Positions 1 to 27,934 of a DNA stretch of 27,934 nucleotides are shown here, one piece after another. Each line of letters opens with the position of its first letter. Position 1 is the first letter of the stretch. Position numbers and translations under genes: made by a program. The notes under the pieces were generated by a model that searched no databases, was not told the DNA's origin, and worked only from the letters and a program-made list of their open reading frames with translations. The stretch comes from a virus, in IMG/VR virus record IMGVR_UViG_3300028283_000026, positions 1 to 27,934 of that record, one strand, 5' to 3'.

Positions 1-261
1 TTCAGTTACAACAGGGCTAATCTCTTCGATTTTGTCAAGTGATAAATCCTCATCCCAATACCCGACAAACTCATAAAATCCTTTAGGTTCTTTTCCACTC
101 ACGCCAACGGGTGATAACCGGTTATAACTGTTATCGCATTGATGCACCTGTTGAGCGTATCTCTCAATAATCTCGGCCGTGGCTGTCTCTTTATCATCAT
201 CATGGGCAACAATCGACAAGTCACCGCATAATTTACACCTTAGAATCATATAACGCTTCAT
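1..261 (-). CDS. Hypothetical protein, 3' end outside the window
   Basis: An open frame of 87 codons starts at ATG 261 and runs off the left edge without a stop. An AAGGA ribosome binding site lies nine bases upstream of the start. The N-terminus has a CxxC pair (residues about 9-12) and a third cysteine near residue 42, followed by an acidic stretch with FVGYWDED. This could be a small metal-binding or disulfide fold, but I do not recognise a family. It sits downstream of the baseplate spike gene in the same direction, with about 110 bp between them, so it may belong to the end of the tail region. The call rests on the open frame and RBS only. Confidence 0.6.
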   Translation of the reverse strand, partial: MKRYMILRCKLCGDLSIVAHDDDKETATAEIIERYAQQVHQCDNSYNRLSPVGVSGKEPKGFYEFVGYWDEDLSLDKIEEISPVVTE

Positions 262-371
262 TTTGTCAATTCCTTGCGTTTTGGCGCATTTTAGTTGAAA
301 AGTAATAGAAGGGTTATGGGTTACTTGATTACGTGTACTGTAGGGCAACGTCGAGCGCCATTCTTAGCGTT

Positions 372-1064
372 TTAGTAAGGCGTCCCAGTTGAATCGCTAC
401 CACTTTGCACGCCTCCATGATGATGCCCGCTTACACTTACCCCGTTCGCAGTCAATGATCCAGTCACAGTCACCGGCCCGACGATTGATGCCGCACCACC
501 GCCCTCTCCCGCGTTTTGAGCAAGCGGCCCGTTAAGTGTGGTAGTCCCATTGTGAATAATGGAAGGCGATGACAGTGTGATAGATGTGGGAGAATGTATT
601 GTGATACCACTTCCAAAAATTATGTATTGAGACGGTACACCGTTCAGGAAGCCTCCCAAATACAAGCCGTCACAATAATCGAATTGGCGGGCACTTGCCG
701 GATTGGCTTGTGCTTTCGTTTCCTTTACATTTGAAATGTCTTTATTTGAAAAAACACAGATACCAATATCACCCACCGCCGGATCAATTATGACCGCGTT
801 AGCACCGCCTTGTAGTCTAAAATAGGGTATCACGTAAATTGTTTCGTGTTCAATGGCGTTATTCGCGGCGTCCACTTGATTGACCAGTGGTAACACGTCA
901 ACTGTCCCGACGGGCGATAATCCCCCACTATTTGAGCAATTCATGACCTTCACAAGCGTGCTTGTCTGTATCTTTGACAGCGATTGCCATATCGCATAAT
1001 AGATATTATTGTATAGTCCGGGGATTGCTACTTGACTAAAATCTTGTGTTGGATTATCAGCCAT
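372..1064 (-). CDS. Baseplate spike protein (gpV / Gp138-like)
   Basis: This is likely the central spike at the tip of the tail tube. It has an N-terminal OB-fold-like part with LSPVGTVDVLPLV and DPAVGDIGICVFSNKDIS, which is typical of baseplate assembly V / Gp138 proteins. A beta-repeat segment follows (SPTSITLSSPSI and TVTGSLTANGV), and the C-terminus has GHHHGGVQSGSDSTGTPY. That histidine-rich tip is characteristic of metal-binding spike apices. I chose ATG 1064 because it overlaps the upstream stop as TAATG and has GGGGA at good spacing. An upstream in-frame ATG at 1088 would extend into the previous gene. Length is 230 aa. It is the last recognisable gene of the tail operon and follows the baseplate hub gene. 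Confidence 0.85.
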   Translation of the reverse strand: MADNPTQDFSQVAIPGLYNNIYYAIWQSLSKIQTSTLVKVMNCSNSGGLSPVGTVDVLPLVNQVDAANNAIEHETIYVIPYFRLQGGANAVIIDPAVGDIGICVFSNKDISNVKETKAQANPASARQFDYCDGLYLGGFLNGVPSQYIIFGSGITIHSPTSITLSSPSIIHNGTTTLNGPLAQNAGEGGGAASIVGPVTVTGSLTANGVSVSGHHHGGVQSGSDSTGTPY

Positions 1065-1948
1065 TATTTCCCCGATAAATAATTGCAATTCACTTCAGTG
1101 AACCAAGCGCCGTCTGGTTTATTAGATTCAAGATGGTGATTTATTGATGCAACCCGCCATTTACCATTCGCACGTTTAATGTCTGTATCTAATACAACGG
1201 TGGCACCTTGTTTTAATAGCCGATTAAAAAGGGTTGTAAATATAACCCCTACTCCATTGTATATTGGGTAGCAAACCAATCCGTTTCTTGAGTTTATGTC
1301 TATCGTGTGTTTAGTCCGTGGTATACCGGGTGGCGTTATAACAAAAGTATCATCATCCATAAAAAAATTGATATTGTATGTCTTTGCAAGGTATTGAGCG
1401 TTTTCCATATTAGAATATGGGAGATAAAGGTTGCCGGGCACCGTCATTACAACGCCATTATTTTCAAATACTGCGCCCATATCATCCGATATTTCCTTAA
1501 ACACACTCACTATATCAACCGGCCCCGGATAACTGCGTTTCTTTACTACTTTGAATCTGTCAAAAATACCGTTATTTCCTTGGATTCTTAGGCATACGTT
1601 AGGCATTTCATTGTAATCAGCCCACGAATTAAGTATGTCACCCTTAAAAATCAGCGTCTTAATATCCCCGTCAAACGCATAAATCTCAATTAGATTGCGC
1701 CTAAACTGCCCGTTATCGCCTTCTATTGGTGCTGTTCGTAGGGTTGTAAGGGTATCCATATCGGATTGTCCTATCCCGTAAATTAGCGCCTTACAAGTCC
1801 CAGCCTGTTGCATACCAGCACGCTCAATTACCAAAGACGAACGTAAATTGTCGAGCGTTATTTGATTTCCATTCGCAAACTGTCCACCTTGATTATTAGC
1901 GTCAAGCGTGATAACGTATTGCAACCTTTTAATAGTATAACTTTTCAA
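1064..1948 (-). CDS. Baseplate hub protein (gpD/gp44-like)
   Basis: A 294-residue protein between the baseplate plug and spike genes, which is the usual place for the hub. The sequence is rich in beta strands, with a repeated pattern of short hydrophobic strands and glycines. KWRVASINHHLESNKPDGAW near the C-terminus resembles the end of hub proteins of the D/gp44 class. It overlaps the upstream gene by 20 bp (1929-1948), and its stop overlaps the spike start as TAATG, so the three are probably translationally coupled. The assignment rests mostly on gene order plus general resemblance. There are no catalytic motifs, and no lysozyme domain is visible. Confidence 0.7.
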   Translation of the reverse strand: MKSYTIKRLQYVITLDANNQGGQFANGNQITLDNLRSSLVIERAGMQQAGTCKALIYGIGQSDMDTLTTLRTAPIEGDNGQFRRNLIEIYAFDGDIKTLIFKGDILNSWADYNEMPNVCLRIQGNNGIFDRFKVVKKRSYPGPVDIVSVFKEISDDMGAVFENNGVVMTVPGNLYLPYSNMENAQYLAKTYNINFFMDDDTFVITPPGIPRTKHTIDINSRNGLVCYPIYNGVGVIFTTLFNRLLKQGATVVLDTDIKRANGKWRVASINHHLESNKPDGAWFTEVNCNYLSGK

Positions 1949-2243
1949 TCTCTTCCCCGTTCAGGTAAATCAACACGTATCGGCTTCCCAATTCTGTGTA
2001 TTCGGGATCGGATTGCCCTTGTGTGTCAAAGATAATAAAATTACCAACAAATTCAGTATAGTGTTTCTTGATAAGTGGTACTTTATTTCTAACGATTGTT
2101 CCAAGCGATAAATCCTGTCCGTCCCATGCAACATCGGCAAATAAGCCAACGTTTTTCCAATACAATCGAATCACAACGTATTGGTTTAATACGTTCGTTT
2201 TTATTACTTGATAAGGTAGGGTATTTATTGGAATGGTTAGCAT
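1929..2243 (-). CDS. Baseplate plug protein (Pam3 gp18-like)
   Basis: A 104-residue protein opening with MLTIPINTLPYQVIKTNVLNQ, followed by RLYWKNVGLFADVAWDGQDL and RNKVPLIKKHY. These match the pattern of small baseplate plug proteins described for cyanophage Pam3 and relatives: N-P-x-Q start, a strand with W, and G-x-P-L-V. Members close the central channel of the baseplate hub. The start overlaps the stop of the Dit-like gene by one base, and the 3' end overlaps the hub gene, so the order is Dit-like, plug, hub, spike. There are no cysteines or membrane segments. I am fairly sure of the class from length, pattern and position. Confidence 0.72.
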   Translation of the reverse strand: MLTIPINTLPYQVIKTNVLNQYVVIRLYWKNVGLFADVAWDGQDLSLGTIVRNKVPLIKKHYTEFVGNFIIFDTQGQSDPEYTELGSRYVLIYLNGEEIEKLYY

Positions 2244-2905
2244 TAAAATAATACCTGTTCTATTGTTTGGGTGGATGGTTGCGCTTGTACTGCCCCTGTA
2301 CTTACTGGCGCACTTGAACCGGCATCTTTAGGCGATACAACATTCGTATCACTTATCAATATATCAACCTGTTTCACCTCTTTTAAGAAAATCTCAACGG
2401 TCAATAACGTAGCGCCTTTCTCTGCACGCCTTGAGTAATTATACCGTTCAATAGAATGGTCAATATAAATTTTATCGGGTGTTACAATATCATACAAGTC
2501 AATAGATTTGCACGCTTTATCAATCGTTTCAAGAAATAAAGACATGTCTGTTTTGGAGCCAGTCATTGCAAGCGTAATAACAGGCGTTGCCGGTAAATTC
2601 ACTTTGTTGTACGTTGCGAATTGACCACGCGCTACAGGGAAATCCGATATCTTTGTTTCCGCTCTATACTCAATTCCAATAAATGAAACTGTGGGCGCAC
2701 TAATTCCCGCATACGATAAAATAGGACTAACACCTATATCTTTAAGTATTTGAGCCTGTATTGATGTTTCATTACTACCAAAAATCTTATTTTTGTTTTT
2801 ATCGTAAATCCCCCATGTTCCCGCAAAATAGTTTCCAACCATCTCTAACAAGGTGCCCTCCAATAAAGAAAGGCCAGACGTAACAAAATCACCTAATGAT
2901 GGCAT
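2243..2905 (-). CDS. Dit-like tail/baseplate protein
   Basis: A 220-residue protein immediately downstream of the tape measure gene. Residues about 70-180 contain FIGIEYRAETKISDFPVARG, ATYNKVNLP, VTPDKIYIDHSIERYNYSRR and LLTVEIFLKEVKQV. This is the N-terminal Dit-like domain pattern found in myophage baseplate proteins. The C-terminal ~40 residues are low complexity (Ser, Ala, Pro, Gln), probably a linker or flexible arm. The protein probably forms the ring that joins tail tube and baseplate hub. It overlaps the tape measure stop by one base. Confidence is high on the domain and moderate on the exact structural role. Confidence 0.8.
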   Translation of the reverse strand: MPSLGDFVTSGLSLLEGTLLEMVGNYFAGTWGIYDKNKNKIFGSNETSIQAQILKDIGVSPILSYAGISAPTVSFIGIEYRAETKISDFPVARGQFATYNKVNLPATPVITLAMTGSKTDMSLFLETIDKACKSIDLYDIVTPDKIYIDHSIERYNYSRRAEKGATLLTVEIFLKEVKQVDILISDTNVVSPKDAGSSAPVSTGAVQAQPSTQTIEQVLF

Positions 2906-4752
2906 TATTGATATCCTGAAACTGCGTGACTGGGAAATGAAGAATCCATGGCGCGATTCATATCTCGAACCATATCATCGCCCGGTGGTGCTGTTGTGTT
3001 TATTGTAATCTCGCCAATATGCGTGCTTGTGGTGGATGTGGGCGGTGCTGTTATCGGATGACGTGGGGCTGATAAAACGGATGCGCTTTTAGAAGCGCCA
3101 TAATTATTTAATGGTGCATTAGTATTATTCCCAATCATCATATCGTAAAAACTAACATCGCCCTCGTTCGTTTCTGTATATTTACCTTTCGGGGTTATTT
3201 TATTTCCACGATTAGAGTTATACGTTTCTATAAGTTTTTCTTGTATAATTTCGGGGGTAACAAAAGCGTGATTTCCATTCACACCATTGAATTTATTACC
3301 GCCTTTTGAATTTTGTAGCGCCATAAAAACCGCTGCAAGTCTATCGTTCGCCTTTTTTAGGCTTTTTTCTGTGAGCGGTGTGTTAAGGAAATCACCAAGT
3401 GCGTCACGCAATAACCAATCCATTAACTCATCTTGCAATGATTTATCGAATAACTCATTTCCTGTTTTCCCTGTTTGTTTCTTAAATAGGTTTAATGTGT
3501 CTTTTACTACTTGTGTCCTACCCGCCGCGCCAATTTTACCGATTGATTTTAGATTGATAATCTCATCAATAGATTTAGTGGTAAGACGTTGTGCTTCATT
3601 TCCATTTTCAGGTTTCCAACCACCTTTTCTTTGATTGAATGTCTCATAAGGGTCTTTTCCTCCAGCGTCTTTGGCCGCGATTAAGTCAGCGATTGGAGAA
3701 TGCGCGAGGGATTGTGTTTGTTTTTTATATTGTTTGTTTTTATCTAACTGTTTTTGTATTAGTGTATTTCCTGTTTCTTCTAATTCTTTTGATATTATTT
3801 TGGTTGAATTATAATCAAATAGAATTTTAGGAGTGTTTAATGGATTGGTGTATATTTTACCTGGTAATGCCGTGAATTTTACCCACCATTCTGCCCACCA
3901 TTTTCTTGTCTCTTCTGCTTTATTTGCTGTTTTATCATAATCCTTAAAAACATTATCCATTTTATCTAATTGTTGTTTTAATTCTTCAGGTTTTTGCAAT
4001 AAAAGATTTTCAATACCACCAAACCCCATATCTTCCAATATAGTTGCCTTTTGTTCTCTTGGTATTTGTAACTTTGTTAAATGCTCATTTATATCAATCA
4101 ATCCTTTCTTAAACCCCTCTTTACCAGTCCAACTTAAAAAAGAGTTTGCATCCATTTCAAGTCGTGTTAATCCCTTTGTGATTTGAGATGTGTCTTCGCC
4201 GAATCTATAATGTGTCTGTTCCCTTGCTATATCGTGCATTACCTCTTGCAACGCTTTAGCATCATCACCCGCTATCTGTGCCGCTTCGCTCAACGATTTT
4301 ACTTCTTTTGCACTAGCGCCTACGTTTTCAGCAAACCTTTTGAACCCTGCGAACTCGCCTATTTTATTGACTGCGTACGCGGCAGCGGCACCAGTAGCGC
4401 CAAACATACCCAACACAGCACCAAACGAACTTAGTGAAGAATCTTTAATACTAAACAACGCTTTTGGGATAATCTTTAGCTTCGCAAGAAAAGAGGCTGT
4501 CGATTTATCAGTTTTCTCTAAAACTTCCTTTTCTTTTATTTCCTGTTTATAGGATTCTTTTTTGGATAAGTTTAGTTTATTTGCAAGATATTGGCGAAAT
4601 GTATCCCTTTTTTCTATTGGGGAGCCGACTTTTACTTTTCCTTTCCCTTCAATTTTATCAATTCCATCCAACACGCTTTTAACACTAGCATCGAAGCCCG
4701 ACGTATCAGCGCCAATCTTTAATACCATACTATCTACTGTGTGCTCACTCAT
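2905..4752 (-). CDS. Tail tape measure protein
   Basis: At 615 aa this is the longest tail gene here. It lies directly after the tail chaperone frameshift pair and before the baseplate genes, the classic tape measure position. The N-terminus (VLKIGADTSGFDASVKSVLDGID) is typical of tape measure proteins. Residues about 100-135 form a hydrophobic, glycine/alanine-rich segment (SFGAVLGMFGATGAAAAYAV) that could insert in the membrane. Long charged helices precede and follow it. The C-terminal ~50 residues are Thr/Pro-rich. Compared with most myophage tape measures it is short, which predicts a short tail. The ATG overlaps the TGA of the preceding frame (ATGA). AT content rises in its middle third. 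Confidence 0.88.
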   Translation of the reverse strand: MSEHTVDSMVLKIGADTSGFDASVKSVLDGIDKIEGKGKVKVGSPIEKRDTFRQYLANKLNLSKKESYKQEIKEKEVLEKTDKSTASFLAKLKIIPKALFSIKDSSLSSFGAVLGMFGATGAAAAYAVNKIGEFAGFKRFAENVGASAKEVKSLSEAAQIAGDDAKALQEVMHDIAREQTHYRFGEDTSQITKGLTRLEMDANSFLSWTGKEGFKKGLIDINEHLTKLQIPREQKATILEDMGFGGIENLLLQKPEELKQQLDKMDNVFKDYDKTANKAEETRKWWAEWWVKFTALPGKIYTNPLNTPKILFDYNSTKIISKELEETGNTLIQKQLDKNKQYKKQTQSLAHSPIADLIAAKDAGGKDPYETFNQRKGGWKPENGNEAQRLTTKSIDEIINLKSIGKIGAAGRTQVVKDTLNLFKKQTGKTGNELFDKSLQDELMDWLLRDALGDFLNTPLTEKSLKKANDRLAAVFMALQNSKGGNKFNGVNGNHAFVTPEIIQEKLIETYNSNRGNKITPKGKYTETNEGDVSFYDMMIGNNTNAPLNNYGASKSASVLSAPRHPITAPPTSTTSTHIGEITINTTAPPGDDMVRDMNRAMDSSFPSHAVSGYQ

Positions 4753-5383
4753 TTATTAGCCTTTTCAATAATAGATAATCTCTGGTTGTAATCATCAATC
4801 ACAATAATCTCTAGCATATCGTGGGCGTCTTTAATCCCGTAAACTGTCCACAACTCATGGAGCGTGGCCATTTTACGGGATATTAGTATTCCGATCAGCG
4901 ATGGGATATTGGCATAATCAGCATAATGGATTTTATGCTGATTAAAATGCGCTTTAAGGTTTAAGCGCCGGCGTGAGTAAAAAAACCGAGGTGGAGTTTC
5001 CATACCTCATTTCTAAGCGTTAGGCGCGTTGAAACTTCCTCTGTGTCTTCGGGGATTAAGTCACGGACAAAATTAGGCTGTGCGGGATTGGGTAATACTT
5101 TGACGCATTCAAACATCTCATCAAGCAATTCTTTTAGAACGTCCCACTTCAAACTTGATAATGCTTTTAACCCTTCTTCGGCAAACCACGACATGCCGAA
5201 TTTAGCGAACCAGTCTTGCGATAATTCAAACCCTACAGGTATGGTCGCCTCGGACTGGGAAATGGCTAGAATCGCCCTGATAGCCCATTCCTCGGCATGT
5301 GCGGCGGCCATCTCTGTAATCTGAAATGACTTACCCTTATCCCGATTCTGTTCGTAAACCGTGTAAGTGATTTTGCGTCTCAT
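4749..5383 (-). CDS. Tail assembly chaperone, frameshifted long form (GT-like)
   Basis: Predicted -1 frameshift product. The zero frame reads GGT TTT TTT ACT; slipping by one base gives TTT TTT TAC and joins residues 1-135 of the short form to 76 residues encoded by the downstream frame (ending IIEKANK), about 211 aa in all. The ATG at 5003 in the second frame has no clear RBS and lies inside the first gene, so I treat it as an internal codon. A hairpin, 4949-4954 with 4963-4968, starts ten bases after the slip site and contains the zero-frame stop. In lambda the GT extension binds the tape measure. The tape measure gene follows with ATGA overlap. Frame relationship and heptamer are seen directly; function is inferred. 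Confidence 0.72.
4949..4985 (-). promoter_or_regulatory. Programmed -1 frameshift signal: T TTT TTT plus hairpin
   Basis: Seven T on the coding strand (plus-strand A-run 4979-4985) form a T TTT TTT heptamer in phase with the zero frame. A six-base-pair stem GCGCTT/AAGCGC follows after a ten-base spacer. The -1 frame is exactly the one that continues to 4749. Together these are the standard parts of a tail chaperone recoding site. Confidence 0.75.
4961..5383 (-). CDS. Tail assembly chaperone, short form (G-like)
   Basis: A 140-residue protein between the tail tube and tape measure genes, the position of lambda G or its equivalent. It is largely helical (AAAHAEEWAIRAILAI, WDVLKELLDEMFECV). Such chaperones coat the tape measure during tail assembly and are absent from the virion. 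Its stop lies 16 bases beyond a run of seven T on the coding strand (4985-4979), where ribosomes can slip -1 into the 4749-ending frame. The assignment relies on position plus the frameshift signal, since the sequence of such chaperones is poorly conserved. Confidence 0.75.
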   Translation of the reverse strand: MRRKITYTVYEQNRDKGKSFQITEMAAAHAEEWAIRAILAISQSEATIPVGFELSQDWFAKFGMSWFAEEGLKALSSLKWDVLKELLDEMFECVKVLPNPAQPNFVRDLIPEDTEEVSTRLTLRNEVWKLHLGFFTHAGA

Positions 5384-5820
5384 TACAGCACCGCGATATC
5401 AACAGATTTCCAGTGGATTTGGAAATCCATCGGGTTTAATACTTTCGCGTGTTCAGGGACTAACTGGACTTTAGAAAGCACGCCTTTCGTAAGCGTGAAT
5501 GATTCGCCGGTGGATGGTAATATAATCGTTCCCGCTATGTAGATAACGTTTTTAATTGTTTTCATATATTGCGCGATTGTTAAAAACACCTTTTTACTTG
5601 GTGAACTCGCCAATAACGAAACCGTTTGGATGGTGGGCATGGGTGTATATCCCGCCGTCATTTCCCCGTCTACACCCATTTGAATCTCTGCGATATCAAT
5701 AGCATCGAATAGAAACGCTTTATCCGATGCAAAGCCCTCAATTTTCGTCGGATACGGATATAGTCCGGGTACAATGATATGAAATACGCTATTGGCTGAT
5801 GTTATTGTTGAATCGGTCAT
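5383..5820 (-). CDS. Tail tube protein (DUF3277 family)
   Basis: A 145-residue protein directly after the sheath gene. The start TITSANSVFHIIVPGLYPYPTKIEGFASDKAF, with AEIQMGVDGEMTAGYTPMP in the middle, is the DUF3277 pattern. Members form the inner tube of contractile tails, usually 140-150 aa, which matches. No signal peptide or membrane segment is present. The stop overlaps the start of the tail chaperone by one base, consistent with one coupled late operon running sheath, tube, chaperone, tape measure. Confidence 0.85.
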   Translation of the reverse strand: MTDSTITSANSVFHIIVPGLYPYPTKIEGFASDKAFLFDAIDIAEIQMGVDGEMTAGYTPMPTIQTVSLLASSPSKKVFLTIAQYMKTIKNVIYIAGTIILPSTGESFTLTKGVLSKVQLVPEHAKVLNPMDFQIHWKSVDIAVL

Positions 5821-5830
5821 TTTTTATCCG

Positions 5831-7456
5831 TTACTGAACAAGAATAGAAGGGATAGTAATTTGTTGAACCGCGCCGCCACTTGTATACCAGAAATTTATA
5901 ATCGGTGACTTGCGTTGTCCGCGCACAATCGAACCCGGATCAAGAATCTGTAGATAATAGCCAAAATTCTGAATCTCACTTGAGATATCTTTACCGGCCG
6001 CATTCTTTAACTGTGCCTTTTGAGATTCGGATAGTGAAACACCTTTCTCGATAGTCCCGTTATTTATTCCTTGATTGATTGGGTCTTGCATCCCAGCGCG
6101 GATAAGTGAGTACCCAGTATCGTTGTAAGGAATAAAGCCAACACCTTGGAGCAATACAATCATCGCCAACTGTAGTTGATTATTAAGATAAATTTGGTCA
6201 ATAAAGGAATTAGCAAAAACCCATTTGCTTGGTAAATTTCCATCATAAAAGAAATTAAATGTATTATTTGTAACTCCATAATTGCCATAGAACGAATAGC
6301 CGTTTAATAGCAATTGTGCGGATTCAGTACCATTTATAACCGTCGGCAATAGTCCTGATTGACTTCTAAACGCGGCTGTTATGCGGCCATTTAGGCGCGT
6401 ATAATCGACACTCGCAAACATCCCCATAACGAATGCCGCGCATTTGCGAGATTCTGTTGCTAGATTGGTTGCGAGTGAAACACAATCAGTTGACGAACCG
6501 CTTATGCACATTACACCATCGGTTTTAGCGGTTTTAAGTGTGACACCGGCGGCGGTAGAATTTTGTCCCGATGCTGTGGTATCGCTATCCCACATTACAT
6601 ACATATACCTGCTATTTTTTAAATTAGCCCAATTAGCAAGCAATAATTTATTAGCCTTAACTGGTTCGAATGACGTGGTAAATGTCGCCCAGTTTTGGGT
6701 GTTATGTACAACGTTATCCATTACAGTATCGAAAGTGGAGACGGGAATACCTTGAGATAAAATAGCGCCACTTCCAGAAGTCAATTTTAATTTCTCAAAA
6801 TGCGTTTGCGCACCAGATACATGGGTTAAAAAATTTATTGTATCTGTTCCAGTCTCATTAGTCACATAAATGCAATTTTGAATACTATCGAATGTTGCTG
6901 TAGCTCCAATAATGGCAGTTGCTAGTTTCGACGCGATAGTTGCGTAAGAAATATCACCAGACGTTAGCGTTAAACTGACATCCGTTGAAACGCTATTCAA
7001 TAAAATGGTTCCGGTATCAGTACCAGCCGCCAATCCTAGAGATGTAATATCGCTAGGAAGCGTCCTAGATTTTAGCCATGAATGACGTTCACTTGTAGCA
7101 CAAGGTGCAACATACAACGTATCTGGTTTAATCGCAGAGTTATCATATCCCTGAAAATAGATTTGAGATAACTTATATTCAGTCGATACTTCACCAAACC
7201 ATAGCGAAACAGAATCAGAATCCTGAAACCCTAAAACTTGGCCGGTCGGAACATAAGTGCTATTCGACAATAAAACGCCATTCAGTGAAATAGGATCACC
7301 GCCGGATGACAATACACCCGGGTTTACTTGAACAATTTGAGAAACTGGTATTGTCATGATTTTTCCGTTGTTTAATGGTAAAATTTCAATAGTATCTTCT
7401 TGAGGTGGAAAATAACCTACCGGATAAAAACCTATTGGACTATTCCCGATTGACAT
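5831..7456 (-). CDS. Tail sheath-like protein (DUF3383 family)
   Basis: A 541-residue protein placed just before the tail tube gene. Recognisable DUF3383 features include the early segment SQIVQVNPGVLSSGGDPISLNG, a central ANWANLKNSRYMYVMWDSD, and a C-terminal part with GVSLSESQKAQLKNAAG and GQRKSPIINFWYTSGGAVQQI. DUF3383 proteins serve as the contractile sheath in this class of myophage. The final strands may be the arms that link adjacent subunits, as in other sheaths. The gene begins one base after the LamG gene ends. The full-length open frame shows no sign of damage. Confidence 0.82.
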   Translation of the reverse strand: MSIGNSPIGFYPVGYFPPQEDTIEILPLNNGKIMTIPVSQIVQVNPGVLSSGGDPISLNGVLLSNSTYVPTGQVLGFQDSDSVSLWFGEVSTEYKLSQIYFQGYDNSAIKPDTLYVAPCATSERHSWLKSRTLPSDITSLGLAAGTDTGTILLNSVSTDVSLTLTSGDISYATIASKLATAIIGATATFDSIQNCIYVTNETGTDTINFLTHVSGAQTHFEKLKLTSGSGAILSQGIPVSTFDTVMDNVVHNTQNWATFTTSFEPVKANKLLLANWANLKNSRYMYVMWDSDTTASGQNSTAAGVTLKTAKTDGVMCISGSSTDCVSLATNLATESRKCAAFVMGMFASVDYTRLNGRITAAFRSQSGLLPTVINGTESAQLLLNGYSFYGNYGVTNNTFNFFYDGNLPSKWVFANSFIDQIYLNNQLQLAMIVLLQGVGFIPYNDTGYSLIRAGMQDPINQGINNGTIEKGVSLSESQKAQLKNAAGKDISSEIQNFGYYLQILDPGSIVRGQRKSPIINFWYTSGGAVQQITIPSILVQ

Positions 7457-7457
7457 A

Positions 7458-8153
7458 TTATGTCGTCGTGTAAAGTGTGTTTACTTCAGCGGCTGTTAAA
7501 ACTCTGTTGTAAATACGGACATTACTTATACTTCCGCCTTTCCATGCCCTAGAGCCCCCATCTAAACCTATTCTTATTTCAGGATATATCATATTAAATG
7601 CTGATGTTCCTGAATTACTACCATATTGATAAACATTATCAATATAAAAATAACAATTTACTGGGTTGCCACCGGCTGGCATAATAAAAACTATATGATT
7701 CCAATCACTGTGTATATTCACTCCAGAGTATTTTGTTGCACCCGCCATTGCCGAAATTTGTCCAGAATTATTTGTTCCGATAGTGCATCTTTGGTATCCA
7801 CAATCAAGAAAACACGGATTATTTCCTGATGTGCTAGGTTTTACCCACGCACTAAATGTAGCGGGGCCGTTTGCTCCTAACTGCGCCCACGATAAATTTG
7901 AAAGCATGGGGCCATACTGTTGATTTGGAGTAAAACAATTACTGGACATACCGTGTCCGGGCGCTGTCCACACTAACGGGCTATAAGAACTACAAGGATT
8001 TCCGGCGGCGGTACAACTTAATGTCTTACCGTAACCAGACTTATCAGCCGCATTATTACCTGTACTTTCATCTAAATCCCAACGCCCAACCAATCCGCTT
8101 ATTTCCGCAACAGTCGGCTGAATCGTTCTAAGTAAATGCGCCGAGTGCCTCAT
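7458..8153 (-). CDS. LamG/concanavalin A-like domain tail appendage protein
   Basis: A 231-residue protein made almost entirely of one jelly-roll domain. GLVGRWDLDESTGNNAADKSGYGKTL opens the fold, ATFSAWVKPS and SDWNHIVFIMP are core strands, and GGSISNVRIYNRVLTAAEVNTLY closes it. This is the Laminin_G_3 / LamG-like pattern, common in carbohydrate-binding phage receptor proteins. It lies between a fibre-like protein and the sheath, so it probably decorates the tail or binds a surface glycan. It has six cysteines (for example NPCSS, SNCFT, CFLDCGYQRC), unusual for a cytoplasmically assembled virion protein. The start shares ATGA with the preceding gene. No enzymatic residues are evident. Confidence 0.8.
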   Translation of the reverse strand: MRHSAHLLRTIQPTVAEISGLVGRWDLDESTGNNAADKSGYGKTLSCTAAGNPCSSYSPLVWTAPGHGMSSNCFTPNQQYGPMLSNLSWAQLGANGPATFSAWVKPSTSGNNPCFLDCGYQRCTIGTNNSGQISAMAGATKYSGVNIHSDWNHIVFIMPAGGNPVNCYFYIDNVYQYGSNSGTSAFNMIYPEIRIGLDGGSRAWKGGSISNVRIYNRVLTAAEVNTLYTTT

Positions 8154-9106
8154 TTACTATCCTTTTCGGAAAGCGAATACCGAATGGTAGTCCCAGCGTT
8201 CCGTGTGAATCCGACAATGATATCGGTTCCGGTTGTGGTAAACGTTGGCGCTGTCCCGCCTGCCCATTTACCGTTCGTCCAAGTAATTGCACATAAACCT
8301 GGGTTGGTTAGTTCAAGTGTGAACGAGCCGACTGTGCCGGATGTTGGCGGATTGATTACCGCTATTGATGTTGCAGAACTTCCTGTAAATGTCGTATAGA
8401 AATAACGCGGTAGTGTGCTCGACTGTAAATCAAGGTTTATCGTTGTGCTATATGCAACGGATGTAGCGGATTCTGCGGTTTGCGCGCTTACGGTATTTGT
8501 AACGTAGGTAGCCAATCCGGTAATGTCGGACGTGCTATAAGCCAATAAGGTTTTAACATCCGTTACATTAAGATTCTCAAATGTGTGGTTTGAAGATTCT
8601 TTATTGCCATGCAATGTGTAAGCCGGTGCTGTCTGTGCAGTAATTTCGCTATTTACCGTTGACGTAAAATCCACGATATTGGTAGCGTGTAAATCAAGCA
8701 ATGTGATCACGTCACCTGTGGACAAATCTAGCACGGCGCTCGGTTGAGTTGTATTATTCCCGCGCAAGGTATGAGAATGTACAGTCGCATAAAAATTGGC
8801 GTTTAATTCGTCCGATAATACACTTACAAATACATCCCATGTCCCCGTAAATGATGTTATTTGCACACCGTCTGAACTTGCACGGAAAGAATTGAACGCT
8901 ATTTTATTATCACTATTTGTATAACTACCGGTAAACGTCATCCATCGAAACGGACTAACACGTTGCCGCATAATTAAAGATAAACTAGCAGCATCTGTAC
9001 CATACGCATTAAAAAACGTTCTATTCCCTTCTGTTGCATGTCCCGATAATGTCAGTGGAAACGCTGTGGATACTGTACTTTCCGAAACTGAATCTTTATA
9101 AGACAT
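8150..9106 (-). CDS. Tail fibre-like protein with internal 51-residue repeats
   Basis: A 318-residue protein, Ser/Thr/Asn-rich, as expected for a beta-structured fibre. Residues 112-162 and 163-213 form two tandem imperfect repeats ([HY]TL[RH]GN, then DV-TLL, then AQTA). A related TLSGHATEGNRTF occurs near residue 19. The C-terminal domain (residues about 225-318) contains PRYFYTTFTGSSATSIAV, GTVGSFTLELTNPGLCAITW and IIVGFTRNAGTTIRYS, a pattern typical of C-terminal domains of phage tail appendages. It is followed by the LamG gene with ATGA overlap. I infer a host-recognition role. Confidence 0.7.
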   Translation of the reverse strand: MSYKDSVSESTVSTAFPLTLSGHATEGNRTFFNAYGTDAASLSLIMRQRVSPFRWMTFTGSYTNSDNKIAFNSFRASSDGVQITSFTGTWDVFVSVLSDELNANFYATVHSHTLRGNNTTQPSAVLDLSTGDVITLLDLHATNIVDFTSTVNSEITAQTAPAYTLHGNKESSNHTFENLNVTDVKTLLAYSTSDITGLATYVTNTVSAQTAESATSVAYSTTINLDLQSSTLPRYFYTTFTGSSATSIAVINPPTSGTVGSFTLELTNPGLCAITWTNGKWAGGTAPTFTTTGTDIIVGFTRNAGTTIRYSLSEKDSK

Positions 9107-9108
9107 GG

Positions 9109-9237
9109 TTATTCTCTAGAAGGTAGCACGATTGCCCTGGGGCGTAACAATCCGCAATTCACAACACCAGATAATGATGCACCGCTTGCGATTGTAGTAG
9201 ATAAAGCCACTTGAGGATAAAGCAATCCGTCTGCCAT
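9109..9237 (-). CDS. Small 42-aa appendage-associated protein
   Basis: A short frame reading MADGLLYPQVALSTTIASGA, then SLSGVVNCGLLRPRAIVLPS, then RE. It starts at ATG 9237 overlapping the upstream stop as TAATG and ends three bases before the next gene, so it fits the coupled operon exactly. The pattern of STTIASGASLSGVVNCGLLRPRAIVLPS resembles the first strands of a domain found at the start of many phage tail appendage proteins (I-x-S-G-x-x-L-S-x-x-v-x-l-g-G-l-r-x-x-g-I-x-M-P). If so, this is a very short standalone or truncated copy. No experimental family is known to me. Confidence 0.6.
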   Translation of the reverse strand: MADGLLYPQVALSTTIASGASLSGVVNCGLLRPRAIVLPSRE

Positions 9238-9554
9238 TATGAAATCCCTAGATTGGATTTCATTGCCTCGAGATTCGCACATTTAAGCAAAGTAATAACG
9301 TCAGTCGTCAAAGAAAGCGCGGAAAGTGCTCCATCTTGAGTTGTGCAATTTGCAAGATTGTATCCAGTGCTAGTCATGCCAGCGCCAACAAGCGCCTGCG
9401 CCTTAGTAGTAGATAACGCAACACTTGCACCAGTACCACTAATTCCCATTGCCGTTAAAACCGTTGTGGGAGTTGTGGCCGCAAGAATAGCCTGTGCCTG
9501 CGCGTTCTGTGCTGTTTCTTCGATTGCAATCGGACTATATCGTAGTGCGCCCAT
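9237..9554 (-). CDS. Hypothetical Ala/Thr-rich tail appendage protein
   Basis: A 105-residue protein rich in Ala, Thr, Ser and Leu, with repeated helical segments (QNAQAQAILAAT, STTKAQALVGAGMTSTG, TTDVITLLKCANLEAMKSNLGI). The DVITLL motif is shared with the repeats of the fibre-like protein encoded just downstream, which suggests a structural relation or co-assembly. It follows the tail terminator gene without a gap and overlaps the 42-aa gene. No signal peptide is evident. I infer an adaptor or N-terminal fibre segment, but no family is recognised. Confidence 0.6.
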   Translation of the reverse strand: MGALRYSPIAIEETAQNAQAQAILAATTPTTVLTAMGISGTGASVALSTTKAQALVGAGMTSTGYNLANCTTQDGALSALSLTTDVITLLKCANLEAMKSNLGIS

Positions 9555-10055
9555 TTAATTTATCCCGTTAAATGTATAAGTGATTTCATTTGCGGTTTGT
9601 ACTGGAACATCGATTGAGGCGTTATATTGTAAGTAGGCCATCATTATCCAGCGTTGTTCGTATTGAGATTCGGAAGTGATAAATCGAGTTTGATGACCGT
9701 CATCACAATATAGCGGTTTAATTCCGTCCGAGAATTGTGTTGCCGCATATTCACTGCGAAACAATCCCACAATCGCCCTACAATAATCCGCAGAATTAAC
9801 CCCATAGAAATCAATTTGTATTCCTATTTTTACCGGCGTTATGATTGTTTGTTGGGAAGCCTGATAAGTAACTAGTGTCGTACCTAGTGTCGTACTAAGA
9901 TTCTGTATTGTGACCGGCGTTAGAAGACAAAATGGCGGCTTTGGAGACGCTACCCGATTGATCTGCGACTGGACTATTACCCCTGGCAGAAACGGAGCCA
10001 CAAACGCGGCAAGGGCATCTACCACTGCATCCGTTGTTATTGATACCGTATACAT
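9555..10055 (-). CDS. Tail/neck terminator protein
   Basis: A 166-residue protein with FLPGVIVQSQINRVASPKPPFCLLTPVTIQNLST near the N-terminus and IQIDFYGVNSADYCRAIVGLFRSEYA in the middle. This pattern (an invariant NR and P-x-PF, then Q-x-DfYG) is that of the neck/tail terminator family, LIC_12616-like. Such a protein caps the tail tube and joins it to the head. Its ATG follows directly after the upstream TAG. The position between connector proteins and tail appendages agrees. No catalytic motifs are present. Confidence 0.72.
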   Translation of the reverse strand: MYTVSITTDAVVDALAAFVAPFLPGVIVQSQINRVASPKPPFCLLTPVTIQNLSTTLGTTLVTYQASQQTIITPVKIGIQIDFYGVNSADYCRAIVGLFRSEYAATQFSDGIKPLYCDDGHQTRFITSESQYEQRWIMMAYLQYNASIDVPVQTANEITYTFNGIN

Positions 10056-10427
10056 CTAAACGCTCTCCTGCATTACTATTATTGCTTTCGTCCATTCCGG
10101 CCATAATTCTAGTACCTTTACGATAAGCCATTTATGAGAATCGAATTGAATAATATCCCCGCCTTTTACATCCTCACGAATAACACCAGATAATAATCCA
10201 TGGATATAAATAACTTTAGTGATATTCTGTAGATTAAGTCCGTCTAATTGAGATAATTCTTTACTATCTATTGATTGAATTTGAGCGGAAACGCTAATCG
10301 GTGTCGAATACGTTGGCGTCTGTCTATGACCAGTTCCGATTGTGTAATCGCTAGAACGCAATAGCGTGACAATACGATACGGACTAACCACATCAATCAA
10401 ACTCTCCACGCAATCATATAAGTCCAT
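10056..10427 (-). CDS. Small head-tail connector/collar protein
   Basis: A 123-residue protein between the gp10-like and tail terminator genes. It is mostly beta, with QTPTYSTPISVSAQIQSIDSKELSQLDGLN, IRED and GGDIIQFDSHKWLIVKVLELWPEW. The last part (hydrophobic strand, G-D-x-I, then W-L-V) recalls head-tail stopper folds that wrap DNA exit channels. It overlaps the preceding gene by one base. The exact family is not recognised, so the role is inferred from neighbours and fold-like pattern. Confidence 0.6.
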   Translation of the reverse strand: MDLYDCVESLIDVVSPYRIVTLLRSSDYTIGTGHRQTPTYSTPISVSAQIQSIDSKELSQLDGLNLQNITKVIYIHGLLSGVIREDVKGGDIIQFDSHKWLIVKVLELWPEWTKAIIVMQESV

Positions 10428-11014
10428 TAAAAGAGTCCATTTTCAACTTGACTGATAACAGAGTTTTTCATATCTGACGTTTCAATCAGTGGTTTATTAA
10501 ATCCCTTTTTAGCGATTGTCGAAGGCGCATTAGGCGGTGCCTGCCATTCATTGATACTCTCCACTAAGTCATCCCTAATTCTCTCACCCAATTCCTTTAA
10601 CGATAAAATAACATCCATGTTGTTTGTTTTAAGATATTGAGCAAACAAGTTAGGCCATTCTCCATTCTTATTCGCAATCATTGTCCTAAAAAATGGCCGC
10701 GACGGGATATTGATTGTGTGGGCCGGGACTAGATGAGTGGATTCAAAATTGGCTTTTGATTTCTTAACGAATTTACCACCCTTGTTATATTCATTCGTTT
10801 TGAAGTTAAAAGAGTGGTATACTTTAGTTTCATGTTCAGGTACTTCAATCGTGTTTCCGTATTCATTCCAAAATGCTACAGCGGCAATCGGAATACCAGA
10901 ATCTGGATAAACGGCGCCAGACATAAAACCCACTTTAACGTGAGCATCAATAGCCTTTTTTACCGATTGATTAAGAAATTTCTTAAATTTTGAGGTTAGT
11001 ACACTGTTGGACAT
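10427..11014 (-). CDS. HK97 gp10-like tail completion protein
   Basis: A 195-residue protein. It has a start like other gp10-type proteins (FKKFLNQSVKKAIDAHVKVGFMSG), then AAVAFWNEYGNTIEVPEHE, then IPSRPFFRTMIANKNGEW, and finishes with PLIETSDMKNSVISQVENG. The NEYG and PSRPFFR signatures are typical of gp10/neck completion proteins that join tail and head. It overlaps the DUF4054 gene by 19 bp and the next gene by one base. About 40 residues between NEYG and the PSRPFFR motif (rich in Lys and Asn) make it longer than many relatives. Confidence 0.75.
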   Translation of the reverse strand: MSNSVLTSKFKKFLNQSVKKAIDAHVKVGFMSGAVYPDSGIPIAAVAFWNEYGNTIEVPEHETKVYHSFNFKTNEYNKGGKFVKKSKANFESTHLVPAHTINIPSRPFFRTMIANKNGEWPNLFAQYLKTNNMDVILSLKELGERIRDDLVESINEWQAPPNAPSTIAKKGFNKPLIETSDMKNSVISQVENGLF

Positions 11015-11391
11015 GGCAAATACCTAAACCCGCGCAATGCCACTGTAGCCTGCCAGAATGCCGCTCCATATTGCGTTTGCAAATACCACGAAGCGTTATT
11101 ACCGGCGGCATACGCAAAGGAAACGGTCACAGTGCCCTTTGTTGCACTTTCAACTCGACCCACTGGCTTTGCCTTACCATCTCCCGAAACCGCACCAGAC
11201 AGCGCCAAAATGTGTGCAGTGAGGTAATTAAGTAGGATTGCTCGACGTTGTAAGTTAGCAAGTCCAGTATTGGTATTATTGAAAAATCCCTCGCTTTCAA
11301 TAAAAGCAGCGTTCACCATCGAATCCGATACCACTGAAAATTCAGGATATCTTGTACGAAACGCTGTTATATCGAAAACGACAATACCCAT
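10996..11391 (-). CDS. Head-tail connector protein (DUF4054 family)
   Basis: A 131-residue, mainly helical protein. The N-terminus has FRTRYPEFSVVSDSMVNAAFIESEGF, and the middle has LQRRAILLNYLTAHILALSG. The C-terminus has QYGAAFWQATVALRGFRYLP. These are the DUF4054 hallmarks (F-x-x-x-yPeF, Y-L-x-AH, yG-x-x-fw). The protein is a head-tail adaptor that sits on the portal. Neighbours on both sides are structural. It overlaps the following gene by 19 bp. Confidence 0.83.
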   Translation of the reverse strand: MGIVVFDITAFRTRYPEFSVVSDSMVNAAFIESEGFFNNTNTGLANLQRRAILLNYLTAHILALSGAVSGDGKAKPVGRVESATKGTVTVSFAYAAGNNASWYLQTQYGAAFWQATVALRGFRYLPCPTVY

Positions 11392-11705
11392 TAAGCGCCC
11401 CTTATATTTCCGTCGTTTTGCGGAAGCGGATCAAAACCGGTGGGGATTGCACTATATTCCCGTGCAATACTTTGAGTGGATTCCGCTTGTTCATGATAAA
11501 AGATAATTTTACTCTGCACTAACGGACTGTGTTTACCTTTACGTTCAAACCATTCATCCATTAGCGCCTTATCCACTTGCGTATAACCACAATCGGCACC
11601 AATTACAATCGCCTTATTTTTACCATTAAGTCGAATTGTGGTAGAATCATTTACACGTAAATCCACGCCATTCATCAATCGACAGCCTACAGTTACCATT
11701 TCCAT
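11391..11705 (-). CDS. Small conserved structural-region protein
   Basis: A 104-residue protein between the major capsid and the DUF4054 connector. It has VTVGCRLMNGVDLRVND, then an acidic/glycine stretch GADCGYTQVDKALMDEWFERKGKHSPLVQ, then a C-terminal SAIPTGFDPLPQNDGNIRG. I recall proteins of this pattern at this place in related phages, always of unknown function. It might be a minor head or head-tail joining component. It has a clear open frame with a one-base overlap to the next gene and one base to the capsid gene stop. No catalytic motif is visible. Confidence 0.65.
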   Translation of the reverse strand: MEMVTVGCRLMNGVDLRVNDSTTIRLNGKNKAIVIGADCGYTQVDKALMDEWFERKGKHSPLVQSKIIFYHEQAESTQSIAREYSAIPTGFDPLPQNDGNIRGA

Positions 11706-11706
11706 A

Positions 11707-12825
11707 TTAGATTCCGATCATCGTTGCGATAAGAAATGGACGATAAATAATAGCGCCCCACGTTCCCTGACTTTTTTTCTGTTTGAACGAAGACATATCC
11801 ACAACAATCGGATGAGCACGCATTTTTTCAGTAAATGCACAATCAACGGTGCGCTGTCCGTCAACTTCGTCAGCAATTAGTTGCATTACTCGAAGCGTTT
11901 GAAGGCCGCCAGAAAGCGGAGGGTTTGTGGTGTATGATATTGTGGGGGTACTTACAGATGACACAACGCCACCCACCGTGCCAAGTGGCGTGCTTTCGTA
12001 TTCCTGACACGTCACGATACGCATGTTCGGGAAATTCTTTTTAATCATGTCTGTCACGTTTACATTATAAATCGTGACTTTCGCAAAGTGAGATTCGGCG
12101 GCTGGCGACAATGCCAATGTCATTTTAGTCTCACGATCAACCAATCCCTTTGTTTGCCCTTGCAATACACGATACAAATAACTGACATCATCATATACTT
12201 GCAACCCTGTTGCACCGTAAGGGCCGGGCGATGTTCCAGCCGTTCCCCACGTATCGTCCGTGCCTTTATCGAGTGGCAACACAGAATTTGGCAAAGTCGG
12301 ATCATTCAACAATCCGTAATTTTGTAGCCCTGCGATACCATACAAATAGGATTTATTTTGGTATTTATTCAACGTCAACGCGCTTGCGATATTAAGACGA
12401 CTTGCATAGTCAATGCGCGCCAATCCTGCGCGTTCTAGTTCACGCTCGCCCCATTGCGTTATAACCTGATAGTGATACGATTGACGTTGAGGGAATGAGA
12501 AATTCGTGCCAGCAATTCCGCTTGTTGAATAATCCCCGTAACTTGAAACTTGTCCCGTCGATTCAATAATCGGGAACATTGCGGTTTGCGTTGTCCAGTC
12601 TCCCTTTTTAACTTCCTGCCCCGCGACTTCCACCGCTTTCATTGGCGTAACCAAAACATCAATCAGTTTTGGATCGATAAAAGTGGTTAGAAATGACGGG
12701 ATACCGCTATTGTTCGTTGAAACGAGAGATGGTTGCGCGTCCATTGCAATCGAATCCATGAATCGCACATTTCCGGGGAAATGAATGCCTACTTGTTTCT
12801 CTAAGTCTTGTTGGTTATAGTTCAT
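11707..12825 (-). CDS. Major capsid protein (DUF2184 family)
   Basis: A protein of 372 aa from ATG 12825. Landmarks are TFIDPKLIDVLVTPMKAVEV, then KGDWTTQTAMFPIIESTGQVSSYGDYS, then NFSFPQRQSYHYQVITQWGERELERAG, and a C-terminal CAFTEKMRAHPIVVDMSSFKQK. These match DUF2184 capsids, which have the HK97 fold. A TTG 15 bases upstream would add VTIS but has no RBS, so I prefer the ATG; neither start has a strong Shine-Dalgarno. It follows the cement protein with a small overlap or close spacing, and both follow the protease/scaffold. Codon use is a little more GC-rich than the accessory genes. Confidence 0.87.
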   Translation of the reverse strand: MNYNQQDLEKQVGIHFPGNVRFMDSIAMDAQPSLVSTNNSGIPSFLTTFIDPKLIDVLVTPMKAVEVAGQEVKKGDWTTQTAMFPIIESTGQVSSYGDYSTSGIAGTNFSFPQRQSYHYQVITQWGERELERAGLARIDYASRLNIASALTLNKYQNKSYLYGIAGLQNYGLLNDPTLPNSVLPLDKGTDDTWGTAGTSPGPYGATGLQVYDDVSYLYRVLQGQTKGLVDRETKMTLALSPAAESHFAKVTIYNVNVTDMIKKNFPNMRIVTCQEYESTPLGTVGGVVSSVSTPTISYTTNPPLSGGLQTLRVMQLIADEVDGQRTVDCAFTEKMRAHPIVVDMSSFKQKKSQGTWGAIIYRPFLIATMIGI

Positions 12826-12833
12826 TGAGATAG

Positions 12834-13349
12834 TTACCAATTAGAAGCGATTAGTAATTCATTTGTGTCACACGCTGTATATCCAACGTAAGACGTTTCA
12901 ATATAGTGAGAAATCGACGCACCTGTAGTTGAACAATAACTAGAACCTACCGGAGCACCAAGCGTGTCCACTGTATTTGTTCCAGTTTCATACTTTGCAT
13001 AAACTTTGTGACCAATTGACGCCGCGTTTATCGGCGAAATAAATACATCTGCTTTTTTTAGTAATGAAACACCAAAACCAGCAGGAATTACATTGCTACC
13101 TTCTGCTAAATACGTTGTAATCATTCCCTGTTGTTCACGATGCACAAAACCATCAGGGACAATAGCAGTCCCGCTATTATTTACTTTATCACCACTAATC
13201 CACGCGAATCGTCCCACCGTTAAACCGCTATCACCTGCCACTAATTGATGTTCGCCAGCAATAACCATTACCCGAGGATTTGCACTTGCGAAATCGCCAG
13301 CCACTGCCAGCGGATTAGATTGATTAACAGACTGTTGGAATCCTGACAT
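12834..13349 (-). CDS. Capsid cement/decoration protein (gp24-like)
   Basis: A 171-residue protein beginning MSGFQQSVNQSNPLAVAGDFASANPR, a start seen in structural cement proteins of this phage class. VTVGRFAWISGDKV-type sequence follows (LTVGRFAWISGDKVNN), with a VPDGFVHREQQGMITTY motif in the middle. The protein most likely sits on the capsid surface and stabilises it. Its gene is directly between the protease/scaffold and the capsid genes. It is beta-rich, with two C-terminal cysteines and no signal peptide. The evidence is the start signature, position and length. Confidence 0.8.
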   Translation of the reverse strand: MSGFQQSVNQSNPLAVAGDFASANPRVMVIAGEHQLVAGDSGLTVGRFAWISGDKVNNSGTAIVPDGFVHREQQGMITTYLAEGSNVIPAGFGVSLLKKADVFISPINAASIGHKVYAKYETGTNTVDTLGAPVGSSYCSTTGASISHYIETSYVGYTACDTNELLIASNW

Positions 13350-13350
13350 T

Positions 13351-14589
13351 TTAGATTACTCGAAAACGTTGAAGTGGAGAAACTGTATTATCCTTTTTTA
13401 CATCGTCTTTTCTATTAAGAGTGGCGGCACGGTAAATTGCGCCTAGCGACTTTGATTCTTTAATACCGGTGTAATCTACGCCGAGATGGTCAAGTGCAAG
13501 TGAATAAATCTTGCTTGAGTCCATTGCAATATCAACATCTCCAATCGTCTTACGCACTTCACGCGCCGCCTGATTTGCATCGTTAATCGCTGCCAATCTT
13601 TTCTCAATTGCGACATTGATAGCCGCGTCCATTGCCATATTGTCTTCCATCTCTAAAATTTTCATAATTTCTTCAATAACGCTCGGATCAACCTTGCCTC
13701 CCAAAAGAGAAGAGATTCGTTCTGTCTTAGTTTTTTGAGCAGGCTCGGGCACTGTTTCACCATCGCCCGCGCCACCTTCTATTTCCTCGCCACTCGGAAT
13801 TTGTAAAGCCACGGGCGAATCTTCAATCCCCAAAATCGAATCGATGATATTGTCAATCCGTTGTGCATCAATTTCAGAATCCAACGCGATCAATTTTTGT
13901 TTCGCTAAAACTTTATCGAAAGTCTTATCAGCACCGCCGACGATTGCACCAAGCGCCGCGTCTTCTGCCAGTTTTTTCGACATTCCTTTCATTGCTTCAA
14001 AAATAGCCTTTCCGTGTTTAGTCATAATCATTTGATTTTTCTCAAGAAATGGGTTACTATCAGCAACAATAACATCATGTCCAGCGCGTCCGTTTTCGAC
14101 AAGCGCCACATGATTGCCTTTTATTTCTCTCATAACGCCGTCATACGCGATCCCGTTAAACACCCCGGGCGTCATATCGGGTTTGTAGTGATACGCGCAT
14201 GAGATTTCTTTGACTTGTTCCGACTCGATACCAGCGATTGACTTACTATCCCAAACTGCAATAGAAACATTAAGATAGGGGTCATTAAAGACAGCATCGG
14301 AACCGATAGCGCCGATTATTTGATCTGATTCAATAGAATCGGCAGTAACGTAAGTGTGTTTTTTGAGAAGCGGTAAGCGATTGAATGAAGACGCAGACGC
14401 CGCCAATTCCACGGGGTCACGCAACATCTTGTAAATTTTAGAACCATCCAGTCCTAACGCCCGCCAACCCGAAATTTCCCGACCGAAATAGTCATTAACG
14501 CCCGCCTTTGAGATATGCGTTTTCGCTACGTGCAAGCGTCCGTCTGTGTCGAAATTTCTTACTGATTGATAGTCGAATGCTATTTTCAT
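13351..14589 (-). CDS. Prohead protease/scaffold (DUF2213 family)
   Basis: A 412-residue protein with an N-terminal DUF2213 protease-like region (residues about 1-180). This includes LPLLKKHTYVTADS, VKEISCAYHYKPDMTPGVFNGIAYDGVMREIKGNHVALVENGRAG, which is the hallmark H...S and NHVALV part. The remaining 230 residues are charged and helical (AEDAALGAIVGGADKTFDKVL, PAQKTKTERISSLLGG), as in a scaffold. It therefore probably acts as both scaffold and maturation protease. The start ATG at 14589 is followed upstream by the divergent HTH gene, with a palindrome in between. No strong Shine-Dalgarno is visible in front of the ATG. Confidence 0.85.
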   Translation of the reverse strand: MKIAFDYQSVRNFDTDGRLHVAKTHISKAGVNDYFGREISGWRALGLDGSKIYKMLRDPVELAASASSFNRLPLLKKHTYVTADSIESDQIIGAIGSDAVFNDPYLNVSIAVWDSKSIAGIESEQVKEISCAYHYKPDMTPGVFNGIAYDGVMREIKGNHVALVENGRAGHDVIVADSNPFLEKNQMIMTKHGKAIFEAMKGMSKKLAEDAALGAIVGGADKTFDKVLAKQKLIALDSEIDAQRIDNIIDSILGIEDSPVALQIPSGEEIEGGAGDGETVPEPAQKTKTERISSLLGGKVDPSVIEEIMKILEMEDNMAMDAAINVAIEKRLAAINDANQAAREVRKTIGDVDIAMDSSKIYSLALDHLGVDYTGIKESKSLGAIYRAATLNRKDDVKKDNTVSPLQRFRVI

Positions 14590-14595
14590 GGTTAT

Positions 14596-14627
14596 CTAAT
14601 ATCACATATGTTAGTATTGTGTAATAC
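14596..14627. promoter_or_regulatory. Candidate operator between protease/scaffold and HTH gene
   Basis: A perfect inverted repeat GTATT-gtgt-AATAC is at 14614-14627, just upstream of the HTH gene RBS. A second imperfect repeat, CTAATAT/ATGTTAG, is at 14597-14613. Both lie in the 53-bp space between two divergent starts, where an autoregulating HTH protein would bind. There is no clear promoter pair, so this is only a candidate. Confidence 0.4.
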
Positions 14628-14642
14628 CCTTGGAGGTAGTTT

Positions 14643-14843
14643 ATGCAATATATTTTACTGATAAAAGCACGCCGAAAATTAAAACTAACGCAGTTAGAAA
14701 TGAGCACTGCGTTAGAATTTGTCCAGCCCTGTCCATTGTCCACGTACTTAAAATGGGAATATGGAACAAACAAAATTCCAGGGTGGGTTGAATATGCAGT
14801 GCATCATCTATTAGAGAATCAGCGCGGAAAACCGTTAGGATAA
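14643..14843 (+). CDS. Small HTH (Cro/XRE-like) regulator
   Basis: A 66-residue protein on the plus strand inside the minus-strand late region. LIKARRKLKLTQLEMSTALEF fits the first two helices of a helix-turn-helix, and STYLKWEYGTNKIPGWVEYAVHHLL resembles the W-x-x-G-x-x-x-P-x-W helix typical of XRE proteins. An excellent GGAGG Shine-Dalgarno sits 8 bases before the ATG, so I consider it a real gene. Its 3' end overlaps the convergent endolysin gene by 25 bp. A palindrome at 14614-14627 could be its operator. It may control the flanking genes or the AT-rich sites upstream of the cassette. That target is not shown by the sequence. Confidence 0.72.
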   Translation: MQYILLIKARRKLKLTQLEMSTALEFVQPCPLSTYLKWEYGTNKIPGWVEYAVHHLLENQRGKPLG

Positions 14844-15232
14844 TCCTTCGTGCGTTGAAAATGCGGATATTCTCGAAAAGTCTTCCAATCGCCCGCCCAT
14901 TCCAATCCTACACTTTTCCCGATCCCACCAATACGCTTCCAAAGTTCAAAATTCTCTGGCGTTTTAGTGTCCCAGATCGGCTTACCGTTGCGCATTGGTA
15001 CAACATCGAACGCTACGCGCCAGTTGTGCCACGATTTCCCGCCACGGGCATTGGTTACAATCTTACCGGGCTTTGACCGGCCTTGTGCATAAAGTGCATC
15101 TTGCGCGTCAATGTCGCGGTAAGTAGATGTCACCAAAACATCGATGCCCTCGGATTCTGCTTTAGCGAGAAAATCCGCCGCCATTTTTGATACGGTCGGG
15201 TGTAAATCTGAAAGTTTACGGCTGCTGATCAT
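14819..15232 (-). CDS. Endolysin, M15-type peptidase (L-alanyl-D-glutamate peptidase-like)
   Basis: Reads MISSRKLSDLHPTVS, then GIDVLVTSTYRDIDAQDALYAQGRS. The zinc-binding pattern SWHNWRVAFDVVP follows (His and Asp ligands), with WAGDWKTFREYPHFQ (third His) near the end. This is the M15 peptidase endolysin pattern, cleaving the peptide stem of peptidoglycan at cell lysis. I chose ATG 15232, with a GGTGG RBS, giving 137 aa, the usual length of this class. The frame stays open to a GTG at 15322, which would add 30 residues with a hydrophobic stretch (LIGFSYWVASLIL), but no clear RBS precedes it. It is separated from the holin-like gene by about 7 kb. Its 3' end overlaps the convergent HTH gene. 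Confidence 0.85.
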   Translation of the reverse strand: MISSRKLSDLHPTVSKMAADFLAKAESEGIDVLVTSTYRDIDAQDALYAQGRSKPGKIVTNARGGKSWHNWRVAFDVVPMRNGKPIWDTKTPENFELWKRIGGIGKSVGLEWAGDWKTFREYPHFQRTKDYPNGFPR

Positions 15233-15370
15233 GCCACCACCATGTATATTTGAGAGGATTAAGGATGCTACCCAATAAGAAAAACCTATAAGGCCGTTTT
15301 TACACTCTGTTATTTCTTGCACCGTTTTGGTGCATTTCTTGACTTAATCTTGAAATAATGGACATCCTTA

Positions 15371-15399
15371 AATATATTTTGCTCCGAGCAAAATATATT
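15371..15399. promoter_or_regulatory. Perfect 13-bp inverted repeat, likely operator
   Basis: AATATATTTTGCT (15371-15383) and its exact reverse complement (15387-15399) are separated by CCG. It covers the -10 region of a candidate minus-strand promoter (TTGACA 15418-15413, TATATT 15397-15392, 15-bp spacer). Binding here would block transcription toward the endolysin and capsid genes. The repeat is too AT-rich, and lacks a T-tract, to be a normal terminator. Confidence 0.6.
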
Positions 15400-15418
15400 A
15401 TAATCAGGATTATGTCAA
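15392..15418 (-). promoter_or_regulatory. Candidate promoter for the endolysin/capsid/tail half of the late region
   Basis: A minus-strand TTGACA (15418-15413) is followed by TATATT at 15-bp spacing, or TATTTT at 17 bp. It is the only good match in the gap before the endolysin. The -10 lies in one arm of the 13-bp palindrome, so it is probably regulated. The weak point is the short spacer. Confidence 0.45.
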
Positions 15419-15437
15419 GTCCAAAAACGTCAAAACA

Positions 15438-15457
15438 TGCTATATTTTGAAAATATA
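15438..15457 (+). promoter_or_regulatory. Extended -10 promoter with palindrome before dCTP deaminase
   Basis: TGCTATATT at 15438-15446 is an extended -10 element (TGn then TATATT) ahead of the deaminase gene. No good -35 is visible. The -10 is part of a perfect inverted repeat TATATTTT-G-AAAATATA (15441-15457), resembling the arms of the operator at 15371-15399. Confidence 0.45.
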
Positions 15458-15476
15458 TTTTATGGAGAGAAAATCT

Positions 15477-15998
15477 ATGAGACTGTCAGATCGAGATATA
15501 AGAAAATACATGGCCACGGGTGATATCGTAATAACCCCACAGATTGAGAATGAATGCTTTGGATCGTGCTCGGTCGACTTGCGATTGTCAGATCAGTTTA
15601 GAGTGCAGGATTCTAATAGCAACTATTGCCTTGACATTTCCAAGGTCGGCTTCAAAGACAATGGGCGCCTGATAACGGCCAGTGAGTGTGTGATCGAGCC
15701 ATTGGAATTTATACTGGGCATGACGCTCGAAGTGGTTAAAATCCCCTCCTTTTTTATTGGGAAGCTAGACGGTCGAAGTAGTTTGGCGCGTGGCGGATTG
15801 GCGGTGCATATGACGGCGCACACCATCGATGCGGGTTATAATGGACGGATCACATTGGAGTTTTTCAACGCGGGTGCGCGCCCGATAATTCTGCGTGCGG
15901 GGATGCGGATATGCGCGCTGGGCTTTGAGACGTTATCGTCGGAGTGTGATCGTGTATATGCTGGACGCTATCAGGGAAGCGTCATACCTGCTTTATAG
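15477..15998 (+). CDS. dcd: dCTP deaminase
   Basis: Converts dCTP to dUTP, feeding dTMP synthesis. MRLSDRDIRKYMATG opens the protein as in other Dcd enzymes. The signature KLDGRSSLARGGLAVHMTAHTID, followed by AGYNGRITLEFFN, has the conserved Arg in SSLAR and the catalytic Glu in LEF. Alanine in HMTAH is the residue that distinguishes deaminases from dUTPases. QGSVIP at the end fits the nucleotide-capping tail. At 173 aa it is slightly shorter than E. coli Dcd (193). The frame is open to a TTG at 15447, but ATG 15477, with GGAGA eight bases before it, matches the family start. It is the first gene of the plus-strand cassette, with its own promoter and a following hairpin. A ThyX-like gene at 22599 may act downstream in the same pathway. 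Confidence 0.93.
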   Translation: MRLSDRDIRKYMATGDIVITPQIENECFGSCSVDLRLSDQFRVQDSNSNYCLDISKVGFKDNGRLITASECVIEPLEFILGMTLEVVKIPSFFIGKLDGRSSLARGGLAVHMTAHTIDAGYNGRITLEFFNAGARPIILRAGMRICALGFETLSSECDRVYAGRYQGSVIPAL

Positions 15999-16042
15999 AT
16001 TGCGAATTAGGCGATTACAGCGATTAAAAAGTAGTAGGTAAT

Positions 16043-16080
16043 GCGATTCTATGCCTTAGGTTATAACCCCGTAGAATCGC
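16043..16080 (+). terminator. Hairpin after dCTP deaminase, terminator-like
   Basis: GCGATTCTA (16043-16051) and TAGAATCGC (16072-16080) form a perfect nine-base-pair stem. The loop itself holds the palindrome GGTTATAACC (16059-16068). CTTATTTTG follows, a weak U-tract. It lies 45 bases after the stop codon, so it probably ends the deaminase transcript. It could also fold as a cruciform. Confidence 0.5.
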
Positions 16081-16151
16081 CTTATTTTGACACGACCAGA
16101 TAAGCCATTGATTTTATTAAACATCTAAGCCGCGCCCACGATCTCTGAATT

Positions 16152-16164
16152 ATTTTCAAAATAT
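16152..16164. promoter_or_regulatory. AT-rich palindrome upstream of cassette promoter
   Basis: TATTTT-C-AAAATA is a perfect inverted repeat with one central base, 14 bp ahead of the TTGACA at 16178. Its form equals the palindrome at 15441-15457 (TATATTTT-G-AAAATATA), and it continues into AAAATATATT, the word found in the operator at 15371-15399. This suggests one regulator for all three sites. Confidence 0.45.
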
Positions 16165-16177
16165 ATTAAAAAAAGTG

Positions 16178-16206
16178 TTGACAGTTTTATAGCAATATGG
16201 CACTAT
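16178..16206 (+). promoter_or_regulatory. Sigma70-like promoter of the ribozyme cassette
   Basis: TTGACA (16178-16183) is followed after 17 bp by CACTAT (16201-16206); TATAG overlaps it two bases later. The -35 is perfect and the -10 weak. The word GTGTTGACA at 16175-16183 also forms the -35 region of the promoter at 25515-25546. A purine-rich leader of about 100 bases follows. The rest of 15999-16326 holds only the hairpin, the palindrome and this promoter with its leader; I see no gene there. Confidence 0.6.
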
Positions 16207-16326
16207 AGGCACATTGAAGAAGCGAACGGGAGGGCGGAAAGAAAAAAGATTAGAAAGGTACTTAACAGGTACGGCGCAATAATGAGTAAAATTAAAAGTG
16301 TTAACATAAACCCAAGGGGTATGAGA

Positions 16327-16518
16327 ATGAAGATATCAAAAGAATTAAAGAAAGACTTAAAAAAGATACAAAAATTCACAAATATGGTTATTGATAATGG
16401 TTTGTCTTTAACTGAAAAAGATGAGGCGGATGATGAAGTATCAGAAGCCGCCGGTGTGATTTTTGGCTTAATTGAACAACTGAACGACGAATTGTTCACT
16501 TTATTGGATGACGAGTAG
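16327..16518 (+). CDS. Cassette gene 1: small acidic helical protein
   Basis: Reads MKISKELKKDLKKIQKFTNM, then VIDNGLSLTEKDEADDEVSE, then an acidic end LFTLLDDE; 63 aa from ATG 16327. It is predicted to be mostly helix, with a basic start and an acidic C-terminal half. I chose ATG 16327 because AGGGG lies seven bases ahead, the same arrangement as in the next gene. In-frame ATGs at 16321 and 16282 are possible but less well placed. The upstream leader (16298-16326) resembles those following the ribozymes. Hammerhead 1 follows 29 bases after the stop. No family recognised. Confidence 0.68.
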   Translation: MKISKELKKDLKKIQKFTNMVIDNGLSLTEKDEADDEVSEAAGVIFGLIEQLNDELFTLLDDE

Positions 16519-16548
16519 AAGTGGGAGGAATCCAAAATAAAACAATAA
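16518..16548 (+). repeat. Noncoding copy of the 3' end of cassette gene 2
   Basis: GAAGTGGGAGGAATCC followed by AAAATAAAACAATAA (16518-16548) is identical to 16784-16814, where it encodes the last residues of gene 2 (KWEESKIKQ and stop). Here it lies just after the stop of gene 1 and runs into hammerhead 1. This is a fossil of a duplication that carried the ribozyme together with the end of the gene in front of it. Confidence 0.8.
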
Positions 16549-16607
16549 GCACACTGACGAGCCTGTGAGAATCAGGCGAAACCCCGAAAGGAATTGGGGT
16601 CTGTGTT
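16548..16607 (+). ncRNA. Hammerhead ribozyme 1 (type I)
   Basis: The catalytic core is complete: CTGACGA (16554-16560), GAAA (16578-16581) and GTC (16599-16601), with cleavage expected after C16601. Helix I is AGCACA/TGTGTT (16548-16553 with 16602-16607, one G-U pair). Helix II is GCCTG/CAGGC around loop TGAGAAT. Helix III begins CCCC/GGGG, extended by G-U and A-U pairs, around loop AAGGAA. The open end is helix I, so the type is I. It lies between genes 1 and 2. The downstream product would carry a 33-base leader to ATG 16635. Confidence 0.93.
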
Positions 16608-16634
16608 AAAACCAAAAACCCAAGGGGTATGAAA
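16602..16634 (+). promoter_or_regulatory. Leader with AGGGG RBS released by hammerhead 1
   Basis: The sequence between the cleavage site and the start of gene 2. It holds TGTGTTAAAACCAAAAACCC and then AAGGGGTATGAAA. The RBS AGGGG is 7 bases before ATG 16635. The same leader, with small changes, follows the other two ribozymes. It has no stable fold by eye (A and C rich), so the RBS should be open after cleavage. Confidence 0.75.
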
Positions 16635-16814
16635 ATGTACAGTCAAGCAGCAGTATTCACGAAACGTATTGAGCAGATGCGAGAGTTGAGAAAGAAGATG
16701 GACGAACTCTACACCTCATTTTCAAACATGATAGATGAGGAAATGGCGCGGGAAGTGACGGGGCAGTTGATGATTATCAAGGCGAAGTGGGAGGAATCCA
16801 AAATAAAACAATAA
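16635..16814 (+). CDS. Cassette gene 2: small coiled-coil-like protein
   Basis: Reads MYSQAAVFTKRIEQMRELRK, then KMDELYTSFSNMIDEEMARE, then VTGQLMIIKAKWEESKIKQ; 59 aa. It is largely one charged helix with heptad-like spacing (I-E-Q-M-R-E-L-R-K-K-M-D-E-L), so probably a coiled coil. I chose ATG 16635, 7 bases after AGGGG, over the in-frame ATG 16629, which sits too near the RBS. The stop TAA (16812-16814) shares its last base with helix I of hammerhead 2. The last ten codons, stop included, have an exact noncoding copy after gene 1. No family recognised. Confidence 0.7.
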   Translation: MYSQAAVFTKRIEQMRELRKKMDELYTSFSNMIDEEMAREVTGQLMIIKAKWEESKIKQ

Positions 16815-16875
16815 ACACACTGACGAGCCTGTGAGAATCAGGCGAAACACGAAAAAGGACTTTCGTGTCTGTGTT
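16814..16875 (+). ncRNA. Hammerhead ribozyme 2 (type I)
   Basis: Core CTGACGA (16820-16826), GAAA (16844-16847) and GTC (16867-16869); cleavage expected after C16869. Helix I AACACA/TGTGTT (16814-16819 with 16870-16875) is perfect. Helix II GCCTG/CAGGC around TGAGAAT is identical to copy 1. Helix III CACGAAA/TTTCGTG around AAGGAC is different from copy 1 but fully paired, showing it is held by structure. It lies between genes 2 and 3. Confidence 0.95.
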
Positions 16876-16907
16876 AAAACCAAAAACCAAAGGGGTATGA
16901 AAACGAG
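16870..16907 (+). promoter_or_regulatory. Leader with AGGGG RBS released by hammerhead 2
   Basis: TGTGTTAAAACCAAAAACC and then AAAGGGGTATGAAAACGAG lead to ATG 16908. AGGGG is now 12 bases from the start, longer than normal. Between them lies a tiny frame, ATG AAA ACG AGA TGA (16897-16911), whose stop overlaps the start of gene 3 as ATGA. Translation of gene 3 may therefore be coupled to it. Confidence 0.65.
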
Positions 16908-17090
16908 ATGACTGAGGATGAGTTATTAGCAGAATTAGGAATCGGCGATGACGAATTATTAGCAACGTTAGGAATTGAACCCGCCGACATCCAAAATGAC
17001 ATTACCGTGCTGCGTCATATATTCAAAACAATGGTTGAAGTGGCACGAAACGATATTGCCACTGATTGCCTGAAAAAGTGGGCGCGGTAA
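16908..17090 (+). CDS. Cassette gene 3: truncated paralogue of gene 5
   Basis: A 60-residue protein starting with a tandem motif (DELLAELGIGDDELLATLGIE) and continuing EPADIQNDITVLRH. The first 37 residues are identical to those of gene 5, and the DNA of both differs at very few bases. After LRH it reads IFKTMVEVA, matching FKTMFEVV of gene 5, so about 24 residues of the gene 5 sequence are missing between them. Then it diverges and ends DCLKKWAR. It may be functional as a short variant, or a decaying copy. The first part is acidic and helical. No family recognised. Confidence 0.65.
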   Translation: MTEDELLAELGIGDDELLATLGIEPADIQNDITVLRHIFKTMVEVARNDIATDCLKKWAR

Positions 17091-17126
17091 TAAGGACGCG
17101 CCTTTCTAACCACCGGAGAAGATCCA

Positions 17127-17396
17127 ATGTCGTTCGAAGATGCCCAATGTGCGTGGGATAACGCAAGCCACCCGGACTGGGATGTTCCGGATATTGAATA
17201 CCCACTCGCATTAGAAATAGTGGGTGAGGAATCGGCCTACGAGATTCTTGGATTAGTAGAAGAACTCGTATCGGGAAACAAAGACGCGCTAGAAGAATTA
17301 AAGCGCGTTTTCAAAGCAGCCTACGCTCTAGGATTGGAGCGTATTGAAAAGTACAGAAGGCAGGCAAGAGAGGATTCAATGGATGACGGTACGTAA
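17127..17396 (+). CDS. Cassette gene 4: small acidic protein
   Basis: An 89-residue protein, MSFEDAQCAWDNASHPDWDV then IEYPLALEIVGEESAYEILG, followed by a long charged helix (EELVSGNKDALEELKRVFKAAYALGLERIEKYRRQ) and an acidic tail. A GGAGAAG RBS is just before the start. It is the only downstream cassette gene preceded by neither a ribozyme nor the AGGGG leader, so it is probably translated from the same processed RNA as gene 3. Hammerhead 3 begins ten bases after its stop. The pattern is helical and soluble. No family recognised. Confidence 0.68.
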   Translation: MSFEDAQCAWDNASHPDWDVPDIEYPLALEIVGEESAYEILGLVEELVSGNKDALEELKRVFKAAYALGLERIEKYRRQAREDSMDDGT

Positions 17397-17405
17397 TTAT
17401 CCCAA

Positions 17406-17464
17406 GCCCACTGAAGAGCCTCTGAAATGAGGCGAAACACGAAAAGGGATTTTCGTGTCTGTGT
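17406..17464 (+). ncRNA. Hammerhead ribozyme 3 (type I)
   Basis: Core CTGAAGA (17411-17417; the fifth base is variable in the consensus), GAAA (17434-17437) and GTC (17457-17459); cleavage expected after C17459. Helix II is GCCTC/GAGGC around TGAAAT, a compensatory change from GCCTG/CAGGC in the other two. Helix III CACGAAAA/TTTTCGTG has a GGGA loop. Helix I, GCCCA/TGTGT (17406-17410 with 17460-17464), has one C-U mismatch and a G-U pair, so it is weaker. It lies between genes 4 and 5. Confidence 0.9.
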
Positions 17465-17492
17465 ATAAAAACCAAAGGGGTATGAAAACGAG
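17460..17492 (+). promoter_or_regulatory. Leader with AGGGG RBS released by hammerhead 3
   Basis: TGTGTATAAAAACCAAAGGGG and then TATGAAAACGAG lead to ATG 17493. It is five bases shorter than the second leader but otherwise nearly the same, including the tiny ATG AAA ACG AGA TGA frame (17482-17496) overlapping the gene start. Confidence 0.65.
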
Positions 17493-17939
17493 ATGACTGA
17501 GGATGAGTTATTAGCAGAATTAGGGATCGGCGATGACGAATTATTAGCAACGTTAGGAATTGAACCCGCCGACATCCAAAATGACATCACCGTGCTGCGA
17601 CATGTGCGTTCTAGTGCTAAAAGGCGTGCATCAGAGAAAATCGCAGTACAAGTCCCATGCGACGATTTTTACAGATTCAAAACAATGTTTGAAGTAGTAA
17701 CTTTTGAATTAAATGGAGGGATTCGCAAGTCATCGCGTTTCGGACGTAACACAAGCATTTCTAGAGGTGACTACTTTATCCTTAATGGATTGATTGTGTA
17801 TGTTGATAGGGTGGGGGATGATGCACGATTGAGAGTTATTTATAGTAATGAAACAGAAAGCAATTTGCTGGTTCATTCACTACAAAGGGCGCTTTATAAA
17901 GATAAGTCAGGTCGTCGAATTACAAAAAGGGGTAATTAA
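17493..17939 (+). CDS. Cassette gene 5: acidic N-terminus plus domain seen beside GIY-YIG nucleases
   Basis: A 148-residue protein. Residues 1-37 repeat DELLAxLGI and are shared with gene 3. A basic linker follows (VRSSAKRRASEKIAV). Residues about 65-145 (ISRGDYFILNGLIVYVDRVGD, RLRVIYSNETESNLLVHSLQ, RALYKDKSGRRI) look like the small domain that precedes the nuclease domain in bacterial GIY-YIG family proteins (pattern RLRVIF-NGTESN-LL-SL-RAL-KD-GRRI, from memory). Here the protein stops right after GRRITKRGN, so no nuclease domain remains. It may be a stand-alone binding domain or the remnant of a truncated nuclease gene. The stop is directly followed by the start of gene 6. Confidence 0.68.
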   Translation: MTEDELLAELGIGDDELLATLGIEPADIQNDITVLRHVRSSAKRRASEKIAVQVPCDDFYRFKTMFEVVTFELNGGIRKSSRFGRNTSISRGDYFILNGLIVYVDRVGDDARLRVIYSNETESNLLVHSLQRALYKDKSGRRITKRGN

Positions 17940-18254
17940 ATGGCTGGGTACAAAATTAGATCATTGGGTGGAGGTGAACCTCACCCTGATTATCGCGGCT
18001 GGAGGGGGTTTTTAGACACCACCGATATAAGAGACACCCATGATGGTGTAATTTTTTACGGTAAAAATAATTGCAATTATATCCTATTCCCAACGGGGGA
18101 AGTGTTAGAAAATTATGGTTATCATGGAGCAAACAGAATGCGAGATATCCGAGAGTTTGGGTGGAAAACCGTATTAGACTGCGCCAGAACAAGGCATAAA
18201 GAAAGATTGGAATTGTGCGAATTATGCGGATATAAAAAGGTTTTAGGCAAATAA
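17940..18254 (+). CDS. Cassette gene 6: hypothetical protein with CxxC
   Basis: A 104-residue protein. It starts at ATG 17940 immediately after the stop of gene 5, with AGGGG seven bases ahead inside the end of gene 5, the same RBS type as genes 1 and 2. Features are SLGGGEPHPDYRGWRGF, then DTHDGVIFYGKNNCNYILFP, then a C-terminal CELCGYKKV. The CxxC pair alone does not make a complete zinc site; Cys and His residues upstream (NNCNY, CARTRH) may complete it. No GIY-YIG motif is visible. Eight bases after the stop lies the terminator. I do not recognise a family. Confidence 0.68.
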   Translation: MAGYKIRSLGGGEPHPDYRGWRGFLDTTDIRDTHDGVIFYGKNNCNYILFPTGEVLENYGYHGANRMRDIREFGWKTVLDCARTRHKERLELCELCGYKKVLGK

Positions 18255-18262
18255 AAAACTAG

Positions 18263-18284
18263 CCCGCTTCACGCGGGTTTTTTT
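18263..18284 (+). terminator. Intrinsic terminator of the plus-strand cassette (bidirectional)
   Basis: CCCGC (18263-18267) and GCGGG (18273-18277) are followed by seven T (18278-18284): a textbook intrinsic terminator. On the minus strand the same stem is followed by CTAG and then six T, so it may also end the head morphogenesis transcript. The stop codon of that gene (18271-18269) is inside the loop. Confidence 0.9.
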
Positions 18285-19030
18285 ATGACTGATCTAGCAG
18301 AACACCGGCAGTTTATCAATTCGCCAGGATAGATATATTTCCCGCTGATTAAACAGCCTTCGCTAACTTTGTATTCCTTACGATGAGCAGCAACATGATC
18401 GGGGCGTGGTTGTTTTCCAGCGTGGGAGTGCATCCAGATAGCGGTATCAATTCCCAACTCTGTTTGCCGTGTTTTTTGGATGACGCCGTTCAATTTATTG
18501 GATTGGTCACGCGCTATCAGCACCGCCCGCTTTCGCGTTGAATGTCCCAATGCTTCAATCTGATCGGCCATGCTTTTTAGGTCACGCCCTTTTTCATAAT
18601 TTCTCACGACGATATCTTCAATTTTCCCAAAATACTCTTTTGGAATACTTTTAATAAGCCCCACGTTTTCCGCAATAGCGCCGTTTATAGCCATTTTAAT
18701 TTGTGGGGTTACGTGAAAGTCCACCGCCCACCCAACATCCTTTAGCGCGCTTCTAAATGCCTTATCTGTCGCATTCCCTTGCGCTTGCATATATTTCTCT
18801 GCAAGAATTGGCGCGTTAGTATCGAACCGTGTGATCCACTTTTTCGCAAATTCCGAGAATTTACGCTTCAAAAAAGAAATGGATTGGATTGCTTGATTTA
18901 AAATATCGCTATCGGTGGCTAACTGATTACTTTCAACATCCGCTACCATTTCTTTTATTAGCGTATTTATAGCGTGATAATATGCTTGTTGTATTCCAAG
19001 ATTACAATGAATTGAGCGAACTATTTTCAT
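18269..19030 (-). CDS. Head morphogenesis protein (Mu F / SPP1 gp7-like)
   Basis: A 253-residue protein downstream of the portal gene. The first ~150 residues are helical. The C-terminal domain reads HSTRKRAVLIARDQSNKLNG, then QTELGIDTAIWMHSHAGKQP, then DHVAAHRKEYKVSEGCLIS and CRCSARSVIKK. This is the Mu F-like pattern: R-a-x-x-i-a-R-d-q, the RPxH-type motif and the paired cysteines at the end. Such proteins are minor head components brought in through the portal. It overlaps the portal gene by 29 bp. Its last four codons (AAA AAA CCC GCG) and TGA form part of the terminator of the convergent cassette, so the C-terminus KKPA is read through the terminator stem. Confidence 0.85.
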   Translation of the reverse strand: MKIVRSIHCNLGIQQAYYHAINTLIKEMVADVESNQLATDSDILNQAIQSISFLKRKFSEFAKKWITRFDTNAPILAEKYMQAQGNATDKAFRSALKDVGWAVDFHVTPQIKMAINGAIAENVGLIKSIPKEYFGKIEDIVVRNYEKGRDLKSMADQIEALGHSTRKRAVLIARDQSNKLNGVIQKTRQTELGIDTAIWMHSHAGKQPRPDHVAAHRKEYKVSEGCLISGKYIYPGELINCRCSARSVIKKPA

Positions 19031-20414
19031 TTTGCAAAGTTTCTTGTGGTTTATTAATAATCAAGTCCGAATCAATTCCATTAAAAATCCCTTCTTTATC
19101 TCTAGCAATCCTACCCCTTTCTTCTGTTGTATCTAAAACCCCTCGGTCAATATACAACGAAGCGCATTGAGCGTCTGATAATCTAATTTGTGCTTTGTCC
19201 TTTTCATCAATTTGACGCAACGGACAAAATTCAAAACTAATTGCTGGATTGATGTAACCAAATAATGATAATTGAGCAATATTCACAACTATTTCTATTG
19301 AGTGTCTATAAAATGCTTCTTGGGTTGCTGATATCCAGTCATACCATGCCCTTATTTCCCCATCGCTCGACGCATTAAGTCCGCTTGGAGAAATACCAGT
19401 CAAAATCATTGCTGGCATTCTACTAACAGCGCACATATGCTCCTGTGCTTGTGCTTGTAATTCATGTAAACCAGACAGCGGCACCGCAATTTGTTCTAAA
19501 GATTCTCTCTCTTTATCGAATAAGAAAAGTCCGCGATTGCTTCGAGTTTTTGCAAATAATTCAGCTCGCGCCCACAATGATTTTCCTGTCTCCTCCTCAT
19601 TCCCAAATAATACTTGAGACATATCGGTAGAAAGAGATATAATAGAGAAATTATTCACTAAGTCCGCTATTGCTTGACGTGTTCGTAACCAATTTTCGAC
19701 ATAAGGTTCTGCTAATTGACTAAGTGAAATTCCACTAAAATTGAATGCTGGCTTAAGCATGTCAGGTAATTCACGGGTAATGATTGTCAATAATCGTGAC
19801 GCATGTACACGCTGTCCAAGCATGAACCACTTAGTGGGTTTATAAAAATCAGGCGCGGAGGGGTCAATTGCGTTGTAAACGTTAGGAGTTGTCCACATTG
19901 GCTCAATGGCCTGTACTCGCGCCAAACTTCCTTTTTTAATCGTTCTGCTATCCAAAATTAAAGGGGCATCTCTATCATCACCTTTTATTTCAATAAATAT
20001 CTGGCCTCGGCCAAATAAACTATCGTGCTCGGCGGCGGTGCGTATTGCATTTCTAAGCCCAATGCGTTCTATTTCTTTTTCAAGTAAAATAATTTGTTTG
20101 CTTGTTATTTCCCCGCCGTCCTCTGTACTTGTAAATCTAATCCATTCACGCGTCAATTCAGTTGATAAAGTTGATGCAAATGCACGATATTCCGCTCTCG
20201 TTGATAATTGAGCGAGATACGGATAACCGGGGAACCCATTACCATCGTGGAATACATTTGCATAACTATAAGAAGTTGAATCCTGAGCGATTGGGGCATC
20301 TTCACCATCCGGCACTACACCGTGCGGTAAAATAGGAGGTAAGATAGGAAAATAGTATTTTTTTTCTTCATTCTTCATGTTATAAATAGCATGTTGTATC
20401 GATTCTTCATTCAT
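19002..20414 (-). CDS. Portal protein (DUF1073-type)
   Basis: A 470-residue protein between the large terminase and Mu F-like genes. YLAQLSTRAEYRAFASTLST and TREWIRFTS open the fold, with HDSLFGRGQIFIEIKG, then WTTPNVYNAIDPSAPDFYKP in the middle and LHASRLLTIITRELPD nearby (RVHASRLL). The C-terminal half has MPAMILTGISPSGLNASSDGEIRAWYDWI. This matches DUF1073 portals. Database entries for this class are often labelled anti-CBASS Acb1-like, but I see no reason to call it that here. It forms the dodecameric DNA-entry channel at the capsid vertex. Start and stop couple with neighbours (TAATG at 20414; 29-bp overlap downstream). Confidence 0.87.
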   Translation of the reverse strand: MNEESIQHAIYNMKNEEKKYYFPILPPILPHGVVPDGEDAPIAQDSTSYSYANVFHDGNGFPGYPYLAQLSTRAEYRAFASTLSTELTREWIRFTSTEDGGEITSKQIILLEKEIERIGLRNAIRTAAEHDSLFGRGQIFIEIKGDDRDAPLILDSRTIKKGSLARVQAIEPMWTTPNVYNAIDPSAPDFYKPTKWFMLGQRVHASRLLTIITRELPDMLKPAFNFSGISLSQLAEPYVENWLRTRQAIADLVNNFSIISLSTDMSQVLFGNEEETGKSLWARAELFAKTRSNRGLFLFDKERESLEQIAVPLSGLHELQAQAQEHMCAVSRMPAMILTGISPSGLNASSDGEIRAWYDWISATQEAFYRHSIEIVVNIAQLSLFGYINPAISFEFCPLRQIDEKDKAQIRLSDAQCASLYIDRGVLDTTEERGRIARDKEGIFNGIDSDLIINKPQETLQNENSSLNSL

Positions 20415-21616
20415 TATGCTGATTCCAGAACAGATTGCGAAATAGTAAACCCGCTGCTTTTTCTTAATGATTCCGTTGCATATCTTAAAGCATCAATACA
20501 ATGGTTATTTTTATCTTCAAGAATCGGGAGAATCTCGCCCGTATGTTTATCCGTTTTATAACCATACAAAGTCAATTCGTCAATCACATGTTTGCAACGT
20601 GGATTCACAACAATATCAAAAGACTGTAGAAATTGAATACCTTCTTCCACGGAACCACTACCTTTCCTTGCCGCTTCTATTTTTGGGTAGCCATGCTTTC
20701 GCATGTAGTCAATCGTTTCCGGCCTTGCGCTATCAACGCGCAACGGCCACACATGACTTTTAGGGATTCTATCGAATAGTGCCGGAAGATTTACTATTTC
20801 ACAGCCAACAGCATACGACTCATAATCAATATAAAGTGTATTTGCAAATACTGAACATCGAATTAAAACTGTGGGATCAACACTATATCCCCAGTCTGCG
20901 CCGAATCTATACGTTACACCGGTAGGACGATCAAACTCTTCAATTCTCCAATTCTTAAATACCCTTGCTTCACTATTTTTAACGTATTCGCCAAGCCACA
21001 CATGCGCATATTTATCAGGATCGCGCCGTTTATCATATTCCATTTCGTCTTTTAAGACGGACGGGAACCATGGATTATCCTGATAATTAACATTTACAAC
21101 AATCGAATTTTTTGGTAAAAATTCGCCACGTAGCAATTTATCAATAGGGTCAGTGGAAAGGTAAGGGTTCCATGTAAAAAGTAGTTCTGCGTCATTTGCG
21201 CGCATTGTGGGGCGTAATAAATCAAGGCTTCTCTGTGATATAGATTGAGCCTCTTCCACCCACGATATATCATATCCTTCTAAACTTTTAATTGAGTCGG
21301 CGGTGTGGTTTTGCATTCCAATAAAAATTATCCTACCGCCATTTCTACATAAAATTTGTGATTCTTGTACAATAAAATAACTACCAACTCCTAATGCCTC
21401 AATCTTTAATTCAATAAGTTTTTTCGCAGAATACTTTAATGATTTTTGTATTTCACGAATACACACAACATCGGTGCGGTGCATAATACAACGTTCAATA
21501 ATGTATTCAGCGAACGCATGTGATTTTCCAGAGCCACGACCGCCAAAAGCGCCTTTATATCTTGCATTCTCTAATAATGGAATAAACCACTTAGGCGTCC
21601 GTATTTTCAGGTTCAT
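20414..21616 (-). CDS. Terminase large subunit
   Basis: The packaging motor and nuclease, 400 aa. Walker A GGRGSGKS is at residues 25-32. Walker B ISWVEEAQS is at about 115-123. The coupling motif FTWNPYL follows, and the nuclease domain has FGADWGYSVDP, then VDSARPETI and CIDALRYATE (acidic residues for metal binding). The overall shape is the Terminase_3/PBSX type. It overlaps the small subunit by 26 bp upstream and the portal start by TAATG. No insertion or frameshift is evident, and all catalytic motifs are present. Confidence 0.93.
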   Translation of the reverse strand: MNLKIRTPKWFIPLLENARYKGAFGGRGSGKSHAFAEYIIERCIMHRTDVVCIREIQKSLKYSAKKLIELKIEALGVGSYFIVQESQILCRNGGRIIFIGMQNHTADSIKSLEGYDISWVEEAQSISQRSLDLLRPTMRANDAELLFTWNPYLSTDPIDKLLRGEFLPKNSIVVNVNYQDNPWFPSVLKDEMEYDKRRDPDKYAHVWLGEYVKNSEARVFKNWRIEEFDRPTGVTYRFGADWGYSVDPTVLIRCSVFANTLYIDYESYAVGCEIVNLPALFDRIPKSHVWPLRVDSARPETIDYMRKHGYPKIEAARKGSGSVEEGIQFLQSFDIVVNPRCKHVIDELTLYGYKTDKHTGEILPILEDKNNHCIDALRYATESLRKSSGFTISQSVLESA

Positions 21617-21959
21617 CTAATGTTTCTTCACTAACAATCACCCGTTCGATTTTAGTGATATCTTTGTCAGATCCAATAATTTCGTGCACCTTGGTTTCAT
21701 GCCAGTGCATCCGCGCCTTCGTCCACCATATCAATAAAGCAGGCGGACAATCAGGTTGTAAAACGCGTTCTACGAAAGTGTTTCCGACTTTTAGATTTAA
21801 TTCTGCTTGACCTAGTAAACTTTCCCGCTTAAAATACTTGTAATACGTGTGATAACTGATATCAAGCACAGCACAGATTTGTTCAACGGGGATTCCCCGC
21901 GAGCAATAATCGCGGACTAATCGATAGTCTGTGTTAGTAGGATTGAAAATAACAGGCAT
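21591..21959 (-). CDS. Terminase small subunit
   Basis: A 122-residue protein immediately upstream of the large terminase. Residues 13-45 (RLVRDYCSRGIPVEQICAVL, SYHTYYKYFKRE) form a helix-turn-helix typical of DNA recognition by small terminases. Residues 60-90 (VERVLQPDCPPALLIWWTKA) are a helical oligomerisation segment. The C-terminus is acidic (ETLDEPENTDA). It overlaps the large subunit gene by 26 bp. It binds the packaging site and hands DNA to the large subunit. Confidence 0.82.
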   Translation of the reverse strand: MPVIFNPTNTDYRLVRDYCSRGIPVEQICAVLDISYHTYYKYFKRESLLGQAELNLKVGNTFVERVLQPDCPPALLIWWTKARMHWHETKVHEIIGSDKDITKIERVIVSEETLDEPENTDA

Positions 21960-22330
21960 TATCCACCTCCAAAAAGTTTAGTGATAAAAGGCGTCGCAAC
22001 AGCGCCGCCCATGAAAGCAAGTATTCCGCCGACCCATGTCGCAACCATATAATTATTCCATTCCTGCTTTTTAGTGACGGACTGATCTGCGAATAAATCA
22101 CTCCCAAGTTTAGTTACTCTTTGCCATAACTCTTTATTGTCGTCACGTAAATGCCCGACTTCATTCTCTAAGTGTCCGATTGCTTCGCTTGACCTTGCGA
22201 CAGGTTCAATCAATGCTTTAAGACTTTCAAGGGTTCGTAGAATAGTCTCATATTCCGCACTCTGGCGCGCTACGAGTATTGGAAGGTTGCACCCTTGACA
22301 ATCACCGCGTGGCGTAGGAATATCGTTCAT
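21959..22330 (-). CDS. Coiled-coil membrane protein, lysis-associated candidate
   Basis: A 123-residue protein with a CQGC near the N-terminus, a long coiled coil (residues about 25-80: SAEYETILRTLESLKALIEP, LENEVGHLRDDNKELWQRV) and a C-terminal hydrophobic helix WVGGILAFMGGAVATPFI ending in KLFGGG. This resembles small phage proteins found next to holins, for instance antiholin-like or holin class proteins. It lies between the holin-like gene (ATGA overlap) and the small terminase (TAATG), so a lysis role is plausible but unproven. Confidence 0.62.
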   Translation of the reverse strand: MNDIPTPRGDCQGCNLPILVARQSAEYETILRTLESLKALIEPVARSSEAIGHLENEVGHLRDDNKELWQRVTKLGSDLFADQSVTKKQEWNNYMVATWVGGILAFMGGAVATPFITKLFGGG

Positions 22331-22509
22331 TTGGCTGATTCTGCGGTTATAAAGCCAAGCAGGGTACCCAATGCGGCAACTATATCAAGCACCGCAGAGA
22401 ATTGAGACTGGTCAATGTGTAGTCCGATCAATCCTGCTGCGGCACCGAGACTAACAAGGCTGGAAGGTTCTTTAGCGCGAGCGAAAAACCACTGCAACAA
22501 TTTATCCAT
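22327..22509 (-). CDS. Holin-like small membrane protein
   Basis: A 60-residue protein. MDKLLQWFFARAKEPSSLVSL is a basic N-terminus, followed by one or two hydrophobic helices (LGAAAGLIGL, then FSAVLDIVAALGTLLGFI). The charge at the N-terminus and the small size suit a class II-like holin, which forms pores in the inner membrane so the endolysin can reach the wall. A GGAG RBS is upstream of ATG 22509. It opens the first part of the late operon, about 7 kb from the endolysin gene, an unusual separation. Confidence 0.6.
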   Translation of the reverse strand: MDKLLQWFFARAKEPSSLVSLGAAAGLIGLHIDQSQFSAVLDIVAALGTLLGFITAESAK

Positions 22510-22531
22510 TTATTTCTCCGTGGTTATTAAA

Positions 22532-22570
22532 TGTCAATACATAAATACCATAACCCATTGATGTTGTCAA
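22532..22570 (-). promoter_or_regulatory. Candidate late promoter in front of holin and terminase genes
   Basis: The minus strand has TTGACA at 22570-22565 with TATTTA 17 bp on, and a second TTGACA at 22537-22532 close to the start. Both are -35-like, but the -10 is weak. The first overlaps the hairpin at 22547-22581, so a transcription control point is likely here. Confidence 0.35.
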
Positions 22571-22581
22571 TAGGTTATGGT
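22547..22581 (-). terminator. Long hairpin between early and late operons
   Basis: ACCATAACC (22547-22555) pairs with GGTTATGGT (22573-22581), then ATTGA with TCAAT after one mismatch, around a five-base loop. It follows the stop of the ThyX-like gene by 18 bp and comes before the holin gene. No U-tract is present on the minus strand (TATTTAT follows), so it may stop transcription weakly or act as a regulatory site. Confidence 0.45.
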
Positions 22582-22598
22582 GTTTATTTTGAAATACT

Positions 22599-23108
22599 TT
22601 ACAGCCATTCAGGATGTTTTAACGTCAATCGCATAGTGCTACAAAACAGTTTCCACTCATAGAGACGATGGTCTTCTCTCTGTCTTAAAATACCCCTAAT
22701 TGCCTTGTAGTTAGTGCAAACAATGCGACGCTGTAGAAATCCTTCGGGTAAATTCCTTTTGGCTTTAATCCAATCCTTTTGACGAATACACTCATTCACA
22801 ACATCAATCACGCGCTGATCAACGCCGGGTTCAAAATCTTCAGGTGTCAAAAAATACTTGACAAGTGTGTGCATTGTAGATTCAGACTGTTTAGTAACGC
22901 CACAACGGTAAGTATCGAATTGTTGCCACCATTCGCGGGGTGCGTCAATATCAAGCCATACGACGATACTCTCAAGGAATTTATTGTGCCCGCCGTCTTT
23001 GTTGGCCAGTTTATTGGCAATTTTTATATTGGGTGCGACGTTGTAAGACAGAGACAGTCCGAAAAGCGCTTCTTCCAATCCTGCCTCTCTAAGTAACTTT
23101 ACTTGCAT
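22599..23108 (-). CDS. ThyX-like protein (flavin thymidylate synthase fold), degenerate motif
   Basis: A 169-residue protein. GGHNKFLESIVVWLDIDAPR, then WWQQFDTYRCGVTKQSESTM has the layout of ThyX (GHxSxLEH-x-F-i, then Q-l-x-RHRxxSxxxxSxRY), but the RHR is replaced by TYRCG. The C-terminal part AKRNLPEGFLQRRIVCTNYK, then ILRQREDHRLYEWKLFC matches the ThyX pattern LP...T...TxNxR-L...R...AQxEIR. I recall proteins of this pattern as uncharacterised phage genes. A start with GGAGCG RBS is at 23108. It may make dTMP from dUMP, or be a non-catalytic relative. A dCTP deaminase gene in the same window would supply dUTP. The fold inference is mine. Confidence 0.55.
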   Translation of the reverse strand: MQVKLLREAGLEEALFGLSLSYNVAPNIKIANKLANKDGGHNKFLESIVVWLDIDAPREWWQQFDTYRCGVTKQSESTMHTLVKYFLTPEDFEPGVDQRVIDVVNECIRQKDWIKAKRNLPEGFLQRRIVCTNYKAIRGILRQREDHRLYEWKLFCSTMRLTLKHPEWL

Positions 23109-23331
23109 TTTCGCTCCAATCGTAATATGGCCTTTTCATTAAAACACTATTCTCAACACAAGAAATGTCTAATTCATACTGTTCACCATCGCTATCGAAA
23201 AACTTTAATAAAACACTCTCTTTTGATGATATTGCCTTTGTTATTGCATTTTGTAAATCAATTAGAGACGCATAATCTCCAATAATTTTAGCACCGCCGT
23301 GTGGCGCGTGTTCTAGGTAGATGTTGAGCAT
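23089..23331 (-). CDS. Hypothetical 80-aa protein
   Basis: A small acidic/neutral protein, with HAPHGGAKIIGDYASLIDLQ then VLLKFFDSDGEQYELDISCV and a C-terminal RPYYDWSENASK. It appears to be an alpha/beta fold. AGGAGG is at good distance from ATG 23331, and it overlaps both neighbours by about 20 bp, so expression in the early operon is well supported. No family recognised. Confidence 0.68.
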   Translation of the reverse strand: MLNIYLEHAPHGGAKIIGDYASLIDLQNAITKAISSKESVLLKFFDSDGEQYELDISCVENSVLMKRPYYDWSENASKVT

Positions 23332-23768
23332 TTTAACCTCCTAATGATTTCGCGTTCGACGATTTTAGATTTCATATATTTCCTGCTTTCAATCAGCGTT
23401 TTCATTTCAAGAATTTCCACTGATTCTCTAATCCTCCTATTATGTGCCTTTGTTGAAGCCTTCATTTCTTTAACCACAACACCATTGGTTAATTTTTTTA
23501 ATCTGTACAACTCCGATTTTTTTTCAAGAATCCTTGTTTTATTTTTCTGGTAACTTTTCGCGTTTAGTTCTTTTGTTTTATCGGGGTTTTCTAAGTTCCA
23601 TTTTATAGATGCTTTTCTGCTTGGAAGTGGATTTTTTCGTCTACATTTCCGCGCCCATTCCGCCCGCTTTTCTCTAATAAGTTTATCATAATCAGGATCA
23701 ACTAACCTCTTTTTTCTAATCTTATCATTGTACGTTTTGTTATACAGTTTGCGCGTTTCTTTATCCAT
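23313..23768 (-). CDS. Hypothetical highly basic protein
   Basis: A 151-residue protein with a very high Lys/Arg content. The N-terminal half (KLYNKTYNDKIRKKRLVDPD, AEWARKCRRKNPLP) recalls the basic start of some phage HNH proteins, but there is no H-N-H motif and no cysteine pairs. The C-terminus is helical (IRESVEILEMKTLIESRKYM). It may bind nucleic acid. Base use is AT-rich compared with neighbouring genes. It overlaps the next gene by 19 bp and is preceded by a hairpin at 23784-23808. Confidence 0.6.
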   Translation of the reverse strand: MDKETRKLYNKTYNDKIRKKRLVDPDYDKLIREKRAEWARKCRRKNPLPSRKASIKWNLENPDKTKELNAKSYQKNKTRILEKKSELYRLKKLTNGVVVKEMKASTKAHNRRIRESVEILEMKTLIESRKYMKSKIVEREIIRRLKCSTST

Positions 23769-23783
23769 ATTGCCCCATAAGAA

Positions 23784-23808
23784 ACCCTCCGTTTTTAGGG
23801 GAGGGTCG
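23784..23808 (-). terminator. GC-rich hairpin between Gp157-like and basic-protein genes
   Basis: ACCCTCC and GGAGGGT form a perfect seven-base-pair stem around a nine- to eleven-base loop. On the minus strand it is followed by TTCTTAT, a poor U-tract, then the RBS of the next gene. It may be a weak terminator or an RNA-stability element. Confidence 0.4.
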
Positions 23809-23828
23809 TGATCATGTCACTAGTTAAA

Positions 23829-24326
23829 TTATTTTATGACTAACCTAGTGCCTTGCGTTAGAGTAGCCCCCGCCACTTCATATCCAGCATTTATAGCGAT
23901 TCTAATTGCTGTCTTATTCGGTGTATAAATAACCTCTTCAATCTTAAACTCTTTTGGTAATTCTTCATCATTTATTATTTGGACAGCCGGTCGATTATTC
24001 TGTACTGAAAGCGTTAAAAGTGGTGTTTTAATCTTCACCTTTCCTGTTTTAACCATATTCTCTTTTAGATACTCTTTTAGCCAATCACTGCGAGTTTGTA
24101 ATGATTTCCGACGCGCCGTGAGCCTATCCTCTTCCTCTTTTATTGCCTTTATATCTGATTCAATTTCAAGGAAGTACATTGCTACATTTTGAGCCTTTAC
24201 TTCAAAATCCGACTCGATAGCGTTAATCTTTTCAACTATCTGCTCCAATTCCTCATTTGTATCAGCGCCATCTTCGATATCGCGTAATACGTTTCTATAC
24301 TCACTTGCAATCTCGTATAATTTCAT
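23829..24326 (-). CDS. Gp157-like protein (Sipho_Gp157 family)
   Basis: A 165-residue protein. The first ~90 residues are coiled coil (DIEDGADTNEELEQIVEKIN, then KAQNVAMYFLEIESDIKAIK, and EEEDRLTARRKSLQTRSDWL, then KEYLKENMVKTGKVKIKTPL). This is the signature of Sipho_Gp157, which ends with a small beta domain (LLTLSVQNNRPAVQI, IEEVIYTPNKTAIRIAINAG). Members occur in recombination operons next to single-strand annealing proteins. The start ATG is preceded by GGGGG. Its neighbours (SSB-like and Sak4-like genes) agree. The biochemical role is not established. Confidence 0.85.
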   Translation of the reverse strand: MKLYEIASEYRNVLRDIEDGADTNEELEQIVEKINAIESDFEVKAQNVAMYFLEIESDIKAIKEEEDRLTARRKSLQTRSDWLKEYLKENMVKTGKVKIKTPLLTLSVQNNRPAVQIINDEELPKEFKIEEVIYTPNKTAIRIAINAGYEVAGATLTQGTRLVIK

Positions 24327-24338
24327 AAAACCCCCAAT

Positions 24339-24364
24339 CCCATGCCACTTTACAATGGCATGGG
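24339..24364 (-). other. Perfect hairpin just upstream of Gp157-like gene
   Basis: CCCATGCCA and TGGCATGGG (24339-24347 and 24356-24364) form a nine-base-pair stem with an eight-base loop. It lies 12 bases before the next start codon, with the GGGGG RBS next to the stem. No U-tract follows, so an effect on RNA stability or translation is likelier than termination. Confidence 0.45.
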
Positions 24365-24375
24365 AATGTTGTTAA

Positions 24376-24804
24376 TTAAAATGGGATATCGTCATCAAAA
24401 TCGTTATCTTTTTTTACTGGTTGCATTGATGACGCGGGTTTTACATTCTTAATATCATTTCTATCGCCATACTCTTCCGATTTTTTAATTATTACTTCAA
24501 TCATCAATCGGGAACCGATTAAAACATCGGTATTGCTCACGCTTTTAATACCGATTGATTTGCACATTTGATTGAGTTTTTTACGCCCAATTTCCTGAGC
24601 TATTGCGTTTGGATTCTTGATATTTACCATCGTATACACAGAACGATTATCATCAAGCGAAAACATGATGTTAAGATACTGTCCTGTTTCGGCTTTTGTG
24701 TTTTTCAATTCAACGGTTTTGATTGTTGAATTGTACCAGCCTGCTTGTATAACCGATGATTCGTCGCTATCAGTCACTTCAAAAGTTTCGTCAAGATAAG
24801 CCAT
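24376..24804 (-). CDS. DUF669 / SSB-like protein
   Basis: A 142-residue protein from ATG 24804, with a GGAG RBS. The fold has AYLDETFEVTD at the start, a beta barrel core (GWYNSTIKTVELKNTKAETG, YLNIMFSLDDNRSVYTMVNI), then RKKLNQMCKSIGI and the acidic tail DNDFDDDIPF. The DDDIPF tail is the feature of single-stranded DNA binding proteins that contacts partners. The pattern is that of DUF669 in phage recombination operons. It probably binds ssDNA and works with the Sak4-like ATPase upstream. An in-frame upstream start at 24840 has no RBS and overlaps that gene. Confidence 0.85.
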   Translation of the reverse strand: MAYLDETFEVTDSDESSVIQAGWYNSTIKTVELKNTKAETGQYLNIMFSLDDNRSVYTMVNIKNPNAIAQEIGRKKLNQMCKSIGIKSVSNTDVLIGSRLMIEVIIKKSEEYGDRNDIKNVKPASSMQPVKKDNDFDDDIPF

Positions 24805-24805
24805 T

Positions 24806-25486
24806 TTATTTCTCCAGTTTATTTCCAATAATTTTATCAATCACTTTGCCGATGTTTGCATCTTCCCACTGCCTCAATTTACCACTTCTATCCTTCGCAA
24901 GCCACAAACCGTCGGAATCACAAAGGAATCCACGCTTTATATCACCATCCGCATCTTTTTCTACTCTCAACGCGAACACTTCGTCAAAAAAATACGGTAA
25001 TTCTTGTGTGAGAGTTTTACCGGGCATTGATGGACTGTATAAAACACGACCCATTTCATCTTGAGTTTTCTCAAGTTTAGCGGTCATGTATACATGAATA
25101 CCGCGCAAATCTCTAAACGAACGAATTACAACGGCCATTTTTTCATTCATTTCCCCATAAGCTGCCCGCCCGTCTTTGTTATTCTTTTTCTCTACATTCA
25201 AAACCAATTCCGATAATTCAGTAATAGAATCAATCGCAATCGACTTGTATTGTTTAGCCTCGGCGCTTTGAGTAAACCACTTATGCACCTCTCTTAAATC
25301 ATTCATGTTTTTAACTTCAACATAATTGATGTTAGAGTCTGCGATAGACAGCAAACCACCTTCAACGGACACTATAAAAGGCGACGGCAATGATAATATA
25401 TTCCGCGTCTTTGTAGCGCCTGCTTGTCCATAAACCAATATTTTAACCCCGTCGAATACGACGTTATTTGTGTTTTTAATTTCCAT
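24806..25486 (-). CDS. Sak4-like RecA-fold ATPase (single-strand annealing)
   Basis: A 226-residue protein. VFDGVKILVYGQAGATKTRN near the start has an unusual Walker A (G-Q-A-G-A-T-K-T where GxxGxGKT is usual). Walker B SIAIDSITELSEL follows, then MAVVIRSFRDLRGIHVYMTAKLEK (sensor part) and YSPSMPGKTLTQELPYFFDEV. This is the pattern of the phage Sak4/AAA_24 group, which anneal single strands. A strong AGGAGGG RBS precedes ATG 25486. It is the first gene of the minus-strand early operon and is followed closely by the SSB-like gene. The T in the Walker A loop is a feature worth checking. Confidence 0.83.
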   Translation of the reverse strand: MEIKNTNNVVFDGVKILVYGQAGATKTRNILSLPSPFIVSVEGGLLSIADSNINYVEVKNMNDLREVHKWFTQSAEAKQYKSIAIDSITELSELVLNVEKKNNKDGRAAYGEMNEKMAVVIRSFRDLRGIHVYMTAKLEKTQDEMGRVLYSPSMPGKTLTQELPYFFDEVFALRVEKDADGDIKRGFLCDSDGLWLAKDRSGKLRQWEDANIGKVIDKIIGNKLEK

Positions 25487-25514
25487 CCACCCTCCTATTT
25501 ATGTGTCTATTAAA

Positions 25515-25570
25515 GTGTTGACACTTTATCTAATTCCATTTATATTGTCAATACTTTATATTGTCAACAC
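25515..25570. promoter_or_regulatory. Divergent early promoters with symmetrical GTGTTGACA sites
   Basis: Plus strand: TTGACA 25518-25523, 17 bp, TATATT 25541-25546. Minus strand: TTGACA 25567-25562, 17 bp, TATAAA 25544-25539. Both are near-consensus and their -10 boxes overlap, so use must be mutually exclusive. GTGTTGACA (25515-25523) and its reverse complement TGTCAACAC (25562-25570) frame the region. A further TGTCAATAC is at 25546-25554. A small HTH gene follows on the plus strand. This is a likely early switch. Confidence 0.7.
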
Positions 25571-25595
25571 TAAAACACACCAAAAGGGAAAATAA

Positions 25596-25781
25596 ATGTA
25601 CAACGTTGAAAAGATGATAGAAATGCTCACTGGTAAAAATGTGAGTTTGGTTTCCAAAAAAACTGGACTACACGCTAACACGATCTATAAAATTTTATGG
25701 GGTAAGTCATATCCTCATAAATCAACACAACGCAAACTAAACGCTTATATTGATCAATATGTGAAAAATAACAATGAATGA
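25596..25781 (+). CDS. Small HTH regulator
   Basis: A 61-residue protein, MYNVEKMIEMLTGKNVSLVS then KKTGLHANTIYKILWGKSYP. Residues 17-40 (VSLVSKKTGLHANTIYKILWGK) are a good helix-turn-helix of the XRE type, with N-T-I-Y-K-I in the recognition helix. It lies just after the divergent promoters and overlaps the primase start by eight bases. AAGGGAA precedes the start. It may bind the symmetrical sites at 25515-25570 and control both operons, or act as a small replication initiator partner. Confidence 0.75.
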   Translation: MYNVEKMIEMLTGKNVSLVSKKTGLHANTIYKILWGKSYPHKSTQRKLNAYIDQYVKNNNE

Positions 25782-27852
25782 CGCACTCATCAAGAAATAT
25801 GTTGATGTCGCAATTCAGGAAGAGATCAATAAGGTGCAGTGCGAGAAAGGTAATCGTTCAAACACTATCAATGCAAGCGCCTTTGTATTAGGCACGCTTG
25901 TCAGTTCGTCATGGGCAAATATACCGGAAAACACCGTTAAAGGCTTATTGCTGGAAGCGGCGAGGTTATCGGGATTAACACATAAAGAATCAATAAGCAC
26001 AATCAACAGTGGGATGACGTCAGGTATGAGAGAGCCTCGCCCCAATCCTTTTACAGATGAACATGTTATCAAACAAAAAATGGAGCAGACACCACCACCT
26101 GTAGAATCTGAATTGGTGGTGCGGATATGGAATGCTGCCAAAGAATCGACACTTGACAATCCATATCTTACGCGAAAAGATGTTAATCCGGTCGAAACAC
26201 TCCGAGAGATATCGGACGTGGACTTAAAAGGTATCATTGGGTATGTGCCAATTTGCAATAAGGGGATGCTTAAAGGGCGAATTTTGGTCGCTCGGTTGCA
26301 GATAGGCGATACCATTACATCGTGCGAGTTTATTGACGAGAACGGCCTGAAATCGGCCATAAAGGGATGTGTTAAAAAAGATGCCTATTGGTTATGTCAG
26401 CCAATGGAAAACGTCAAGCGGATCTATATTTCCGAGGGAATAGCAACCGCCATATCTGTGAGACTATCCACAAACGATCATTGTGTGGCAGCCCTATCTA
26501 ACACGAATTTATTGGGCGTGGCGCAATCCATGCGTGAAGAATATCCGACCGCCGAAATTGTGATCGTGGCTGATTTAATGAAGAGCAATAATGAGCCTGA
26601 TACTTACGCGGTAAAAGCGGCAGATATGGTGGGTTGCCTAATTGCAATCCCTGATTTTACTGATTCCGAGCGTGAAACGTTCCGAACCACTTCAGGGGAA
26701 ATTCCCAATGATTTTAATGATTTGTACGTTTTAAGAGGTTGTGAAAAGACTTTAGAATCACTATTGAAGGCGGTCAGTGGTGAAGATAAAAAAAACATGG
26801 ACGAATTAAAGGCGGTATTTTGTAACGAATTTCCGGATAAATTTGAAGATCCAGACTCAGTCATTCAAAACATGATCGCAACGCGCACCCTGTCAGTGAT
26901 ATATGGCGAGGGTAATAGTGGAAAAACATTTTTTGCCCTATCACTGGCGGCGGCGGTGTCATCTGGCAAAGAATGTTACGGCAAGAAAGTGGATCAAGGA
27001 TTGGTGATATATCTGGCAACTGAAGCCCCCTCAACGGTGCGTGGCAGAATCCAAGCAATTAAAAAGTTTTATGGGTATAGTTTGGATAACTTAGTATTCG
27101 TGCCGGTGCCGATCAATTTTCACAAAGGCGATGATGATTCAAACAAAATCACGAAATTATGTGAAACAGTCACAAAAATAAGAAAATCGCCAGTTAAGAT
27201 GATTTTCGCGGATACGCTGGCACGAATATCAAGCGGTGCCAATGAGAATAGCGGTGAAGATATGCTGCCAATAATAACGCGATTTGAGAACCTTGCGTAT
27301 ACCACAAACGCGGCGGTGGTGATTATCCACCATTCTGGAAAAGATTCTACTAGAGGGGCACGTGGATGGTCAGGGGTGCGAGATTTTATTGACACTGAAA
27401 TTCATATTGTCGAACAAGATAACATTAGAAGCGCGACTGTTACTAAGCAACGTGCCTTATCGAATAAAGGGGAAATCATAAAATTCAAGTTGGAAAAAAT
27501 AGAAATGGGAGTTGATAAATTTAGGGACGCAACGAGTACATGCGTCGCAGTACCAGATAATATGCCCTCCAATAAAAGAGGCAATAACGATCAACATCAA
27601 CGCACATTTGAGCGTGCGTGGCGCCAATCTGGAGAGTATGTTGTCGATGGTAAGCCATTTATAACCCTGTCGGATTTGAAGCGCTTATTACAAAATGACG
27701 GCCTAAAACCACGGGATATTACTGCCGCTCTTAATCCCGCGAACACGGATAAGATGATCGGGTATCTGATAAACACAGAGATAGTGAGTGTCTTTAAGGA
27801 TGGATGGTTACTGCTTGATCAAAATCAGGCTAACGCGATGATGATTCGTTAA
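25774..27852 (+). CDS. Primase-helicase: Toprim plus RecA-fold (RepA-like)
   Basis: A 692-residue protein. The N-terminal ~130 residues are unassigned, then DNPYLTRKDVNP is the usual entry to this protein class. A Toprim-like domain is at about 215-310: YISEGIATAISVRL carries the conserved Glu, while the DxD is reduced to VADLMKSN. A RecA/RepA ATPase lies at about 370-590: Walker A GEGNSGKT (about 378), Walker B VKMIFADTLAR, and VVIIHHSGKDSTRGARGWSG. The C-terminal ~90 residues contain a winged-helix-like part (PFITLSDLKRLLQNDGLKPR). It is probably the replicative primase/helicase for phage DNA. It shares the early promoter with the HTH gene, and its stop is followed by a hairpin. Confidence 0.85.
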   Translation: MNDALIKKYVDVAIQEEINKVQCEKGNRSNTINASAFVLGTLVSSSWANIPENTVKGLLLEAARLSGLTHKESISTINSGMTSGMREPRPNPFTDEHVIKQKMEQTPPPVESELVVRIWNAAKESTLDNPYLTRKDVNPVETLREISDVDLKGIIGYVPICNKGMLKGRILVARLQIGDTITSCEFIDENGLKSAIKGCVKKDAYWLCQPMENVKRIYISEGIATAISVRLSTNDHCVAALSNTNLLGVAQSMREEYPTAEIVIVADLMKSNNEPDTYAVKAADMVGCLIAIPDFTDSERETFRTTSGEIPNDFNDLYVLRGCEKTLESLLKAVSGEDKKNMDELKAVFCNEFPDKFEDPDSVIQNMIATRTLSVIYGEGNSGKTFFALSLAAAVSSGKECYGKKVDQGLVIYLATEAPSTVRGRIQAIKKFYGYSLDNLVFVPVPINFHKGDDDSNKITKLCETVTKIRKSPVKMIFADTLARISSGANENSGEDMLPIITRFENLAYTTNAAVVIIHHSGKDSTRGARGWSGVRDFIDTEIHIVEQDNIRSATVTKQRALSNKGEIIKFKLEKIEMGVDKFRDATSTCVAVPDNMPSNKRGNNDQHQRTFERAWRQSGEYVVDGKPFITLSDLKRLLQNDGLKPRDITAALNPANTDKMIGYLINTEIVSVFKDGWLLLDQNQANAMMIR

Positions 27853-27858
27853 AGAAAA

Positions 27859-27882
27859 ATCCCGTGGTGTAAGCCACGGGAT
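27859..27882 (+). terminator. Hairpin after primase-helicase gene
   Basis: ATCCCGTGG (27859-27867) and CCACGGGAT (27874-27882) form a perfect nine-base-pair stem with a six-base loop, seven bases after the stop. No U-tract follows on the plus strand; A-rich sequence precedes it (AAAGAAAAA), which would be a U-tract for a convergent gene. It may end transcription from the right. The remaining 52 bases show no supported gene. Confidence 0.5.
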
Positions 27883-27934
27883 ATCTATTACACTTTCCAT
27901 TTTCTTTTTGATGACAGTTAGTTTTCCTCCTTCT

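Follow-up and report, generated by a model that had tools for sequence, protein, structure and literature searches.

The locus examined here raises the question of whether three motifs lying between the small genes of a single phage operon are self-cleaving hammerhead ribozymes (HHR1-HHR3), and what they might do for the messages in which they lie. The window, meaning the whole stretch of DNA analysed, is a virus record of 27.9 kb (27,934 nucleotides), a myovirus contig whose minus strand encodes the tail sheath, portal, terminase, protease and other head genes. Among named phages, the portals nearest to that of the window belong to Pseudomonas and Aeromonas phages (~55% identity), and a DNA similarity search of the window against known phages and plasmids returned no match. 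On the opposite strand lies the operon with the three motifs, whose features are, in order:

16178-16206, plus strand: candidate operon promoter (TTGACA, 17 nt, CACTAT, the -10 being poor), sub-threshold in the promoter scan and weakly evidenced.
16282-18254, plus strand: hammerhead-bearing operon of six small genes, with a terminator at its end.
16282-16518, plus strand: gene 0, a small ORF of 78 aa with a TAG stop; the start is likely 16327, after the leader AAGGGGTATGAGAATG.
16549-16606, plus strand: HHR1, type I; helix I 16549-16553/16602-16606, core 16554-16560, helix II 16561-16565/16573-16577, GAAA 16578-16581, helix III to U16600, C17 at 16601, predicted cut after 16601.
16622-16637, plus strand: leader after HHR1, Shine-Dalgarno-like AAGGGG and start codons, 21 nt past cut 1.
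16629-16814, plus strand: gene 1, 61 aa; TAA stop at 16812-16814, 5 nt ahead of C3 of HHR2.
16815-16874, plus strand: HHR2, type I; core 16820-16826, helix II 16827-16831/16839-16843, GAAA 16844-16847, C17 at 16869, predicted cut after 16869.
16890-16911, plus strand: leader AAGGGGTATGAAAACG before gene 2, containing a 4-codon mini-ORF (MKTR, 16897-16911 with its stop).
16908-17090, plus strand: gene 2, 60 aa; its N-terminal part recurs in gene 4.
17127-17396, plus strand: gene 3, 89 aa; stop 14 nt ahead of C3 of HHR3.
17406-17464, plus strand: HHR3, type I; core 17411-17417, helix II 17418-17422/17429-17433, GAAA 17434-17437, C17 at 17459, cut after 17459 if active.
17475-17496, plus strand: leader AAGGGGTATGAAAACG before gene 4, containing the MKTR mini-ORF (17482-17496 with its stop).
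17493-17939, plus strand: gene 4, 148 aa; paralogous to gene 2 at the N-terminus, no relatives found by translated search.
17940-18254, plus strand: gene 5, 104 aa; no relatives found by translated search.
18261-18279, plus strand: intrinsic terminator ending the operon (7-bp stem, T run).

A T7-like promoter candidate, CACTATAGG at 16201, is present as a single copy within the window and was set aside. Comparison of the operon proteins with Pfam and PHROGs gave weak sub-threshold matches only and no convincing family, a translated search of viral contigs and phages found no relatives of genes 3-5, and a search of viral contigs for the leader or the exact hammerhead sequence also returned none. 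Within the operon the leader AAGGGGTATGARAAYG, with its AAGGGG, precedes genes 0, 1, 2 and 4, and three of these four copies come after a hammerhead. The four-codon mini-ORF is conserved, its stop overlapping the start codon of both gene 2 and gene 4. Since codons 1-37 of these two genes are duplicated with synonymous differences only, these hammerhead-linked frames look translated.

All three motifs contain CUGANGA, a 5-bp helix II, GAAA, helix III and, preceding the cleavage site, U-C; hairpin loops cap helices II and III. The bare core pattern (CTGANGA..GAAA) is common, with 3 found against 1.5 expected and at least three in 22 of 100 shuffles, so that significance comes from the helices; this frequency is what could be said for chance hairpins mimicking hammerheads. 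Against such mimicry, a descriptor comprising the intact core, a helix II of at least 5 bp and a helix III of at least 6 bp had no match in any of 400 windows simulated with matching dinucleotide content. Further, we searched the window with an independent covariance model, derived from 12 hammerheads of IMG/VR contigs that were picked by loop II pattern with the window excluded. Exactly three matches were returned, at HHR1 (63.5 bits, E 2.3e-18), HHR2 (63.7 bits, E 1.9e-18) and HHR3 (45.7 bits, E 1.7e-12). The simulation and the model E-values refute chance hairpins for copies 1 and 2, and leave that explanation a negligible probability for the locus.

Alignment by the covariance model comprised 117 hammerheads, 114 of them distinct among the matches listed; across these distinct sequences helix pairs were standard in 98.4% of cells, and 569 double-change cells were counted against 147 in shuffles. 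RNA folding recovered the complete hammerhead as the minimum-energy structure in copies 1 and 2 (z ~-3.1), with helix I pairing on both sides of the core over 6 bp. At gathering thresholds no Rfam family matched the window, and below threshold only RAGATH-1 and type III matches appeared. The gathering thresholds of Rfam release 15 also miss all type I hammerheads on ten other hammerhead-rich viral contigs, which identifies the miss as a threshold limit. The covariance search proposed in the earlier note was thus negative with Rfam at gathering thresholds and positive with our own model from other viruses (E at most 1.7e-12). The best Rfam match of copies 1 and 2, RAGATH-1-hammerhead (RF03152), has the same core and an open helix I, but they score 20.7-29.8 bits against its threshold of 56.3, and loop II and the 5' extension differ. 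Viroid-type Hammerhead_3 (RF00008) resembles copy 3 in its core and loop II UGAAAU (24.9 bits, partial match), whereas it is of type III, with an open helix III, and is used in rolling-circle replication. We conclude that the three motifs are genuine type I hammerhead ribozymes. Their positions on the plus strand, as given in the earlier note, are borne out by sequence, descriptor and independent covariance model, and the predicted cleavage sites after C16601, C16869 and C17459 had been read correctly from the core.

The three copies are not equally intact, contrary to what had been supposed. Pairing helix I strands, claimed for all of them, are present in copies 1 and 2; in HHR3 the core is intact, helix II is present and helix III is longer, but a C17408-U17462 mismatch falls in the middle of its helix I, for which folding predicts a pairing probability near 0. 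HHR3 is probably weak and would cut poorly. Its origin may lie in duplication. HHR1 and HHR2 have their 5' half and upstream codons in common, while HHR2 and HHR3 agree in their 3' half and in the leader and start of the gene (2 or 4) that follow (98% across 137 nt). The 5' strand of HHR3 ends in CCCA, and such strands usually pair with UGGG in relatives; to judge by sequence, HHR3 looks like a recombinant of two hammerheads that lost one helix I pair. Beyond its TAG, the gene 0 frame reads KWEESKIKQ and then TAA (16546-16548), at the edge position before HHR1. This extension (window 16516-16548) is identical to the end of gene 1, indicating that the duplicated hammerhead block includes the last codons of the upstream gene.

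These shared halves, leaders and gene starts, together with the likeness of HHR3 to a hammerhead cross that left a helix I mismatch, are also what would be seen if the hammerhead merely rode along with leader-gene cassettes spread by recombination and were now functionless. We regard such a by-product as unlikely, given that the cores are intact in all three copies and the helices perfect in copies 1 and 2. Moreover, helix III is almost wholly different between copies 1 and 2 yet paired in both, which argues that selection keeps the pairing.

What, then, might the ribozymes do? Each of the three occupies an intergenic position on the coding strand and is followed by an AAGGGG leader. This supports the earlier description of three type I hammerheads in a single operon, each ahead of a gene; the operon is co-directional, and a Shine-Dalgarno leader stands between each hammerhead and its gene. 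The best explanation, which we consider likely, remains the one first offered, that they cut the polycistronic RNA of the operon between genes, probably poorly at copy 3. From the activity demonstrated for equivalent arrays (PMC3088659), we infer cleavage in the cell and a benefit through message stability. Full cutting would, from the coordinates, separate gene 0, gene 1 (268 nt), genes 2-3 (590 nt) and genes 4-5 (~0.8 kb). After each cut the upstream mRNA would end in the folded ribozyme with a terminal 2',3'-cyclic phosphate, and the downstream mRNA would begin with a new 5'-OH ~30 nt ahead of its start codon. What is generally known of RNA decay makes it plausible that the ribozyme body shields the upstream 3' end and that RNA with a 5'-OH decays slowly; the likely benefit would be that each piece has a stability and dosage of its own. 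Weighing against processing, helix I of HHR1 has a predicted probability of 0.3-0.5 within longer transcripts, from a folding program that ignores the tertiary contact.

Exposure of the Shine-Dalgarno sequence was predicted to be nearly unchanged by cutting at copies 1 and 2, which rules out a simple translation switch there. At gene 4, predicted exposure rises from ~0.3 to 0.68 on HHR3 cutting, a weak lead for a switch. Also observed was an AUCCC ahead of HHR3 (17398-17402) that could pair with GGGGU of the gene 4 Shine-Dalgarno (17477-17481).

A different fate of the cut pieces would be circular mRNAs, if pieces between hammerheads, with matching helix I strands (UGUGU, ACACA) and 5'-OH and cyclic-phosphate ends, religated, as happens in viroids and retrozymes, either unaided or through RtcB. 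The post-cut strand UGUGUUAAAACC is common to HHR1 and HHR2, so that the gene 1 piece can rebuild helix I of HHR2 from its own 5' end, and retrozymes, which reportedly propagate through hammerhead-made circles, provide a precedent. The common strands, however, follow from recent duplication, and Perreault et al. detected neither circular nor spliced products when they looked for them with prophage arrays (PMC3088659), making circularization highly improbable in our estimation.

Processing of the operon RNA into separate messages is not a new proposal, and the suggestion that this arrangement was undescribed proved wrong. Perreault et al. 2011 (PMC3088659) found that "on many occasions" several hammerheads flank prophage genes, with clusters in Agrobacterium tumefaciens (a triple array around ardA), Clostridium scindens and Azorhizobium caulinodans, and proposed that long phage transcripts are processed into operon- or gene-length mRNAs. 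Three tandem arrangements cleaved in vitro, and one triple array cleaved when transcribed in E. coli (PMC3088659); as the arrangement had been described and tested, and the same function proposed, the claim of novelty fails. As in those prophage clusters, several same-strand hammerheads here flank single genes or short blocks of a phage-type operon. The prophage clusters differ in genes and host group, in comprising types I, II or III where all are type I here, and in that the present operon has a repeated leader-gene cassette and one apparently broken copy. HHphage of haloviruses HF1 and HF2 likewise lies shortly ahead of a phage gene, with a mapped transcript 5' end at most 3 nt from the cut (PMC3088659), but is a single-copy core variant from an archaeal virus.

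Tandem arrays also recur well beyond this operon. Counting model matches among the loci listed, with the window excluded, at least two hammerheads occur in 25 of 63 hammerhead-bearing viral loci; in all 25 they lie on one strand, with a median spacing of 579 nt. Among the same loci listed, the next start codon is mostly 20-40 nt past the cut. The array did not extend to the phages closest by portal: the descriptor found zero hammerheads in portal relatives (1 Mb in all), and the covariance model returned nothing exceeding noise on 23 portal-relative loci. As all scanned portal relatives are without it, the array is not essential to this phage type, and the operon is accessory.

Several individual loci are of note. 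On a 92.7-kb viral contig, eight type I hammerheads occupy less than 6 kb of one strand (L054:1331-6900), one of them preceding a DUF932 gene. At L005, L018, L031, L116 and L122 a hammerhead is followed, 60-80 nt downstream, by a recurrent ~350-aa gene that is AAA ATPase-like in L122. Genome contigs bearing this subtype of hammerhead (L206-L302) cluster in Legionella and Thaumarchaeota (Nitrosotalea and relatives). In the thaumarchaeal contigs L207, L214, L227, L267, L289 and L299 the hammerhead lies 15-30 nt ahead of an ORF of 218-226 aa, mostly with a strong Shine-Dalgarno.

The position of the upstream stop codon bears on how cleavage might be controlled. For this analysis the viral and bacterial/archaeal collections were pooled, made non-redundant and restricted to upstream ORFs of at least 60 aa (n=103 listed); the viral sample was picked by loop II pattern, and counts refer to the matches listed. 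Among these, the stop of the upstream ORF falls within -9 to +17 of C3 in 76 of 103 cases, at -4/-5 in 42 and at the core UGA in 14. In the bacterial and archaeal genome collection, the corresponding figures are 11/31 at -4/-5 and 7/31 at the core UGA. Among the matches listed, and with frame classes that are defined partly by stop position itself, making the null imperfect, a stop triplet just outside helix I was present in 26/41 cases where it would be in frame versus 9/62 otherwise (p 5e-7), and the edge triplet of the other frame in 16/23 versus 6/80 (p 5e-9). Being retained mainly when in frame, the edge triplet appears to be retained as a codon. An A at -6 is common in every frame class and seems to belong to the ribozyme. 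In cases whose reading frame misses the edge stop, loop II UGUAA was seen to replace UGARA and to supply TAA (L054:1386, L054:4503, L102:8239).

Together these counts suggest, without proving, that upstream translation and cleavage interfere. Processing of the operon RNA could accordingly be refined by supposing that a terminating upstream ribosome covers helix I and the core, restricting cleavage to the times or places in which the upstream gene goes untranslated, and that the ribozyme acts as a readout of translation. The frequency of stops near C3 and the preference for in-frame edge triplets favour this coupling, and HHR2 matches the geometry exactly through the TAA of gene 1. However, tight packing of phage genes would explain the same geometry, and the stops upstream of HHR1 and HHR3 lie off the edge, at -35 and -14; for HHR1 a TAA occupies the edge position in the gene 0 frame, but the earlier TAG terminates gene 0. 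We therefore advance the coupling only tentatively, as a possibility less probable than not. With the same reserve, phage type I hammerheads may be a standard intercistronic element of stop codon, ribozyme, ~30-nt leader and start codon, in which the stop lies at the ribozyme edge and both the timing of cleavage and the choice of messages to be cut are governed by ribosomes completing the upstream gene. Among the papers searched, a set that covers a minority of subscription journals, no earlier report of an overlap between stop codon and ribozyme was found, and stop codons go unmentioned in the text of Perreault et al. 2011 (PMC3088659). Clustered phage hammerheads have thus been known since 2011, while the same papers yielded no description of the common stop-ribozyme-start layout.

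A review (PMC6155905) still treats as open the question of what hammerheads do in phages and bacteria. This compact operon, which combines two intact copies with one whose helix I is naturally mismatched and in which a stop codon abuts the edge of a ribozyme, provides a convenient test system, and the function becomes easier to test where the upstream stop is, as usual, built into the edge of the ribozyme. The wider pattern of a stop at the ribozyme, a leader after the cut and placement on one strand confines the possible functions to the processing of mRNA in connection with translation or decay.
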